Both the position numbers and the translations under genes were made by a program. DNA of 64,000 nucleotides from Pseudohalocynthiibacter aestuariivivens (GTDB lineage: Bacteria > Pseudomonadota > Alphaproteobacteria > Rhodobacterales > Rhodobacteraceae), in assembly GCF_011040495.1 (NCBI RefSeq), contig NZ_CP049037.1:806001-870000 (forward strand), written 5' to 3'. Under the pieces are notes generated by a model that saw nothing but the letters and a program-made list of their open reading frames with translations, had not been told where the DNA came from and ran no database searches. This document shows, piece after piece, positions 1 to 64,000 of this stretch. Position 1 is the stretch's first letter. Every line of letters begins with the position of its first letter.

Positions 1-530
1 GCGAGAAACTGACGCTGCGCATTTCGGTTGATCACTGGTCGCAGGATCTGCACGACAAGGAACGCGGCAGCGGCGCATTTGCCCGCACGCTGGAGGGCAT
101 GAACTGGCTGAAACAGATCGGGGGTCGCATGGCCGTCGCCGGGCGCACTGTCTGGGGGGAAACCGAAACTGCATCTCGCGCGGGATATGCGGCATTATAT
201 GCTGAACATGGGTTTGAAATCGACGCCAACGATCCCGGAATGACTGTCCTGTTCCCTGAAATGGACGAAGCGGTTGAGGTTCCCGAAATCACCACGAAAT
301 GTTGGGACATTCTGGGTAAATCGCCCGACACCGTGATGTGTTCATCCTCACGTATGGTGGTGAAACGTCGCGGTGCGGATCGCCCTGCGGTGCTCGCCTG
401 TACGCTTTTGCCGTATGAGCCCGAGTTTGAATTAGGTAACACCTTGGCCGAAGCGGAGCGTGACGTATCCCTCAACCATCCGCACTGCGCAAAATTCTGC
501 GTGTTGGGCGGGGCCAGTTGTTCGACATAG
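1..530 (+). CDS. Radical SAM protein, C-terminal part (5' end outside window)
   Basis: The reading frame is open from base 3 with no start, so the gene begins before the window. The visible ~175 residues include LTLRISVDH and WGETE segments and a Cys-rich end: VMCSSSRM, VLACTLLPY and HPHCAKFCVLGGASCS. This matches, from memory, the C-terminal half of Rhodobacteraceae radical SAM proteins, where such cysteines hold an auxiliary Fe-S cluster. The CxxxC SAM-cluster motif would lie upstream and is not seen. The substrate is unknown. The next gene starts about 50 bp downstream on the same strand. Confidence 0.6.
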   Translation, partial: EKLTLRISVDHWSQDLHDKERGSGAFARTLEGMNWLKQIGGRMAVAGRTVWGETETASRAGYAALYAEHGFEIDANDPGMTVLFPEMDEAVEVPEITTKCWDILGKSPDTVMCSSSRMVVKRRGADRPAVLACTLLPYEPEFELGNTLAEAERDVSLNHPHCAKFCVLGGASCST

Positions 531-581
531 CGCCACCCCGGCACCAACTGACCTACAGCGCGGCGGCGCCGTGCCGCTATA

Positions 582-1334
582 ATGGCTCACAGCCTGAACC
601 AAACACAGTCCGCAGGGCTGGATGAGGCGAACCCGCAGGCCTATATATTGCCTATGTTAAAGTTTACGCCCATCCTGCTCGCAGTGGCCTATGCGTTCGT
701 TATGTACCGTTTCTCGGTCTGGCGTACGACGCAAGAGTTAAACCGCCTCTCATCCGAGTTAGCAGACCCGATCCTGAAACACATGACGGATCGGCTTGCC
801 GCGGCGCTCGATCTGCCGCGCATCCGCGTGCATATCTACGAGATCGACCCGGTCAACGGCCTCGCCGCACCAGATGGGCGCATCTTCATCACTCGGGGGT
901 TTTACCGAAAATTCCAGTCGGGCGAGGTCAACGCGGATGAGTTGGCATCGGTGATCGCCCATGAATTGGGCCATGTGGCGTTGGGGCATTCACGCCGCCG
1001 GATGATCGATTTCTCTGGCCAGAACGCCCTGCGCACCGCGCTGGCGATGGTGTTGGGCCGATTCATCCCCTTCATCGGCCCGTGGATCGCCGGCGCGCTA
1101 ACGTCCTTGTTGGCGGCCAGACTATCGCGCAGCGACGAATACGAGGCGGATGAATACGCCGCCGCCCTACTGACCAAGGCCGGGATTGGGACAGAGCCGC
1201 AGAAGTCACTCTTTCGCAAACTTGAAAAGCTGACACAGGCCCGCGCCGGGGCTGCGCCCGCATGGCTGATGAGCCACCCCAAGACCGAAGAACGCATCGG
1301 TGCCATCGAGAAACTGGAGGCGAAATGGGGATGA
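582..1334 (+). CDS. M48 family zinc metalloprotease, membrane-anchored
   Basis: A 250-residue protein with an N-terminal hydrophobic segment (about residues 25-42) and the zinc motif HELGH at 127-131 inside VIAHELGHVALGH. The downstream SRSDEYEADEYAA supplies the third ligand Glu. This is the HtpX/Ste24-like M48 catalytic core, probably facing the cytoplasm or periplasm from a membrane anchor. A TATAAT box overlaps the first ATG, and family members often begin at the MLKFTP methionine (residue 25, base 654), so the true start may be there. The stop overlaps the next start (ATGA), implying translational coupling to the VOC gene. Confidence 0.8.
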   Translation: MAHSLNQTQSAGLDEANPQAYILPMLKFTPILLAVAYAFVMYRFSVWRTTQELNRLSSELADPILKHMTDRLAAALDLPRIRVHIYEIDPVNGLAAPDGRIFITRGFYRKFQSGEVNADELASVIAHELGHVALGHSRRRMIDFSGQNALRTALAMVLGRFIPFIGPWIAGALTSLLAARLSRSDEYEADEYAAALLTKAGIGTEPQKSLFRKLEKLTQARAGAAPAWLMSHPKTEERIGAIEKLEAKWG

Positions 1335-1732
1335 AGCCGCCACAGGTCAGCGCGCTCGACCATCTCGTGTTGACCGTTCGCGATATTCACGCAGCGGCAG
1401 CGTTTTACACCCAAATCCTCGGCATGCGACACGAGGCATTTACCGGGGCAGATGGTAGCACACGCACGGCGCTCTATTTTGGGGCGCAAAAGATCAATCT
1501 GCACAGTGCGGCGGCCCCTTTTTCCCCACATGCAGCAACACCCCTGCCCGGCAGCGCCGATCTGTGTTTTCTGACCGAAACACCACTGGACGCATGGCAG
1601 GCCCACCTGTCGACACATGGTATTCAGATCGAAGCCGGGCCAGTGCCGCGTTCTGGTGCAACGGTGCCGATCATCTCGCTCTACATTCGCGACCCGGATG
1701 AAAACCTGATCGAAATTGCATTGCCCGCGTAG
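1331..1732 (+). CDS. VOC family (glyoxalase/bleomycin-resistance fold) protein
   Basis: About 133 residues forming a single vicinal-oxygen-chelate module: ALDHLVLTVRDIHAAAAFY at the start and YIRDPDENLIEIA at the end. The first His and the last Glu are the usual metal ligands; a second domain or dimer would complete the site. The substrate cannot be inferred. ATG 1331 overlaps the protease stop as ATGA; an in-frame ATG at 1325 is also possible because a GGAGG lies at 1316-1320. It ends facing the PIN-domain gene. Confidence 0.75.
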   Translation: MKPPQVSALDHLVLTVRDIHAAAAFYTQILGMRHEAFTGADGSTRTALYFGAQKINLHSAAAPFSPHAATPLPGSADLCFLTETPLDAWQAHLSTHGIQIEAGPVPRSGATVPIISLYIRDPDENLIEIALPA

Positions 1733-1740
1733 GCTGAGCT

Positions 1741-2292
1741 TCACCCCGGCACGCCGCCCACTGCCTTGGCCAACCGCGGCAATCGCGCCTTTTTCAACAG
1801 CGCGCGCATCTCCCAGGCCTTACCGCTCAGACGGTTCGCCTCTGCCAGAACTTCCTTCGCCACACCCGTGACCACCTCTGGCTGCGCTTGCCAGATACCA
1901 TGCAGGAACGCGTCTGGATCGCTGCGCGTCAGACCCTCTTCGGCCAGTACATTGCGCGGAAAATCCTTGGCGTTCAGCGTTACGATCATGTCTGCCGACC
2001 CTGCGATTGCAGCGGCCAGAACGTGAATATCTGCCGGATCGGGCAGCCACAGCCGCCCCTCCAGAGATGGCGAAGCAATCACTTCGGCATCTGGCCACGC
2101 AACACGCAACAGCGCCGCCTCGGCCCCCGCCTGAGCGACACCCTCTGGCCCCAGCTTGACCGACGCACGCTGCCATTCTTCGATAATTCGGGCCGACCAT
2201 AACGGCGTGAACGCGCCCTGCCGGGCGACCCCTAGCAACATTTGTCGCATCACCGTTGGATAAATCACGCAAGTGTCCAGCAACACCTTCAT
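1741..2292 (-). CDS. PIN domain protein (VapC-like fold, no antitoxin seen)
   Basis: A 183-residue protein starting MKVLLDTCVIYPT, with the first PIN-domain acidic residue in LLDTC and later ones in PDPADIHVLAAAIAGSAD and TLNAKDF. PIN proteins are Mg-dependent RNases. Its ATG overlaps the stop of the upstream methyltransferase gene (ATGA), so the two are co-translated. No small antitoxin-like frame lies beside it, so a classical toxin-antitoxin module is not supported; a role in RNA processing linked to the rRNA methyltransferase is an inference. A longer in-frame opening to 2466 lies inside the neighbour and looks spurious. Confidence 0.75.
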   Translation of the reverse strand: MKVLLDTCVIYPTVMRQMLLGVARQGAFTPLWSARIIEEWQRASVKLGPEGVAQAGAEAALLRVAWPDAEVIASPSLEGRLWLPDPADIHVLAAAIAGSADMIVTLNAKDFPRNVLAEEGLTRSDPDAFLHGIWQAQPEVVTGVAKEVLAEANRLSGKAWEMRALLKKARLPRLAKAVGGVPG

Positions 2293-3485
2293 AGGCGAAA
2301 GAACAACGCCTTGAGATACCCGCTTTCGGCCAACATAGGGTGCATTGGATGATCCGGTCCCGCTTGGCCAGTGTGAATCAATTGCGCCTGCCCTCCTGCG
2401 CGTCCGATTCCGCGCAGACACGCGGCACGGAAAGCCGTCAAATCGACGGCATGACTGCATGAGCATAGCCCCAGATACCCACCCGGCGCGACCAATGGCA
2501 CCGCCAGACGCGCCACACGCTCATAGGCGCGCAGCCCGGCCTCCAACGCCTTTTTTGACGGGGCAAAGGCTGGCGGGTCGCAGATTACCATGTCAAATGT
2601 CACCCCCTCGTCGGCCAAGGACGTCAGTACCGCAAAAGCATCGCCTTTGCGCGTCTCGAAACGGGATTCGGCCCCCATCGACGCCGCCCCACCCTTGGCC
2701 AGCATGAGCGCGGGCTCTGACCCGTCGACAGCCAAAGCAGAAGCCGCGCCATGCGCCAACGCGGCCAGACCAAAACCACCAACATGCGAAAACACGTCCA
2801 GAACCCGCGCACCCTGCGCCAGCGACGCCGCAAATGCGTGATTGGGGCGCTGATCATAAAATAGTCCGGTCTTCTGCCCGCCGGTCAAGTCGGCCATATA
2901 GGTCGCGCCATTCATCGGCACTGGCACCGGTGCGTCAGGGGCGGCACCGATCAGAACAGCGCCAACGTCATCCAGCCCCTCTAACCCGCGTGCACGACCG
3001 CCTGCATTTTTCAGCACATGCGCGCAGCCGGTCACTTCGGACAGAACATCAGCCAGATCGGTCAATTGCGCCTCGGCCCATGCGGCATTGGGCTGGATCA
3101 CGCAGGTGTCTCCAAAACGGTCGATGACGACACCCGGCATTCCATCCCCTTCGGCATGGATTAAACGGTAGTATGGCGCATCATAGAGCCGTGCACGCAT
3201 TTCCAGCGCGCGGGTCAGCCGAACCCGCAGCCAATCGCGGTCGACGACTGCGGACGGGTCACGGTCCAATACCCGCGCCATGATGCGCGACGCAGGGTTA
3301 ACCGCCACCACCGCCAGCGCCCGACGGTTCGCATCCTCCAAAACGGCGATGCTGCCCGGAGCCAACGCCTTGGTGCGCCGGTCGGTGACCAGTTCGTTGT
3401 CATAAACCCAAGGAAAGCCGCGCAGGATGCCGCGCGGCGAGGTTTTGGGTTTCAGGCGGATCACAGGCAAAGGGGACGGCATCAT
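2289..3485 (-). CDS. RlmI-type class I SAM-dependent rRNA methyltransferase
   Basis: 398 residues: an N-terminal PUA-like part (LKPKTSPRGILRGFPWVYDN), then an EEHEE-like middle region and a Rossmann methyltransferase domain with the SAM motif VLDVFSHVGGFGLAAL and the catalytic-loop motif ICDPPAFAPSKKAL. The order and length fit the RlmI/RlmK family, which makes m5C in 23S rRNA. Either of the first two Met codons could start it. It is translationally coupled to the downstream PIN gene. Confidence 0.85.
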   Translation of the reverse strand: MMPSPLPVIRLKPKTSPRGILRGFPWVYDNELVTDRRTKALAPGSIAVLEDANRRALAVVAVNPASRIMARVLDRDPSAVVDRDWLRVRLTRALEMRARLYDAPYYRLIHAEGDGMPGVVIDRFGDTCVIQPNAAWAEAQLTDLADVLSEVTGCAHVLKNAGGRARGLEGLDDVGAVLIGAAPDAPVPVPMNGATYMADLTGGQKTGLFYDQRPNHAFAASLAQGARVLDVFSHVGGFGLAALAHGAASALAVDGSEPALMLAKGGAASMGAESRFETRKGDAFAVLTSLADEGVTFDMVICDPPAFAPSKKALEAGLRAYERVARLAVPLVAPGGYLGLCSCSHAVDLTAFRAACLRGIGRAGGQAQLIHTGQAGPDHPMHPMLAESGYLKALFFRL

Positions 3486-3531
3486 GCCGTCCCCATACGC
3501 ATTTTTCAGGTGGGCTGAAAGGCCAGAGTGA

Positions 3532-4173
3532 TCAGCTGCCGGATTTGTTGAACAGACGCATCATCCCAAGGTCGGCGCTCTTGTAGCTGCCCGGCTGGGT
3601 GATCTCGGCCCGGATCACCTCTGCCAGATGGTTGGTGATACGTACCTTCTGCGTTTCACCGCGTCCCTCGGCCGCAATCGCCTGCTTGCCGCCATAGGCT
3701 TTGAGGTCAGCACGGATCAGTCGCGGTTCCGTCAATGGATTACCTGTGGCCGGGTCCCGCAGTGTCACTGTAAACTCCAGATCATGTACGCCACCGGTGG
3801 TATAGCGCGCCTTTTGGGTCAGTGCGTGAAAGCGTGTCACCTCTACATACAGTTCGACCGGTACACCGTTGTTGAGGCCGGTCACACCCTTGACCATGGC
3901 ATCCTGCACAATTCTCTGCACCTGCACATGGCGATCCCCGCGCGGGTCCTCGCGCCAGACGATGTCACCGCCGGGATAGAACCGGTTGGCTTCCGAAACC
4001 TTTAGCGCCCGAGGCACGCTAACAGTGACCGTTTGTACACTGACTGCTACAGGCGCGATTTGCTCTGGTGTCTCCAGTGGTGCGTTCCGTGACGCAAATT
4101 CTGGTTCAGAAGAGGCGCAGGCGGAAACCGCGAGGCCCATCAGCATTGCTGCCACTATCTTGATCATTTTCAT
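3532..4173 (-). CDS. Putative lipoprotein of unknown function
   Basis: A 213-residue protein beginning MKMIKIVAAMLMGLAVSACASS, a signal peptide with lipobox VSAC, so lipidation at Cys18 and membrane anchoring are expected. I chose the ATG at 4173 because GGAGG precedes it by six bases; the in-frame Met at 4179 is too close to the GGAGG and the opening to 4248 has no support. The rest contains a conserved-looking core (FYPGGDIVWREDPRGDRH, GVPVELYVEVTRFHALT) resembling a Rhodobacteraceae family of unknown function. No enzymatic motif is seen. Confidence 0.7.
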   Translation of the reverse strand: MKMIKIVAAMLMGLAVSACASSEPEFASRNAPLETPEQIAPVAVSVQTVTVSVPRALKVSEANRFYPGGDIVWREDPRGDRHVQVQRIVQDAMVKGVTGLNNGVPVELYVEVTRFHALTQKARYTTGGVHDLEFTVTLRDPATGNPLTEPRLIRADLKAYGGKQAIAAEGRGETQKVRITNHLAEVIRAEITQPGSYKSADLGMMRLFNKSGS

Positions 4174-4482
4174 TTCCATCCTCCAAAGGCAGTTTGCCTG
4201 AATTTCTGCCAAGGAGAATGCATGCGAATTGGGGCCTGTTTTGGGCATATCCAGCGCAATCTGGTGATGGTTGTAGGGCAGTTTCGGACGCTGAGCCGCA
4301 CGCAGCCTAGCGGATCAGCCCGCCATAGCCTGCACAAAACAGTTTGAAACCGCCTATTTTTGAAACTTGCGGTATCAATTACACAACACGAAATGTGGCC
4401 TAAATGTGATGGGAACCGCACCGACGCTATGGCTCTGCGCCGAGCACCCTATCAGGGCCGATAGCTGGCCGTGTGGTTGATG
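4174..4482. other. Intergenic stretch of about 310 bp
   Basis: No convincing gene. It lies between the small gene at 4483 and the lipoprotein, both on the minus strand. It should carry the lipoprotein promoter. The only structure noticed is a direct repeat TTTGAAAC at 4343-4350 and 4359-4366, on an AT-richer background than the flanks. I cannot assign a clear sigma70 promoter. Confidence 0.3.
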
Positions 4483-4752
4483 TTAGTCTCTAGGTCGCGA
4501 CTTCCATCCGCCTCGACGACGCGGTTGCGCCGCACTTTGCTGCCCGCCGCGTAACACTTCTGTCATCGGGTGGTCCGGGTTATCCGCTCCGTACCGGTCC
4601 AACATCACCGCAATCGCGGCTTGTGTATCCTGCCCTTGTGGCAGCGACAGCGCCCAGTCAAGAAAGATCGATCTGCATTCTTCGGCCACGATGCCGTCGA
4701 TCCGGTAGGATTCCCGGATCAGCCTTTTATGATCGAGCGGATCACGTTCCAT
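4483..4752 (-). CDS. Small conserved protein downstream of glnE
   Basis: 89 residues, MERDPLDHKRLIRESY...ECRSIFLDWALSLP, ending in a basic Arg-rich tail. It has no recognised catalytic motif and is probably cytoplasmic. It begins seven bases after the glnE stop, with its likely Shine-Dalgarno (AAGGAG) inside the end of glnE, so it is in one operon. I recall similar small proteins next to glnE in Rhodobacteraceae; its role is unknown. Confidence 0.6.
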   Translation of the reverse strand: MERDPLDHKRLIRESYRIDGIVAEECRSIFLDWALSLPQGQDTQAAIAVMLDRYGADNPDHPMTEVLRGGQQSAAQPRRRGGWKSRPRD

Positions 4753-4758
4753 CCTGCA

Positions 4759-7557
4759 TTACTCCTTCGGTGCGGCCAACAACGCGCTATCAATCACCCG
4801 TCCGGCCTGTTCTGTCACGTGTTCCAGCCCCGCCAGCAATGCAGCAGTGTCAGGCTGACCCGTTTCACGCAGCACGAACTGCCCGGCCCCCGCCCCCAGA
4901 GCATCCGGGTTCAGAGGTTTGTCGCCCAGCAATCGTGCCGCCTGTAGCAGACTAGACCAAAGCGCATAAGCATCCGTCAGCGCCTTCTCGTCTGCGTCAC
5001 TGAGCCAGCCGATTGCGACACCGGCGTTCAGCCCGGCCTGCGTCCCGCGATCCGGACTGCCCTCCATCAATGCTCCCGCCTGCGCGATCAGTTCGATCTC
5101 TTGTATCCGTCCCGGCCCGAACTTTGCATCTAATGGGCCTCCCGGTGCCTTGGCCGCGCGGATACGTGCGCGCATCTCGGACACTTCCTTCAACACCTTT
5201 CCACGGTCGCGTGGCCGCGCCAGCAGCTCACGACGGAACGTTTCCACATCATTCCCGAGCGCCTCGTCTCCAGTCACAACCCGTGCCCGCGTCAATGCCA
5301 GATGTTCCCACACCCACGCCTCGTCAGATTGGTAATCGCGGAAGGATTTCCACGCCGTTGCGACAGGTCCCTGATTGCCTGACGGGCGCAGGCGCATATC
5401 CACCTCATATAACCGCCCCTGCGCCATTGGTGCCGTAAGCGCAGTGATCATCGCTTGCGTCAGGCGCGCATAGTAGGGACGGGTCGCCAGTGGGCGCACA
5501 CCGTCCGATCCCTCTGCCCCGTCAGCGTCATAGATCACGATCAGATCCAGATCCGACCCGGCGTTAAGCCATCCAGCACCCAGCGACCCCATTCCAAGGA
5601 CAACCGCGCCGCGCCCCGGCGGATCACCGTGCTTGGCCGCGAATTGCCGGACGACCTCGGGCCACAATACTGTCAGGATTGCATCGGCCAGATCGGCGTA
5701 TTGCGTGCCTGCCTCTGCACCGGAAATCAGCCCGCGCAAATGATGCACCCCAACGCGGAAATGCCATTCTCGTCGCCAGCGCCGGGCCGCATCCAGACGC
5801 GCCTCGTAGTCGCTCTCTGCCTCTAGGGTCGCCCTCAGCCCCTCCAGCAAGACGTCGCGTCCCGGCCATGCCGCAAAGAAATCGCCGACAATCACCGCAT
5901 CAAACACCGCCGCGTTGCGCGACAGATATGTGGCTAATGTCGGCGCTGTCCCGACGATATCGATCAACAGGTCAATCAGTTGAGGGTTGGCCTCGAACAG
6001 CGAAAACACCTGAACGCCGGCCGGCAACCCCGACAGAAACCCGTCAAACGCCAACAAGGCTTCGGACGGGTGTGACGTTTCGGCCAAGCGCGACAGGATA
6101 TCCGGGCGCAGTCGGCGAAAAATCTCGCCCGCGCGGGCCGAACGCAGGGCCGGATAGCTGGGCCAGCGCGCAATGACTTCTTGCGACAACGCCGCCACCT
6201 CATCGGATACGGGTGTACGGGGTGCCGCATCCGCACCGGGATCAAAGAAATGTTCGATCATCTCGTGCACAGCGGCCAGTCGCGTGTCCAGTTCGGCGCG
6301 TAGCTCGTCCGCCTCGCGCCCCATGAAGGCAGCCAAACGATCCCACTCCTCGGGTGCCTTGGGCAGATCATGGGTTTGCGCATCGCGCAACATCTGAAGC
6401 CGGTGCTCGACTTCGCGGTGAAACCGATAGTGATTGGTCAGCGCCTCAGCCGCGTCTTGTGGCACCCAGCCCTTTGCCGCCAACCGCGCCAGTCCTTCGA
6501 CCGTACCGCGCACCCGCAGATCGGGATCGCGCCCCCCGGCGATGATCTGGCGTGTCTGGGTGAAAAACTCGATCTCGCGGATACCACCGCGCCCCAGCTT
6601 CATGTTGTGCCCATCCAGATCAATCGCACCGCCCAGACCCTTGTGGGCACGGATGCGAAGACGCATGTTATGCGCGTCCTCAATGGCGGCGAAATCCAGA
6701 TGCCTGCGCCAGACGAACGGCGTTAGCGCCTCCAGAAACCGCTCGCCCGCGGCCAGATCGCCTGCCGAGGCACGCGCCTTGATATAGGCCGCGCGCTCCC
6801 ATGTCCGTCCGAGGCTTTCGTAGTAGGATTCTGCCGTGGCCATGGCCATGCAGACAGGCGTGACAGAGGGATCGGGGCGCAGACGCAAATCGGTACGAAA
6901 CACATAGCCGTCGCCAGTCCGATCGCTCAGCAGTGCGGTCATGCGCCGCGTCGCCCTGACAAAGGACGCACGGGCCTCGTGATAGTCATCGCACGCGAAC
7001 CGGGTTTCGTCGAACAGGCAGATCAGGTCGATGTCAGAACTGTAATTCAGTTCTCCCGCGCCCATTTTACCCATCGCCAGCGTGACCATGCCTCCAGCAC
7101 TGGCGATATCGTCCTCGCACGCGCCGGGCAGCTTGCCACGTTTGATTTCCACCCCGACCGTTTCGCGCATCGCGGCATCGCAGGCCAGATCGGCCAAAGT
7201 GGTCAACGCGCCGGTCACCTCTTCCAGCGTCCAGACGCCCGCCAGATCGGCCAGTCCTGCAATTAGCGCGATGCGGCGCTTGGCCTGCCGCAACAGCGCA
7301 GCCAGTGCGGCACCATTGGCACCGTCACGCAGGGCGTCAAAGACAGCATCGCGCGCGCCCTCCGGGTTGTCCAATGCGTCGGACAGCCAATCCGCTTCCT
7401 GCTGCATGAGGCTCCGCAGATAGGGGCTGCATCCTGCGGCCCCCTCGACCAACGCAGCCAGATCACCACTTAACCGAGGCAACAGTGCGCGCGCCTCTGC
7501 GCCGTGCTCGGGCTCAAAGCGATGTGGCAATCGTGTAATGCGGCTGACAAAATCCAT
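4759..7557 (-). CDS. glnE: Bifunctional glutamine synthetase adenylyltransferase/adenylyl-removing enzyme
   Basis: 932 residues, close to the usual ~945. GlnE adenylylates or deadenylylates glutamine synthetase in response to PII and glutamine. Two nucleotidyltransferase motifs are visible: MGAGELNYSSDIDLI (residues ~165-179, removase half) and NAGSDLDLIVIYDAD (around residue 665, transferase half), each followed by helical regions such as GRGGIREIEF and GPGRIQEIEL. The ATG at 7557 (MDFVSRITRL) gives the normal length; an in-frame opening to 7968 reads into the divergent YbaK-like gene and is rejected. Confidence 0.95.
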   Translation of the reverse strand: MDFVSRITRLPHRFEPEHGAEARALLPRLSGDLAALVEGAAGCSPYLRSLMQQEADWLSDALDNPEGARDAVFDALRDGANGAALAALLRQAKRRIALIAGLADLAGVWTLEEVTGALTTLADLACDAAMRETVGVEIKRGKLPGACEDDIASAGGMVTLAMGKMGAGELNYSSDIDLICLFDETRFACDDYHEARASFVRATRRMTALLSDRTGDGYVFRTDLRLRPDPSVTPVCMAMATAESYYESLGRTWERAAYIKARASAGDLAAGERFLEALTPFVWRRHLDFAAIEDAHNMRLRIRAHKGLGGAIDLDGHNMKLGRGGIREIEFFTQTRQIIAGGRDPDLRVRGTVEGLARLAAKGWVPQDAAEALTNHYRFHREVEHRLQMLRDAQTHDLPKAPEEWDRLAAFMGREADELRAELDTRLAAVHEMIEHFFDPGADAAPRTPVSDEVAALSQEVIARWPSYPALRSARAGEIFRRLRPDILSRLAETSHPSEALLAFDGFLSGLPAGVQVFSLFEANPQLIDLLIDIVGTAPTLATYLSRNAAVFDAVIVGDFFAAWPGRDVLLEGLRATLEAESDYEARLDAARRWRREWHFRVGVHHLRGLISGAEAGTQYADLADAILTVLWPEVVRQFAAKHGDPPGRGAVVLGMGSLGAGWLNAGSDLDLIVIYDADGAEGSDGVRPLATRPYYARLTQAMITALTAPMAQGRLYEVDMRLRPSGNQGPVATAWKSFRDYQSDEAWVWEHLALTRARVVTGDEALGNDVETFRRELLARPRDRGKVLKEVSEMRARIRAAKAPGGPLDAKFGPGRIQEIELIAQAGALMEGSPDRGTQAGLNAGVAIGWLSDADEKALTDAYALWSSLLQAARLLGDKPLNPDALGAGAGQFVLRETGQPDTAALLAGLEHVTEQAGRVIDSALLAAPKE

Positions 7558-7635
7558 TTGTCCAGTGATACAACCCGCGCCGGTCTGGTCAATGCCGGGC
7601 ACGACACATAAACCGGCAACATAGGAGACCCGCAT

Positions 7636-8103
7636 ATGAGCAAAAGCCTCAAACGTGTGACCCGTGCCCTGACCGAGGCCGGTCTTGACTGTCTCATTCA
7701 GGAGATCGGGCACGCCACCACTGCTCAGATGGCTGCTGATCTGGTTGGCTGCGAGATCGACCAGATCGCCAAATCCATCATCTTTGCCGGATCGGACACC
7801 GGTACGGCCATCTTGTTCATCACCGCAGGCGGCGCACAGGTCGACCCCGTCTGCGCCAGCGCGTTGGCAGGCGAGCCGCTGGGCAAGGCCGACGCTGCGT
7901 TGATCCGTACGCAAACCGGATTTGCCATTGGCGGTGTATCTCCGGTCGGGCACCTGAACGCACCGCACGCGTATTTTGACCGCCGCCTGTTAGCGTTTGA
8001 CCAAATCTGGGCCGCAGCCGGTACGCCACGCCACGTATTCGGCGCGCCACCCGGTGAAGTGCTGCGCGTGTCAGGGGCAGAACTGGCGGACTTCACAGTT
8101 TAG
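7636..8103 (+). CDS. YbaK/EbsC-type aminoacyl-tRNA deacylase
   Basis: 155 residues matching the YbaK/ProX editing domain along its whole length: AKSIIFAG near residue 50 carries the catalytic-type Lys, and GFAIGGVSPVGH near 100 is the family signature. These proteins hydrolyse mischarged tRNAs such as Cys- or Ala-tRNA(Pro) in trans. It is a stand-alone domain, divergent from glnE across about 80 bp. Confidence 0.85.
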   Translation: MSKSLKRVTRALTEAGLDCLIQEIGHATTAQMAADLVGCEIDQIAKSIIFAGSDTGTAILFITAGGAQVDPVCASALAGEPLGKADAALIRTQTGFAIGGVSPVGHLNAPHAYFDRRLLAFDQIWAAAGTPRHVFGAPPGEVLRVSGAELADFTV

Positions 8104-8131
8104 TCGGCTCAAACCAGCGACCGCGGCCTCA

Positions 8132-8150
8132 AATGTAAAAAAGATTTACA
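8132..8150. promoter_or_regulatory. Inverted repeat ATGTAAA-N5-TTTACAT
   Basis: A perfect 7-bp inverted repeat with a 5-base centre in the gap between the YbaK-like gene and the DUF2852 gene, about 85 bp before the latter. It has the symmetry of a dimeric regulator site. No cognate regulator is suggested nearby. Confidence 0.3.
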
Positions 8151-8233
8151 TCAACCCTTGAACAACCAAGATCAGTTGCCATCTTCATTTATGTTAACCA
8201 CCTTCACATAGCCCTTCGAGAAAGGATACCCGA

Positions 8234-8662
8234 ATGACAACACTCGCCCCATCCGCCATGGCACCTAGGCATAACCGTCTGGTGATGTGGCTTTCACGCG
8301 CCGAAGACTGGTTGGACGCGCGCGGGCGCGGCGCATGGATTGCGGCCATGGTACTGGCCTTTATCGTCGTCTGGCCTGTTGGCCTCGCCCTTCTCTTCTA
8401 CATGATCTGGAGCAATAAAATGAATTGCAGTAAATCTGGCCATGCACGCCTCGGGCGCAGATCCGTGACCCACCGCAGCAGCGGCAACAGCGCATTTGAT
8501 GCCTACCGCGACGAAACGCTGCGCCGCTTGCAGGACGAACAGGAAAATTTCGAAGCTTTCCTCGACCGTCTGCGCCAGGCCAAGGACAAGTCCGAGTTCG
8601 ATCAGTTCATGGATGACCGCGCCCGCAAAGCCCGTGACGACATGGCACCCCAAGAAGCATAA
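8234..8662 (+). CDS. DUF2852 membrane protein
   Basis: 142 residues. A hydrophobic segment (about 35-58, WIAAMVLAFIVVWPVGLALL) with the DUF2852 pattern, then a soluble tail including FDAYRDETLRRLQDEQENF, a short predicted coiled-coil typical of the family. Function is unknown. GAAAGGA precedes the ATG. Followed by two consecutive hairpins before the next gene. Confidence 0.75.
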   Translation: MTTLAPSAMAPRHNRLVMWLSRAEDWLDARGRGAWIAAMVLAFIVVWPVGLALLFYMIWSNKMNCSKSGHARLGRRSVTHRSSGNSAFDAYRDETLRRLQDEQENFEAFLDRLRQAKDKSEFDQFMDDRARKARDDMAPQEA

Positions 8663-8680
8663 CCATTCCGTCTACAGTCT

Positions 8681-8741
8681 GGCCCGCCCCCGCGGCGGGC
8701 CTTGCTGGCGTACGCGCGATTGAAACGATCGCCGCGCGTAC
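8681..8741. terminator. Two consecutive stem-loops
   Basis: First stem GGCCCGCC (8681-8688) with GGCGGGCC (8694-8701), loop of five; second stem GTACGCGCG (8710-8718) with CGCGCGTAC (8733-8741), loop of 14. Both are perfect. They sit 19 bp after the DUF2852 stop and before the RDD gene. The first looks like a GC-rich terminator, though without a strong U run. The second is a candidate regulatory or second termination structure. Confidence 0.45.
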
Positions 8742-8810
8742 TATCTGATGCAGGCGCAACCCGACCGCATGCCTCCACAAACCTTCTGAATAGACCGGAC
8801 CAATCACGAT

Positions 8811-9251
8811 ATGACATGGCATCTTCCAGACCCTGACACACAGCCTGAGTTTTACGCCGATGTGCCGATGAAACGGCTGGCGGCATGGGGCGTGGACACA
8901 GTGATTATTCTCGTCTTCACCTTGCTAGCCACGCTGCTCACGGCGTTTGTCGGTCTGCTGTTCTTTCCGCTTTTGTTTCTGACGCTCGGTTTCGTCTACC
9001 GCACGGCGACGCTGGCCAGTGGATCGGCCACGTGGGGGATGCGTTTGATGGCGATCGAGTTTCGGACCTTCAACGGAGAGAAATTCGACCTGCCGGCGGC
9101 GGCGTTGCATACCCTTGGCTATACTGTCTCGTTCGGGATGATTTTCGTGCAGGCGATTTCCGTCGTCCTGATGATGGCATCACCCCGCGGACAAGGGCTG
9201 AGCGACCTGATGCTGGGCACGGTCGCGATCAACCGGCGCGCCACGCGTTAG
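8811..9251 (+). CDS. RDD family integral membrane protein
   Basis: 146 residues. The RDD signature is present in variant form (VPMKRLAAWGVDTVIILV at 18-35), with Arg/Asp in the first helix, followed by hydrophobic segments near 30-65 and 110-132 and the GLSDLMLGT motif near the end. The family is thought to act in ion exchange or transport, but this member's role is unknown. It appears monocistronic, or to be read with bpt about 110 bp downstream. Confidence 0.8.
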   Translation: MTWHLPDPDTQPEFYADVPMKRLAAWGVDTVIILVFTLLATLLTAFVGLLFFPLLFLTLGFVYRTATLASGSATWGMRLMAIEFRTFNGEKFDLPAAALHTLGYTVSFGMIFVQAISVVLMMASPRGQGLSDLMLGTVAINRRATR

Positions 9252-9360
9252 GTCGTTCTGGGTGGTCTGATATGTCATAGGCAATAGGGTCTTGGCGGAT
9301 GCACATGTGGTTGTTATCGTCAGGATCACACACACCAAAACCTCACTGCGAGCTTTCTGA

Positions 9361-10191
9361 ATGCGTCACACCCTGCCACTTGCGCCCCAATTCTACGTGA
9401 CCGCCCCGCAGCCCTGCCCCTATCTGGAAGGCAGGATGGAGCGCAAACTGTTCACGGCGCTACAAGGCGATGGCGCACAACGGCTGAATGACAAACTGTC
9501 CAAACAGGGCTTTCGCCGGTCGCAGAACGTGCTCTACCGCCCGTCTTGCTCGGATTGCGCCGCCTGTCTTTCGGCGCGCATCGACGTCTCGAAATTCGCC
9601 CCGACCAAGAGCCAGCGGCGCACCCTGCGCCGCAACGCCGGACTAGAACGCCGCGCGACATCGCCTTGGGCCACAGAAGAGCAATACGCGCTCTTTCGCA
9701 CCTATTTGGAAAGCCGCCACGCCGCTGGCGGCATGGCCGACATGGATGCGTTTGAATTCGCCGCTATGGTCGAAGAGACACCGATCCGCACCCGCGTGGT
9801 CGAATATATTGATACCGCCACCGGTGATCTGGTCGCGGTCTGCCTGACTGATATGCTCGATGATGGCGTCAGCATGGTGTACTCGTTTTTTGATCCCGCC
9901 CGCGCCAGTGACAGTCTGGGCACTCATGTGATCTTGGATCACGTCGATATCGCCCGAGAAAGCGGCCTGCCGCATGTCTACCTCGGCTACTGGGTGCCGG
10001 GTAGTGACAAAATGGGGTACAAGGCGGGCTTCTCAGGTTTGGAAATCTACGTTGGTGGTGCATGGGAAGAAATGCGCGATCCAGATGATTACAGCGCACA
10101 GGCCCATCCACTCAGCAATGATCCAATCGCCGAACAGGTCGCGGATATCGCATTGCCCGACGGGATGCCGTTGCGACCCAGCCGGGGCTGA
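9361..10191 (+). CDS. bpt: Aspartate/glutamate leucyltransferase (N-end rule)
   Basis: 276 residues, normal for Bpt. The N-terminal [13 protein letters not shown] and the Cys cluster in [18 protein letters not shown] (about 60-76) are ATE-N domain features. The C-terminal [18 protein letters not shown] is the conserved ATE-C core. It transfers Leu from Leu-tRNA to N-terminal Asp/Glu, marking proteins for ClpAP. Begins after a ~110 bp gap from the RDD gene. Confidence 0.93.
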
Positions 10192-10212
10192 TCCGACAGT
10201 GCGCCGAGGCGT

Positions 10213-11094
10213 TTAAACGCTGTCTTTCAACATGGCGACCAGATGTTTCAATTCTCTGGTCGCCCCAACTCTCGGCTGTTCCAGAACCAGCGCCTTGCCG
10301 GTCGACACGCGGTTCGGCAGCGGTGCCACCAGCTCGCCATGCTCCAACGCCCTAGAGACCAGCACCTCATGCCCCATCAGCACACCCGCTCCGCTCTGCG
10401 CCTCTGCCATCGCCAGCGCATATAGCGAAAACTGCGGGCCGTCCTCGCCATCGGGCAGTTCGCAGCCCACCGCCTGCATCCAATGCGCCCAGTCCCCGGC
10501 CCAAATCGCATCGTGTAACAGTGTTTGACGCATCAGATCGGATGGCTCGGCGATCCCCGCCGCCAATGTCGGAAAGCAAACGGGCAGGATCCAGTCATCG
10601 GCCAAAATGTCCTCTTGCTGCGTGCCCGTTGGTTCCCGCAGAAACAGGCTGAGGTCAAACATCTCGCGATCCAGATTGGGCCGCGTCTCGAGCGCCGAGA
10701 TCGAAATCCTTACCCCCGGCAAGGCCGCCCGCAACGCAGGCAAACGTGGCGCCAGCCATAACTGCGCGACACTAGGCAGCACGGCGATATGCACGGTGCG
10801 CATGTTCCCCAACGCGCGCAGGGCCCGCACTGCCTGCCCCATCTGATTGAACGCATCTGTAAATCCGGGCAATAGCGCAGCACCCGCCGCCGTCAGCCGC
10901 ACCCCTTGCGAGCGCCGCTCAAACAGTGGTGCACCGGTCCAATCTTCAAGACTGCGGATATGTTGCGAAATAGCCCCCGGCGTCACGCTCAGTTCTTCGG
11001 CGGCGGCCGCAAATCCACCCAACCGTGCTGCGGCCTCGAACGCGCGCAGGGCATTCAGCGGTGGGCCTTTGGGCCGTGGTGGCGAAACCGACAT
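10213..11094 (-). CDS. LysR-family regulator (GcvA-like)
   Basis: 293 residues: N-terminal winged helix (NALRAFEAAARLGGFAAAAEEL, then GAISQHIRSLEDWTGAPLF, about residues 14-60) and a periplasmic-binding-like effector domain. The 'PPLNALRAFEAAARLGSF' style of start is typical of the GcvA branch, which often controls amino-acid or glycine metabolism genes. It is divergent from the SHMT-like gene, its probable target. A palindrome GCGTTTAAACGC overlaps its stop region and may end transcripts. Confidence 0.88.
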   Translation of the reverse strand: MSVSPPRPKGPPLNALRAFEAAARLGGFAAAAEELSVTPGAISQHIRSLEDWTGAPLFERRSQGVRLTAAGAALLPGFTDAFNQMGQAVRALRALGNMRTVHIAVLPSVAQLWLAPRLPALRAALPGVRISISALETRPNLDREMFDLSLFLREPTGTQQEDILADDWILPVCFPTLAAGIAEPSDLMRQTLLHDAIWAGDWAHWMQAVGCELPDGEDGPQFSLYALAMAEAQSGAGVLMGHEVLVSRALEHGELVAPLPNRVSTGKALVLEQPRVGATRELKHLVAMLKDSV

Positions 11095-11103
11095 AATCTA
11101 CCC

Positions 11104-11116
11104 TTAGTTTTTCTAA
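11104..11116. promoter_or_regulatory. Candidate LysR operator TTAG-N5-CTAA
   Basis: A 13-bp palindrome, arms TTAG and CTAA around TTTTT, ten bases upstream of the LysR start in the 98-bp divergent region. LysR regulators bind interrupted dyads in such gaps. Assignment is by position and symmetry only. Confidence 0.4.
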
Positions 11117-11192
11117 CGACACTTTTACATATTCTGGTTTGCGCCGCCAGCCAGCCCGCGCTTTATGGTGTCATCACATCAGGAGCCATACC

Positions 11193-12509
11193 ATGACACT
11201 CGCCATTCGCCCTTGGGTTCCCGCCGCTTGCGAAACCCGCGTTCAAACCATCGCCACGCGTACTGCGGATGCCACCGCGCCCGACATCGCCGCGCGACTG
11301 GAAACGCTCGCCGAGGATAATCGCCAGATCCACGAACGCGATTGCTTCAACCTCAATCCGGCCACCAACGTGATGAACCCCCGCGCCGAGGCGCTGTTGG
11401 CCTCCGGGATCGGATCGCGCCCGTCGCTCGGGTATCCCGGCGACAAATACGAAATGGGGCTGGAAGCCATCGAAGAGATCGAGGTGATCGCCGCCGCGCT
11501 TTGCGCCGAGGTTTTCAGCGCGCGCCACGCTGAAATCCGCGTGCCCTCTGGTGCCATCGCCAACCTTTATGCCTTTATGGCGACGTGCAAACCCGGCGAT
11601 GCGATCATCGCCCCCCCGGCCAGCATCGGGGGTCACGTCACCCATCATGGCGCAGGCTGTGCGGGCCTCTATGGCCTGCGGTCCCTGCCTGCCCCGGTCA
11701 GTGCCGATGGATATACCGTCGACGTCGACGCCCTGCGCACACTGGCGCACAAATCAAATCCGGCATTGATCACTATCGGAGGCAGCCTCAACCTGTTTGA
11801 GCATCCCGTAGCCCAAGTCCGCGAAATCGCGGATGAAGTGGGCGCCAAGCTGCTCTTTGACGCCGCGCACCAATGCGGCATCATTGCCGGGCGCGCATGG
11901 GCCAATCCGCTGGACAACGGCGCACATCTTATGACGATGAGCACCTACAAAAGCCTCGGTGGTCCTGCCGGTGGGTTGATCGTAACCAATGACGACGAGA
12001 TGGCGGAACGGCTCGACGCCATTGCCTTTCCCGGCATGACCGCCAATTTCGATGCCGCTAAATCTGCCGCACTGGCCATGGGTATGCTGGATTGGCGAAA
12101 CCACGGCGCGGCTTATGCGGCCGAGATGATCACGCTGGCCCAGGCACTGGCCGCAGCCCTCGCCGATGAGGGCGTGCCGATTTTTGCCGCGGAACGCGGA
12201 TACACCAATTCGCACCAGTTCGCCATCGAGGCGGCCAATTGGGGCGGCGGGCAGGCCGCATCAAAAACACTGCGCAAGGCAGGGTTTCTGGCCTGCGGCA
12301 TCGGTCTGCCGATAGATGCGGCGCCCGGCGATATGAACGGCTTGCGCATCGGAACGCCCGAACTGGTTCGGTGGGGGGTGACGTCAGACCATGTGCCGCA
12401 ACTGGCCGGATTGATTGCAAAAGCCTTGCGCGCCGATGACCCCGCCACCCTCGCCCCCGAAGTGGCCGCCCTGCGCGCCGGGTTCGATACACTGCACTAC
12501 ATCAACTAA
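11193..12509 (+). CDS. Serine hydroxymethyltransferase-like PLP enzyme
   Basis: 438 residues with the SHMT fold-type I layout: YPGDKYEMG near 85 (cf. YPGxRYYGG), FDAAHQCGIIAG near 220 and the PLP lysine K253 in MSTYKSLGGPAGG. In GlyA the residue before the lysine is His (TTTTHK); here it is Tyr252, and other GlyA-conserved segments differ. It is therefore a paralogue that may act on another beta-hydroxy or alpha-methyl amino acid rather than the housekeeping GlyA. AGGAG lies seven bases before the ATG. A GcvA-like LysR gene is divergent. Confidence 0.75.
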   Translation: MTLAIRPWVPAACETRVQTIATRTADATAPDIAARLETLAEDNRQIHERDCFNLNPATNVMNPRAEALLASGIGSRPSLGYPGDKYEMGLEAIEEIEVIAAALCAEVFSARHAEIRVPSGAIANLYAFMATCKPGDAIIAPPASIGGHVTHHGAGCAGLYGLRSLPAPVSADGYTVDVDALRTLAHKSNPALITIGGSLNLFEHPVAQVREIADEVGAKLLFDAAHQCGIIAGRAWANPLDNGAHLMTMSTYKSLGGPAGGLIVTNDDEMAERLDAIAFPGMTANFDAAKSAALAMGMLDWRNHGAAYAAEMITLAQALAAALADEGVPIFAAERGYTNSHQFAIEAANWGGGQAASKTLRKAGFLACGIGLPIDAAPGDMNGLRIGTPELVRWGVTSDHVPQLAGLIAKALRADDPATLAPEVAALRAGFDTLHYIN

Positions 12510-12517
12510 ACGACTGA

Positions 12518-12546
12518 CCTGCGCACGGCGCTAATCCGAGCGCAGG
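12518..12546. terminator. Inverted repeat between convergent genes
   Basis: CCTGCGC (12518-12524) pairs with GCGCAGG (12540-12546), loop 15. It spans the gap between the SHMT-like stop and the fusion-regulator stop. A possible bidirectional terminator, lacking a clear T run. Confidence 0.35.
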
Positions 12547-13712
12547 CAAAATTCCGTAACCGCCTGCATCATCTCTTCCCAACCGGGTTCTTGCGGCAGC
12601 ATCACATGGTTTCGGCTGTCTAGCATCGTAAAGCGCGCACCGGGGATCGTGCCCGCGATATGCTGACTCTGTGTGATCGGCTGGATCGCATCACCGCCCG
12701 CATGGATCACCAATGTGGGCACGCGCACCCGTCCCAGATCGTCCGACGCATCGAACCGATCCACCGCCGCGCGCAAGATGGCGGCATTCTCGGACGTGAT
12801 CGACAGGTTTTGCACACGGGCAAAGCTGGCGATCTGTTCCGGCGTGCCGTCTGGTATGAACAGGCTGATGAACGCCTTGAAAAACGCGCTATCCACCTGA
12901 CCCCATCCCGCCCGGATCAGTCCCAGAACGGTATCCTCATCCATCTCGCCCGGGCGTGACGGGCGCAATGCCCGGCCTACCGCATATCCGCCATATAGCA
13001 CCATGCGGCTGACGCGTTCAGGGTGAAGTGCCGCGAACCGGATCGCGACCGGCACTGCCTGCGAGGCTGCAAAGATCGGGAACGTCTTCAGCCCCGCCGC
13101 ATCGGCCACCGCCAGCAGATCGCCGACAAAATCATCCAGATCAACGCGCGTCAGGTCGCGCCCCGACAGGCCTGTGCCGCGCTGATCATAGCGATGCAGC
13201 GTAAAACTTCGCCCCAGACGCGTTAGGAACGGCTGCCAGACCGGACAGCGCCAGTCCAGTTCCAGATGCGACAGCCAATGTCCAACACGCATCAGCGGCG
13301 GTCCCGATCCGTTAACACTATGCGCAATTACCGCACCGTCGCCAGACATCGCAAACCGAACGCTGGGTGCCGCCATTGCAACATCACCGACACCCTGAAC
13401 ATCTTGGCCGATCACCTCGGGCACAAGTTGAAAGCCGCGTTTGGGGACTGTGCGGATCATCCGCTGATCCCGTCCCGTATCACCCAGCGCCATACGCGCG
13501 GCATTGATCCGCGCGCTAATCGTCGCATCCGAGATGGCCAGCCCCTGCCAAACCGACTGTACCAGTTGGTCCTTACTCACCAGCGCACCATGCGCCCGCG
13601 CCAGTTCGGTCAAAAGGGCAAAAACCTGCGGCTCCAGATGCACAGGTTCGCCATCGCAGGCAAAAACGTGGCGCGTCGTGTCGATGCTGAACTGGTCAAA
13701 GCGATAGATCAT
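12531..13712 (-). CDS. Winged-helix (OmpR-type) DNA-binding domain fused to alpha/beta hydrolase
   Basis: 393 residues. Residues 1-100 are a trans_reg_C winged helix (VHLEPQVFALLTELARAHG, then MIRTVPKRGFQLV). Residues ~120-390 are an alpha/beta hydrolase with VIHAGGDAIQPI (acid) and SRNHVMLPQE (His). The nucleophile elbow reads FAASQAVPVA: the Ser is kept but the flanking glycines of GxSxG are lost, so it may be a ligand sensor rather than an enzyme. No receiver domain or membrane segment is present. Convergent with the SHMT-like gene. Confidence 0.8.
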   Translation of the reverse strand: MIYRFDQFSIDTTRHVFACDGEPVHLEPQVFALLTELARAHGALVSKDQLVQSVWQGLAISDATISARINAARMALGDTGRDQRMIRTVPKRGFQLVPEVIGQDVQGVGDVAMAAPSVRFAMSGDGAVIAHSVNGSGPPLMRVGHWLSHLELDWRCPVWQPFLTRLGRSFTLHRYDQRGTGLSGRDLTRVDLDDFVGDLLAVADAAGLKTFPIFAASQAVPVAIRFAALHPERVSRMVLYGGYAVGRALRPSRPGEMDEDTVLGLIRAGWGQVDSAFFKAFISLFIPDGTPEQIASFARVQNLSITSENAAILRAAVDRFDASDDLGRVRVPTLVIHAGGDAIQPITQSQHIAGTIPGARFTMLDSRNHVMLPQEPGWEEMMQAVTEFCLRSD

Positions 13713-13761
13713 CTATCCAGCTAACCGCGTTTTTCCGCCTCATGCCAAGCGAAACCCGCGA

Positions 13762-13776
13762 GTCATTCGAAATGAC
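13762..13776. promoter_or_regulatory. Palindrome GTCATT-N3-AATGAC
   Basis: A perfect 6-bp dyad, centre CGA, 50 bp upstream of the winged-helix/hydrolase fusion start and about 95 bp before the small gene on the other strand. Position suits autoregulation, but nothing more can be said from sequence. Confidence 0.25.
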
Positions 13777-13869
13777 CAGAAAAACACAAGACATTCTAAA
13801 GACCGTCTTCAAGCGGCGAATTCGCGTGCGTGCTTGGATGAACCTGTCACCGCACGAGGAGCACAGACC

Positions 13870-14058
13870 ATGAAACTCTCAGAAACACCGCAGATCAAAA
13901 CCCGCGCCGACGGTTCCATCGACACCGGCTATTACATGGCCCGAGGCCGCCACATGCGCAGCGAGGCCGCGCACCGGATGATGGGTCGGGATATGGCCGA
14001 AAGCGCACCGACCAAGCAGAATATGCGGCGCGGCTTCTTTAGCAGAATTCTCGCCTGA
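13870..14058 (+). CDS. Small basic protein, 62 residues, unknown function
   Basis: Starts MKLSETPQIKTRADGSID after GAGGAG; the upstream in-frame Met at 13834 lacks a ribosome site. Rich in Arg, Met and His (ARGRHMRSEAAHRMMGRDM). No membrane segment or known domain. A strong hairpin follows 66 bp after the stop, consistent with a short independent transcript. I recall similar short proteins in Rhodobacteraceae but assign no role. Confidence 0.55.
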   Translation: MKLSETPQIKTRADGSIDTGYYMARGRHMRSEAAHRMMGRDMAESAPTKQNMRRGFFSRILA

Positions 14059-14124
14059 AACGGCAAGATCAGGTTGCCGCTCCCGCGCCGGACCCCACTT
14101 GGCCACGACGCGGAGCGCGCAAAG

Positions 14125-14165
14125 TCCGGGCACCGAAAAACCGATTGGTTTCTCCGGTGCCCGGA
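14125..14165. terminator. Strong bidirectional stem-loop
   Basis: TCCGGGCACCG (14125-14135) pairs perfectly with CGGTGCCCGGA (14155-14165). Inside the loop AAACC (14138-14142) pairs with GGTTT (14147-14151). It lies between the convergent ends of the 62-residue gene and dctM and probably ends both transcripts. Confidence 0.6.
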
Positions 14166-14173
14166 AACAGATC

Positions 14174-16525
14174 CTAGCTCAGCAATGCCGGGAAGATCGT
14201 CACGATCGCCGGGAAGAACCATAAAATCGCCAGTCCGATCACCTGGATCAGAACGAAAGGGAACACCCCGCGATAGATATGGCCTGTCGTGACTTCCTTG
14301 GGCGCAACGCCGCGCAGATAAAACAGCGCAAAGCCGAAGGGCGGCGTCAGGAAGGATGTTTGCAGGTTCACCGCGATCATAATCGTCACCCATTTGGGAT
14401 CAAACGTACCGCCATAGATCACCGGGCCGACAATCGGGATCACGATATAGATGATTTCCAGAAAATCGAGGACAAAGCCCAGCACGAACAGCACCAGCAT
14501 CACGATCAGAAACACCGTGAGTTCGTTATCGAACGACTTCAGGAATTGCTGGATATAATGCTCTCCACCGAACGAGATCACAACGAGGTTCAGCAATTGC
14601 GAGCCGATGAGAATCGTAAACACCATCGACGTCACCTTGGCCGTCTCGCGCACAATCGGCGTCAACACGCCATGGGTGAATAGCACCCAGCAGGCGAACA
14701 ACAGACCAAACAGCGCATAGAGATAGGCCGCATAGGCAAAGACGAAGGCGATAACAGTCTCGGCGCCGACCCCGTCCTGATTGATCCGCAGATCAAAGTT
14801 GATGCCCGTCAGGATTGCCAGCCCGATCGCAAAGGTCGACCATAGGATGATTGCCCCAGACCGTTCCTGATCCTTCAGCTTGCGATAGGCCGCAAGCATA
14901 ATCGCACCACCGGCCCCCAGCGCCGCAGCCGGCGTCGGGTTGGTAATCCCGCCCAGGATTGACCCCAGCACCGCAACAATCAGAACCAGCGGCGGAAAGA
15001 CGACCCGAATGATATCGTTTTGCGCCAGCCGTCCGGCTGCTGCTGCGCATCCATAAAATGCCATCGCGATCGGGATGAGCAGCAATATCACGGTCAGCCC
15101 CGAACTGGTCGAGGGCGAGATCAAGACAATGTCGATCAACAGTCCCAGCACGACACCCAATGCACCGATCAACAACGGTCGTGCCTCGGCATTAGGGGCA
15201 ACCCCGCGTGCAACAGCCAGCACCAGTGCGAACAACAGGAAGATGATAGAAACTCCGGTGCCGATGGGCGCCGCGTCCGCTTCCTTCTGGATTTTCAGTT
15301 CCGCGATCTGGTCTTCCGTCAGCTTGACACTCTCTTGTTGTCCCCCGGACGAGTCGATGGCGCTCTGCTCGGCCAGTGCAGCATCCCACGCGTCCTGGCC
15401 ATGCAGCTCGATCATGGCCTGCTGACATTCCTCACCGACATTTGTCCGCAACGATGCGCTTTCACCACGATCGGTAAAGCTGTCCACGATCAGGCTCTGC
15501 GAACCGATGACGCCAACATTGGCCAGCAGTATAATACCGGCAATCAGCCCCACCGGCACGCCGATGAACCATGTGAATGCCTCGGAGCGGGTGATCACAT
15601 GATCATTCGAACGCCCCAGCTCGACCGCAGGGGCCTTTGACGGGTTCAGCAGCGCATAGCCAAAGGCATAGAGCGCATAAAGCAGCGCCAGCAGTATCCC
15701 GGGTAACAGAGCGGCCTGAAAGAGCGTCCCGACGGACACGACCGCAGGCTCTCCCAGATAGGTGAGCGCGTCGGTACAACCTGCCTCAATGGCACGATTT
15801 TCCTGCGCGACCGAATAGAGATCCCCGGCCAATGTCCCCAACAGAACGATAACGATTGACGGCGGAATGATCTGCCCCAGCGTGCCCGATGCGGCGATTA
15901 CGCCAGTTGCGATTTCAGGGCTGTAACCATTGCGTAGCATCGTCGGCAGGCTCAGCAGGCCCATCGTCACCACGGTCGCGCCAACAATCCCTGTCGAGGC
16001 CGCCAGAAACGCCCCCACGACGACCACGGACACAGCCAGACCGCCGGGCAAAGGCCCGAACACCTTTGCCATAGTGGTCAGCAGATCATTGGCGATCTTT
16101 GACCGTTCCAACGTGATCCCCATCAGCACGAACATCAGCACCGCCAGCAATGTCTCGATCGACTGGCCCGCCAGAACGCGCTCGTTGATGCGGTTCACGA
16201 TGAACGACACGTTCCGGTCCAGCGCCGTCTCCCAGCCCTGCGGAAATACCGGCACGGCGGTCCGCACCAGATCAGGGTATCGGAAGATTGATATACTCTC
16301 GGCCTTTACGCCACTCGCGATCAACGCATTGTAGGCATCGCTGCCCGTATCAATCGCCTGATGGATCAACAGCCCCGCATCATTCAGCGCCGCAATAATC
16401 CCAAAGGAAATCACCCCGGCTCCGCCAATGGCAAACGCCACGGGAAAACCTGACAAAATGCCTCCAAAGAGGCAAAGGAAGACGATTATCAGGCCGACTT
16501 CGACCCCGTCCAATCCAAATAGCAT
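14174..16525 (-). CDS. dctM: TRAP transporter large permease (DctM), extended form
   Basis: 783 residues, against about 430 for ordinary DctM. The canonical DctM core is recognisable (FVLMGITLERS, GGLAVSVVVVGAFLAASTGIVGATVV, ASGTLGQIIPPS; C-terminal LTPPFGFALFYLRG). Extra material includes about 60 residues before the FVLMG segment and a ~200-residue middle insertion with a hydrophilic stretch (about 345-410) flanked by extra hydrophobic helices. Such large DctM proteins occur in the TRAP subfamily annotated for mannitol/chloroaromatic-type substrates. Encoded 14 bp after dctQ. Confidence 0.88.
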   Translation of the reverse strand: MLFGLDGVEVGLIIVFLCLFGGILSGFPVAFAIGGAGVISFGIIAALNDAGLLIHQAIDTGSDAYNALIASGVKAESISIFRYPDLVRTAVPVFPQGWETALDRNVSFIVNRINERVLAGQSIETLLAVLMFVLMGITLERSKIANDLLTTMAKVFGPLPGGLAVSVVVVGAFLAASTGIVGATVVTMGLLSLPTMLRNGYSPEIATGVIAASGTLGQIIPPSIVIVLLGTLAGDLYSVAQENRAIEAGCTDALTYLGEPAVVSVGTLFQAALLPGILLALLYALYAFGYALLNPSKAPAVELGRSNDHVITRSEAFTWFIGVPVGLIAGIILLANVGVIGSQSLIVDSFTDRGESASLRTNVGEECQQAMIELHGQDAWDAALAEQSAIDSSGGQQESVKLTEDQIAELKIQKEADAAPIGTGVSIIFLLFALVLAVARGVAPNAEARPLLIGALGVVLGLLIDIVLISPSTSSGLTVILLLIPIAMAFYGCAAAAGRLAQNDIIRVVFPPLVLIVAVLGSILGGITNPTPAAALGAGGAIMLAAYRKLKDQERSGAIILWSTFAIGLAILTGINFDLRINQDGVGAETVIAFVFAYAAYLYALFGLLFACWVLFTHGVLTPIVRETAKVTSMVFTILIGSQLLNLVVISFGGEHYIQQFLKSFDNELTVFLIVMLVLFVLGFVLDFLEIIYIVIPIVGPVIYGGTFDPKWVTIMIAVNLQTSFLTPPFGFALFYLRGVAPKEVTTGHIYRGVFPFVLIQVIGLAILWFFPAIVTIFPALLS

Positions 16526-16539
16526 ACGTCTGCGTCCCC

Positions 16540-17430
16540 TTAATGCGTGCCCTCAAAGGCTTCTTCGCCCTCGCCAAGACTGTCCTTGTCGAGATATTTG
16601 TTCTCTGATTCCGGGCCTTCCTTCCACTCCAGATAAGAGCGGAAGAAGAACGCAATCGCATGCAGGAAAACCATGCCAGCAAAGGCGATCAACAACAGCT
16701 TGAACAAGAAGTAGGCATTGAACCCGTTCGGGCTGAATCCGATGGTTTCGATATTCCACCGCAATGCGCGCGCCTTCATCAACAACCGATCCAGCGTATC
16801 CGACGCGGATGGGTTCGGCACGATCATGTGCCGCCACATAAAGTACCAGCCATACATCCATGTCAGGACAGCAGTAGGCATCATGAATATGAGGCTGCCG
16901 ACCATGTCGATGATCCGCTTGGTCCGAAAACTGACAGCGGAATAAATCAGATCAACGCGCACATGGCTGCCCTGCACGAATGTGTAGGTACAACACAGGC
17001 AAACGATCAGCGCATTATAGAGCTTTAGCTCTTCCGCCCACCAACTGATGTCCATCTGGATCGGGATACCAAAGCCGATGGCAATGTCGGGCCGGGCAAA
17101 GATGCGCTGAACAAAAACGATCACGATCTGCTGGAGCACCATCAAGAGCCCAGCCCAGGCAAAGAGCCTGCCGACCGTATTGGCGAACCCTTCCAGCACG
17201 CGCACACAGCCCCACATAAAGCCGTTGCGCCATAGCCCGATGGCTGTCAGCACCAGAAACGCCGTAAAAATCACAAAGAAGAACTCGACGGACCCGCCGT
17301 AGTAAACGACCCGCATGATGGCCTGCTTGTCCGACCAGTCCAGCCAAAGCGATGGATGTGTGATCGCATAGCCGAAATTGTAGAACGCGAGGCCGATATT
17401 CTGGAAAAACCAGACAATCGCTTCCAGCAT
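16540..17430 (-). CDS. dctQ: TRAP transporter small permease (DctQ), extended
   Basis: 296 residues, longer than the ~170 of a simple DctQ. Hydrophobic helices and the DctQ pattern around ISWWAEELKLYNALIVCLCCTY and HVRVDLIYSAV are visible. It pairs with the membrane subunit encoded next. GGGGGG precedes the ATG. Separated from dctP by a 125-bp gap holding a stable hairpin. Confidence 0.87.
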   Translation of the reverse strand: MLEAIVWFFQNIGLAFYNFGYAITHPSLWLDWSDKQAIMRVVYYGGSVEFFFVIFTAFLVLTAIGLWRNGFMWGCVRVLEGFANTVGRLFAWAGLLMVLQQIVIVFVQRIFARPDIAIGFGIPIQMDISWWAEELKLYNALIVCLCCTYTFVQGSHVRVDLIYSAVSFRTKRIIDMVGSLIFMMPTAVLTWMYGWYFMWRHMIVPNPSASDTLDRLLMKARALRWNIETIGFSPNGFNAYFLFKLLLIAFAGMVFLHAIAFFFRSYLEWKEGPESENKYLDKDSLGEGEEAFEGTH

Positions 17431-17508
17431 TGTCCCCCCAAATCCCCGATTGCGGACCTTTTTTGGCCCGTCTTACCCGTGATGCCTCCCAGCATCCCAA
17501 GTCGTATA

Positions 17509-17536
17509 GGCAGGCCCCGGGTTCCCAGAGCCTGCC
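17509..17536 (-). other. Stem-loop between dctP and dctQ
   Basis: A 13-bp stem with a two-base centre: on the minus strand GGCAGGCTCTGGG, then AA, then CCCGGGGCCTGCC, with two G-U pairs in RNA. It lies 19 bp after the dctP stop and has no U run after it. An intergenic hairpin here would protect the dctP 3' end or damp read-through, giving more binding protein than permease, the expected stoichiometry. Confidence 0.6.
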
Positions 17537-17555
17537 AAAACGTTAAGAACGTTGT

Positions 17556-18638
17556 TTAGCCCAGAACGCGGTCACGCTGCGAGCGGTACGCGCTTTCCGA
17601 TTTCTTGATCCAGCCCGAAGACGATTTGAGCGACGCTTGGTAGTCGTCAAAAATCTTCTTGTACAGATCGTCGCCCATGTTCTCTTCATGGACAGCCATC
17701 GAGGCTTCGCCGAACGCGTCCCAGACGGCATCGGGGAATTCCAGCGTTTTCACGCCAGCCGACTGCAGACGCTGCAACGCTGCACCGTTGTTGTTCAGGA
17801 ATTGCGCCAGGTTCCACTGGTGCGCTTCGGCCGAACCGATTTCGACGATTTTCTGATGTTCCGCCGACAGACTGTCGAACACTTCGCGGTTGCACGCAAC
17901 GCTCAGACCGGCACCCGGCTCGTGGAAACCAGCGGTGTAGTAGAACTTGGTGATCTCTTGGAAGCCAGCTTTTTCATCCGCCCAAGGGCCAATCCACTCG
18001 GTTCCGTCGATCGCACCCGAGGACAGTGCCTGATACACTTCGGAACCGGGAAGGTTCTGAACGCTCGCGCCCAGCTTGCCTAGCGCCTTGCCGCCCAGAC
18101 CCGGCATCCGGAATTTCAGACCGTTAAAGTCTTCGGGACCGTTGATTTCCTTAGCGAACCAACCGCCCGCCTGCGCGCCGGTGTTGCCACCGAGGAAGGA
18201 TTTCAGGCCAAAGATTTCGCCCAGTTCATCATGCAGCGCCATACCGTTGCCATGATAGTACCAGTTGGCCAGTTCCTGCGCGGTCATGCCGAACGGCACC
18301 GAGGTGAAGAACGCATACCCGGGATGCTGACCGACAAAATAGTAGTCCGCGCCGTGGTACATGTCCGCCTGACCCGAGGTCACAGCGTCAAACACTTCGA
18401 ACGCGCCAACCAGCTCGCCTGCGGCTTTCACGTCCACAGTCAGGCTGCCGCCCGACATTTGGGTGATGTTGTCGGCCGCGCGCTGCGCTGCGTCGAACAC
18501 GCCTGCCAGACCACGACCCCAAGTGGTGACCATGGTCAGCGTGCGGTTGCCCTGCGCATAGGCCGGAGCAGCCAGCGATGTCGCGGCGGCAGCAGTGCCG
18601 CCAAGTGCGGAATTCTTCAGAAAAGAACGACGATCCAT
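17556..18638 (-). CDS. dctP: TRAP transporter substrate-binding protein
   Basis: 360 residues with a Tat-type signal (MDRRSFLKNSALGG, cleavage near APAYAQG) and the DctP fold: LTMVTTWGRGLAG, then GLKFRMPGLGGKALGKLGA with the Arg that binds carboxylates, and GAIDGTEWIGPWAD. A carboxylate ligand, such as an organic or keto acid, is likely; the exact one is not readable. GGGAGG precedes the ATG at 18638. First gene of dctP-Q-M and divergent from a sensor kinase. Confidence 0.9.
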   Translation of the reverse strand: MDRRSFLKNSALGGTAAAATSLAAPAYAQGNRTLTMVTTWGRGLAGVFDAAQRAADNITQMSGGSLTVDVKAAGELVGAFEVFDAVTSGQADMYHGADYYFVGQHPGYAFFTSVPFGMTAQELANWYYHGNGMALHDELGEIFGLKSFLGGNTGAQAGGWFAKEINGPEDFNGLKFRMPGLGGKALGKLGASVQNLPGSEVYQALSSGAIDGTEWIGPWADEKAGFQEITKFYYTAGFHEPGAGLSVACNREVFDSLSAEHQKIVEIGSAEAHQWNLAQFLNNNGAALQRLQSAGVKTLEFPDAVWDAFGEASMAVHEENMGDDLYKKIFDDYQASLKSSSGWIKKSESAYRSQRDRVLG

Positions 18639-18863
18639 ATGAGTATATCCTCCCAGATCAGTGATGCGCACTCGGTTCGTTGCCGGCGCGCGGATCGTTG
18701 CAAGTGGCGACACACTAACGCCACGTCGCTTGCAATGGAATACCGACTACTGCGTAGATAATCAGCATATTCGCAATCAACCCGAACAGACCTGCCCGGT
18801 TTGCAAGCGATCTGCACACCATCGGGCTGGGCAGCGCGCGCGATTCGCGTATAACGATTCGTC

Positions 18864-20279
18864 ATGCGACGTTTCACAGACCGCCTCTGGCGGAACTACG
18901 GCCAAAAGCTGTTTTTGACAGCCACGCTCCCTCTGCTTTTGGCGGTGGTGGTCATCTCAGTGCTGGTCACGCTGCAATCGCGCCATCTGGCCGAGCGCGA
19001 GATCGCGACGTTGGAACGCCAGTTGATCGAAGCCAAGCGGGCAGAACTCAAAAATTACCTGTCGCTTGCCCGGACCGCATTCGTCAACAATTACGGGCGC
19101 GCTGCCCCTGACGACGCCGAGGCGATGCTGGCCGTGACGCGCATTCTGTCCAGCATGATCTATGGCACCGATGGGTATTTCTTTGTCTACGACTATGACG
19201 GCAACAATCTGGTCAGCCCCCGCTACACCAGTCAGATTGGCCGCAACTGGATGGGGCTAACCGACGCGAACGGCATCGACATCACCAACACGTTGATTGC
19301 GCAGGCGCGCTCGGGCAGCGGTTATCACACCTATGACTGGCCACGCCCCAGCACCGGAGAGCCGGGTCGCATGGTCGCCTATGTGATCGGCCTACAGGAT
19401 TGGCGCTGGGTCGTGGGAACGGGGGTGTTCATTGACGATGTCCTCGCCACGGTTGCCGCATCCCGCGCCGAGGTAGAGGCGCGCGTACAGCGCACATTCC
19501 TCTACATCGGCGGTCTTACCCTCATCGCGCTGCTGGTTGTCTTTACCTCCGGGCTGTTCATCACCATCCGAGAACGCCGCCTCGCCGATGCCAAGCTGAA
19601 GGCCCTGACCCAGCGCGTGTTCGACGCGCAGGAAGAAGAGCGTGGCCGGGTTGCGCGCGAACTGCATGACGGCATCAGCCAGATCCTTGTAGGTATCCGT
19701 TACGCGCTCGATATGGCGCGGCGGAGATTGGAAATTGGGGATGCGCGGGCGGCGGAAGACCTGAACAAGGGCATCACCCACCTTGCCGGTGCGATCCAGG
19801 AGGTCCGAAGGATCAGTCGCGATCTGCGCCCCGGCACACTGGACGATCTTGGCCTTGGCCCTGCCCTCAATGCTCTGATCGAGGAATTCGGCAGACGGAC
19901 CGGCATCGCGACCGAATTCCAGACAGCAGTTTTTCGAAACCGTCTGGATGATGAGGCCAAGACTGCCCTCTACCGCGTCGCTCAGGAGGCGTTGACCAAC
20001 GTCGAGCGCCACTCGGGCGCGGGCCGTGTCACCCTCGACGCGCGCGGCCATAATCGCGGCGCAACGCTGCGCATTACCGACGATGGCATCGGCATTGATC
20101 CTGCGCAAAGCGCGCCCACAGGTCTGGGTCTACGCAATATGCAGGAGCGGATCGAACAACTGGATGGCACGCTGCGCATTTTGTCGTCACGCAGTGGCAC
20201 CGTGATCGAGGCAACCGTACCACTCAGCCACATGCTCGGTCCGCAAAACAAAGAAGAAACCACAAAGGCAAGCGCATGA
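18864..20279 (+). CDS. Cache-domain sensor histidine kinase (NarL-type partner)
   Basis: 471 residues: membrane helix ~15-37, periplasmic single Cache-like domain ~38-208 (GTDGYFFVYDYDGNNLVSP, WRWVVGTGVFIDDV), second helix ~211-234, then HisKA_3 with phosphoacceptor H268 in ARELHDGISQ and a HATPase with TDDGIGI and GLGLRNMQER. Divergent from the TRAP operon, so it probably senses the TRAP substrate or a related organic acid outside the cytoplasmic membrane. Its stop overlaps the response-regulator start (ATGA). Confidence 0.88.
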   Translation: MRRFTDRLWRNYGQKLFLTATLPLLLAVVVISVLVTLQSRHLAEREIATLERQLIEAKRAELKNYLSLARTAFVNNYGRAAPDDAEAMLAVTRILSSMIYGTDGYFFVYDYDGNNLVSPRYTSQIGRNWMGLTDANGIDITNTLIAQARSGSGYHTYDWPRPSTGEPGRMVAYVIGLQDWRWVVGTGVFIDDVLATVAASRAEVEARVQRTFLYIGGLTLIALLVVFTSGLFITIRERRLADAKLKALTQRVFDAQEEERGRVARELHDGISQILVGIRYALDMARRRLEIGDARAAEDLNKGITHLAGAIQEVRRISRDLRPGTLDDLGLGPALNALIEEFGRRTGIATEFQTAVFRNRLDDEAKTALYRVAQEALTNVERHSGAGRVTLDARGHNRGATLRITDDGIGIDPAQSAPTGLGLRNMQERIEQLDGTLRILSSRSGTVIEATVPLSHMLGPQNKEETTKASA

Positions 20280-20938
20280 CCAAATCCACCTCTTCCGTCG
20301 CCCCCGCCCGCGTCGTGATCGTCGACGATCACCCGATGGTGGCCGAGGGTGTCGAGGCGATCCTGCAAACCTATGATGACATTGACGTTATTGCGACGCT
20401 GTCGGATGGCCGCCAGATCATCGAGCAGGTCGAGGCACTTGATCCAGATGTGATCTTGCTCGACCTGAACATGCCCGGTATCGGCGGGCTCAGTACCACC
20501 GAAATCATTCTGGAGCGCCGCCCCGAAACTCGCATCCTGATCCTCAGCATGCACGACAGCCCCGAATACATCTCCTCCGCACTCAGCCACGGCGCCGTCG
20601 GCTATGTGCTGAAAGATGTGCCCACGGACGAGATCAAACATGCCATCGACGTCGTCATGACCGGTCAGCGCTACTTGTGTACCGGTGCGCAAGGCTCGCT
20701 CACGCCCTCTGGCGACGGAGCGCGCGAACAACTGACAAACCGCGAACAGACCATCCTGCTGCAATTGGCTCAGGGCAAGTCGAACAAGGCCGTGGCGAGC
20801 GCGCTTGATATCTCGGTACGCACCGTCGAAACCCACCGCGCCAACATCAAGCGCAAGCTCGGCATCAGCTCTACAGCCGGATTGACCCGATACGCTATGG
20901 AACACGGCGTTCTTCAAGGCACCGGAGTACAGCTCTAG
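20276..20938 (+). CDS. NarL/LuxR-family response regulator
   Basis: 220 residues: receiver domain with phosphorylation site D63 (VILLDLNMPG), Asp17/Asp18 acidic pocket (VIVDDHP), then a GerE/LuxR helix-turn-helix at ~150-215 (LTNREQTILLQLAQGKSNKAVASAL, split by the usual turn). It overlaps the kinase gene by four bases. The likely target is the divergent dctPQM promoter in the ~225-bp gap. Confidence 0.9.
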   Translation: MTKSTSSVAPARVVIVDDHPMVAEGVEAILQTYDDIDVIATLSDGRQIIEQVEALDPDVILLDLNMPGIGGLSTTEIILERRPETRILILSMHDSPEYISSALSHGAVGYVLKDVPTDEIKHAIDVVMTGQRYLCTGAQGSLTPSGDGAREQLTNREQTILLQLAQGKSNKAVASALDISVRTVETHRANIKRKLGISSTAGLTRYAMEHGVLQGTGVQL

Positions 20939-21041
20939 CCAGTATGTCCCCTGTCCGCACACTGATCATACGCGCCAGATGACAACTCCGCCGACGACAG
21001 CCGCAGGACATGCCGTGGCAAAGGATGACTGGGGGCAGCCC

Positions 21042-22934
21042 CTACCCGACCAACCCGCCATCAGAGCGGGTCACTGCAATCACAGCCGAGCGCGGTAACT
21101 TGCCCTCGCCATCTGGGAACGGTGCAGCCGGGTGTTGAATGCCCACGAACATGGCGCGACGATCCGCCGACCACGTCAGCCCGGTCACCTCACAGCCCTT
21201 CGGCCCGGTCAGGAACCGCGCGATTTCACCGGTGACCGGATCGCCCGCCAGCATCTGATTGTTGCCCATGCCTGCAAACTCGCCATCATTGCTGTCATCA
21301 CCATCGGTCTGGATCCACAACAATCCGGCACTGTCGAACACCATCCCGTCGGGTGAGTTGAACATGTTGCCCACGGTCACGTTGTCCGACCCGCCATAGA
21401 CATTGTCGTACACTTCCGGATTACCGGCCATCACGTATAGGTCCCACTCGAACCCATCAGCGCCGTGGTCTTCGTTCACAGGGCGCCAGCGCACGATCTG
21501 GCCGTATATGTTGCTCTGACGCGGGTTGGGGCCATTGACCGACGTATCGTCGCCACCGGCGTTCGGTTTTACGCCCCGGTTCTTGTTGTTGGTCAGACAG
21601 CAATATGCCTCATTGGCGTGAGGGTTGACCGCGATCCATTCGGGACGGTCCATCGTCGTCGCCCCGACGGCAGAGGCCGCGATGCGGGCAAAGATCAGGA
21701 TCTCGGCCGCGCTCATCATACCAGTGGTTTCCGGCATCAGCGCGCGCCATTCACCCGTGCCGTCCTCATTGAACTTGGCGACAGAAAGCGTGCCATTGTC
21801 CAGCAATCCTTCGGTGCTGCCGCCGGGCACGTAGGCCCCGCTTGAAACAAATCGATACAGGAACTCACCCCGCTCGTCGTCGCCCATGTAAATCACCACA
21901 CGCCCATCCGGGGCCAGAACAACGGCGGCGTTCTCATGTTTGAAACGTCCAAGCCCCGTACGCTTGACCGGATTTGCGTCAGGGTTTGCCGGGTCGATCT
22001 CGACCACCCAGCCCACGCGATGCGGCTCGTTCGGGGTTACGCTGGTATCGAACCGCTCGTCCCATTTGTGATAATCGTACCCCCAGCCGTCTGTGCCGAT
22101 CCCGTAGCGTTCATAACCGTCCTGCACCATGGCCGGATAGGTCGCGTCGGTATCTGTCGCACCAAAGTAGCCGTTAAAGTTTTCCTCGCATGTCAGATAG
22201 GTGCCCCACGGCGTTTTGCCGGATCCACAGTTGTTCATCGTCCCCAGAGCCAGCACGCCCTCAGGATCGGCTTGGGTCTGCATCAGGGCATGTCCGGCGG
22301 CAGGTCCGGCGATCTCTATCGGCGTCAGATGGGTGATACGCCGGTTTAAGGGGCTATCCTGCACGATCTGCCAACCGCTCTCGCCGCGCGCAATCTCGAT
22401 CACGGCGACGCCTTGCAGCTTTTGCAGCTTCTTCACGTCCTGCGCGTCGCGAGGCGTTCCGCCTGTTGCCTGCGGCAGGTTTACTTTGCGGTTGGCGTAT
22501 TCGTGATTGACGACCAAGACCTGCCTGTCGCCCACCACGAACATCTCCATCCCATCGGTGTTTTCGCCAAATACCCGATCGGTATAATCCGCCGCGCCGC
22601 CTGTGGCGTGATCGAATGCCGGAACGTCGGAATACAGCGGATCACCCCAGCGCGCCACGATCTGCCACTCGTATCCATCGGGCACATGCACCCTGGCATC
22701 AGTCTGTAATCCAATCGGCTCAAAGGCGAACCCCGAGGTTTCCATCGCCCGAGCTGCCCCCGGCATCATCCCCATCGCAGCCGCGCCAGACCCAAAAGCA
22801 ACCAGCCCGCTGACGAACCCGCGGCGCGACAGCGCGGCGTCGACCACACGATCAAACTCGGTAACATCGGGTCGCGGGTCGTTCAATTCATCCCAATCAT
22901 CGGCGGAAATCTGGTTCAGGTCGATCGAACACAT
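21042..22934 (-). CDS. phoX: PhoX-family secreted phosphatase/phosphohydrolase
   Basis: 630 residues, the usual size. The Tat motif SRRGFV lies at 36-41, followed by a hydrophobic run and ARA cleavage near 63, so the signal follows an unusual hydrophilic N-terminus. Typical PhoX (DUF839) blocks follow: VVNHEYANRK, TMNNCGSGKTPWGTYLTCEEN, VGWVVEIDP, RFKHENAA and NMFNSPDGMVFD. PhoX enzymes are Ca/Fe phosphomonoesterases that free phosphate in the periplasm. AAGGAG precedes the ATG at 22934. No Pho box was identified. Confidence 0.88.
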   Translation of the reverse strand: MCSIDLNQISADDWDELNDPRPDVTEFDRVVDAALSRRGFVSGLVAFGSGAAAMGMMPGAARAMETSGFAFEPIGLQTDARVHVPDGYEWQIVARWGDPLYSDVPAFDHATGGAADYTDRVFGENTDGMEMFVVGDRQVLVVNHEYANRKVNLPQATGGTPRDAQDVKKLQKLQGVAVIEIARGESGWQIVQDSPLNRRITHLTPIEIAGPAAGHALMQTQADPEGVLALGTMNNCGSGKTPWGTYLTCEENFNGYFGATDTDATYPAMVQDGYERYGIGTDGWGYDYHKWDERFDTSVTPNEPHRVGWVVEIDPANPDANPVKRTGLGRFKHENAAVVLAPDGRVVIYMGDDERGEFLYRFVSSGAYVPGGSTEGLLDNGTLSVAKFNEDGTGEWRALMPETTGMMSAAEILIFARIAASAVGATTMDRPEWIAVNPHANEAYCCLTNNKNRGVKPNAGGDDTSVNGPNPRQSNIYGQIVRWRPVNEDHGADGFEWDLYVMAGNPEVYDNVYGGSDNVTVGNMFNSPDGMVFDSAGLLWIQTDGDDSNDGEFAGMGNNQMLAGDPVTGEIARFLTGPKGCEVTGLTWSADRRAMFVGIQHPAAPFPDGEGKLPRSAVIAVTRSDGGLVG

Positions 22935-23085
22935 GGCTGGCTCCTTTGCGGGCATGGGGGAATCGTCGTTCGCCCGGAATATGCGCGCGTCCTGTAACAG
23001 CCCGACGTCACCCTGCCAGACACGGAGTTGCGCAACAAATGCAAAGTTTTTCGCCCCCGCGCGACATTTTATAGGCAATTGTCGC

Positions 23086-23114
23086 TTGACGGTTTCTGAC
23101 CGCGCCAATAATGT
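23086..23114 (+). promoter_or_regulatory. Predicted sigma70 promoter of ilvBN
   Basis: A -35 box TTGACG (23086-23091), 17-base spacer, and -10 box TAATGT (23109-23114). Transcription would begin near 23121, just ahead of the GAGGAG site of the leader peptide. Spacing and position relative to the attenuator make this a confident prediction. Confidence 0.65.
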
Positions 23115-23144
23115 CGCCGCCACGCAGCATGAGGAGCGCCCACC

Positions 23145-23192
23145 GTGGCCCAACTAGTCGTAGTCGTAGGCAAATGGCGCATGGGCCGGTAA
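23145..23192 (+). CDS. ilvB leader peptide (Leu/Val-rich, attenuator)
   Basis: A 15-codon frame starting GTG and encoding MAQLVVVVGKWRMGR, with one Leu and four consecutive Val codons at residues 4-8. GAGGAG lies nine bases before the GTG. The stop codon falls in the loop of the antiterminator hairpin. Stalling at Val or Leu codons when their tRNAs are uncharged would leave the 23176-23185 arm free. This is the classical arrangement of enterobacterial ilv leaders, seen here in an alphaproteobacterium. Confidence 0.8.
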   Translation: MAQLVVVVGKWRMGR

Positions 23193-23242
23193 CGGACACC
23201 ATAACGGTACCCCATGCGCCCCCGAATTTCGGGGGCTTTTTT
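23176..23242 (+). promoter_or_regulatory. ilvBN transcription attenuator (antiterminator plus terminator)
   Basis: Antiterminator: GGCGCATGGG (23176-23185) pairs perfectly with CCCATGCGCC (23211-23220). Terminator: GCCCCCGA (23218-23225) pairs with TCGGGGGC (23229-23236), loop ATT, then six T (23237-23242). The arms share bases 23218-23220, so the two stems exclude each other. A ribosome that reaches the leader stop at 23190-23192 covers the first arm and permits termination. Confidence 0.82.
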
Positions 23243-23286
23243 ATGCGCGAGACAAATAAGATGAATGTCATAAACGGAGCAAAACG

Positions 23287-25041
23287 ATGACACGTCAGAT
23301 GACCGGAGCGAAAATGGTGGTTCAGGCCCTTAAGGATCAGGGCGTGGACGTCGTATTCGGATACCCCGGAGGCGCGGTTCTACCGATTTATGACGAAGTT
23401 TTCCAACAAAACGACATCCGCCACATACTGGTGCGCCACGAACAAGGTGCCGTACACGCCGCCGAAGGCTACGCACGTTCCACGGGCAAGCCGGGCGTCG
23501 TGCTGGTGACTTCTGGCCCCGGTGCCACCAATGCCGTGACCGGACTGACCGATGCGCTCTTGGACAGCATTCCGATCGTCGTGCTGACAGGTCAGGTGCC
23601 GACATTCATGATCGGTTCGGACGCGTTTCAAGAGGCCGATACTGTTGGCATCACGCGTCCCTGCACGAAACATAACTGGCTGGTCAAGGACACCGAGAAT
23701 CTGTCGGGCATCATTCACGAGGCATTCCACGTCGCCACCGCTGGCCGCCCCGGTCCGGTACTGGTGGACATCCCGAAGGACGTGCAGTTTGCCAGCGCCA
23801 CCTACACCGCGCCGCAAAAGATACGCACGAGCCACTATCAACCGCAGGTCAAGGGTGACATGGAGGCCATTACCGAACTGGTCGCAGCCCTGGAGACTGC
23901 CAAACGCCCGGTATTCTATACCGGCGGTGGCGTGATCAATTCCGGCCCCGCTGCCAGTCAGCTCCTGCGCGAGCTGGTCGAGGCGACAGGCGTACCAATC
24001 ACCTCGACACTGATGGGCCTCGGTGCCTATCCCGCCAGTGGAAAACACTGGTTGGGGATGCTCGGCATGCATGGCCTCTACGAAGCGAACATGGCGATGC
24101 ACGATTGCGATCTGATGATCAATGTCGGCGCGCGTTTTGACGACCGGATCACCGGACGCCTCGATGCATTCTCGCCCGGTTCGGTGAAGGCCCATATCGA
24201 CATTGATCCATCTTCGATCAACAAGGTAATCAAAGCCGATATTCCGATCGTGGGTGACGTGGCCCATGTGCTTGAGGATTTGCTCAAAGTCTGGAAGGCG
24301 CGCGGCCGCAAGGTCAACCGTGAGGCGCTGAACAAGTGGACTGCCAAGATCGACGAATGGCGCAAGATCGATTGTCTGGCATTCAAGCAGACTGGCAAAG
24401 TCATCAAGCCACAGCATGCGCTCGCCCGGCTAGAAGCACTGACCAAGGACCACGACCGCTATATCTGTACCGAAGTTGGCCAACATCAGATGTGGGCGGC
24501 GCAGTATCTGGGTTTTGAGGATCCGAACCGCTGGATGACGTCGGGCGGTCTTGGGACGATGGGCTATGGTTTCCCGTCCTCTATCGGTGTGCAGATGGCC
24601 CACCCAGAGGCGCTGGTGGTCAATGTCGCTGGCGAGGCAAGCTGGCTGATGAACATGCAGGAAATGGGCACAGCCGTTCAGTTCCGCCTGCCGGTCAAGC
24701 AGTTCATCCTGAACAATGAACGTCTTGGCATGGTACGCCAGTGGCAGGAATTGCTGCATGGTGAGCGGTATTCGCACAGCTGGTCCGAGGCGCTGCCCGA
24801 TTTCGTCAAGCTGGCCGAGGCGTTCGGTGCCAAGGGCATCAAATGCGACGACCCGGCCGATCTCGATGATGCGATCATGGAAATGATCAATCACGACGGC
24901 CCGGTGATTTTTGATTGTCTGGTGGAAAAGCACGAAAACTGCTTCCCGATGATCCCGTCAGGCGAGCCGCACAACAAAATGCTGCTGGGCGAAGCCTCCA
25001 CCAAGGACGCCATCGGCTCCAAAGGTGCGGTGATGGTGTGA
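23287..25041 (+). CDS. ilvB: Acetolactate synthase large subunit
   Basis: 584 residues, ThDP-dependent. N-terminal FGYPGGAVLPIYDE with the catalytic Glu in VRHEQGAVHAAEGYARSTG, FAD-binding middle domain, and C-terminal ThDP region (TSGGLGTMGYGFPSSIGVQ; the usual GDG is GEASWLMNMQE, retaining Asn and Met of the motif). It condenses pyruvate, or pyruvate with 2-ketobutyrate, in Val/Leu/Ile synthesis. Controlled by the upstream attenuator; the small subunit follows after a repeat-containing gap. Confidence 0.95.
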   Translation: MTRQMTGAKMVVQALKDQGVDVVFGYPGGAVLPIYDEVFQQNDIRHILVRHEQGAVHAAEGYARSTGKPGVVLVTSGPGATNAVTGLTDALLDSIPIVVLTGQVPTFMIGSDAFQEADTVGITRPCTKHNWLVKDTENLSGIIHEAFHVATAGRPGPVLVDIPKDVQFASATYTAPQKIRTSHYQPQVKGDMEAITELVAALETAKRPVFYTGGGVINSGPAASQLLRELVEATGVPITSTLMGLGAYPASGKHWLGMLGMHGLYEANMAMHDCDLMINVGARFDDRITGRLDAFSPGSVKAHIDIDPSSINKVIKADIPIVGDVAHVLEDLLKVWKARGRKVNREALNKWTAKIDEWRKIDCLAFKQTGKVIKPQHALARLEALTKDHDRYICTEVGQHQMWAAQYLGFEDPNRWMTSGGLGTMGYGFPSSIGVQMAHPEALVVNVAGEASWLMNMQEMGTAVQFRLPVKQFILNNERLGMVRQWQELLHGERYSHSWSEALPDFVKLAEAFGAKGIKCDDPADLDDAIMEMINHDGPVIFDCLVEKHENCFPMIPSGEPHNKMLLGEASTKDAIGSKGAVMV

Positions 25042-25044
25042 TCC

Positions 25045-25103
25045 GTAGGGCGGGTGTCATACCCGCCCTTCCAATTTTCGTAAGGTGGGCTTCAGCCTAC
25101 CAC
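25045..25103. repeat. Two REP-like palindromic units inside ilvBN
   Basis: Unit 1: GTAGG then GGGCGGGT (25048-25055) / ACCCGCCC (25061-25068). Unit 2: GGTGGGC TTCA GCCTACC with one mismatch (25084-25101), also preceded by GTA. Both share the GTAGGsyGGG-type head with a third copy at 37803-37825. They fill most of the 89-bp ilvB-ilvN gap and would form hairpins in the mRNA. Confidence 0.6.
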
Positions 25104-25130
25104 CCCGACAAAGTATAAAGGACGCCGAAA

Positions 25131-25691
25131 ATGTCCCCGCTAAAAATCAAAAAAGGCGCGACAAAACACTCCGCCTACAATCTACGCCCCACCTTCTCTG
25201 ACGTTGAAGAAAGCCACACGCTGGCGGTTATCGTCGACAACGAGGCCGGCGTGCTGGCACGGGTGATCGGCCTCTTCTCGGGTCGTGGCTATAACATCGA
25301 CAGCCTGACCGTCGCCGAGATCGATCACGAAGGCCACACCAGCCGCATCACCATCGTCACCACCGGCACACCGCAGGTGATCGAACAGATCAAGGCACAG
25401 CTGGGCCGCATCGTGCCCGTCCACGAGGTCCATGATCTGACGGTCGAGGGGCGCTCGGTCGAACGGGAACTGGCGCTGCTCAAGGTGGAGGGCAAGGACG
25501 AGAAACGCGTGGAAGCCCTGCGTCTGGCGGATATCTTTCGCGCCAACGTGGTCGACAGCACGCTTGACAGCTTCGTGTTTGAAATCACCGGCACGCCAGC
25601 CAAGATCGACGCCTTTGCCGACCTCATGCGCCCTCTGGGCCTGTCGGACATCGCCCGCACCGGCGTCGCCGCCCTGCCCCGCGGCATCTGA
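25131..25691 (+). CDS. ilvN: Acetolactate synthase small (regulatory) subunit
   Basis: 186 residues. N-terminal ACT domain (HTLAVIVDNEAGVLARVIGLFSG, RGYNIDSLTVAE) that binds valine for feedback inhibition, and the C-terminal ALS_ss domain (ELALLKVEG, ADIFRANVVD). The length matches the IlvH-type long form, so ilvH is an equally good name. Co-transcribed with ilvB and followed by a strong stem-loop. Confidence 0.93.
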   Translation: MSPLKIKKGATKHSAYNLRPTFSDVEESHTLAVIVDNEAGVLARVIGLFSGRGYNIDSLTVAEIDHEGHTSRITIVTTGTPQVIEQIKAQLGRIVPVHEVHDLTVEGRSVERELALLKVEGKDEKRVEALRLADIFRANVVDSTLDSFVFEITGTPAKIDAFADLMRPLGLSDIARTGVAALPRGI

Positions 25692-25705
25692 GCGGCAAGA
25701 ATGAG

Positions 25706-25734
25706 ATACGCGGGGTAATCTCTACCCCGCGTAT
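25706..25734. terminator. Stem-loop terminator after ilvN
   Basis: ATACGCGGGGTA (25706-25717) pairs perfectly with TACCCCGCGTAT (25723-25734), loop of five. It lies 14 bp past the ilvN stop, before the convergent gene at 25775. No long T run follows, but stability and position argue for a bidirectional terminator. Confidence 0.6.
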
Positions 25735-25774
25735 TCATCATACATCATTTATCTGTATCGGACGGCTGTGCGCC

Positions 25775-26158
25775 TCAGGCGATTTCAGCGCAGCGTTGCG
25801 TGCGGAAGGGCACCACGTTGCTCAGGCTCGCATCGCCCGTGGCCACCGACGTGGCCGACGGCAAATCCGTACTGGTGTCGGGCAGCGCACCAGCATTTAT
25901 GCCCGCCTGCATCAGCGCGCGACTCAGGGTCGGGTGGCTTTCTTGTGCGACCAGACTGGGGGCTCTGGCCAAACGCATTTCACCGCCCTCACACAGATCA
26001 AACGCCACCATATCACCGGCCTTGATACGGCTCGCGGCGCCAGCATCGCTGCCTTGGCCCCGATAAAACGCCAGATCTCCATGGTCCTCGCACCAGATCA
26101 CGGCCCGATCCTGAGCCTGATCACTCCAAAGAACGACACCGTGCATTTTTCCGCGCAT
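25775..26158 (-). CDS. Conserved hypothetical protein, 127 residues
   Basis: Begins MRGKMHGVVLWSDQAQDRAV at an ATG preceded by GGGGG; an in-frame opening to 26215 lacks such a site. The N-terminal ~70 residues (GVVLWSDQAQDRAVIWCEDH, GDMVAFDL) have alternating hydrophobics and a G-x-V-x-W start reminiscent of a cold-shock/OB fold, but this is only a resemblance. The C-terminal part is low in features. No signal or membrane segment. I cannot assign a function. Confidence 0.55.
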   Translation of the reverse strand: MRGKMHGVVLWSDQAQDRAVIWCEDHGDLAFYRGQGSDAGAASRIKAGDMVAFDLCEGGEMRLARAPSLVAQESHPTLSRALMQAGINAGALPDTSTDLPSATSVATGDASLSNVVPFRTQRCAEIA

Positions 26159-26272
26159 GTTTCCCCCGATCTGTAACATGTCCATACAAACCAGCATGTC
26201 GTGCATCGCAGACAAGGAACATGATCAATTCCGCGTCCACCGAAGCCCATTTGTGTCAACATGGTAAAAAAA

Positions 26273-26290
26273 TGACGCTAAATAGCGTCA
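26273..26290. promoter_or_regulatory. 18-bp palindrome TGACGCTA-AA-TAGCGTCA
   Basis: A perfect inverted repeat, eight-base arms with a two-base centre, 91 bp upstream of the XRE-type regulator and about 115 bp from the divergent gene at 26158. The symmetry and length are those of a dimeric repressor operator; autoregulation by the adjacent helix-turn-helix protein is the simplest idea. Confidence 0.55.
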
Positions 26291-26380
26291 GCACCCGTGA
26301 CAGTTGCAAAGAAACGTGATGCAATGCTCCGAAAGGGGCATTTGGGGGCGCTCAGACATGTATACACCTGACCGGATTCG

Positions 26381-27223
26381 GTGTCACTGATGAACCAGTC
26401 GAAATCGGATAAGCAACCGCAGAGCGACCAGACCGACGCAGATCCGGCCGAACTGCGCGCGGTGTTTGGCAAGAATCTGCGCGCCCTCAGCGCCGACTAC
26501 CCGTCGGTCGCCGGGCTTTGCCGTGACCTCGGGATCAACCGGACCCAATTCAACAGATACCTGAGCGGAGAGAGCTTTCCACGCCCCGACGTGCTTTATC
26601 GCATCTGTCGGTTTTTCGGAGTTGATGCCCGTATCCTGCTGGAATCAGCCGCCGACCTCAACACCGCCACCTTTGATTTGCTCGGCCATCCTCAGCTGAA
26701 CGGATATTTCGGACACGCCCCGATTGACGTTCCACCAGCCCTCTTTCCCGATGGTTTCTATCGTTTCGTGCGTCGCAGCTTCATCGAGGAGACCAAGTTT
26801 GTTCTCGGGCTGGTTTATGTCTATCGCGACGACGGCTACACGTTCCTGCGCGGGTTCGAGCCACGCGATGCCTTGCGCAGACAGGGTATTTCCACGGATT
26901 CGCGCGACCGTGAATATCGCGGCATCGTCATGCGACAGGAAGAAGGCATCATGATGATCGCCACCCATCAGAACGCGATGGCCTGCTCCTTCAACTTCCT
27001 CGCGCAAGAAACCTCTTTTCAACAAAATCTCTGGATCGGCTACGTCACCCGCACTGTGCGCGAAAAAGTGACCGGCATCCGCGCCACGCGCATGGTGTAC
27101 GAGCATCTCGGTCGCAACACTGGCCCCGTTTTGGCCACGGCCCGTCAGGCCGGGCTGATCGATCGCGAGGCCGTCGCGCCGTTCCATGCCAACCTCTTGC
27201 AATTGGATCAGCCCTTTCGCTAG
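26381..27223 (+). CDS. XRE-type helix-turn-helix regulator with ligand-like C-terminal domain
   Basis: 280 residues. An HTH_3-like domain lies at about 22-75 (LRALSADYPSVAGLCRDLGINRTQF split by a turn, RYLSGESFPRPDVLYRIC). The remaining ~200 residues are not a known enzyme and may sense a ligand. GTG at 26381 or ATG at 26390 could start it. Followed after 131 bp by a Rieske oxygenase that it may control, and preceded by an 18-bp palindrome. Confidence 0.78.
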   Translation: MSLMNQSKSDKQPQSDQTDADPAELRAVFGKNLRALSADYPSVAGLCRDLGINRTQFNRYLSGESFPRPDVLYRICRFFGVDARILLESAADLNTATFDLLGHPQLNGYFGHAPIDVPPALFPDGFYRFVRRSFIEETKFVLGLVYVYRDDGYTFLRGFEPRDALRRQGISTDSRDREYRGIVMRQEEGIMMIATHQNAMACSFNFLAQETSFQQNLWIGYVTRTVREKVTGIRATRMVYEHLGRNTGPVLATARQAGLIDREAVAPFHANLLQLDQPFR

Positions 27224-27354
27224 CCCACGCCGCGCGAGATCGTAAACTCCTCCCCTTCCCACATGTCGCCCTTGGAAAAGTCCCGTCGCGGAAAGGCGGT
27301 CACCAACCTGTAATTTTGGGCAAATTGGATAGCAGACCCGAGGGAGGCAATCCA

Positions 27355-28515
27355 ATGAACAAACCCATCACAGACCTGTCCAACGTCCGCACTCCGGTCG
27401 AAATCGCCAACGGCCTGCCCAATGCGCATTACATCGACGCCGACGTATTTCAGGAAGAAAAGCACGCGCTGCTGTTTTCCCAATGGGCCGGTCTTGCCGT
27501 GGCGGCAGACGTGCCGGAACCCGGCGACGCCGTCCCGATGGAGTTTCTCGGAATGCCGCTGCTGCTCATTCGTGACAAAGAGGGCGACGTGCGCGTATTC
27601 CAGAACATCTGCCGCCACCGCGGCATGATTTTGGTAGAGGAACCACGCAAGATCGAAGGCGCCATTCGCTGCCCCTACCACTCGTGGTGCTATTCGACCA
27701 AGGGCAAGCTGGTCAGCACGCCGCATGTGGGTGGTCCCGGCCAGAACACCCATGCCGCGATCAAACGTGACGAGTTGGGCCTGAACGAGGTGCGCAGCCA
27801 CGTCTGGCGCGACGTGGTGTGGATCAACATGTCCGGCGATGCACCCGCCTTCGAGGACGCGATGTCAGACATCATCACCCGCTGGTCGGAGTTCGAGCTG
27901 CCCCTCTATCACGGCGGACATGACAGCAAATTCCAGCTGGAGGTTCAGACCAACTGGAAGCTGGCGGTCGAAAACTACTGCGAAAGCTACCACCTGCCCT
28001 GGATTCACCCCGGTCTGAACAGCTATTCCCGGCTAGAGGACCACTATCACATCGAACAGCCAGAGGCATTTTCTGGCCAAGGCACCATGGTCTACCGCCA
28101 ATTGCGCGATGAACATGGCGATACCTTCCCCGATTTCGAAGATGTGGGCACTAAGTGGAATGAGCAGGCTGAATATATCGCCGTCTACCCCAACGTGCTG
28201 CTCGGGGTGCACCGTGACCACGCATTCACCATTATCCTAGAGCCGAAGAGCCACGAGCGCACTGTCGAGCATGTGCATCTTTACTACGCTGTGCCCGGCA
28301 CGGATGAGGGCATGCGCGCACGCAACACCCAGCTTTGGAAAACCGTGTTCGAAGAAGATATTTTTGTCGTCGAAGGCATGCAAAAGGGTCGCCATGTGAC
28401 CCAGTTCGATGGCGGGCGGTTCTCGCCAGTCATGGACAGCCCCACCCACTGCTTCCATCACTGGGTCGCGGGCAAGGTCGAAACCCACCGCGCCAAGGAC
28501 ATCGCGGCAGAATGA
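27355..28515 (+). CDS. Rieske oxygenase alpha subunit (quaternary-amine oxygenase-like)
   Basis: 386 residues. Rieske [2Fe-2S] ligands C86-x-H88 and C106-x2-H109 (NICRHRG, CPYHSW). Mononuclear iron site N207-x2-E210-x2-H213-x4-H218 (ENYCESYHLPWIH), with a C-terminal Asp in EEDIFVVEG. The bridging residue is Glu, not the usual Asp, as in carnitine, choline and glycine-betaine oxygenases, so a trimethylammonium substrate is plausible. A reductase partner is not nearby. GGGAGG precedes the ATG at 27355. The stop overlaps the next start. Confidence 0.85.
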   Translation: MNKPITDLSNVRTPVEIANGLPNAHYIDADVFQEEKHALLFSQWAGLAVAADVPEPGDAVPMEFLGMPLLLIRDKEGDVRVFQNICRHRGMILVEEPRKIEGAIRCPYHSWCYSTKGKLVSTPHVGGPGQNTHAAIKRDELGLNEVRSHVWRDVVWINMSGDAPAFEDAMSDIITRWSEFELPLYHGGHDSKFQLEVQTNWKLAVENYCESYHLPWIHPGLNSYSRLEDHYHIEQPEAFSGQGTMVYRQLRDEHGDTFPDFEDVGTKWNEQAEYIAVYPNVLLGVHRDHAFTIILEPKSHERTVEHVHLYYAVPGTDEGMRARNTQLWKTVFEEDIFVVEGMQKGRHVTQFDGGRFSPVMDSPTHCFHHWVAGKVETHRAKDIAAE

Positions 28516-28724
28516 GCGCCTTGGATGCAGCCATGATCGCGGCCCATGACCGACACGATCAGGCCGGGCTGATCCAGCTTTACACGCAGGCGGCGGACGA
28601 GGCCAACGACCTCGACGCTGCCTGCTTCTATCTCACCCACGCCTATGTGTTCGCGCTAGAGGCCGGAGCCCGCGAGGCGGCGCTACTGCGCGCGCGTTTG
28701 ATGGAACACGGGCGCGAGGAATAG
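28512..28724 (+). CDS. 70-residue partner protein of the Rieske oxygenase
   Basis: Begins at the ATGA overlapping the oxygenase stop, so translation is coupled. Alpha-helical and Ala-rich (HDRHDQAGLIQLYTQAADEA, ACFYLTHAYVFALEAG), resembling a single TPR-like helical pair. No metal motif. Possibly a small assembly or regulatory partner; no function is assigned. Confidence 0.65.
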   Translation: MSALDAAMIAAHDRHDQAGLIQLYTQAADEANDLDAACFYLTHAYVFALEAGAREAALLRARLMEHGREE

Positions 28725-28924
28725 CCACAGTCGACTCTACAATCTACGGGCTGCCACAAAATGGTTCGCTGAGTTGGCAGGATAATCCCCTGCCTCCAGT
28801 ACTTCAAATCCTGCCTCGATGATCATGCGCTCCAGTTCCTGCCGCGTCATGAAACCCACATGCGGCGCCTTTCCGATCAACTGCATCCCGCCGATCATCC
28901 ATCTCAAGAACGGCAACCCGCCCC

Positions 28925-28932
28925 CTAAACAG
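28925..28932. repeat. Target-site duplication, left copy (CTAAACAG)
   Basis: The same eight bases occur at 30438-30445 on the other side of the IS. Excision of the IS with one copy restores the methyltransferase frame exactly, which confirms the duplication and a recent single insertion. Confidence 0.85.
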
Positions 28933-30437
28933 TCCGTCCTGAACATCGCTGTCAGGTCGTCAGTATATAGACCTGAACCCTTCGATCGCGTGCCATTTCC
29001 GCGTCAGCGGTCATGCAGGTTTGGCAGACCACCCAAATCAATTGGCGCAAAAAGACCCTCAGGTGCCTGAGGATCATGCGGATGTTGTGGCCGCAACCGC
29101 AAAGCACGGCGAAGAGCGCGTCGCCTTCGGTCCCTTTCAAGGTGCTTCGCGTCAGGCGACCGTCATTTTTCATGTGCCCGATCATCGGCTCGATGGCACT
29201 TCGCCGTCGCAAGAGCCTGGCGATGGTCCTGGTGACGCCACGCTTGGCACCGCTGATGAAGACCTTCACGTTCTCAATGCCGTGGCCGCGGTATCCGCGA
29301 TCAACAAAGGTCATGTCTGGCCGTTGATCGGTCAGGATTTCAACCTGCTCCAGCGCCTCGGCCAGCGTGTGGCCGTCGTAGGGATTGCCCGGCAGCGCCC
29401 GCATCCCCACCACGAAGCCACCCCGGTTGGTCGTAGCCACGCTGACCTTCGTGCCGAACTCGTAGCGCTTGTGCGCCTTGCCCTTGGAGATGCAATCCAC
29501 CGCCGGCTCATGCAGGCTGTAAAGCTTCCTCTTGTCCTTCGGCTTCTGCGCCAGCAGCCGGTTCACCAGCGCGATCATTTCTTCCAGACGTACCTTCAGA
29601 GTTCCGTCCGGAACCTGGTCCAATTGTCGCTCGATGTCGCGCAGCACCCGGCCGGTGTAGCCCTTGAGCCGACGCAATGCCTTGCGCATCCGTTTGAACT
29701 GGCGGGCATGGGCATAGCGCCCGACCTGTCCAGCCAGCCGGGGCGCCAGGCGGTTGTAGTTCTGCCGCAGGCCGATCCCGGCCTCGCGGGCCAGCCCGAC
29801 CAGCTTGCGCCGCGCCGTCTCATACAGCCGGGCATCGGTGGGATGGGCGATGTTCTTTTCCATCACGGTGGTATCGACGGTGACCCGCTTGAGGTCATTG
29901 CCCTTCACTGCCCCGGCGCGCTTCCCGGCTTCGATCGTCTCGGTCAGCATCCATTCGACACCCTCCTCGCCGATCCGGTTGCGCCAGCGGGTCATAGAGG
30001 ACGGATCAATCGGCAGACGATGCTGAAAGAACGTCTCGCCGCAGAAATGCTGCCAATACGGGTTCTCGGCCCATCGCGCCACGACCGCCTCATCCGAGAG
30101 CGCGAAAGCATGCTGAAGATACAGAAGCCCCGCCACAAGACGCGGAGAGGTAGCGGGACGACCGGTATGGGAAGGAAAGAGCTCGGTCCATTCCCGTTCG
30201 AAGACCTCCCAGTCAATCAGGGTTTCCAGCTTCACCAGTTCGTGGCGCATGTCGATCATCTCAACCAATCGGGCGCGCAGGAGATCGTCTTGTTCCGGAG
30301 GGGGCTTTCGCGGCTTCATATCATAGCTCGAAATTGCAGGGTTCCTGCCCGGATAATACGAAATCCTGCGATTCCTGCCTAACAAATTCGCGTCATATCC
30401 AAGCAAAATCAAACGGATAAGAGTTGTTCAGAGTGGA
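28933..30437 (-). mobile_element. Insertion sequence, 1505 bp, IS5-like, intact
   Basis: Bounded by imperfect terminal inverted repeats (TCCGTCCTGAACA at the left, TCCACTCTGAACA read inward from the right, 10 of 13 identical) and by perfect 8-bp direct repeats CTAAACAG at 28925-28932 and 30438-30445. It holds one full-length transposase gene. The family name is tentative, based on transposase character. Confidence 0.88.
28952..30319 (-). CDS. IS5-like DDE transposase
   Basis: 455 residues from the ATG at 30319 (MKPRKPPPEQDDLLRARL). The N-terminal domain has the TGRPATSPRLVAGLLYLQ motif. DDE residues are seen in VTVDTTVMEKNIAHPTDARL (first D), MTFVDRGYRGHG (second D) and RRSAIEPMIGHMKNDGR (E). 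The frame shows no stops or shifts, so it may be active. An in-frame opening to 30412 lies in the IS 5' leader. Confidence 0.9.
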   Translation of the reverse strand: MKPRKPPPEQDDLLRARLVEMIDMRHELVKLETLIDWEVFEREWTELFPSHTGRPATSPRLVAGLLYLQHAFALSDEAVVARWAENPYWQHFCGETFFQHRLPIDPSSMTRWRNRIGEEGVEWMLTETIEAGKRAGAVKGNDLKRVTVDTTVMEKNIAHPTDARLYETARRKLVGLAREAGIGLRQNYNRLAPRLAGQVGRYAHARQFKRMRKALRRLKGYTGRVLRDIERQLDQVPDGTLKVRLEEMIALVNRLLAQKPKDKRKLYSLHEPAVDCISKGKAHKRYEFGTKVSVATTNRGGFVVGMRALPGNPYDGHTLAEALEQVEILTDQRPDMTFVDRGYRGHGIENVKVFISGAKRGVTRTIARLLRRRSAIEPMIGHMKNDGRLTRSTLKGTEGDALFAVLCGCGHNIRMILRHLRVFLRQLIWVVCQTCMTADAEMARDRRVQVYILTT

Positions 30438-30445
30438 CTAAACAG
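30438..30445. repeat. Target-site duplication, right copy (CTAAACAG)
   Basis: Second copy of the 8-bp target repeat flanking the IS; see the left copy at 28925. Confidence 0.85.
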
Positions 30446-30914
30446 CCCGATTTCGATATGAACATGCCTCCGGGTTTGATCTGGGCATGTACTGTGCGCA
30501 GTGTTGCCGGCACATCTTCCAACAGATGCAGGAAATTGAACGCCAGAACCGCGTCGAACAGGGCTGCGGGCGACCCTTGGTCAAACTCATGCGTGGTGTT
30601 GAAACTCAGATTGTTTACGCCTGCCGTTTCCGCCCGACCTCTCGCAATCCGGATCATCTCTTGCGAAATATCCGTGCCGACGATCTGTGCCACCTGCGGG
30701 GCCAATCGCACGGCCGTTGACCCTGTGCCGCACCCCAGTTCCAGCACCCGATCAGTCGCACCCAGATACTGACTGGTGCGCGCCATCGTCGCCTCATATG
30801 CGGTCACATCCGCAATCGGCTTTTGCGCATATTTCGGGGCAATCCTGTCCCAGAACTGTGCTTGCGTGGGCATGGTCTCTCTCCTCATATCTTCATGCGT
30901 CTTAACCCCACTCA

Positions 30915-30957
30915 TATGCAAATAAAATTGCATAAATCTGATACACCGTTATGCATA
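30915..30957. promoter_or_regulatory. Candidate LysR operator with TATGCA half-sites
   Basis: TATGCAA (30915-30921) and TTGCATA (30928-30934) form an inverted repeat with a six-base centre; TATGCATA (30950-30957) repeats the half-site. It lies in the divergent promoter region between the methyltransferase and the LysR gene. The last copy overlaps the upstream ATG of the LysR frame, supporting the later start at 30963. Confidence 0.45.
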
Positions 30958-31850
30958 TACGCATGAACTGGAAGGCGATCACATTTGACTGGAACCAAGT
31001 TCGCGCGTTTCTGGCGACGGTAGAACTCGGCTCGCTCTCGGCTGCCGCCCGTGCCCTTGGGTTGGCCCAACCGACACTTGGCCGACAGGTCAGCGGGCTA
31101 GAGGACGCACTGGGCATCGTGTTGTTCGAGCGTCGCGGGAAATCGCTGATGCTGACCGCGTCGGGTCTCGACCTGCTCGAACACGTGCGCGCAATGGGCG
31201 AGGCCGCCACCCGGATTTCCCTGACCGCGTCAGGTCACAGCCAGACCATCGAGGGTAAAGTGCGGATCAGCGCCAGCGACGTGGTTGCCGCACATATGCT
31301 TGCGCCCATTCTGGGCACTCTGCGCATTGATGCACCGGGGATCGAGGTCGACATCGTGGCAACCAACGCCATCAGTGACCTGCGCCGCCGCGAGGCCGAT
31401 ATCGCGATCCGTCACGCCCGCCCCGATCAACCCGACCTGATCGCGCGGCTGCTGCGCGACAGCTGGGCCGGCCTCTATGCCTCCCGGTCTTATATTGAAC
31501 GCTTCGGCATTCCCGCGCGGCTCGAAGATCTCAACGATGCCGCCTTCATCGGTTTCGATGCAGACCACACGCGGCTTCTCTCCGGGCTGAACGCGCTTGG
31601 CCTAAGCCTTACAGAAAACAATATCAAGCTGGCGTCGCAAAGCGGTGTCGTGGCGTGGGAAATGGTGCGTCAGGGCCTTGGCATTGGCGTGATGATGCAC
31701 GACGTCGCAGACCGATGCCCGGAAATGATCCGCGTGCTGCCTGATCTACCGGTTATTCCCGTCCCGATCTGGCTAACCACGCACCGTGAATTGCACACCA
31801 GTCGCCGCATTCGGATGGTGTTTGATCATTTAGCGGCGGCGCTGGGGTAA
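30951..31850 (+). CDS. LysR-family transcriptional regulator
   Basis: 299 residues. Winged helix at the N-terminus (WNQVRAFLATVELGSLSAAA, then AQPTLGRQVSGLEDALG) and a LysR effector domain (ISASDVVAAHMLAPIL, LRRREADIAIRH). The start may be the in-frame ATG at 30963 (MNWKAITFDW); neither has a clear ribosome site. Divergent from the disrupted methyltransferase, which was probably its target, so the regulator may now be an orphan. Confidence 0.87.
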   Translation: MHIRMNWKAITFDWNQVRAFLATVELGSLSAAARALGLAQPTLGRQVSGLEDALGIVLFERRGKSLMLTASGLDLLEHVRAMGEAATRISLTASGHSQTIEGKVRISASDVVAAHMLAPILGTLRIDAPGIEVDIVATNAISDLRRREADIAIRHARPDQPDLIARLLRDSWAGLYASRSYIERFGIPARLEDLNDAAFIGFDADHTRLLSGLNALGLSLTENNIKLASQSGVVAWEMVRQGLGIGVMMHDVADRCPEMIRVLPDLPVIPVPIWLTTHRELHTSRRIRMVFDHLAAALG

Positions 31851-31885
31851 CACACGATAAACAACACATCCTATGTACGGATCGC

Positions 31886-32671
31886 TTAGCTCTCTACCGC
31901 CGCACAAGCCAACCTGTACAGGTGCCATGTCGCGTGTCCCAGCAATGGCAACACCAGAAACAGCCCCAGAAACCCCGGCAGCATCGCCAGAAACGTCGTG
32001 ACCGCGATAAAGATGGCCCAAGCCAGCATCGGCCCCGGATTTGCTGTGACAACTCCGACGCTGGCAATCATCGCGCTCACGAAATCGACTTCTCGATCCA
32101 ACAGCATCGGCAGCGCAATTACCGTGATTGCATAGATCAACAACGCAAAAATCCCCCCGACGACCGTTCCCACCACCAGCATGCTCAATCCGTTCATGGT
32201 CAGGAATACCGCATAGGATGACGATACGTTCGTCATCACCGACAGTCCCATGAACAGAGCGAAAATCATATGCGCCAGAAAGAACCAGAACAGAAACACC
32301 ATGATGATAATCGCGCAAAGGGATGGCAGTTGGCGTTGCCTCTGCTGCGCAATCACACCAAAAATCCAGCGCGCGCTCAACGGTTTGCCCGCTTCCAATT
32401 GATGCGACACCTCATATAGCCCGACAGCGGCAAACGGTCCGAAAAGAGGAAAACCAACCGCCGCGAACACCAGCCAGTAACTGTGCCCTGTCACCAAGGT
32501 TATCCACGCCAGAAACCAGCCAAAGACGACGTAGATCCCCGCAAACAACAGCGCATAACCCGGCGCACGACGCATGTCTGCCCACCCGCGCCGCAGGGCT
32601 GCGCCGAGCATTGCAAAACTTACGGCACCCAGTTCAGGTACACCGCTGTCTGTCGCACGGTTCTCTGGCAT
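31886..32671 (-). CDS. DUF2189-type integral membrane protein
   Basis: 261 residues with about six hydrophobic helices (for example [40 protein letters not shown]) and the [18 protein letters not shown] segment typical of DUF2189 proteins. Function unknown. The Met at 32671 is preferred; an in-frame opening to 32722 adds 17 charged residues. Possibly read with the amidase upstream. Confidence 0.75.
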
Positions 32672-32739
32672 GGCTCCCCTTCCCGCTTTCTCCGTCAGGT
32701 TAGCGGGCAGAACGCGCCGCAAAAAGATCTATGTCAGGC

Positions 32740-34128
32740 TCAGCTTTGTGGTGGTCGTGCCTGTGGCCAACCAGTCGCACGGTGATAGGTTTCAGCCAGC
32801 GCCAACAGATCCCGATCCGCCCCCCGTCTGCCGATCAACTGCATCCCCATGGGCAGGCCATTTCCACCGAATCCCGCCGGCACCGCCACCACCGGCAATC
32901 CGATCAGGCTGGCAGGGACCACACACTCCATCCAGCGATGATAACTGTCCATTTCCACACCATTGATCGTCTTTGGCCATGCCTGGTCGTGACCAAATGG
33001 CCAGACCTGTGCCGTGGGCATGGCCAACACATCGTAGCGCTCAAACAGCGCATCGGCGGCCATGAACCATTCGGACCGCGTCACACTGGCACGATGCACC
33101 CGCATCGCACTCATCGCCGCTCCGCGCTCGGCTTCCCAAACGGCTTCAGGTTTGAGCCGCGCGCGCATGGTTTCATCCGCCATCATCGGGGCCAGTGACG
33201 CGCCCACGGCCCAGCTGCGCAAATCCGTCCAGCTCTGCCACAACGCGTCGCGGGCGAACGGCGCGGTCAGTGCATCCACCTCAGCGCCGTCGATCGCCTC
33301 CAGCGCCGCTTCACAGAGCGCCAGAATGCCCGGCTCAAACGACATCATCCCGCCCCAGTCGCCCAGCCAGCCAATACGCCGCCCCGCTCCGTGCGCTGGC
33401 TCCAGTGCCCGACCATGTGGCTGACGCGGATCCGGCCCCGCCATCACCTCCAGCAACAATTTCAGATCGTCGGGGCTGCGCGCCATAGGACCATTCGTCG
33501 ATATCTGGTGCAGGAATGTGTCGCCCCTGACCTCGCCCGGCACGACACCCCAACTGGGCCGCATCCCGTAGACATTGCACCACCCCGCCGGGTTGCGCAG
33601 ACTGCCCATCATGTCCGACCCGTCCGCCAGCGACACCATCCCGTACGCGAGCGCCACCGCTGCTCCACCGGACGATCCGCCACAGGTACGGTCCGCGTCA
33701 TAGGGGTTTGGTGTTACGCCAAAGACCTGATTGAATGTCTGACTGCCGAGGCCGAACTCGGGCGTATTGGTTTTGCCAATGATGATTGCGCCTGCCGCAC
33801 GCATTCGCGCCACATGCAGATCATCCGCATCCGCCATCTGCCCGGCAAAGAGCGGCGACCCCTGCGACGTTGGCAACCCACGCGCATTGGCCAGATCCTT
33901 GATCGCCACGGGCAGCCCATGCAGGGGGCCGCGCGCCTCGGCTCGATCTGCACTGCGCGCTTCGGCCATTAGGTCATCCGCGCTGCGCATCGATACGATC
34001 GCATTCGCCGGGCCATTCGCGGACTCTATTCGCGTCAACGACGCCCGCATCAGGTCTTCCGCGCTCAGTCGTCCACTCACGATCGCAGTTATCTGCGCAC
34101 GCGCGCCCAACGCCAGAACATCATCCAT
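32740..34128 (-). CDS. Amidase-signature family hydrolase
   Basis: 462 residues of the amidase signature family. Ser-cisSer-Lys triad: Lys in LPVAIKDLANA (about residue 74), and the Gly/Ser-rich loop CGGSSGGAAVAL (about 145-155) with the catalytic Ser further on in ADGSDMMGSLRNPAG. C-terminal LPVVAVPAGF and GLPMGMQLIG are family hallmarks. GGAGG precedes the ATG at 34128. It hydrolyses an amide of unknown identity; it is not GatA because the gatCAB context is absent. Confidence 0.85.
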   Translation of the reverse strand: MDDVLALGARAQITAIVSGRLSAEDLMRASLTRIESANGPANAIVSMRSADDLMAEARSADRAEARGPLHGLPVAIKDLANARGLPTSQGSPLFAGQMADADDLHVARMRAAGAIIIGKTNTPEFGLGSQTFNQVFGVTPNPYDADRTCGGSSGGAAVALAYGMVSLADGSDMMGSLRNPAGWCNVYGMRPSWGVVPGEVRGDTFLHQISTNGPMARSPDDLKLLLEVMAGPDPRQPHGRALEPAHGAGRRIGWLGDWGGMMSFEPGILALCEAALEAIDGAEVDALTAPFARDALWQSWTDLRSWAVGASLAPMMADETMRARLKPEAVWEAERGAAMSAMRVHRASVTRSEWFMAADALFERYDVLAMPTAQVWPFGHDQAWPKTINGVEMDSYHRWMECVVPASLIGLPVVAVPAGFGGNGLPMGMQLIGRRGADRDLLALAETYHRATGWPQARPPQS

Positions 34129-34189
34129 GACTGTTCCTCCCCGCACGCAAACAAATCGCAGCACACCCGCCTGCGCAAGACCCGCCCCC

Positions 34190-34255
34190 GAAAAAGCCGC
34201 CCTTTTTCAATGTTCCTCGAATACTCACCGTCGTCACCAGATCCAATCTGGCGAC
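34190..34255 (-). terminator. Stem-loops between prfB and the amidase gene
   Basis: GTCACCAGAT (34233-34242) pairs with ATCTGGCGAC (34246-34255) with one G-U-type mismatch and a three-base loop, just after the prfB stop. Further on, GAAAAAG (34190-34196) pairs with CTTTTTC (34202-34208). These probably end prfB transcripts. Confidence 0.45.
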
Positions 34256-34260
34256 GCCGC

Positions 34261-35385
34261 TCAATCGCCCTGCGCTTCGGCCCGGCTCTTGCCGCTCACG
34301 TTCAGCGCCAGCGTCGCGGCCATGAACGGGTCCAGATCGCCGTCCAGCACACCCTTGGTGTCCGATGTCTCGTGATTGGTGCGCAGGTCTTTGACCATCT
34401 GATAGGGCTGCAACACATAAGAACGGATCTGGTTGCCCCACCCGGCATCGCCCTTGCTCTCATGCGCCTCGTTGATCGCGGCATTCCGGCGGTCCAGTTC
34501 CATCTGGTAAAGCCGCGATTTCAGCGCCTTCATGGCGATGTCACGGTTCTGGTGCTGTGATTTCTCCGAACTGGTCACGACAATGCCTGTCGGATTGTGC
34601 GTGATCCGCACGGCAGAGTCGGTGGTGTTAACGTGCTGCCCACCCGCGCCGGAACTGCGATAGGTGTCGATGCGGATATCAGCCGGGTTCACTTCGATCT
34701 CGATATCGTCATCCACCACCGGATAGACCCAGACCGAACAAAACGACGTGTGCCGCTTGGCCGCTGAATCGAACGGCGAGATACGCACCAACCGGTGCAC
34801 GCCACTCTCGGATTTCAACCAGCCATAGGCGTTGTTCCCGCTGATCTTGTAGGCCGCCGACTTGATCCCCGCCTCGTCACCCGATTGTTCCGATTGCAAC
34901 TCGACTGTATAACCGCGCTTTTCCGCCCAGCGCACATACATCCGCGCCAACATGCTGGCCCAGTCACAGCTCTCGGTGCCACCGGCGCCAGCATTGATCT
35001 CCAGAAACGTATCGTTGCTGTCCGCCTCGCCGTCCAGCAGTGCCTCAAGCTCCTTGGCGGCTGCGCGTTTTTGTAAGACACGGATGGCATTTTCGGCCTC
35101 GGCGACAACATCGCCGTCGTCCTCCATCTCACCCAGCTCGATCAGTTCGACATTGTCCGACAGGTCTTGGGTGATGCCATCATGCGTCGCCATTGCATCC
35201 ACCAGTCCCTGACGGTCGCGCATCAGCTTTTGCGCCTTGGCAGGGTCGTCCCACAATGTGGGGTCCTCGACCCGCGCATTGAATTCCTCCAGTCGGTGCT
35301 GGGCCGTCTCCCACCCCATACGTTGACGGAGCAACTCCAGAGAGTTCTCGATCTCAGCTACAAGAGATTGTATTTCCGCGCGCAT
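34261..35385 (-). CDS. prfB: Peptide chain release factor 2
   Basis: 374 residues, complete in one frame, so no programmed +1 frameshift is needed, unlike E. coli prfB. The stop-codon recognition motif is SPF ([11 protein letters not shown]) and the catalytic GGQ is in [14 protein letters not shown]. It releases peptides at UGA and UAA. Usually follows mrcA directly in this group; here a molybdopterin oxidoreductase gene lies between. Confidence 0.96.
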
Positions 35386-35476
35386 TTTCAGGTCCCTGTC
35401 TGGTCAGATGCGGGTGTATCGCAGCACGCAGCGGCGGACAAGCGGCAGCATAGCTCCTAAGGGGTCGGAAGCAACG

Positions 35477-37756
35477 TCAGAGCAGCGCCACCTCGCACCA
35501 TCCCGACCGTAGTGGGATCGACCCGGTCAGCGGGTCGCATTCGCTAGTATCCATCGCTGGATTGATATTGGCCGCCATCGCATCGGCTTCGCCATAGGGG
35601 GCATCTGCGCTGCCCGGAACCCACCAACCATGCTGTGCGACGACCGTGCCGGGGATTTGTGCCGCGATTACCTTGGTCTGCGCCAGAAATCTGCCCTTGG
35701 GGGTTGTCACAGCCACCCATGCGCCGTCCGCAATCCCCCGCGCCTCGGCCACATCCGGGGCCATCTCTAGTGGCGGGTTCGGCTGCAACCGGCGCAATGA
35801 TGCAATGTTGCGGTGCTGTGAATGGCAATAGGTGACCGATTTTGCACTGCTCAGGCGCACCGGATACCCTTCCGGCGCAACCATGGCATCCTGCTCTCGC
35901 CAGACCGGCAGCGGCGGCAGGCCCGTGCGCCGTATCTGTTCGGAATAAATTTCGATTACCCCGCTGGGCGTGGCAAACCCATCCGTCTCGTGGGCGCGTA
36001 GCCGCACCTGCCCCGGCACCTCCACACCTTCGGGTTGTGCGCGCAACGCATCGATCGTCACCCCGGTATTGACCAGCAAATGCGCGTGCCCCTTATCCAC
36101 ATCGCAGTCAAACATGATTTCCGACATGCCCAGCCGATCCGCCAATGCCATCACAATCACCACGTCGCTGCGCGATTCCCCGATGGGGGCGACGACAGCG
36201 GGGCGCAACTGAACCCGGCGTTGCCCTTCCAACGTGGCGTCAAACCCGTGGCGCAACCCTTCGCGCTCCCACGAAGTCGCAGCAGGCAGCACGATATCGG
36301 CCCACTCTGCCGTCGCATTCATGAAGAAATCCGCATGCACATGCAGTTCCAGCGCCTTGAACGCCTCTGTTGCCAGATCCGCATCAGGCTGCGCCGCCAG
36401 CAGGTTCCCCCCGAACGAGATCAGCGCGCGCACGGGGTACCGCCCCTGCCCGAGCGCGGCGCGGTACACATCCCGCGCGGTGACCCAGCCCTGATTGCCC
36501 GGCCCGATAGGACGCGCCTCGCGCCCGACGCCCTTGGCCTTTTGCGCGTCACTCAGCAGGTCGAGGCCCGAGATATCGTTAAACGCCGCTGCCGCCCCCG
36601 CCACATTGCCACCGGGTTGTCCGTAATGCCCCAGAAGTGTGTAGAGGATCGCCATCGCCCTTTCGGTCTGGCTGGCCGTCCGGCTTTGCGCGACACCGTT
36701 CCATGCACAGTAACTCAGCGCCTCTGCCGCGCTCATCAACTGCGCCGCTTGTTCCAGCGCATCCTGATCAACCCCGGTTTCATCCGCGACACTGGCCGGA
36801 TCATGCGGCGCCACAACCTCTTGCAGCAGGCTCAGCGCCGTACGACAGCGCACACCGTTCACCGCTGCCGCGCCGAACAACGCAACCGGTCCACGCCAGT
36901 CCCGCTTCTGTCCGTCATAACCGACCACCCCGCCATCGGCACCGAGCGCTTGCAATCCACCCGCAGCATCGCGCAACAGATCACCCGTGTCCTCGCGCAC
37001 CAGCGCCGCCGCATTGGTCCAACGTGCCGTAAAGCCTGCGTCAAACGTCCCATCACGCAACAGGATATGGATCAGACCTAGCCCCAGCACCTGATCTGTG
37101 CCCGGTCGCAACCGCAACCAGCAATCAGCACGCCGCGCAAACAATGTCGCGCGCGGGTCCACGACAATCAGCTTCGCACCGCGTTTCATCGCGGCCTGCA
37201 TCTCGACCGAACGGGCCAGCCATGTCGCCGCCGGATTATGCCCCCACAGCAACATGCAATCGCTGCGCGCATAGTCAGGCACCCCTGTATCAGAGCCATA
37301 TGTCAGGCGACTGACATGATCTTTGTGCCAGTTGCAAATCTCGGTGCTGTAAATGTTGTTGGGGCTACCAAATCCGCGAATGAACCGCTCCACCCACGCG
37401 ATACCGTCGGACATATGTGTGCCGCTGGGCGTCGTGACCGAAAACGCCACCTGCTCAGCGCCGTGCTCAGCGCGAATGGCCCCCATTTTGGCGGCGATCT
37501 CGTCCAGCGCGGTGTCCCAACTGATCCGCTCCCAACGCGCGGGACGCTCGCCCTTAGGCGAGACGCGCCGCATGGGATGCGTCAGCCGGTCCGCGTGATA
37601 AATCAGTTCAGGTGCTGCGCGCCCCTTTGGGCACAGCTTCTTACCGCTGGGATGCCCCGGATCCGGGACGATTTCGGTCAGCCGACCGCCTTCGACATGT
37701 GCGATACAGCCACAGCGAGAGCGGCACTGAGTGCAAAAGGCGGGGATATTTTCCAT
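35477..37756 (-). CDS. Molybdopterin-dependent oxidoreductase (DMSO reductase family)
   Basis: 759 residues. N-terminal [4Fe-4S] motif C-x2-C-x3-C plus distal Cys (FCTQCRSRCGC ... LCPKGR), then bis-MGD domains (SFGGNLLAAQPDADLATEAF, ADIVLPAATSWEREG) and a C-terminal molydopterin-binding domain (HSQHRNIASLR, RGIADGAWVAV). No Tat signal is seen, so it is probably cytoplasmic. The substrate is unclear; no electron-transfer subunit gene is adjacent. It lies between prfB and mrcA with a REP-like palindrome upstream. Confidence 0.85.
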   Translation of the reverse strand: MENIPAFCTQCRSRCGCIAHVEGGRLTEIVPDPGHPSGKKLCPKGRAAPELIYHADRLTHPMRRVSPKGERPARWERISWDTALDEIAAKMGAIRAEHGAEQVAFSVTTPSGTHMSDGIAWVERFIRGFGSPNNIYSTEICNWHKDHVSRLTYGSDTGVPDYARSDCMLLWGHNPAATWLARSVEMQAAMKRGAKLIVVDPRATLFARRADCWLRLRPGTDQVLGLGLIHILLRDGTFDAGFTARWTNAAALVREDTGDLLRDAAGGLQALGADGGVVGYDGQKRDWRGPVALFGAAAVNGVRCRTALSLLQEVVAPHDPASVADETGVDQDALEQAAQLMSAAEALSYCAWNGVAQSRTASQTERAMAILYTLLGHYGQPGGNVAGAAAAFNDISGLDLLSDAQKAKGVGREARPIGPGNQGWVTARDVYRAALGQGRYPVRALISFGGNLLAAQPDADLATEAFKALELHVHADFFMNATAEWADIVLPAATSWEREGLRHGFDATLEGQRRVQLRPAVVAPIGESRSDVVIVMALADRLGMSEIMFDCDVDKGHAHLLVNTGVTIDALRAQPEGVEVPGQVRLRAHETDGFATPSGVIEIYSEQIRRTGLPPLPVWREQDAMVAPEGYPVRLSSAKSVTYCHSQHRNIASLRRLQPNPPLEMAPDVAEARGIADGAWVAVTTPKGRFLAQTKVIAAQIPGTVVAQHGWWVPGSADAPYGEADAMAANINPAMDTSECDPLTGSIPLRSGWCEVALL

Positions 37757-37801
37757 GCGGCCATGTTTGGCAACCAAACGTCAAAAGGCAAGCGAAACCC
37801 C

Positions 37802-37825
37802 GTAGGCCGGGCTTTAGCCCGGCAC
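37802..37825. repeat. REP-like palindrome
   Basis: After GTAG, GCCGGGCT (37806-37813) pairs perfectly with AGCCCGGC (37816-37823), two-base centre. Same head as the two units in the ilvBN gap. Lies between the mrcA stop and the molybdopterin gene start. Confidence 0.6.
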
Positions 37826-37833
37826 GTGGTCCG

Positions 37834-40350
37834 TCAGTACAGCCCACCCGAACTGATCGAGCCAAACGTCGCCTTCTCGCCCACCACGGCCGTATCTCCG
37901 GTCGAAGTCGTGACTTCCTTTACCGCCTCTTCGTCGGACTGAAACAACTCCAGATCGTTGCCCATGGCAAAGCCACCATCGTAGGCCAGCCCAAAGATCG
38001 GCTCTTCTCCGTCACGGAAATACTCCGCCACCACATATTGCCCGCTGGCGTTGTCGGGCAGGCGCGCGCCGGTATAACGGTCGATCTTGATAAAGTGGCC
38101 ACCCGGTGGCAGTTCAAACTCGCCACCACCGTATTTCGCGGTCGCCTTACGCATGAACTGGGTAAACACCGGCCCACACATGCCCGCACCATAGGCCCCG
38201 CGACCCAACCCGCGCGGTTGATCAAAACCGATGTAGCAGCCCGCAACGATGTTGCTGGTAAAGCCGACGAACCAAACGTCACGCGCATCATTTGTGGTCC
38301 CTGTCTTGCCCGCCACAGGTACGTCCAGACGGACGTTGCCAGCCGCCGTACCACGCTGCACAACGCCGCGCATCATCGAGGTCAGCTGATAAGCCGTCAC
38401 TGCATCAATCACCCGCTCGCGATCCGATACGATCCGCGGGCCGCGTGTGGGCGGAATATTGGGATCAAAACAATCGACACAGCGACGCGGATCATGCCGA
38501 TAAACGGTTTCGCCATAACGGTCCTGCACCCGGTCTACCAAGGTCGGCTCAACCCGCTCGCCGCCATTGGCGAACATCGCGTAGGCCGCAACCATGTTGA
38601 ACAGCGTGGTCTCTTCCGATCCCAGCGAGTTGGCCAGATATGGTCCCATATCGTCATAAACGCCGAACCGCTCGGCATAAGAGGCCACCGTTTCCATCCC
38701 AATCTCTTGCGCCAGACGAATGGTCATCAGGTTCCGTGACTGCTCGATCCCGGTGCGCAATGGTGTCGGGCCATAAAACTTGTTCGACGAATTGCGTGGG
38801 CGCCAGACCCCTTGCGGCGTGTTCACCTCAATCGGCGCATCGACGATGATCGTCGCCGGGCTGTACCCACTGTCCAGCGCGGCGGCATAGACAAAGGGCT
38901 TAAAGCTCGATCCCGGCTGACGTTTGGCCTGTGTTGCCCGGTTGAACACCGAATACTGGTAGCTGAAACCACCCTGCATCGCGATCACCCGGCCTGTGTT
39001 CACGTCCATCGCCATGAACCCGCCCTGCACTTCGGGCACCTGCCGCAACGTCCAGCGAATGAAACTGCCATCATTGCCCGTCATACGGCGCACATGCACG
39101 ACGTCGCCGACTTCGAAAGTCTTCTGAAAATTTCCGGGCAACCACGATATATCCTTGCGCGGCACCACTTGCGGCTCTGCATCGCTCGCAGGCACGCCCT
39201 CGATCCCGATGCTCAGGCTCTGATCCTCGATCTTCAGCACCACTGCCGGATACCATTGCCCATCCAGCTGAATGTCGCGCGCAACATCTGCCGCGCCTAG
39301 CGCCTCGCGCCATGCCTCTTCACTGGTCAGGCTTTCGGCGGGCAACGTGACGCCCGTGCCGCGCCACTTGCCACGCTGGCGGTCATATTCCTCCAGCTTG
39401 GATTGCAAGGCCAGCGCCGCCTCGACCTGCATTTCCGGGTCGATCGTAGCGCGCACCGACAGACCACCGGTAAAGAATTCACCCTCACCGAAATCACGGC
39501 TCAACTGGCGGCGGATTTCGTCGGTGAAATAGTCGCGCGGTGGCAGGGATTTCGAGAACGGCTCAAAATCACCATTTTGGACCGAACGCAGCGGCTGCGC
39601 TTTTTCCGACTCGTAAACGGCGCGAGTGATATAGCCATTTTCAGCCATTTCACGCAGCACGAAATCGCGCCGCTGTTTCAGGCGCTCTGCGGCGCGGACG
39701 GGATGAAAATCGCTCGGTGCTTTGGGCATGGACGCCAGAAACGCCGCCTCATGCGGGGCCAACTCGCCCAAGGATTTGTTGAAATAGGTCTGCGACGCCG
39801 CCGCAACACCATAGGAATTCTGCCCGAGGAAAATCTCGTTGAGGTACAGCTCAAGGATTCTTTCCTTGTCCAGCGTTTCTTCAATCCGGGTGGCAAGGAT
39901 GATTTCCTTGATCTTGCGCTCGATCTTGCGATCGCCCGACAGCAAGAAGTTCTTCATCACCTGCTGCGTGATCGTCGATGCCCCGCGCACGGTGCCGCCA
40001 CGAGTACGCGCCGCCTCGACCGCTGCCGCGACGATACCGCGCGCGTCATAGCCCGAATGCGTATAGAAATTCTTGTCCTCGGCGGAAATGAACGCCTCTT
40101 TGATCAGAACGGGTATCTCCTCGGCCGGGGTGAACAAGCGCCGCTCGCGGGAAAACTCGTCAATGATGCGGCCCTCTCCCGAAAAAATCCGGCTGATCGT
40201 CGGCGGAGTGTAATTGGCAAGGCTCTGATGGCTGGGCAGGTCGCGACCGTAGATATAGAAGATCGCGCCAATGCTCAGCGCAACCATCAGAAGGCTGAGC
40301 GTCACCAGCGTGAAAATCGACCCGAAAAATGTCAGCACTGATCTGAGCAT
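37834..40350 (-). CDS. mrcA: Penicillin-binding protein 1A
   Basis: 838 residues: N-terminal membrane anchor (~8-33), glycosyltransferase 51 domain with EDKNFYTHSGYD and GASTITQQVMKNFLL (catalytic Glu in the first), an OB-like insert, and a transpeptidase with SSFK near residue 480 (PGSSFKPFVY), SRN (IEQSRNLMT) and KTGTTND. It polymerises and cross-links peptidoglycan in the periplasm. Downstream of amiC, as is usual in alphaproteobacteria. Confidence 0.95.
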   Translation of the reverse strand: MLRSVLTFFGSIFTLVTLSLLMVALSIGAIFYIYGRDLPSHQSLANYTPPTISRIFSGEGRIIDEFSRERRLFTPAEEIPVLIKEAFISAEDKNFYTHSGYDARGIVAAAVEAARTRGGTVRGASTITQQVMKNFLLSGDRKIERKIKEIILATRIEETLDKERILELYLNEIFLGQNSYGVAAASQTYFNKSLGELAPHEAAFLASMPKAPSDFHPVRAAERLKQRRDFVLREMAENGYITRAVYESEKAQPLRSVQNGDFEPFSKSLPPRDYFTDEIRRQLSRDFGEGEFFTGGLSVRATIDPEMQVEAALALQSKLEEYDRQRGKWRGTGVTLPAESLTSEEAWREALGAADVARDIQLDGQWYPAVVLKIEDQSLSIGIEGVPASDAEPQVVPRKDISWLPGNFQKTFEVGDVVHVRRMTGNDGSFIRWTLRQVPEVQGGFMAMDVNTGRVIAMQGGFSYQYSVFNRATQAKRQPGSSFKPFVYAAALDSGYSPATIIVDAPIEVNTPQGVWRPRNSSNKFYGPTPLRTGIEQSRNLMTIRLAQEIGMETVASYAERFGVYDDMGPYLANSLGSEETTLFNMVAAYAMFANGGERVEPTLVDRVQDRYGETVYRHDPRRCVDCFDPNIPPTRGPRIVSDRERVIDAVTAYQLTSMMRGVVQRGTAAGNVRLDVPVAGKTGTTNDARDVWFVGFTSNIVAGCYIGFDQPRGLGRGAYGAGMCGPVFTQFMRKATAKYGGGEFELPPGGHFIKIDRYTGARLPDNASGQYVVAEYFRDGEEPIFGLAYDGGFAMGNDLELFQSDEEAVKEVTTSTGDTAVVGEKATFGSISSGGLY

Positions 40351-40461
40351 CCCGCCCCCAATTCACCTGTTTACGGGTTTCATATAGGCACCCGAACGCC
40401 TTGCGTCAAAAGGGAACGCGAACCCGGCTGCGCCGGTTTCCGCGCATCGCCCTGCTTTGTC

Positions 40462-41697
40462 TCACTGGCGTACCAGTTCTGCCGCTGCGGCATCCGCAAT
40501 CAACCACGCCTTGATCCCGTCACTGATGGCAATAGCCATGCGGTTGCGCCATTCAGGATCGGCCAGATTATCCAGATCGCGCCCGTCAGAGATAAAGCCC
40601 AGTTCCAGCAGGATGGACGGAATATCGGGCGATTTCAGCACCGAAAAACTGGCGCTGCGCAGCGGGCGCTTGTTCAGCGGCAGATCCATTTCTCGTATCC
40701 CCAATACCAGTGCGCGAGCCAACAGGTCCGCACGCGGCTGGGTTTCCATCCGGGCCAGATCCATCAGGATGTCCGCAACAATGTCATCGGTGCCCGTCAG
40801 GTCCAGCCCTGCCAGCAAATCGGCTCGGTTGTGGCGTTCGGCCAATGCCGCACTCGCCGCATCTGAGGCATCCGCCGACAAAACATAGACTGTCGCACCG
40901 CGCGCCGACCCCTCGCCCAGCGAATCCGTGTGCAACGACAAAAACACATCCGCCCCCGCTCGGTGCGCAATCGCCACCCTGCGCTCCAGCGAAACAAAGC
41001 TGTCATCGTCGCGGGTCAGCATCACCTCGACACCCCCGCCGCGCACAAGCACTTCTTTGAGCTGCCGGGCAAAGCTGAGCATCAGGTCCTTTTCCACCAC
41101 AGCGCCTGATTCCGCGCCCGGATCAATGCCCCCATGTCCGGGGTCCAGAACGATCAGCAACGGCGCGTCAGGATCGCGTGCAGGTCGCGAAACCGTCCCG
41201 TCGCCCTCCGGGATCACGTCCCAGGATGGCGCGGCAGGCAGGCCCGAACGGGCAGAGAATTCTGCGTCACTGACCCGTTTCAGCACCACGCGCAATGCCG
41301 CTGCTCCGGTGGCCTCGTCGACCCGCATATCTGCGTTTTGCAGCGCGAAAGGTCCTGCCAGATCAACCACCATGCGCGACCAGCCGGGACGAAATCCGCC
41401 GACCCGCACATCGGTTACATTGTCGGTTTCATTCAGCGCATCGCCGATCACATCAGTCCAGTTCACTTCGCGAAAATCCAACACGACGCGCGCGGGATCC
41501 TCCAGCGTGAACACGCGGTACGGCACCCCTTGGCTGAGTGCCAGATTGATCCGCACGTTATTCCGTGTCCCGGTGATGCCGCTTTCGTCGGTATCCAGCC
41601 GCGCCAACCCGCCGAATCCCTGTCCGCCAGCACCTTGCGCTGCCGCGCCGGTCGCCAGCCAGACTGCCGCCAAAAAGGTCAGACATACCCTGATCAT
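40462..41697 (-). CDS. amiC: N-acetylmuramoyl-L-alanine amidase (AmiC-like)
   Basis: 411 residues: signal peptide (MIRVCLTFLAAVWLATGAAA), AMIN domain (~30-130, RVVLDFREVNW), and Amidase_3 with zinc ligands His/Glu/His (LDPGHGGIDPGA, VEKDLML, FLSLHTDSL) and catalytic Glu in LLELGFISD. It cleaves septal peptidoglycan. The ATG at 41697 was chosen because it begins the signal peptide; the open frame to 41961 encodes unrelated sequence. Upstream of mrcA. Confidence 0.93.
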   Translation of the reverse strand: MIRVCLTFLAAVWLATGAAAQGAGGQGFGGLARLDTDESGITGTRNNVRINLALSQGVPYRVFTLEDPARVVLDFREVNWTDVIGDALNETDNVTDVRVGGFRPGWSRMVVDLAGPFALQNADMRVDEATGAAALRVVLKRVSDAEFSARSGLPAAPSWDVIPEGDGTVSRPARDPDAPLLIVLDPGHGGIDPGAESGAVVEKDLMLSFARQLKEVLVRGGGVEVMLTRDDDSFVSLERRVAIAHRAGADVFLSLHTDSLGEGSARGATVYVLSADASDAASAALAERHNRADLLAGLDLTGTDDIVADILMDLARMETQPRADLLARALVLGIREMDLPLNKRPLRSASFSVLKSPDIPSILLELGFISDGRDLDNLADPEWRNRMAIAISDGIKAWLIADAAAAELVRQ

Positions 41698-41776
41698 CTG
41701 CTCACTCACTCGCCATGTTTCAGGCCACGTCGCGGACCTGTTCGCGGTAAAGTATAGCATCTGGCGCAAGCGCGCA

Positions 41777-42928
41777 CTACCGCGCTTGCCGCGTCGCCAT
41801 GTAAACGGCCAAGCGCCGCAGCCCTTCGGCAATATCCGCCGTCGCACGCGCATAGGAAAACCGCAATGTGCCCGCCCCGCGCGCCGGATCGAAATCCAGC
41901 CCCGGCGTGACTGCGACGCCCGCATGTTCCAGTATCTCGGCGGCAAAGGCGCGACTGTCATCGGTCAGATGACTCACATCCGCATAGACATAGAACGCCC
42001 CGTCGGGGGGCGCGATGCGATCAAAACCGGCCTTTGGCAATCCCTCCAGCATCAGTGCGCGATTGGTACGATAAACGTCCATATTGGCCTGCAACTCGGT
42101 CTCGCATTCCATTGCCGCCAGTGCCGCCACTTGGCTGACATGGGGCGGGCAGATAAACAGGTTCTGCGCCAGCCGCTCGATCACCCGCACATGATCCTCG
42201 GGCACCACCATCCAGCCGACCCGCCAGCCGGTCATCGAGAAATATTTGGAAAACGAATTGATCACATAGGCATCATCGCTGATTTCCAGCGCGCTCACCG
42301 CCTTGGCCTCGTATTCGATACCATGATAAATCTCGTCACTGACAAAGCTGGCACCCGCTTCGGCGCACGCCCCCATCAGTGCCGCCAGCGCAGGCCGATC
42401 CAGCATCGTGCCCGACGGATTCGCCGGACTGGCCACCAACAGACCATCCAGAGCCAGACCCGCCATATCGTCGGGCACCGGTTGCAGGCGATTTTCCGCT
42501 GCAGTCTCGATATCGACCGGCACCAGATCCAGCGCCCGCAGGATTTGCCGATAGGACGGATACCCCGGCGCGCCGATCCCCACCCGCGCGCCCGTGTCAA
42601 AGAGCGCGGTAAACGCCAGAATGAACGCCCCCGACGACCCCGGCGTGACAATCACCCGCCCCGGATCAAGATCGAGATCGTACCACGTGCCATAGAGCTG
42701 CGCGATCCGCGCGCGCAGTTCGGGCAGGCCCAATGCCACGGTATAGCCCATCGCATCCCGGTGCATCGCCTCGGCCAATGCGGCCCGTGCGCCTTCGGGC
42801 GCCGGTGTACCGGGTTGGCCCACTTCCATGTGGATGATATGCCGCCCCTCGGCCTCTGCCCGCCGCGCAGCCTCCATCACGTCCATCACGATAAAGGGAT
42901 CGACCTGAGACCGGGTTGAGTTATCCAT
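41777..42928 (-). CDS. Class I/II aminotransferase
   Basis: 383 residues of fold-type I AspC-like family: HMEVGQPGTPAPEGA, GYTVALGLPELRARIA, SPANPSGTML, the PLP lysine in NSFSKYFSMTGWRVGW and the C-terminal Arg in LRFSYARA. Substrate not predictable; the short branch including PatA/DapX-type enzymes is likely. Divergent from the M48/TPR gene across 62 bp. Confidence 0.88.
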   Translation of the reverse strand: MDNSTRSQVDPFIVMDVMEAARRAEAEGRHIIHMEVGQPGTPAPEGARAALAEAMHRDAMGYTVALGLPELRARIAQLYGTWYDLDLDPGRVIVTPGSSGAFILAFTALFDTGARVGIGAPGYPSYRQILRALDLVPVDIETAAENRLQPVPDDMAGLALDGLLVASPANPSGTMLDRPALAALMGACAEAGASFVSDEIYHGIEYEAKAVSALEISDDAYVINSFSKYFSMTGWRVGWMVVPEDHVRVIERLAQNLFICPPHVSQVAALAAMECETELQANMDVYRTNRALMLEGLPKAGFDRIAPPDGAFYVYADVSHLTDDSRAFAAEILEHAGVAVTPGLDFDPARGAGTLRFSYARATADIAEGLRRLAVYMATRQAR

Positions 42929-42990
42929 GTCATTGTTCCTAGAGTGCTTGCACCTATATCCTTAATCACTCCACCCGCGCAGGGGCGTCA

Positions 42991-44316
42991 ATGCATCTCG
43001 TTCGTCTTCTTTCTGTTCTCTCGCTTCTGGCGCTCACGCTGGCCCAGCCCGCGCGCGCGCTGACACTGTTGCGCGACCCGGATATTGAATACGCGCTGAA
43101 ACAGCTCGCTGCCCCGGTGCTCAAGGCCGCAGGACTTAGCCCCAGCCGGATGAGCATCCTTGTCATCGACGACCGCAATCTGAACGCGTTTGTGGTGGAT
43201 CGCGACAATATCTTCATTCATTCCGGCCTGCTGCTAAAAATGCAAACCCCGCAGATGCTGCAATCCGTGATTGCCCATGAGGCGGCGCATATTGCCAACG
43301 GTCATCTGGTGCGCCGTCCGATCAACATCCGCAACGCGCGCACTGCCGCGGGGCTCGGCATGGCGCTGGCCGCCGCCGCCGGAGCCATCTCTGGCAATGC
43401 TCAGGCCGCCGCCGGGGCCGCTATCGGTATCAACAGCACTGCAACCCGGCTCTTTTTTGCGCATACCCGCGCCGAGGAAAGCAGCGCCGATAATGCCGCG
43501 GTGCGTTACATGGTGCGCGCCGGTCTCGATCCTTCTGGTGCAGCCGAAGTGATGGACATCTTTCGCGGCCAAGAGGCTCTGTCCGCTGCGCGCCAAGACC
43601 CCTATGCGCGCACGCACCCCCTGTCCGCCGACCGTTACCGCATGGTCAAACGCATGGCCGACGCCCACGGAAACAAGGTAAAGCCCAGCAACAACGACCT
43701 CTATTGGTTCGCCCGCGCCAAGGGCAAGCTGTCGGCCTTCAAGCGCAGCCCGAAATGGACCATCGCGCGCGCCGGTGAAAGCGGGTTCAAGGACGTGGGA
43801 TACATGCGCGAGGCCGTGGCATGGCACCGTCGCTCGAATTTGAAAAAATCGCTCAAGGCGATGGACCGAGCGATCGCGATGCGTCCGAATGACGCCTATT
43901 ATCACGAACTACGCGGCCAGATCCTGATGGAAAACCGTCAGTTCGCCGCCGCCACGGCCGCCTATGCCCGCGCCGTGAATGCCGCGCCCAACCACCCGCT
44001 TATCCTCGGCTCTTACGGGCGCGCACTGGTCGCGCAGGGCCAGATGAACAAGGCCTTGCAAGTGTTGGAAAAGGCACGCGCGCGTGATGGCCGTGACGGG
44101 CGCGTGATGCGCGATCTGGCAGTTGCCTATGCCAAATCCGGAAACAAGGGCATGGCTTCAATCGTTACCGCCGAGCGTTACGCGCTTCAGGGACGGATGC
44201 AGGATGCAGGCCTGCACGCAAAACGCGCCTCTGACCTGCTGCCACGCGGTTCTGCCGGTTGGCAACGGGCGCAGGATGTGCTCTCTGCGGCCAAAGCCGC
44301 CTCGAAAAGGAAATAG
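42991..44316 (+). CDS. Periplasmic M48 metalloprotease with TPR domain (BepA-like)
   Basis: 441 residues: signal peptide (1-23, LLALTLAQPARA), M48 core with HEAAH at about 95-99 (VIAHEAAHIANGH) and third ligand in EESSADNAAV, then C-terminal tetratricopeptide repeats (~300-430). The layout is that of BepA/YfgC, which checks outer-membrane protein assembly. Followed three bases later by a DsbA-like gene, fitting an envelope-quality-control operon. Confidence 0.88.
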   Translation: MHLVRLLSVLSLLALTLAQPARALTLLRDPDIEYALKQLAAPVLKAAGLSPSRMSILVIDDRNLNAFVVDRDNIFIHSGLLLKMQTPQMLQSVIAHEAAHIANGHLVRRPINIRNARTAAGLGMALAAAAGAISGNAQAAAGAAIGINSTATRLFFAHTRAEESSADNAAVRYMVRAGLDPSGAAEVMDIFRGQEALSAARQDPYARTHPLSADRYRMVKRMADAHGNKVKPSNNDLYWFARAKGKLSAFKRSPKWTIARAGESGFKDVGYMREAVAWHRRSNLKKSLKAMDRAIAMRPNDAYYHELRGQILMENRQFAAATAAYARAVNAAPNHPLILGSYGRALVAQGQMNKALQVLEKARARDGRDGRVMRDLAVAYAKSGNKGMASIVTAERYALQGRMQDAGLHAKRASDLLPRGSAGWQRAQDVLSAAKAASKRK

Positions 44317-44319
44317 ACC

Positions 44320-45066
44320 ATGATCCGTACGCTACTGACCACCGCAGCACTTGGCGCGACCCTCGCCGCCCCCGCCAATGCCCTCGACCTCTCCGAGATG
44401 AGCGATGCAGATCGCACTGCCTTTCGCGCAGAAGTACGGGCCTATCTGATGGACAACCCCGAAGTGATCTACGAAGCGGTCGCGGTGTTGCAGGAACGTG
44501 AGGCCGCAATGCAGGCCGCCAATGACGGCGATCTGCTGGCCGACAATGCCGACGCGCTCTTTGCTGACGGCCACTCTTGGATCGGCGGCAACCCGGATGG
44601 CGACATCACCATCGTTGAATTCATGGATTATCGCTGCGGTTATTGCCGCAAGGCCTTTCCCGAGGTCGAAGAGCTGCTGGCAGCGGATGGCAACATCCGC
44701 CTGATCGTCAAGGAATTCCCGATTCTCGGCGAAGCGTCAGTCGTATCCTCGCGCTTTGCGATCGCCACTCTGCAGGTCGCTGGGGATGACGCCTACAAAC
44801 AGGTGCATGAGGCATTGATCGACTTCAAAGGTGACGCCAGTGAAGTGGCGCTTGGCCGACTGGCCAGCTCACTGGGCCTCGATGCAGCCCCAATCCTTGC
44901 GCATATGGGCAGCGATGAAGTCACAGCCGTCATCGACGCCAACCGTGCCCTTGCGTCCAAACTGGACATATCCGGTACCCCCTCATTCGTCATGGGTAGC
45001 CAGATGATCCGGGGCTACGTTCCCCTCGAAGGCATGCTAGAGATCGTCGCCGAAGAGCGCAGCTAA
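44320..45066 (+). CDS. DsbA-family thiol-disulfide oxidoreductase (Com1-like)
   Basis: 248 residues: signal peptide (1-21), a helical leader (DRTAFRAEVRAYLMDNPEVI) and a thioredoxin domain with CGYC at 106-109 and the cis-Pro loop SGTPSFVMGS. Of the DsbA/ScsC-Com1 type with an N-terminal oligomerisation-like stalk. It probably acts as a periplasmic disulfide catalyst or isomerase. Co-transcribed with the BepA-like protease. Confidence 0.9.
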   Translation: MIRTLLTTAALGATLAAPANALDLSEMSDADRTAFRAEVRAYLMDNPEVIYEAVAVLQEREAAMQAANDGDLLADNADALFADGHSWIGGNPDGDITIVEFMDYRCGYCRKAFPEVEELLAADGNIRLIVKEFPILGEASVVSSRFAIATLQVAGDDAYKQVHEALIDFKGDASEVALGRLASSLGLDAAPILAHMGSDEVTAVIDANRALASKLDISGTPSFVMGSQMIRGYVPLEGMLEIVAEERS

Positions 45067-45081
45067 ATCATCTGAACACAC

Positions 45082-45119
45082 GTATTGCGAGAGACTGTAT
45101 TTCCAATCTATCGCAATAC
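45082..45119. terminator. Inverted repeat after the DsbA-like gene
   Basis: GTATTGCGA (45082-45090) pairs perfectly with TCGCAATAC (45111-45119), loop 20, starting 16 bp after the stop. A long-loop, AT-rich stem with no U run; a possible terminator or regulatory site. Confidence 0.35.
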
Positions 45120-45156
45120 ATTAACGCCGTCCCGGACCGTACGTCATAGTTGAGTT

Positions 45157-45184
45157 TTCAGACATTACTTGATAGACGTCTGAA
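45157..45184. promoter_or_regulatory. Inverted repeat TTCAGAC-N14-GTCTGAA
   Basis: A perfect 7-bp dyad ending 33 bp before the Sel1-like gene start, overlapping where its promoter should be. A candidate operator; no regulator is indicated. Confidence 0.3.
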
Positions 45185-45216
45185 CACCGTTTTGTGTTCC
45201 GGGGACGTCTTGCTTC

Positions 45217-46011
45217 ATGAAATCGTTTATGGTTGCGGCTCTACTCGCCACAGCGCCTGTCGTTGTAAATCCTGCGATGGGCGATCCACTGCCCGAACCT
45301 CTGGAAACCCAGCGACAGGCTGCCATTGAACTGGCGCTGCGCGCCTGTGATGGCGAACAAACCGCCTTCAACCAACTGACCGCCCTCGTGCTGGACGACA
45401 ACCTGCCTGCAGCACAGAGCATCGCATGGCTGGTCGGAAACGAGGCTTGCCCCGACTTCGGCCTCGTCCCCGCCGGTCAGGACCGTCACCATGTCGCGGG
45501 ACAAATGACCAAACGGCTCGCGCTCAAGGGCTATCCAATCGCGCAGTTCGGTTATGGGCGGAACCTGATGCGTGGCACCAATGGTATCGCTCTCGACCCC
45601 AAGGCAGGAATGGACATGCTGATGAACGCGGCCAAAGGTGGCTATGCCACTGCCGCCGTCGTCTTGGCCGAAGAAATCCCCAAGATTCGCGCCCTGCGTC
45701 CACAGGACATAGTTTACTTGCACGATTTGCTGGAATTCGCTGAACAAGAAGGCGTCGATCAGGCCCGTGTCACGCTTGGGCGGGCTCAGGTCTATGACGC
45801 GCTCTACAGCTATTCGGAAAACCCGCTTCAGGCGGCTCAGGCGATAGATTTCTACGATCAGATCGCAGACACCTCCCCCGTTGCAGCGGCGCGGCGCGAC
45901 GAATTGACCGGCATCCTGCAAAGCGTTCACGGCTTGTCACTGGATCAGGCACGCAAGCAAATGGCGGATCAGGCTGCCGATGGCGACGTGGCCGCGATCA
46001 GTATCGATTAG
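45217..46011 (+). CDS. Secreted Sel1-like repeat protein
   Basis: 264 residues with a signal peptide (1-22, cleavage near NPAMGDP). A Sel1-like repeat appears around 110-150 (YPIAQFGYGRNLMRG, AGMDMLMNAAKGGYATA). The rest is helical. Sel1 solenoids mediate protein contacts, so a periplasmic adaptor role is plausible but unproven. One inverted repeat lies in its promoter region. Confidence 0.65.
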   Translation: MKSFMVAALLATAPVVVNPAMGDPLPEPLETQRQAAIELALRACDGEQTAFNQLTALVLDDNLPAAQSIAWLVGNEACPDFGLVPAGQDRHHVAGQMTKRLALKGYPIAQFGYGRNLMRGTNGIALDPKAGMDMLMNAAKGGYATAAVVLAEEIPKIRALRPQDIVYLHDLLEFAEQEGVDQARVTLGRAQVYDALYSYSENPLQAAQAIDFYDQIADTSPVAAARRDELTGILQSVHGLSLDQARKQMADQAADGDVAAISID

Positions 46012-46063
46012 CACCGCCTAAAAACAAACGGACCACTGACATACGTTCCGGCGTCGCGTGACG

Positions 46064-47197
46064 CTATTCTGCGGCCTTTTCTGCGGCGGCACTTTCGGCT
46101 TCGATCTGTTCTGCGCGGCGCTCGACCTGCTCGACAATATGCTCGATCATCTGATCATTGCTCATCTTGTGGCTCTGCTTGCCCGCCAAATAAACCATGC
46201 CTGACCCGGCGCCACCGCCGGTAAAGCCCACATCGGTCATCAACGCCTCGCCCGGCCCGTTGACCACACAGCCAATGATACTCAGGCTCATCGGCGTCTT
46301 GATATGCTCCAGCCGCTGCTCCAGCGCCTCGACCGTCTTGATCACGTCAAAGCCTTGCCGCGCACAGCTGGGGCAACTGATGATGTTCACACCCCGGTGG
46401 CGCAGGCCCAGCGATTTGAGAATTTCAAACCCCATCTTGACCTCTTCCACAGGGTCGGCGCTCAGGCTCACGCGGATCGTATCGCCGATGCCCATCCACA
46501 GCAGGTTACCCATGCCAATGGCGGATTTCACCGTGCCGCTGATCAGCCCGCCTGCCTCGGTGATGCCCAGATGAATGGGGGCATCCGTGGCCTCGGCCAA
46601 TTGCTGATAGGCAGCAGCAGCCATGAAAACGTCCGACGCTTTCACGCTGATCTTGAACTCGTGAAAATCATTATCCTGAAGGATGCGAATATGCTCCAGC
46701 CCGCTTTCCACCATCGCGTCGGGGCACGGCTCGCCATATTTTTCCAGCAGATGCTTTTCCAGACTGCCCGCATTGACGCCAATCCGGATCGAGCAGCCAT
46801 GATCGCGCGCCGCCGCGATCACCTCGCGCACACGCTCTGGACTGCCGATGTTGCCGGGGTTGATCCGCAGACAGGCAGCGCCTGCCTCGGCAGCCTCGAT
46901 GCCGCGCTTGTAGTGAAAATGGATATCCGCCACCAACGGCACCGGGCTTTCGCGCACGATATCCTTCATCGCGCGGGCCGACGCTTCGTCAGGCACCGAA
47001 ACCCGCACAATATCCGCACCCGCATCTGCTGCGGCCTGAATTTGCGCCACAGTCGCGGCCACATCCGTCGTTGCGGTGTTGGTCATCGTCTGTACGCTGA
47101 TCGGCGCGCCACCCCCAACCGGAACCGAGCCGACATGGATCTGGCGGCTCTCCCGACGGTAGATGTTGCGCCAAGGGCGAATGTGATTCAGCGACAT
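46064..47197 (-). CDS. ispG: 4-hydroxy-3-methylbut-2-enyl diphosphate synthase (flavodoxin/ferredoxin)
   Basis: 377 residues. TIM-barrel start ([24 protein letters not shown]) and C-terminal [4Fe-4S] cysteines in [11 protein letters not shown] and [11 protein letters not shown]. It makes HMBPP in the MEP isoprenoid pathway. The last ~25 residues are Ala/Glu-rich and divergent. Downstream of the rodZ-like gene on the same strand. Confidence 0.95.
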
Positions 47198-47313
47198 AGC
47201 TCAGGCTCCTCGCCTCGCGGTTTCGGACTTGGGGCCAAGATAAGGATACATGCCGCCCGCTGCAATCGCTGCGGCGCGGAAAGCCGCACCAGTTTGACAA
47301 TGCAAAGGGCTGC

Positions 47314-48546
47314 TTACTGCTGGCCCGGCGCCTGTGCCAGCTCGGCGACGTAACGCGACAGGTCAGAATCTTGCGTCAGGTCTGCAACGCTCAATGTTCC
47401 CGACAGATCGGCTGCCGCCAGCGCCAGATTGGTGGTCACAGACCCACGCGGCCCGGCAGGTCCGTAATGCTGCCCGTCCACGCGGAAATAGATCGCTCCG
47501 GACTCGCCCACACGCAGGGTCGGCGGCACTTCGGTCTCGGGCACATCATAGCTGTCGCCCGCGTTCATAATGCCTTCGAAAATGACGCTGCCATCAGCCG
47601 CGCGCACACGCACCCATGCCGGGCGCACGGCCACCATCTGCACGCCGGGTGTCGGTGGTGCCACAACCTGCGGACTGACCAGACCAGGATTGATCGCCGC
47701 CGCTACGGCCGCCTCGATACCCGTCAGGCCCGGATTGGCGGCCTGCGACGGTGTCTGCGGCATCGACGCCGTCAGCGTCCCGATCTGGCTCGGGTCCAGT
47801 GTGGAAATCGGCGCATCGCGCGCCACCATTACCGGCACGTCCAGCGCCTCGGGGCGATACAGCCGAACCAATGTGTCATCTTCCGGCGCGGCAAAATTGC
47901 CTGCCAGCGTCGTCGGAGTCCCCTGTCCGGGCTTCGCCGCTTCCAGAGGATCTAGGTCGGCCAGCACATTCGGCGTATTCTCGACAGGGGCAACCTGAAC
48001 GCGCTGCACTTCGTTCAGCACACTCCAGCCGCCATATCCAATCGCGGCAATCAACGCGACGAGAACCGTCACCGATCCGATCGCGCCCGGCTCAATCCTT
48101 GAAAACAAACTTTCGGTCGCGGGCACGAACGGCGTGCTGGGCGATGTCAGGCGATCATCACCGCGTTTCGACTGGGCGCGGGAAATCGGGTCATCAGCCT
48201 TGCGGATCGACGACGCCGCTGCCGACATGCCATGCGCGGTCGAAAATCCGCTCTCGGCACAGAACACCGCATAGGCACGATCCGGATCCATACCGAGATA
48301 GCGCGCATAGGAACGCACATATCCGGGAATAAAACCGGGGGTGTCAAAGGCATCGGGATCAGCATTTTCGATCGCGGCCACGTAGCTGGCCTTGATCCTC
48401 AGTTCGCGCTCAACATCCAGCAGGGATTTGCCCAGCGTGGCGCGCTCACCGCGCATCAGATCGCCAAGACGCAGTTCAAAGCTGTCAAAGCCTTTTGGCT
48501 CGACTTCTTTCACTTCAATCTTGCGCGAAAACCGACGCAATTTCAT
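47314..48546 (-). CDS. rodZ: RodZ-like cell-shape protein (HTH plus DUF4115)
   Basis: 410 residues: cytoplasmic helix-turn-helix (~25-95, LGDLMRGERATLGKSLLDVE, YVAAIENADPDAF), a membrane helix near 155-178 (VTVLVALIAAIGYGGW), a Pro/Ala-rich linker, and a C-terminal DUF4115 domain (AWVRVRAADGSVIFEGIM). RodZ links MreB to the rod-elongation machinery. Position upstream of ispG is common in this order. Confidence 0.87.
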   Translation of the reverse strand: MKLRRFSRKIEVKEVEPKGFDSFELRLGDLMRGERATLGKSLLDVERELRIKASYVAAIENADPDAFDTPGFIPGYVRSYARYLGMDPDRAYAVFCAESGFSTAHGMSAAASSIRKADDPISRAQSKRGDDRLTSPSTPFVPATESLFSRIEPGAIGSVTVLVALIAAIGYGGWSVLNEVQRVQVAPVENTPNVLADLDPLEAAKPGQGTPTTLAGNFAAPEDDTLVRLYRPEALDVPVMVARDAPISTLDPSQIGTLTASMPQTPSQAANPGLTGIEAAVAAAINPGLVSPQVVAPPTPGVQMVAVRPAWVRVRAADGSVIFEGIMNAGDSYDVPETEVPPTLRVGESGAIYFRVDGQHYGPAGPRGSVTTNLALAAADLSGTLSVADLTQDSDLSRYVAELAQAPGQQ

Positions 48547-48657
48547 GCAACCTGCCCTTCGTCGTCAAAGCCTGTGGTCCCGACTATTGATTCGAACCCT
48601 GCTCTTTTGTTTCCCAATACAATACCACATGACGTTTTTCTTTGCACGTGCCAAGCC

Positions 48658-49890
48658 TTAGCCAGCCAGATCGGCACGATTCAGCGCACATTTCTGCCAC
48701 AACGCATCCATAGCACGCACAAGCCGGTCAATTTCGTCCGGCCCGTGCAACGGCGACGGGGTAAAGCGCAATCTCTCGGTGCCGCGCGGCACAGTTGGAT
48801 AGTTGATCGGCTGCACGTAAATGCCGTGATCCTCTAGCAATGTATCGCTCAGAACCTTGGTATGGACCGGGTCGCCGACGACGACCGGAACGATGTGGCT
48901 GCCATGGTCAATCAGCGGCAGATCCATCGCTTTCAGCCGCGACTTCAGGATACGAGCCTGCGTCTGGTGAACCTCACGCAGCGACGCATCCTGCTTTAGG
49001 TAGGCAACACTGGCCGCTGCCCCGGCGGCGACGGCTGGCGACAGCGAGGATGTAAAGATGAAGCCCGGCGCATAAGACCTTATTGCATCACACATTTTAC
49101 CGGACGCCGCTATGTACCCCCCCATCACGCCATAGGCTTTGGCCAGCGTTCCGTTGATGATGTCCAGCCGCCCCATCAACCCGTCACGTTCGGCCACACC
49201 AGCCCCGCGCTGGCCGTACATTCCGACGGCATGTACCTCGTCGATATAGGTCAACGCGCCGAATTCATCCGCCAGATCGCAGATCGCCTCGATGGGACCA
49301 AAATCGCCATCCATCGAATAGATGCTCTCAAACGCAATCAGCTTGGGCGCGTCCGCGGGGTCCGCCGCCATCAACTCGCGCAGATGCACCACGTCATTGT
49401 GGCGAAACACCCGCTTGGCACCCCCATTGCGACGCACGCCCTCGATCATTGACGCGTGATTCAGTGAATCAGAGTAAATAATTAGCCCCGGAAATATTTT
49501 AGGCAGCGTACTTAATGTTGCATCATTGGCAATATATGCACTGGTAAAGAGCAGCGCCGCTTCCTTGGCGTGCAGATCGGCCAATTCACGCTCAAGCGCG
49601 GTGTGATAAACCGTCGTGCCCGAAATGTTTCGCGTCCCGCCTGAGCCCGCACCAGTGGCGTCCAGCGCCTCGTGCATCGCGGACAACACGTCCGGGTGCT
49701 GCCCCATGCCCAGATAATCATTGCCGCACCAGACCGTGATGGGCCGTTCACTGCCATCCGCACGACGCCATGTGGCGTGCGGGAAATGCCCGTTGCGCCG
49801 CTCGATATCAATAAAGGTCCGGTAACGGCCCTCATCGTGCAGTCGTCCGATCGCCTGATCCAGTTTTGCAGTATAGTCCAAACTCACCAT
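48658..49890 (-). CDS. hemA: 5-aminolevulinate synthase
   Basis: 410 residues, C4-pathway ALAS. Conserved [41 protein letters not shown] and the PLP lysine in [13 protein letters not shown]. It condenses glycine and succinyl-CoA, the first step of tetrapyrrole synthesis. ATG at 49890 or the adjacent GTG could start it; the open frame to 49971 is not ALAS-like. Divergent from the dipeptidase. Confidence 0.95.
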
Positions 49891-50078
49891 CCCCCAGTAC
49901 GTCTGATCCCCGACCACTGGCCCGGTACTTTGCGTGCGCCGTCGCATATAGACCACATCGCAACGCCACAACAGTTTACAAATTGCCGCGACCCACGACC
50001 ACCCCCGCCGCTACCTGCTGGACAGTTCCGCGCCGCCTGATACGTTCAGCCCAAAATATCCCATTGCGAGGTTTCCCC

Positions 50079-51461
50079 ATGTCTCTGGACGCCGTTTTGT
50101 CCCGTATCGACGACCAATTGCCGGATGCACTGACGCGCCTGCAGACGCTGTTGCGTATTCCATCCATCTCGACCGACCCGGCCTATGCCGCTGATTGCCG
50201 CGCCGCCGCTGACTGGTTGGTAGCCGACCTGCAAAGCATCGGAATCGATGCCCAGCGCCGCGATACGCCCGGCCACCCCATGGTCGTGGGTCATGTGCCG
50301 GGGGACGGCCCGCACCTGCTGTTTTATGGCCACTACGACGTTCAGCCCGTCGATCCGCTGGAATTGTGGAAAACCGACCCGTTCGATCCCCAGATCGAGG
50401 ACACACCCAAAGGCCGCGTGATCCGTGCCCGCGGCTCCAGCGATGACAAGGGGCAGTTGATGACCTTTGTCGAGGCCTGCCGCGCGTGGAAAGAGGTCAA
50501 CGGCACCCTGCCCTGCGCCATCACCTTCTTTTTCGAGGGCGAAGAGGAATCCGGCTCTCCCTCGCTGGTGCCCTTCATGCAAGAGAACGCTGACGAGTTA
50601 CGCGCCGATCTGGCACTGATCTGCGACACCGGCATGTTCCAGTCAAAAACACCCGCCATCGTGACGATGCTGCGTGGCATGGTGACCGAAGAAGTCACCA
50701 TCAAAGGCCCAGACGTTGACCTGCACTCGGGCTTTTTCGGCGGTCTGGCGGCCAACCCGATCCATACACTCAGCCGCATCCTGGCGGGTCTGCACGACGA
50801 CATCGGGGGCGTCACCCTGCCCGGCTTTTATGACGACATCCCTGAGCTCACGCCAGAATTGCGGGCGCAGTGGGAGGGCTTAGGCTTTGATCACGCGCGG
50901 TTTCTGGGCGATGTCGGCCTCAGCACACCCGCGGGCGAGCAGGATCGCACTCCGCTCGAAATGGTCTGGTCGCGCCCCACGGCAGAGGTCAACGGCATCT
51001 GGGGCGGTTACACCGGCGCGGGGTTCAAGACCGTGCTGCCTGCCGAAGCCCACGCCAAAGTCAGCTTTCGTCTGGTCGAGGGGCAAGACCCCGACCGCAT
51101 TCGCGACGCCTTTCGCGCCTATGTCGCCACGCAGCTTCCCGATGATGTCACGGCAGAGTTCCACGCCCACGGCGGCAGCCGCGCCGGTATCATGCAGACA
51201 TCGGCCCCCGCGTTTGAGGCCGCGCGCCGCGCCCTCAGCAATGAATGGCCCGAAGAGGCGGCGTATGTCGGCTGTGGTGGTTCGATCCCCATTGCCGGCC
51301 ATTTCGGCGCAGTGCTGGGCATGAATGCTATGCTGATCGGCTTTGGCAAAGATGACGACGCCATCCACTCCCCAAACGAGAAATACGATATGGAGAGCTT
51401 TCACAAAGGCACCCGTAGCTGGGCGCGCATCCTAGATGCGCTTTCCGCCTCATCTGCGTAG
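50079..51461 (+). CDS. M20-family dipeptidase
   Basis: 460 residues. Metal-binding LLFYGHYDVQPVDP, the catalytic Glu in FFFEGEEESGSPS, and RGSSDDKGQLM, VDLHSGFFGG and SIPIAGHFG. Features match the PepV/CNDP-like M20 dipeptidase branch. It is cytoplasmic (no signal). The ATG at 50079 follows GCGAGG; the upstream in-frame opening to 49866 is not family-like. Divergent from hemA across 188 bp. Confidence 0.9.
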   Translation: MSLDAVLSRIDDQLPDALTRLQTLLRIPSISTDPAYAADCRAAADWLVADLQSIGIDAQRRDTPGHPMVVGHVPGDGPHLLFYGHYDVQPVDPLELWKTDPFDPQIEDTPKGRVIRARGSSDDKGQLMTFVEACRAWKEVNGTLPCAITFFFEGEEESGSPSLVPFMQENADELRADLALICDTGMFQSKTPAIVTMLRGMVTEEVTIKGPDVDLHSGFFGGLAANPIHTLSRILAGLHDDIGGVTLPGFYDDIPELTPELRAQWEGLGFDHARFLGDVGLSTPAGEQDRTPLEMVWSRPTAEVNGIWGGYTGAGFKTVLPAEAHAKVSFRLVEGQDPDRIRDAFRAYVATQLPDDVTAEFHAHGGSRAGIMQTSAPAFEAARRALSNEWPEEAAYVGCGGSIPIAGHFGAVLGMNAMLIGFGKDDDAIHSPNEKYDMESFHKGTRSWARILDALSASSA

Positions 51462-51486
51462 ATCAGGCTTCAACCCGGCCCCCCGG

Positions 51487-51801
51487 TCAAAGATTGCATT
51501 GTGCAATGGAGTTGTCTCCACTGTAGGGCGAATAAATCCGGATTTTCCAGCCCGGATCGAAACGCACGCCTTCTTTGCGCATCATCTGCGCCACACCGAC
51601 ACATATCTTGCGTGCCTCGCCAGCGGATGTGTCCATCGTGACATCAACGGCAGAATGCCAGCCGGAAACGCTACAGGGTTCGCTCAGCAGCCCGGTGCCA
51701 TCGAATACGCCGCACAGCGCATAGGCGTTGCCCACTGAATCTGCTGACGCGGCGGCGGGTACAAGCATTGCGGCCAACAATGCCGGATAGACTCGAAACA
51801 T
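51487..51801 (-). CDS. Small secreted protein of unknown function
   Basis: 104 residues: signal peptide (1-20, MFRVYPALLAAMLVPAAASA) and a mature part with three Cys (ALCGVFDG, EPCSVSGW, KICVGVAQ plus IAQCNL), which may form disulfides in the periplasm. No recognised domain. Between the convergent dipeptidase gene and the divergent dehalogenase gene. Confidence 0.6.
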   Translation of the reverse strand: MFRVYPALLAAMLVPAAASADSVGNAYALCGVFDGTGLLSEPCSVSGWHSAVDVTMDTSAGEARKICVGVAQMMRKEGVRFDPGWKIRIYSPYSGDNSIAQCNL

Positions 51802-51894
51802 CTTGTGGACCTCCTGCAGGACAGAGTCATCTTACTTAGTTAATGCCGTCTTAACCCGTTTGATTTTACATGACCCGAAAGGTTAAATCCTACA

Positions 51895-52761
51895 ATGATA
51901 AACGGCTTCGCCGATCACTCGGTCACCCTGAACGGCACGCGAATCGCCTACTCCGCGGGCGGCAGCGGCCCACCCCTGCTGCTCTTGCACGGCTTTCCGC
52001 AGACCCGCGCGATGTGGAGCGGCATCGCGCCCGACCTTGCGCAAACGCACCATGTGATCTGTCCCGATCTGCGCGGCTATGGTGCCAGTGATAAACCGCA
52101 GGACGTGTCCGACTACAGCTTTCGCCACATGGCGGCGGACCAACGGGCCCTCATGGCGCATCTCGGGCATGACAGCTTTGCCGTGGCAGCCCATGACCGG
52201 GGCGCGCGGGTGGCGCACCGGCTTTGCCTTGATACGCCAGAGGCGGTCATGCGCATCGCCTTGATGGATATCGTGCCGACGCATCACCTGCTGGCCGACC
52301 TGCATCGCGACGTGGCCGCAGCTTATTATCACTGGTTCTTTCTGGCTCAGCCCGCGCCCTTTCCCGAAACCATGATCGGGCACGACCCTGACGCCTATTT
52401 CCACGCCTGCCTGCTCGGTTGGGGCGGCTCCAGCCTGAGCGATTTCGACCCCGACCAACTGACGGCCTACCGCACCGCATGGCGCGAGCCGGACACGATT
52501 CGCGGCATGTGTAACGATTACCGGGCCGGGCTGACGCATGATTTTGACGATGATGCGGCCGATCTGGGGGCACAAATCACCTGCCCCGCGCTGATCCTCT
52601 ATGGCGCGAACGGGGTCATGGCGCGCGCCTATGACGTGCCACAGGTGTGGTCGCAGTATTGCACCGACATGCAAGCCAACCCCATCCCCGGCGGACATTT
52701 TTTCATCGACACGACCCCACGCGATACATTGCACGCGCTCAAACGGTTCCTAGGCGTCTGA
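51895..52761 (+). CDS. Probable haloacetate (fluoroacetate) dehalogenase
   Basis: 288-residue alpha/beta hydrolase. All catalytic positions of the structurally studied fluoroacetate dehalogenase RPA1163 have counterparts: nucleophile D101 with carboxylate-binding R102 and R105 (HDRGAR; D110, R111, R114 there), D125 (D134), halide-binding H146, W147 (H155, W156) and Y209 (Y219), and H268 (H280). Context YYHWFFLAQPAPFPE is nearly diagnostic. The reaction would be haloacetate to glycolate plus halide. No signal peptide. No dedicated transporter is next to it. Confidence 0.82.
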   Translation: MINGFADHSVTLNGTRIAYSAGGSGPPLLLLHGFPQTRAMWSGIAPDLAQTHHVICPDLRGYGASDKPQDVSDYSFRHMAADQRALMAHLGHDSFAVAAHDRGARVAHRLCLDTPEAVMRIALMDIVPTHHLLADLHRDVAAAYYHWFFLAQPAPFPETMIGHDPDAYFHACLLGWGGSSLSDFDPDQLTAYRTAWREPDTIRGMCNDYRAGLTHDFDDDAADLGAQITCPALILYGANGVMARAYDVPQVWSQYCTDMQANPIPGGHFFIDTTPRDTLHALKRFLGV

Positions 52762-52770
52762 CGCCGCGGT

Positions 52771-53166
52771 TCAGTCCGCAGTCTCGACCGGACCGCCATC
52801 CTTGATCCAGCCAGAGAACCCATCCTTCAGGTGCGCCGCGTCAAAGCCCATGTCCTGCAACATCGCCACGGTCAGCGCCGACCGCCAGCCAGAGGCGCAG
52901 TGGAACACATACCGCTTGCCGTCTTGGGCAAAGACGTCCTTGTGATACGGGCTGTCCGGATCGACCCAAAATTCGATCATTCCGCGCGGGGCATGGACGC
53001 TGCCGGGGATATATCCGCTGCGCTGACGTTCACGCACATCGCGAATATCGACGATCACGACATCCGCAGCCGCATGTGTCGCGATCAGCTCATCTGTCTC
53101 GATTTCGTCAATCCGCGCGCGGGCGGCTTCAACCATCTCTGCGGCGGTTGTCCTGAGTTTTTGCAT
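52771..53166 (-). CDS. Rhodanese-like domain protein
   Basis: 131 residues, one rhodanese domain: VVIVDIRDVRERQRSGYIPG and the active-site loop CASGWR with the catalytic Cys (VFHCASGWRSA). ATG at 53166 has AAGGAG six bases upstream; in-frame ATGs at 53172 and 53184 are less well placed. A cytoplasmic sulfurtransferase of unknown acceptor. Divergent from the FAD oxidoreductase. Confidence 0.83.
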   Translation of the reverse strand: MQKLRTTAAEMVEAARARIDEIETDELIATHAAADVVIVDIRDVRERQRSGYIPGSVHAPRGMIEFWVDPDSPYHKDVFAQDGKRYVFHCASGWRSALTVAMLQDMGFDAAHLKDGFSGWIKDGGPVETAD

Positions 53167-53256
53167 GGGCATCTCCTTTGACACTCACAGAGCGTGACAT
53201 GCCCCGAAATCTGGTGCAACCATCCCGATATAACCCGCAACACAGGATCGTCTGCC

Positions 53257-54528
53257 TTGACCGTCGCCGCGCCCCCCTCTCTTTGGAACGCTTCCACCAA
53301 GGAACCCGATATCGTTGACCAGCCTGATGGCGATACCACCACAGAACTGGCAATTGTCGGCGGCGGCTTTACCGGGCTGTCCGCCGCCCTGCATGCCGCC
53401 GAGGCCGGAATGGCCTGTCATGTGCTGGAGGCACAAGCGATCGGTTATGGCGGATCGGGTCGCAATGTCGGGCTGGTGAACGCCGGCCTATGGCTGCCGC
53501 CGCAGGTCTGTCGTGCCAAGCTGGGCGATGCGATCGGGTCCCGTCTGGTGCATCTGCTGGGCAATGCACCGGATATGGTGTTCGACCTGATCCAACGCCA
53601 TCAGATGCAATGCGAAGCAACCCGCGCTGGCACGATCCACGCCGCACGCACCTCCGGCGGCATGACCGACCTGCGCGCCCGCGCCGATGAATGGCAACGC
53701 CTCGGCGCGCCGGTGCAACTGCTGTCGCGCGATGAGGCGGCCGAACGGATCGGCACGCAGGCACTGCATGGCGGGCTATATGATGCACGCGCGGGCACCA
53801 TTAATCCGGTTGGCTACGTACGCGGGCTGGCCCGCGCCGCGCGCAGCGCCGGCGCCGTAATCCGCACCGGAACCCCGGTTCAGAACCTTCGCCGTGACAA
53901 CGGCCGCTGGCGGTTGCAGACGTCTACCGGCACGCTGCACGCGCGCCACGTTCTGCTTTGTACCAACGGCTATAGCGACGGCCTCTGGCCCGAACTTCGG
54001 CGATGCTTCACCCCCATCCATTACTTTCAGCTCACCACCGCACCCATGGGGTCGCAGGCGGCGCATATCCTGCCCAACGGCGAGGGTATGTGGGACACCG
54101 GCACGATTATGTTTTCTCTTCGACGTGACGTCGAAGGGCGCATCTGCGTGGGCTCAATGGGGTCCGTGATCGGTGGCACAGAGGGGCTGTCACACCGCTG
54201 GGCCACACGCCAAATCAGGCGGCTCTTTCCCGAACTGGGCAAGGTCCGTTTCGAAACCGCGTGGCACGGGCGTATCGCCATCACGCCAGACCATCTGCCG
54301 CGCATCTATCAACTTGCCGAAAACCTATATGCCCCAACCGGTTACAATGGCCGAGGGATCGGGCCGGGCACTGTGTTCGGCGCCGGGCTGGCCGCCGCGT
54401 TGACAGGGGGCGGACCCGACGCGCTTCCATTGCCACTGACATCGCTGCAAAAGGTGCCCCTGCGTAAGCTCAAGCAAGCCGCGCTTGAGGTCGCATTTAC
54501 CGCAAATCAACTTTTCCGCAGCCTGTGA
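53257..54528 (+). CDS. FAD-dependent oxidoreductase (DadA/glycine-oxidase-like)
   Basis: 423 residues. Dinucleotide-binding motif IVGGGFTGLSAALHAAEAG near residue 34, then the DAO-type C-terminal fold (HYFQLTTAPMGS, APTGYNGRGIGPG with an FAD-binding Gly-rich end). It oxidises an amine or D-/N-methyl amino acid. The start is uncertain: TTG at 53257 has AGGA upstream and fits homologous lengths; the in-frame ATG at 53194 adds 21 residues. Confidence 0.8.
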   Translation: MTVAAPPSLWNASTKEPDIVDQPDGDTTTELAIVGGGFTGLSAALHAAEAGMACHVLEAQAIGYGGSGRNVGLVNAGLWLPPQVCRAKLGDAIGSRLVHLLGNAPDMVFDLIQRHQMQCEATRAGTIHAARTSGGMTDLRARADEWQRLGAPVQLLSRDEAAERIGTQALHGGLYDARAGTINPVGYVRGLARAARSAGAVIRTGTPVQNLRRDNGRWRLQTSTGTLHARHVLLCTNGYSDGLWPELRRCFTPIHYFQLTTAPMGSQAAHILPNGEGMWDTGTIMFSLRRDVEGRICVGSMGSVIGGTEGLSHRWATRQIRRLFPELGKVRFETAWHGRIAITPDHLPRIYQLAENLYAPTGYNGRGIGPGTVFGAGLAAALTGGGPDALPLPLTSLQKVPLRKLKQAALEVAFTANQLFRSL

Positions 54529-54664
54529 AACAACCTGACATACAGGCATTTATGCGCTGTTGTTATTCCCGATCCTATTGGCGTAAGGTGGTAAAGCCCG
54601 AACGAACAGGACCGCGCTAAACCGCGACGGCGGGCGACGCGAACGCGCTAGGAGAGCCTATTTT
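54529..54664 (+). promoter_or_regulatory. Leader and promoter region of the four-gene operon
   Basis: 136 bp between the FAD oxidoreductase stop and the nitrilase-like start. It should carry the operon promoter, but I see no convincing -35/-10 pair; TTGTTA near 54559 is only a weak candidate. AGGAG lies about eight bases before the ATG at 54665. Confidence 0.3.
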
Positions 54665-55693
54665 ATGACGCCATTTGCCGTTGCAGGCGTACAGATGTAC
54701 GTAAATGCATTACAACCAAACGTGGATGGAATGATCCACCGGCTTGATGTGCTTATGGCCCGCTTCCCCTGGACACAGATGGTTCTGTTTTCAGAACTTG
54801 CGCCATTTGGCCCGCTGACCAAGTTTTCTCTGCCACTGCTCAACGAGACGATTGATCGTTTTCGCGAGGCGGCAATCAAACACAATATCTGGCTGATCCC
54901 CGGTTCGATGTTCGAGACCGCCGAAGACGGACGCATCTACAACACCTCGACCGTGATCAATCCGGCTGGCGAAATCATCGCCAACTACCGCAAGATGTTT
55001 CCTTTCCGCCCCTACGAGGCGGGCGTTGAGGCGGGCACCGGTTTCTGCGTCTTTGACGTGCCTGATGTGGGCCGCTTTGGCCTGTCGATCTGCTATGATA
55101 TCTGGTTCCCCGAAACCACCCGACAGCTGACGTCTCAGGGCGTCGAGGTGCTGCTGCACCCGGTTTTGACCGGCACCACCGACCGCGACGCGGAGCTCAG
55201 CATCGCGCGTGCGACCGCCGCACAGTTCCAGTGTTACGTGGTCGATGTGAACGGTCTGGGCGCGGGCGGCGTGGGTAAATCCTGCGTCATTGACCCCTCT
55301 GCCACGGTGCTGCACCAATCGGCCGGCCAAGAGGACATGTTCCCGATTGAGATGGATCTGGATCATGTGCGCCGCCAACGTGAGGCGGGCATGAAAGGAC
55401 TGGGTCAGGTGCTCAAGAGTTTCCGCGACCGATCGGTTGATTTCTCGGTCTATGACCGCGCCAGCGGCACCGATGCTTATCTGCATTCGCTCGGCGCTCT
55501 GGAAATCCCCAAACAGGGCTCACGCGCAGGACTTCGCAGTGAGGAACCAAACGTGGCCGAACAGCGTTCAGATGTTGAACTGGCAAGCGCGACCGAAGTG
55601 TTCAAAGGGGCACTGATCGCGCCAAATGCAATGGCCGAGGCAAACGAACAACCAAAAAGCGACGAGAGGGAGGCAGCGCCCTACACCGTCTGA
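54665..55693 (+). CDS. Nitrilase-superfamily amidase (carbon-nitrogen hydrolase)
   Basis: 342 residues with the Glu-Lys-Cys triad: E44 (FSELAPFG), K110 (NYRKMFPF) and C143 (SICYDIWFPE). The CN-hydrolase fold covers residues ~5-270. The last ~60 residues are acidic, low-complexity and unusual for the family. Substrates may be amides, N-carbamoyl amines or nitriles. First of a four-gene operon with a decarboxylase, an ATP-grasp ligase and an Ntn-hydrolase; N-carbamoylputrescine-type chemistry is an inference from the decarboxylase. Confidence 0.85.
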   Translation: MTPFAVAGVQMYVNALQPNVDGMIHRLDVLMARFPWTQMVLFSELAPFGPLTKFSLPLLNETIDRFREAAIKHNIWLIPGSMFETAEDGRIYNTSTVINPAGEIIANYRKMFPFRPYEAGVEAGTGFCVFDVPDVGRFGLSICYDIWFPETTRQLTSQGVEVLLHPVLTGTTDRDAELSIARATAAQFQCYVVDVNGLGAGGVGKSCVIDPSATVLHQSAGQEDMFPIEMDLDHVRRQREAGMKGLGQVLKSFRDRSVDFSVYDRASGTDAYLHSLGALEIPKQGSRAGLRSEEPNVAEQRSDVELASATEVFKGALIAPNAMAEANEQPKSDEREAAPYTV

Positions 55694-55706
55694 CACAAAA
55701 AAAATA

Positions 55707-55761
55707 GCGGCCGATCATCGACTGCCTGTACCATAATCTAGTGCATTTTAGATCGGTCGCA
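55707..55761 (+). other. Imperfect inverted repeat before the decarboxylase gene
   Basis: GCGGCCGAT (from 55707) can pair with ATCGGTCGC (ending 55761) with one G-U pair, enclosing about 37 bases in the 88-bp gap between the amidase and decarboxylase genes. It might temper read-through within the operon. Weak evidence. Confidence 0.25.
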
Positions 55762-55781
55762 TAACAGCGGGGACTAAATCT

Positions 55782-58541
55782 ATGCAATCAATGGGTGACT
55801 ATTATTCTGCCGTCCAGTTGCGCTCGGACAGGTGGAGCCAGTTACGCGAGGCCGCCGATGCCCTGTCGCGCGCACCAGAGGGGCGAAATGCCAAGGCCAA
55901 TCTGGAAAAAATCACCGAGCTTTTCGATTCTCTCTCCCTGATCGAAGCTTACTGGGCCTTTCCCGGGGTTCAGGCCTTTGACACGCTGCGCCGCCATTTC
56001 GACCACCGAAATTTTGCCGATCTCGCGTTTTCCGTGCAGCGTATTACGCGCGCTCTGACAACCGGCGCGTACCGTCGGCGCCACATTCCACTTGATCGTG
56101 ACAGTTCTGATCTGGACGAGCACGAAGATGAGGCAATCCAGTCGTTAGAGGCCCGCGCCCTCAGCAAACCCTACTTCGAAGTGATGATCGTCGACAATCT
56201 GAACGAACATCAGGAACGCTGGATGAAGTCCAACTTTGCCCAGATGCGGCGGCCCGAAGACCAGTTTCACTATGAGACCGTGGTTGTTCCCAGCCTTCAG
56301 GATGCGCTGATCGGTATCCTCTTCAACCACAATATTCAGGCCATCGTTGTCCGACCCGGTCTGATACTGGAATCAAAGGTCGAATTGGCAATCCTGACCC
56401 GGTATCTGAACCGCGCGGGTGGGCTGGAGGCGCTCGAAAATCTAGAGCCGCAGAACTACGGCCCGGAACTCTGTCGGATGATCGCAAAGGTCCGTCCCGA
56501 ACTCGACGCCTACCTGATCACCGAACGATCAGTCGAGGACATCGCCGGGCTGGATTTGGGGATCTGTCGCCGGGTGTTCTATAACCAAGAAGATTTCCTT
56601 GAACTGCACCTGAACATCCTGCGCGGCGTGCAATCACGCTACAACACGCCCTTTTTCACAGCACTTGTGGAATACTCCAAGCAACCGACCGGCGTTTTTC
56701 ACGCGATGCCGATCAGCCGCGGCAAATCCATCTCGCGCTCGCATTGGATTCAGGACATGGGGGCGTTCTACGGCCCCAACATTTTCCTTGCCGAAACGTC
56801 GGCAACGTCCGGCGGGTTGGACAGCCTGCTGGAACCGCACGGCCCCATCAAAGAGGCACAGCGGCTGGCCAGCCGTGCCTTTGGTTCGAAACAGACCTAT
56901 TTCGCTACCAACGGCACCTCGACCTGCAACAAGATCGTCGTCCAAGCCCTTGTCAGGCCGGGGGATATCGTCCTGATCGACCGCGATTGTCACAAGTCAC
57001 ACCACTACGGCATGGTGCTGGCTGGCGCGCAGGTCTGTTACCTCGACAGCTATCCGCTGAATGAATATTCCATGTATGGCGCGGTTCCCCTGCGCGAGAT
57101 CAAGCACCAGCTTTTGGCGCTCAAGGCGGCAGGCAAGCTGGATCGCGTGCGGATGCTGTTGCTGACCAACTGCACCTTTGATGGCATCGTCTACAATGTC
57201 GAACGGATGATGGAGGAATGTCTGGCGATCAAACCAGACCTGATCTTCCTGTGGGACGAGGCATGGTTTGCCTTTGCCCGGTTCGGCCCCACCTACCGGC
57301 AACGCACCGGCATGAACGCAGCCAATACCCTGCGCGAACGCCTGCGCAGTGATGCGCATGCCGCCGCCTACGCGGAACAACAGGCCAAGCTGAAAGACGC
57401 AGATGATGAGACCCTGCTCGATACCCGGCTCATTCCACCACCCAATGCACGCGTGCGCGTCTATGCTACCCAGTCGACACACAAGACGCTGACTTCGTTG
57501 CGCCAAGGGTCGATGATCCACGTCAACGATCAGGACTTCAAAGGCGAGGTCGAGGCATCGTTCCACGAAGCATACATGACCCACACATCCACCTCACCCA
57601 ACTACCAGATCATCGCATCGCTGGATGTCGGCCGTAGGCAGGTAGAGCTGGAAGGTTTCGAATTTGTCCAGCGGCAGGTCGAGGCGGCCATGTCGATGCG
57701 GCGGGCGATTTCCACCCACCCGCTGCTGAAAAAGTACTTCAAGGTGCTGACCGCAGGCGACATGATTCCAGAGACCCATCGCGAAAGCGGGGTCCAAAGC
57801 TATTACGATCCCGAACAAGGCTGGACCGATATCTGGGATTGCTGGGAAAAAGACGAATTCGTGCTGGATGCAACGCGCGTCACGCTCGCTGTCGGTGGCA
57901 CAGGCTGGGATGGCGACACGTTCAAGACCGAAATCTTGATGGATAAATACGGCATCCAGATCAACAAGACGTCGCGCAACACAGTCCTCTTCATGACCAA
58001 TATCGGCACCACGCGCAGTTCGGTCGCCTATCTGATCGAAGTGCTGGTCGAGATTGCCAAGGAGCTGGATGATCTGATCGACGACGCATCGATGATGGAA
58101 CGGCGCGGGTTTGAAAAACGCGTGGCGAACCTGATGGACGACCTGCCGCCCCTGCCCGACTTCAGCCGTTTCCACGACGCGTTCCGCACCGATGATGTAA
58201 CGTCAGAGGGCGACATCCGCTCGGCGTTCTTTCTATCCTACGATGAACGCAACTGTGACTATCTGGAACTGAACGGCTCGCTCAAGGAGGCAATGGAAAG
58301 TGGCGAAGAGGTCGTATCGGCCTCGTTCATCATCCCCTACCCGCCCGGCTTTCCAATCTTGGTCCCCGGACAGGTCGTCAGCGAAGGCATCCTTGCGTTC
58401 ATGCGCGCATTGGATGTCAGCGAAATCCACGGCTACCGGCCCGATCTGGGATTGCGCGTCTTTGCCAAGGACGCATTGAAACAGCAGATCAAGACCAACG
58501 CAGCACGGCTCAAGCTGAACGTGCAACGACAGAAAACATAA
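55782..58541 (+). CDS. Orn/Lys/Arg decarboxylase-like PLP enzyme
   Basis: 919 residues. N-terminal ~270 residues resemble the wing/CheY-like region of biodegradative decarboxylases. The PLP domain has ATNGTSTCNKIVVQALVRPG, the Asp of the PLP-binding loop in LWDEAWFAF, and Schiff-base K568 in STHKTLTSLRQGSMIH. A C-terminal domain follows (PYPPGFPILVPGQ). The family decarboxylates arginine, ornithine or lysine to an amine. It is longer than ordinary inducible decarboxylases (~750) and probably an outlier member. Second gene of the operon. Confidence 0.82.
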   Translation: MQSMGDYYSAVQLRSDRWSQLREAADALSRAPEGRNAKANLEKITELFDSLSLIEAYWAFPGVQAFDTLRRHFDHRNFADLAFSVQRITRALTTGAYRRRHIPLDRDSSDLDEHEDEAIQSLEARALSKPYFEVMIVDNLNEHQERWMKSNFAQMRRPEDQFHYETVVVPSLQDALIGILFNHNIQAIVVRPGLILESKVELAILTRYLNRAGGLEALENLEPQNYGPELCRMIAKVRPELDAYLITERSVEDIAGLDLGICRRVFYNQEDFLELHLNILRGVQSRYNTPFFTALVEYSKQPTGVFHAMPISRGKSISRSHWIQDMGAFYGPNIFLAETSATSGGLDSLLEPHGPIKEAQRLASRAFGSKQTYFATNGTSTCNKIVVQALVRPGDIVLIDRDCHKSHHYGMVLAGAQVCYLDSYPLNEYSMYGAVPLREIKHQLLALKAAGKLDRVRMLLLTNCTFDGIVYNVERMMEECLAIKPDLIFLWDEAWFAFARFGPTYRQRTGMNAANTLRERLRSDAHAAAYAEQQAKLKDADDETLLDTRLIPPPNARVRVYATQSTHKTLTSLRQGSMIHVNDQDFKGEVEASFHEAYMTHTSTSPNYQIIASLDVGRRQVELEGFEFVQRQVEAAMSMRRAISTHPLLKKYFKVLTAGDMIPETHRESGVQSYYDPEQGWTDIWDCWEKDEFVLDATRVTLAVGGTGWDGDTFKTEILMDKYGIQINKTSRNTVLFMTNIGTTRSSVAYLIEVLVEIAKELDDLIDDASMMERRGFEKRVANLMDDLPPLPDFSRFHDAFRTDDVTSEGDIRSAFFLSYDERNCDYLELNGSLKEAMESGEEVVSASFIIPYPPGFPILVPGQVVSEGILAFMRALDVSEIHGYRPDLGLRVFAKDALKQQIKTNAARLKLNVQRQKT

Positions 58542-58587
58542 TAAGAAACTGATAAAAACAGAAAATACGTCCAAGGGAGAACGACAA

Positions 58588-60072
58588 ATGGCCAAAAAGG
58601 CAGAACCCAAAAGCAAATCGGCTGACCTGAAGAACATCTCGGAAATCCGCCGCCATTTTCACCGCAACGAAGACCCGATCTATTTCATCTCGGCCACCAA
58701 TTTTAACCTTCTGGGGCTGGACGAATGGTGCAAGAATTTCAAATATATCTGCTATATCGACTGCTACGGCGGCAAACACCCGAACGTGTTCTGCCCGTCC
58801 GAGCAGCCACATGCCGAATTCCAGTCGATCGAAGATATCAACAACTATCTCTTGCAGCACAAAGAGGTCATCGACCTGATCAAGCGCCGCGGCGGCAAGC
58901 CCAAGTTCGTGTTCCTGATGTTCGACGAGGAAACCGAACGCCTGTCCAAGGAACTTGGCGCCGACGTCTGGTTCCCCAAGGCCAAACTGCGTACCGCGAT
59001 GGACAACAAGATCGAGACTGTCCGCATCGGCAACAAGGCCGGCGTGCCGTCGGTCCCGAACACCCTGTCCGAGGTCAAATCCTACGACCACTTGCGTGAG
59101 GTTTGCGAAAAGGCCGGTATCGGTCACGATCTGGTTCTGCAATCGGCCTTTGGTGACAGCGGGCACACCACGTTCTTTATCAAATCCGAGGCCGACTTCC
59201 GCCGTCACGAGCATGAGATCATCGGCGAGGGCGAGATCAAGATCATGAAGCGGATCGATTGCCGCGGCTCTGCGATCGAAGCCTGCGCCACCAAGGAAGG
59301 CACCATCGTCGGCCCGCTCATGACAGAACTGGTGGGGTTCAAAGAACTGACCCCCTATCGCGGCGGCTGGTGCGGAAACGAGATTTTCAGCACCGCCTTC
59401 CCGCCCAAGGTCCGCCAGAAAGCTCGCGATCTGACGTTCAAATTCGGTGAGCAACTGCGCAAAGAGGGCTATCGCGGCTATTTCGAGCTGGATTTCCTGA
59501 TCGACAAGAAAACCGGCGATATCTGGCTGGGCGAATTGAATCCACGCATCACCGGTGCCAGTTCAATGACCAACCACGCGGCTTTTGCCCATGCTGACGC
59601 GCCGCTCTTCCTCTTCCACCTTCTTGAGTTTTCCAAGAAGAAATTCGATCTTGATGTCGAGGAACTGAATGCCCGCTGGGCCGATCCCAAAATGATCGAC
59701 GGCTGGAGCCAGATGGTCATCAAGCATACCGACGATACCGTTGATATTGCCACCGAAGTTCCCGAAACCGGTATTTACCGGATGAAAGAGGACGGCAGCA
59801 TCGACTTCAACCGCTTTGATTATCACCGGCGCGCGGTAGAAAACGAGAACGAGGCATTCTTCCTGCGTATCCTGCAACCGGGCGATTATCGCTACGAGGG
59901 TGCCGATATCGGCATTCTGGTAACGCGCGGGCGCTCGATGACGCCGGGCTTCCAGCTTAACGAACGCGGAAAACGCTGGATTCACGGGATCAAGCAAGGC
60001 GTTTCAGCCCGGCCCATGCCCACCGCCGAGGCGGGTCCGGCACTGGCCGACCCTGCCTTTAAGATCATGTAG
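58588..60072 (+). CDS. ATP-grasp ligase (biotin-carboxylase-like)
   Basis: 494 residues with an ATP-grasp fold: KLRTAMDNKIETVRIGNKAG, the Gly-rich loop in QSAFGDSGHTTFF, and the Mg/ATP motif E316-x-N318-x-R320 (GELNPRITGASS). No biotin-carrier domain. Such stand-alone ligases join a carboxylate to an amine or thiol using ATP. It starts 46 bp after the decarboxylase; a decarboxylation product is a natural partner. The precise ligation cannot be read from sequence. Confidence 0.78.
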   Translation: MAKKAEPKSKSADLKNISEIRRHFHRNEDPIYFISATNFNLLGLDEWCKNFKYICYIDCYGGKHPNVFCPSEQPHAEFQSIEDINNYLLQHKEVIDLIKRRGGKPKFVFLMFDEETERLSKELGADVWFPKAKLRTAMDNKIETVRIGNKAGVPSVPNTLSEVKSYDHLREVCEKAGIGHDLVLQSAFGDSGHTTFFIKSEADFRRHEHEIIGEGEIKIMKRIDCRGSAIEACATKEGTIVGPLMTELVGFKELTPYRGGWCGNEIFSTAFPPKVRQKARDLTFKFGEQLRKEGYRGYFELDFLIDKKTGDIWLGELNPRITGASSMTNHAAFAHADAPLFLFHLLEFSKKKFDLDVEELNARWADPKMIDGWSQMVIKHTDDTVDIATEVPETGIYRMKEDGSIDFNRFDYHRRAVENENEAFFLRILQPGDYRYEGADIGILVTRGRSMTPGFQLNERGKRWIHGIKQGVSARPMPTAEAGPALADPAFKIM

Positions 60073-60094
60073 ACGAAAGGCAGGCTCACGCCGT

Positions 60095-61084
60095 ATGCAA
60101 CTGAACTGGCGCGCCATTTCCGAGGATGAACCCGGCCCCAAGTGGGCCGGGCTTTTCCATGAGTACTGGCCCGATTATCACCGTTGGTGGGCACGTGAGG
60201 GCCCCGAAGCGCGCCCCGGCTTTCTGGACAGTCACAAGGCATTGCGCGCGCATATGCCCGAACTTCTGCCGCTCTATGACCAACTTTGCGAATTGGCAGG
60301 CGGCACCGATCATGCCGCACGCTTCCTCAGCTTTTATTGCCCGCCGCCATATCTCTCATCTTGCTCACAGGCGATCTGGCCCGGCGAAGAACCGGTGATG
60401 GTGCGCAATTACGACTACTCGCCAAAGGCGTTCGACAGCCTGACCCTGCGGACCAAATGGCAGGGGCGCACGGTCATGGGCACGTCGGACGGGCTTTGGG
60501 GGCTGGTTGACGGGATCAACGACGCGGGCCTCGCAGTGTCGCTGACCTTTGGCGGACGACGTGTGGTCGGCGACGGGTTCGGCGTGCCGCTGATCCTGCG
60601 TTATGTGCTGCAAACCTGCGAAACGGCTGCCGAAGCGGGCAAGGTGCTGGCACGTATCCCCACCCACATGAGCTACAATGTCACCGTCGTTGATGCACAG
60701 CGGCGCTATCTGACGGCGCTGATGGCCCCTGATCGCAAGACGGTCATCACCCATCAGGCCGTCGCCACCAACCACCAAGAACGCGTCGAGTGGGCCAGTC
60801 ATGCGCGATTTACCGCCACAGTCGAACGCGAGCGGTTCCTGCTGCAACGGTTAACCCTGCACGTCGAACCGGAAGAGAAATTCATCAACGCTTTCCTGCG
60901 TCCGCCGCTTTATTCCACGCGCTTCGATCAGGGTTTCGGCACGCTCTATACTGCCGTCTATCGTCCTCAGCGCCTCCAGATGGAGCTACGATGGCCGCGT
61001 GCACGCTGGCCGTTCAATCTGAATGATTTTCACGAGGATCTGCGGCTGATCTATACCCCAGAGGGTCAAGCGCAGGACACCTGA
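60095..61084 (+). CDS. C45-family Ntn-hydrolase/acyltransferase
   Basis: 329 residues of the isopenicillin-N acyltransferase (C45) family. The likely autoprocessing nucleophile is C90 (PPYLSSCSQAIW) and the family motif MVRNYDYSP follows. C45 enzymes are made as precursors, cleaved before the Cys, and transfer or hydrolyse acyl groups on amides. No signal peptide is visible. Starts 22 bp after the ATP-grasp gene and ends the operon; its stop faces the GlxA-type regulator. Confidence 0.78.
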   Translation: MQLNWRAISEDEPGPKWAGLFHEYWPDYHRWWAREGPEARPGFLDSHKALRAHMPELLPLYDQLCELAGGTDHAARFLSFYCPPPYLSSCSQAIWPGEEPVMVRNYDYSPKAFDSLTLRTKWQGRTVMGTSDGLWGLVDGINDAGLAVSLTFGGRRVVGDGFGVPLILRYVLQTCETAAEAGKVLARIPTHMSYNVTVVDAQRRYLTALMAPDRKTVITHQAVATNHQERVEWASHARFTATVERERFLLQRLTLHVEPEEKFINAFLRPPLYSTRFDQGFGTLYTAVYRPQRLQMELRWPRARWPFNLNDFHEDLRLIYTPEGQAQDT

Positions 61085-61123
61085 CCACATCCCCCATCCG
61101 CGGCGCATCCGCAGCGGGCTTTC

Positions 61124-62125
61124 TCACCATCTTTTTCGAAATTTGCTGGGGGATATGTCGAATTTCCCCCGGAACACGCGCGCAAAAGCGGACGTGTCGC
61201 CAAATCCCGTCGCGGCGGCGATCTCGGAAATCGGCAGATCGGTTTCGGACAACAGCGCATAGCCCCTGCTCAACCGCAGATCGGCGTAATACTGCCTTGG
61301 GCTCTGCCGCGCGTGCTCGGCAAAGCTGCGCTCAAGTTGCCTCCGTGAAATGCCGATCTCCTTTGCGATGCGTTCCACCGTAAGCGGCTCTTCCAGATGG
61401 GTTTGCATGATGCGGATGGCAGCGATCAGGTTCTTGTTGCGACTACCCAGAATAGCAGATTGGGCGGTTTTTTGCGGCGCATGTTCAGAATGGCTGCGCC
61501 CGTGCAGACACATATCCGACACCACCAACGCAAATTCCGGTCCGAAATCGTCCTCGATCACGTTCAGCATCAGATCGGTCGACGCGCTGCCACCTGCCGC
61601 CGTCATCAGATCGCCGTCAATCTCGAACAGGTTCGGCGATGGCAAAAGGTCGGGAAATGTCTCCAGAAACGCGGGCTGGTTCTCCCAGTGCAGCGTAAAA
61701 GTGCGCCCGCGCAGCAACCCGGCCTTTGCCAGTGTAAACGCCCCGGTGCAGATCGCCCCGACCGCGACGCCATGCGCCGCCTGCCGTGCGGTCCATTGCA
61801 CCAGCCGCGTATTCATGGTTTCGGATGGCTCCACCCCGGCACACACAAAGACGCGCGTGCCGCGTGCGGCGTTGGCAATCGGCCCGTCCGGCACCAATTG
61901 CAGGTTGTTCGAGCAGCGGATTGGTGCCCCGTCAGTGGTCATTGTGCGCCACCGATAAAGCTCTTGCTGCGAAATCTGGTTGGCCACACGCAAAGGCTCA
62001 ATCGCGGCGCTCAGCGCCAGCATGGTCAGCTTGGGCAACAAAACGAAATCAAAATCGCGCGGGGTGTCCACCTTGGGAATCGTGAAACTGGCGGATCCCT
62101 TGGCAATATAGTCCGACTGCGACAC
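61124..62125 (-). CDS. GlxA-family AraC regulator (GbdR-like)
   Basis: 333 residues: N-terminal DJ-1/PfpI-like domain (FDFVLLPKLTMLALSAAIEP, VGAICTGAFTLAKAGLL) and C-terminal AraC helix-turn-helix (EPLTVERIAKEIGISRRQLE, SEIAAATGFGDTSAFARVF). This is the layout of GbdR, which controls glycine-betaine and dimethylglycine catabolism. GTG at 62125 follows GAGGAG at seven bases; the ATG at 62176 has none. Divergent from a dimethylglycine dehydrogenase-like gene, its probable target. Confidence 0.85.
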   Translation of the reverse strand: MSQSDYIAKGSASFTIPKVDTPRDFDFVLLPKLTMLALSAAIEPLRVANQISQQELYRWRTMTTDGAPIRCSNNLQLVPDGPIANAARGTRVFVCAGVEPSETMNTRLVQWTARQAAHGVAVGAICTGAFTLAKAGLLRGRTFTLHWENQPAFLETFPDLLPSPNLFEIDGDLMTAAGGSASTDLMLNVIEDDFGPEFALVVSDMCLHGRSHSEHAPQKTAQSAILGSRNKNLIAAIRIMQTHLEEPLTVERIAKEIGISRRQLERSFAEHARQSPRQYYADLRLSRGYALLSETDLPISEIAAATGFGDTSAFARVFRGKFDISPSKFRKRW

Positions 62126-62205
62126 CGCATGGCTCCTCAAGACGCATGACTTTCTCTGTATCATGCGGCAGCACACGGGCCTAGTCAGATTAGACGATGT
62201 TCAAA

Positions 62206-62225
62206 TCAACAAAATTCAACAAAAT
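62206..62225. repeat. Tandem direct repeat TCAACAAAAT x2
   Basis: Two exact adjacent 10-bp copies (62206-62215, 62216-62225) in the divergent gap of the GlxA-type regulator and the dehydrogenase. AraC-family proteins commonly bind direct repeats, so this is a strong candidate operator. Confidence 0.6.
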
Positions 62226-62255
62226 ATGTTGCATTTTGACCGTTATCTGCAACAT
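62226..62255. promoter_or_regulatory. Inverted repeat ATGTTGCA-N14-TGCAACAT
   Basis: A perfect 8-bp dyad (62226-62233, 62248-62255) directly after the tandem repeat and 26 bp before the dehydrogenase start, near its promoter. It may bind the GlxA-type regulator or a second factor. Confidence 0.5.
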
Positions 62256-62281
62256 TTCCGAAACCAACAAAGGGTAAGGGC

Positions 62282-64000
62282 ATGACGCAGCATTCGGCAA
62301 AACATCTGATCATCGGCGGTGGCATTATTGGGTGCAGCACCGCTTACCATCTCGCCAAACGCGGCGAACGCGACGTTATCCTGCTAGAACGCGCGGCCCT
62401 CACCGAAGGGGCAACATGGCATGCGGCTGGGCTGGTCGGGCAACTGCGATCGTCGCGCAACACCACCCGAATGCTGAAACGGTCTGTCGCGCTCTATGAC
62501 ACACTCGAGGCCGAAACCGGCATGGCCTTTGATTGGAAGAAGGTCGGCTCCCTCCGGCTGGCCGCCACCCGCGAACGGATGCTCGAGGCGCAGCGCCTGA
62601 CGACCATGGCCCAGAGCTTTGATCTGGAAATGCACATGATCACCCCCGCCGAGGCCAAAGATCTGTTCCCCTATATCGACGAGACAGGTATCGAGGGCGC
62701 TGCGTTCATTCCCTCGGACGGACATGTGGACCCAGCCAGCCTTTGCCAGGCGATCGCAGCGGGCGCGCGTCTGCACGGCGCGGACATCCGTCAAGGCGTC
62801 GAAGTCACGGATTTCGAGATCACCAATGGCCGCATCACCAAAGTGATGACCAGCCAAGGCGATTACGAGGCAGAGAACATCATTCTCGCCACCGGCATGT
62901 GGTCGCGCGAATTGGGCGCAAAGCTGGGCCTGCGCGTCCCCGCTTGTGCAGTCGAACACCAGTATGTCGTGACCGAACCCCTGCCCGACGCCGATCTGGT
63001 GCGCGGTCTGCCGTCGCTACGCGATCCCGAGCGGCTGGTTTACTACAAACCCGACGCAGGCGGGCGGATGGTGATCGGCGGCTACGAGGAAGGCACCCTG
63101 CCCTTTGGCGATCATGGCATCCCCGGCGCGTTCGTGCGTCAGCTTCTGCCAGATAACCTAGACCGTTTTGCACCGCTGGCCGAACTCGCCGGGCGCGTCA
63201 CCCCGGTCGTAAACGAGGTCGGCATCCGGCAGGTCATCAACGGCCCGATCCCCTATTCCGCCGATGGCGATTTCGTCATGGGCTGGGCCCCGGACTATAA
63301 AAACCTGATGATGGCCACCGGATTCCTCTACGGTATCGCCGCAGGTGGCGGTGCGGGCGAAATGATCGCCGAGTGGGTCACCGAAGGTCGGCCCAGTCTT
63401 GACCTCTGGCCGCTGGATGTACGCCGCTTTGGCCCGCATCACGGCACCCGCGCCTTTATGTATCCGCGCGCAGTCGAACATTACGCGCACCATTACAAGA
63501 TGCGCTACCCCGGAGCCGAAGCCGAAACAGCACGCGGCCTGCGACGCTCACCTTTCTATGACGCGCTCAAGGCACGCGGCGCTGTCTACGGCTCGAAAAA
63601 CGGCTGGGAACGCCCGCTGTGGTTCGCCCCCAAGGGAACACCCGCCGTAGATCAGCTCGATTTCCTCGATCCCGGCTGGCACACCTTCGCCGCCGAGGAA
63701 CACCGCGCAGTGCGCACAGGTGCGGCGCTGATAGATCAGAGCAGCTTTGCCAAGTTCGAAATGATCGGCCCCGGCACGCTCGACACGCTCCAGCGCCTCG
63801 CGGCCTGCAACATGGATAAACCCGTCGGATCCGTCATCTACGCACAGTTCTGCAACCCTCAGGGCGGGATCGAAGCAGACCTGACCATCACCCGTCTGGG
63901 AACCGACCATTTCTATATCGTCACCGGCGCTGGCTTTGGCACACATGATGCAGACTGGATCCGCCGTCATATGCCCGAAAACGGCACGGCCCAGTTGATC
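62282..64000 (+). CDS. Dimethylglycine/sarcosine dehydrogenase-like flavoprotein (3' end outside window)
   Basis: At least 573 residues, open at the right edge. N-terminal FAD motif IIGGGIIGCSTAYHLAK, and GATWHAAGLVGQLR, where the His of WHAAG carries covalent FAD in dimethylglycine dehydrogenase. The DAO fold runs to ~400. A GcvT-like folate-binding domain begins near residue 440 (GLRRSPFYDALKARGAVYG, RTGAALIDQSSFAKFEM). It would demethylate an N-methyl glycine and pass the one-carbon unit to tetrahydrofolate. The divergent GbdR-like regulator supports this substrate class. Confidence 0.85.
   Translation, partial: MTQHSAKHLIIGGGIIGCSTAYHLAKRGERDVILLERAALTEGATWHAAGLVGQLRSSRNTTRMLKRSVALYDTLEAETGMAFDWKKVGSLRLAATRERMLEAQRLTTMAQSFDLEMHMITPAEAKDLFPYIDETGIEGAAFIPSDGHVDPASLCQAIAAGARLHGADIRQGVEVTDFEITNGRITKVMTSQGDYEAENIILATGMWSRELGAKLGLRVPACAVEHQYVVTEPLPDADLVRGLPSLRDPERLVYYKPDAGGRMVIGGYEEGTLPFGDHGIPGAFVRQLLPDNLDRFAPLAELAGRVTPVVNEVGIRQVINGPIPYSADGDFVMGWAPDYKNLMMATGFLYGIAAGGGAGEMIAEWVTEGRPSLDLWPLDVRRFGPHHGTRAFMYPRAVEHYAHHYKMRYPGAEAETARGLRRSPFYDALKARGAVYGSKNGWERPLWFAPKGTPAVDQLDFLDPGWHTFAAEEHRAVRTGAALIDQSSFAKFEMIGPGTLDTLQRLAACNMDKPVGSVIYAQFCNPQGGIEADLTITRLGTDHFYIVTGAGFGTHDADWIRRHMPENGTAQLI

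Follow-up and report, generated by a model that had tools for sequence, protein, structure and literature searches.

Several described systems resemble the locus reported here in one respect or another. The Puu (gamma-glutamyl-putrescine) pathway follows a ligate-process-hydrolyse logic, in which PuuA caps its substrate with a glutamyl group. Ectoine degradation passes through diaminobutyrate as an intermediate and yields aspartate as its end product. In AspD-AspT pairs, a decarboxylase is coupled with an antiporter. The ectoine system of Halomonas elongata is encoded by doeA-B-X-C-D-eutB-C at the consecutive loci Helo_3665-3659 (PMC3187862), and the fungal E-64 pathway is independent of NRPS, with mention of an ATP-grasp enzyme and a PLP-dependent decarboxylase (PMC12568646). 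A literature search judged by titles and the starts of abstracts found no description of a module combining the four enzymes considered below.

The locus shares with the Puu pathway its ligate-process-hydrolyse logic, and GabT and PuuR-like regulators occur near the module in some loci; it differs in having an ATP-grasp ligase and a C45 hydrolase where Puu has PuuA and PuuD, and the FAD oxidase of our locus is not conserved. With AspD-AspT pairs the likeness lies in a sister clade of decarboxylases that adjoin AspT-family antiporters, whereas the decarboxylases of the module are accompanied by a ligase and two amidases. The E-64 pathway, in contrast, is fungal and begins with fumarate epoxidation, and its description mentions neither a nitrilase nor an isopenicillin N acyltransferase (PMC12568646).

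Layout of the locus

The window (the whole stretch of DNA analysed, 64,000 nucleotides) contains four consecutive genes, all on the plus strand and separated by gaps of exactly 88, 46 and 22 bp. The first (NIT, 54665..55693) encodes a nitrilase-superfamily amidohydrolase of 342 aa with the triad E44-K110-C143 (Pfam CN_hydrolase, 3.3e-31); the second (DC, 55782..58541), a 919-aa PLP decarboxylase of fold type I, a long member of the OKR family; the third (GRASP, 58588..60072), an ATP-grasp ligase-like protein of 494 aa; and the fourth (C45, 60095..61084), an Ntn-hydrolase of the C45 proenzyme/AAT family, 329 aa, with the nucleophile C90 (AAT/C45, 6.7e-33; NF040521, 177 bits against a cut-off of 85). 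An earlier note, made from the letters alone, had given this arrangement and these family labels, and both are confirmed, the families by Pfam and NCBIfam. All the catalytic residues that it had named in the four enzymes are intact in the window, and they are kept in nearly all of the called homologues.

Two flanking genes were considered as further parts of the module and rejected. An FAD amine/amino acid oxidase (AmaA-like; 53194..54528, plus strand; NF050086, 445 of 600 bits, below cut-off) has matches in 3 of 87 loci, all weak at 28-30% identity. A convergent GlxA/GbdR-like AraC regulator (61124..62176, minus strand; GbdR model, 292 of 480 bits) belongs to a cluster found in 5/80 loci; it lies 3' of the C45 gene in L039, L040 and L043 (75-78% identity) and L004 (78%), and is kept in the closest relatives only. 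Promoter and terminator scans gave 2 hits versus 4.1 and 10 versus 9.4, respectively, neither above chance, and an Rfam search of positions 53000-62300 returned no match.

Conservation and co-occurrence

Genomes other than that of the window were sampled in two phylum draws (398 and 396 genomes), which we treated as one, and genes in the retrieved loci were called by our own codon-score script, not by a gene finder. All ten GRASP-bearing genomes of the phylum draw carried the decarboxylase and the C45 hydrolase in the same locus, and eight of them the nitrilase-type enzyme; in L156 the C45 and NIT genes lie on the opposite strand. The decarboxylase was thus present in 10/10 GRASP-bearing genomes versus 6/385 of the remainder (Fisher, 3.5e-16, in a test that ignores phylogeny), which argues that the adjacency is not due to chance. 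A class draw gave the decarboxylase in 7/9 and the C45 hydrolase in 7/9 of the GRASP-bearing genomes.

The ligase is not rare: relatives were found in at least 564 stretches of named genomes, the best 80 of which were returned, all 83-95% identical to that of the window. These 80 named loci comprise 74 with the order NIT-DC-GRASP-C45, five with DC-GRASP-C45 and one with NIT-DC-GRASP, which stops at a contig end, and in almost every case the C45 gene comes after that of the ligase. In two families (f74 and f78) the decarboxylase gene comes last. The module is also carried by rhizobial plasmids, where one copy adjoins nifHDKEN. The earlier note had treated the four genes as an operon, to be checked by co-occurrence across genomes, and on these counts, together with the family f74, they behave as one unit. 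We read the set as a metabolic module whose genes are inherited together.

In f74, the module is inserted in an ectoine-degradation operon, with the order doeA-doeB-doeX-[NIT-GRASP-C45-DC]-doeC-doeD in 26 of 27 GRASP-bearing genomes. In the locus L153, DoeA, DoeB, EutB and EhuR exceed their cut-offs, while the names DoeX, DoeC and DoeD were assigned from gene order and homology; our description of the family as Halomonas-like is itself inferred from the doe gene order. The placement, between doeX and doeC, falls within the same gene order as in H. elongata, although there the doe genes are consecutive (PMC3187862). This suggests that the ectoine-degradation operon has an additional branch in this family, one not recognised before. 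The main text of a paper on EutR regulons mentions neither nitrilase nor C45 nor ATP-grasp (PMC5320631). The module of the window has no doe genes next to it, and the best match to DoeA (608.8 bits against a cut-off of 613) is found at another site of the genome. DoeA was present in all 31 of the 36 genus genomes searched for it, with or without GRASP, and so provides no contrast.

Substrate of the decarboxylase

The earlier note had proposed amine formation and had labelled the enzyme as Orn/Lys/Arg decarboxylase-like. Compared with the known families, the decarboxylase has the expected OKR fold (OKR_DC_1, PF01276, 4.1e-75) and the PLP lysine K568, which lies in an STHK motif and is kept in 113/113 homologues; the glutamate expected at the distal amine is not there. 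Glu526 of LdcI was proposed from docking to bind the distal amine (PMC5607190), and its counterpart is Asn (N728) in 113/113 homologues, within the motif N728-K-T-S-R732-N; R732 is kept in 111/113 and a further residue, Q864, in 110/113. The same Asn occurs in 6/6 of the AspT-linked relatives of the phylum draw. The enzyme also matches six NCBIfam decarboxylase models, falling well short of the cut-off with each and reaching at best 215 of 968 bits.

The clearest structural counterpart is the "probable amino acid decarboxylase" of PDB 9n0n and 9n0o, which matches over the full length (E 1.9e-254); 9N0O is Rv2531c, an uncharacterised protein (PMC12910592). Rv2531c (also PDB 9n0p) has the INKTS and PGQ motifs in common with our enzyme and shares its Asn and Gln, but carries Ile at the position of R732.

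In all six phylum-draw genomes that have the decarboxylase and no GRASP, four of which belong to one genus, an AspT-family gene lies 13-84 bp away, and an annotated aspT adjoins the decarboxylase in 4 of the 6 plasmid loci opened (for plasmid matches at 47-49% identity with no GRASP match, 4 of 15 were opened). Among the neighbours tested by model, only that of L216 exceeds the equivalog cut-off, which is that for the aspartate-alanine antiporter; those of L212 and L217 score 371 and 379 of 547 bits, below it. L216 additionally encodes an aspartate 4-decarboxylase that exceeds its cut-off. Among the module loci listed, none showed a gene of the AspT cluster. The loss of the distal-amine glutamate and the AspT-type antiporters beside most non-module relatives make an acidic amino acid the likelier substrate, as far as sequence and neighbourhood allow, and amine formation from ornithine, lysine or arginine is not well supported. 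The AspT-linked enzymes nevertheless group as a single clade whose branch is long (1.28), and the module enzyme may therefore differ from them in substrate. Moreover, two plasmid decarboxylases with no neighbouring GRASP also have no AspT: a lone one on an S. meliloti plasmid is 2.7 kb from a diaminobutyrate transaminase annotated as ectB, and the other is about 7 kb from an arginase, which suggests basic substrates.

The ligase and the two amidases

The ligase-like protein scores 760 bits against NF005096 (PRK06524), over the cut-off of 684, and its residues E316, N318 and R320 are each conserved in 118/119 homologues. Pfam found no Biotin_carb_C domain and only a weak CPSase_L_D2 match (E 0.028) in this protein, nor any biotinyl domain in the four proteins at E values up to 1; a biotin-dependent carboxylase was rejected on these grounds, and the "biotin carboxylase" of NF005096 is the name of the model and no more. 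The AlphaFold2 model of the ligase-like protein (pLDDT 51.4) was too poor to use, with an alignment of 54 rows in which the others are 83-95% identical to the protein of the window.

The nucleophile C90 of the C45 hydrolase is invariant in 113/113 homologues. Its AlphaFold2 model (pLDDT 85.8) matches isopenicillin N acyltransferase best among PDB folds (2x1c, E 9.5e-12), and it also matches acid ceramidase and NAAA. The residue preceding the nucleophile is Ser in the window and Gly in 96/113 homologues. In the nitrilase-type enzyme, K110 and C143 are kept in 102/102 homologues and E44 in 101/102, with one gap; ten NCBIfam models matched and none reached its cut-off, the top match being formamidase with 73 of 406 bits.

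Proposed pathway and alternatives

The four enzymes together may constitute an undescribed pathway in which GABA, beta-alanine or a similar small amino acid is made, joined and cut. In the scheme that we favour, the decarboxylase would remove the alpha-carboxyl group of an acidic amino acid (Glu to GABA or Asp to beta-alanine); the ligase would spend ATP to link the resulting omega-amino acid, as an amide, to a second metabolite; and the C45 hydrolase would cleave or transacylate that amide, the nitrilase-type enzyme hydrolysing a second one. A GABA/omega-amino-acid transaminase and a semialdehyde dehydrogenase could then route the carbon into central metabolism. That one of these two decarboxylations feeds the ligase/amidase pair, with substrates that we infer, has in our judgment somewhat less than an even chance. 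The earlier note had conceived an amine conjugate that is made and later cut; its make-and-cut amide logic fits the conserved ligase-C45 pair and the modelled C45 fold, but amine formation from ornithine, lysine or arginine does not find similar support.

What is shown is that the genes are conserved and co-occur, that they lie within the doe operon in f74, that the active sites are intact and that the decarboxylase carries a residue switch, together with the associations with antiporters and GabT. Several module genomes encode the transaminase and the dehydrogenase, either adjacent to the module or at another site; neighbour clusters such as "GabT-like" mix paralogues, DoeD included. Within the genus of the window, GabT (TIGR00700) was found in 11/12 genomes with GRASP versus 3/20 without it (Fisher, 2.9e-5, again ignoring phylogeny); in the genome of the window it is unlinked to the module, and one genome, G003, has GRASP and no GabT. 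None of the 32 genus genomes searched has PanD, with the module or without it; PanD occurred in 2/40 genomes overall and is uninformative here. Both searches covered 32 of 36 genus genomes, and the four set aside for lower completeness or fragmentation were G002 (which has GRASP), G017 (with a contig-cut GRASP), G018 and G033. L159 has a GRASP/C45/NIT locus with no decarboxylase, and gabT and gabD are present there, over their cut-offs. In Cupriavidus, a DctA/GltP-like symporter, below cut-offs, comes after the C45 gene.

A broader proposal, which we regard as unlikely in its entirety, is that a subfamily of OKR-fold decarboxylases, perhaps with Rv2531c among them, switched to acidic amino acids, and that in many proteobacteria the GABA or beta-alanine which it supplies is reversibly stored as an unrecognised amide through the ligase and C45 hydrolase, with a carnosine-like logic, tied to ectoine turnover and present on rhizobial symbiosis plasmids. 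The analysis makes one testable pathway of four vaguely labelled genes and predicts, in concrete terms, the substrate of a decarboxylase subfamily that has solved structures and an uncharacterised activity.

The serious rival to an acidic substrate is a diamine conjugate. The decarboxylase would make a diamine (1,3-diaminopropane from 2,4-diaminobutyrate, or agmatine or putrescine from arginine or ornithine), the ligase would add an acyl or glutamyl cap in the manner of PuuA, a transaminase and an aldehyde dehydrogenase would oxidise it, and the C45 hydrolase would uncap the product to beta-alanine or GABA. This reading draws on the f74 module inside an operon whose pathway has diaminobutyrate as an intermediate, on the lone S. 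meliloti decarboxylase near ectB, and on an agmatinase-family gene, which occurs upstream of the module in two genomes of family f180 and also on two plasmids of the Shinella type, where a GRASP-C45 pair lies in an arginine/guanidino cluster with no decarboxylase. PuuR-like regulators adjoin the module as well, in a cluster found in 22/80 loci, with the two neighbours tested scoring 128.8 and 155.6 of 211 bits, below cut-off. In R. leguminosarum, pantothenate auxotrophy is suppressed by diaminobutyrate, which was read there as a beta-alanine route (PMC10228743). Against these points weigh the loss of the proposed distal-amine glutamate together with the gain of an Arg, the antiporters beside the decarboxylase in the six draw genomes, and the unconserved FAD oxidase of the window, and we consider a diamine conjugate possible but doubtful.

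It is improbable, by our estimate, that the decarboxylase instead acts on the product of the ligase, with a side chain amidated first, the neutral conjugate then decarboxylated, and the amide cut by C45 and NIT. At two positions of the decarboxylase motifs Glu has given way to Asn and Gln, which would fit a side chain in amide form, and the terminal position of the decarboxylase gene in f74 and f78 would suit this sequence of steps, but the same residues are kept in decarboxylases with no neighbouring GRASP. The chance adjacency of four unrelated housekeeping enzymes, to which the sporadic presence of the module in the genus of the window (full-length GRASP in 13/36 genomes) might have pointed, has a negligible probability and was rejected on its distribution, since the same neighbours are kept across several families in two main gene orders, with decarboxylase identity to that of the window falling to 42%.

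The four genes recur as a module

The four plus-strand open reading frames at 54665–61084, separated by gaps of 88, 46 and 22 bp, lie where the earlier note had placed them, and its family assignments are upheld for all four: gene 1 (NIT) encodes a nitrilase-superfamily amidohydrolase and gene 2 (DC) a 919-residue PLP decarboxylase of the OKR family. Gene 3 (GRASP) encodes an ATP-grasp protein scoring over the cut-off of NF005096/PRK06524, and gene 4 (C45) a C45 Ntn-hydrolase scoring over that of NF040521. The catalytic residues named in that note are all present in the window and conserved among the called homologues: the NIT triad (E44, 101/102; K110 and C143, 102/102 each), the PLP lysine K568 of DC (113/113), E316, N318 and R320 of GRASP (each 118/119) and the nucleophile C90 of C45 (113/113). 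The structure model of C45 (pLDDT 85.8) matched the folds of isopenicillin N acyltransferase, acid ceramidase and NAAA; that of GRASP was too poor for use.

The four genes form a module. The co-occurrence that the earlier note had proposed as a check was found in phylum, class and named-genome samples, with DC and C45 at most GRASP loci and NIT at most of those in the phylum and named-genome samples. Full-length GRASP was present in 13 of 36 genus genomes (the window genome included), one copy being just 43% identical, and an additional copy was interrupted at a contig end; the same search detected GRASP in 0/24 genomes outside the genus. Among the best 80 of at least 564 stretches encoding a GRASP relative in named genomes, 74 contained NIT-DC-GRASP-C45, five DC-GRASP-C45 and one, at a contig end, NIT-DC-GRASP. 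In an even draw of the phylum, GRASP exceeded 500 bits in 11/398 genomes (the window genome included), and the other 10 loci encoded DC (10/10), C45 (10/10) and NIT (8/10), with C45 and NIT on the opposite strand at one of them (L156). The class draw gave GRASP matches in 11/385 genomes; with the window genome and G141 left out, DC and C45 were each found at 7/9 loci, those missing one or both being L175, at the end of a contig, L176, which has only GRASP, and L177, where C45 accompanies an incomplete GRASP. A DC search of the phylum draw was positive in 17/396 genomes (the window genome included), with hits in 10/10 of the other GRASP genomes versus 6/385 of the rest (Fisher 3.5e-16, kinship ignored).

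Decarboxylase residues and AspT neighbours

The closest solved structure to DC is Rv2531c, whose activity is given as unknown in PMC12910592. Compared with lysine/arginine decarboxylases, DC carries INKTS in place of VEKTG and PGQ in place of PGE. E526 of LdcI, for which PMC5607190 proposes substrate binding from docking, aligns with N728 of DC; because of this and the other residue switches, we read DC as having probably lost basic specificity, with R732 as a candidate carboxylate-binding arginine. Among DC homologues, N728 is conserved in 113/113, R732 in 111/113 and Q864 in 110/113 (two gaps, one E). Rv2531c shares N and Q, but has Ile in place of R732.

All three residues are common to the six DC enzymes found without GRASP in the phylum draw, each of which is followed 13–84 bp downstream on the same strand by an AspT-family gene (6/6; four from one genus). 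The AspT neighbour at L216, a locus that additionally encodes an aspartate 4-decarboxylase over its cut-off, scored over the NCBIfam cut-off for the aspartate-alanine antiporter; those at L212 and L217 scored 371 and 379 bits, short of its 547, with the duplication domain at L212 over its own cut-off, and the remaining three were assigned from BLAST alone. At such loci, DC and the AspT-family antiporter are a candidate acid-resistance pair for acidic amino acids. In the tree, the AspT-linked enzymes form one clade (support 100/100) on a long branch.

Where plasmid DC genes lacked an adjoining GRASP, an annotated aspT was adjacent in four of the six loci opened. The two AspT-less plasmid enzymes, one ~7 kb from an arginase gene and the other 2.7 kb from an ectB-annotated transaminase gene, group among rhizobial module DCs. 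Pooled, an AspT-family gene adjoins DC at 10/12 GRASP-less loci (L212–L217, L162–L165; exceptions, L161 and L166). L162 carries HdeA/HdeB and aspartate 4-decarboxylase genes as well.

Ectoine, GABA and arginine contexts

In family f74 (Halomonas-like, judging by doe gene order), GRASP was present in 27/101 genomes, and 26 of these 27 showed the order doeA-doeB-doeX-[NIT-GRASP-C45-DC]-doeC-doeD, often with eutB-eutC next; the exception (L183) has a divergent C45-GRASP pair adjoining an amidase-like gene. At L153, DoeA (TIGR02993), DoeB (TIGR02994), EutB and EhuR each exceeded the respective cut-off, whereas the names DoeX (for an Lrp regulator with 118 of 233 bits), DoeC (for a dehydrogenase) and DoeD (for a transaminase) were given from gene order. 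PMC3187862 describes the H. elongata doe and eut genes as consecutive (Helo_3665-3659) and the pathway as running through N-acetyl-diaminobutyrate, diaminobutyrate and aspartate semialdehyde to aspartate. Thus, in f74 the module sits within a known ectoine-degradation gene set, between doeX and doeC, whereas the H. elongata run, as described there, is unbroken. In the window genome, a DoeA-like gene lies away from the module (608.8 bits; cut-off, 613), and such a gene occurs in 31/31 genus genomes examined; the genus therefore offers no ectoine contrast.

In 32 of the 36 genus genomes, GABA transaminase (GabT; TIGR00700) was over its cut-off in 11/12 GRASP-positive versus 3/20 GRASP-negative genomes (Fisher 2.9e-5, kinship ignored). 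In six of the 12, GabT and GRASP shared a contig and were no more than 12 kb apart, and in five, including the window genome, they were unlinked; the TIGR00700 search found none over the cut-off in G003. The divergent locus L159 lacks DC but encodes GRASP, C45 and NIT; gabT and gabD there score over their cut-offs, and a PuuR-like regulator below its own. Neighbours at the best 80 of at least 564 loci, as counts with no background rate, were GabT-like proteins (41), TRAP permeases (38), TAXI binding proteins (37), PuuR-like XRE-cupin regulators (22) and FMN glutamate-synthase-like proteins (21). On plasmids of Shinella and of a Roseateles-labelled strain, GRASP-C45 occurs without DC, with NIT ~8 kb off, within a cluster encoding an amino-acid racemase, a D-amino-acid dehydrogenase, a 5-guanidino-2-oxopentanoate decarboxylase and an agmatinase-family enzyme; pathways of this type, leading from arginine in the direction of GABA, are known.

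A proposed scheme

The data show that the genes are conserved, co-occur, lie in the f74 doe operon, have intact active sites and carry the residue switches in DC. On this basis we favour a scheme, whose substrates and step order we infer, in which DC would produce GABA or beta-alanine, GRASP would couple it to a second metabolite at the expense of ATP, C45 and NIT would cleave amides of the GRASP product, and GabT and a semialdehyde dehydrogenase would act downstream. A diamine pathway retains weight as a rival, because diaminobutyrate occurs in the pathway of the ectoine operons, a lone DC relative lies near the ectB-annotated transaminase and, according to PMC10228743, diaminobutyrate suppresses pantothenate auxotrophy in R. 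leguminosarum. The protein families are already known; we found no description of this gene set in the open-access library searched, beyond which most subscription papers lie, and within that scope the combination and its doe-operon position are undescribed.

Plasmid-borne and apparently decayed copies

Five rhizobial plasmid loci (L034, L035, L036, L167 and L168) carry DC-GRASP-C45. A peptide-type ABC transporter comes next at all except L167, where a shortened C45 region precedes transposases. An amidase and an RpiR regulator are annotated at L034 and L035, and at the latter, a clover rhizobium plasmid, a RiPP cluster (Nif11-like leader peptide, radical SAM epimerase and C-methyltransferase; L035:1-3445) lies upstream of the module. 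A rhizobial-plasmid DC-GRASP-C45 adjoins nifHDKEN once (L211), and seven S. medicae plasmids and one S. meliloti plasmid hold GRASP only in part. On NZ_CP084753.1 (L037, L161), labelled Roseateles sp. XES5 (UNVERIFIED_ORG), DC lies ~550 kb from GRASP and ~7 kb from arginase; the gene order around GRASP matches that of a Shinella plasmid, and the species label is therefore probably wrong. L160 (G009:C2:2639000-2658900) and L031 contain fragments of the GRASP C-terminus (38%) and of NIT (54%) near a gabT that is intact; the fragments seem to be what is left of a second, decayed copy. Long Lys/Ala-rich N-terminal extensions on the called ATP-grasp reading frames at L172:9140-10759 and L173:8964-10784 could be real or could reflect a miscalled start.
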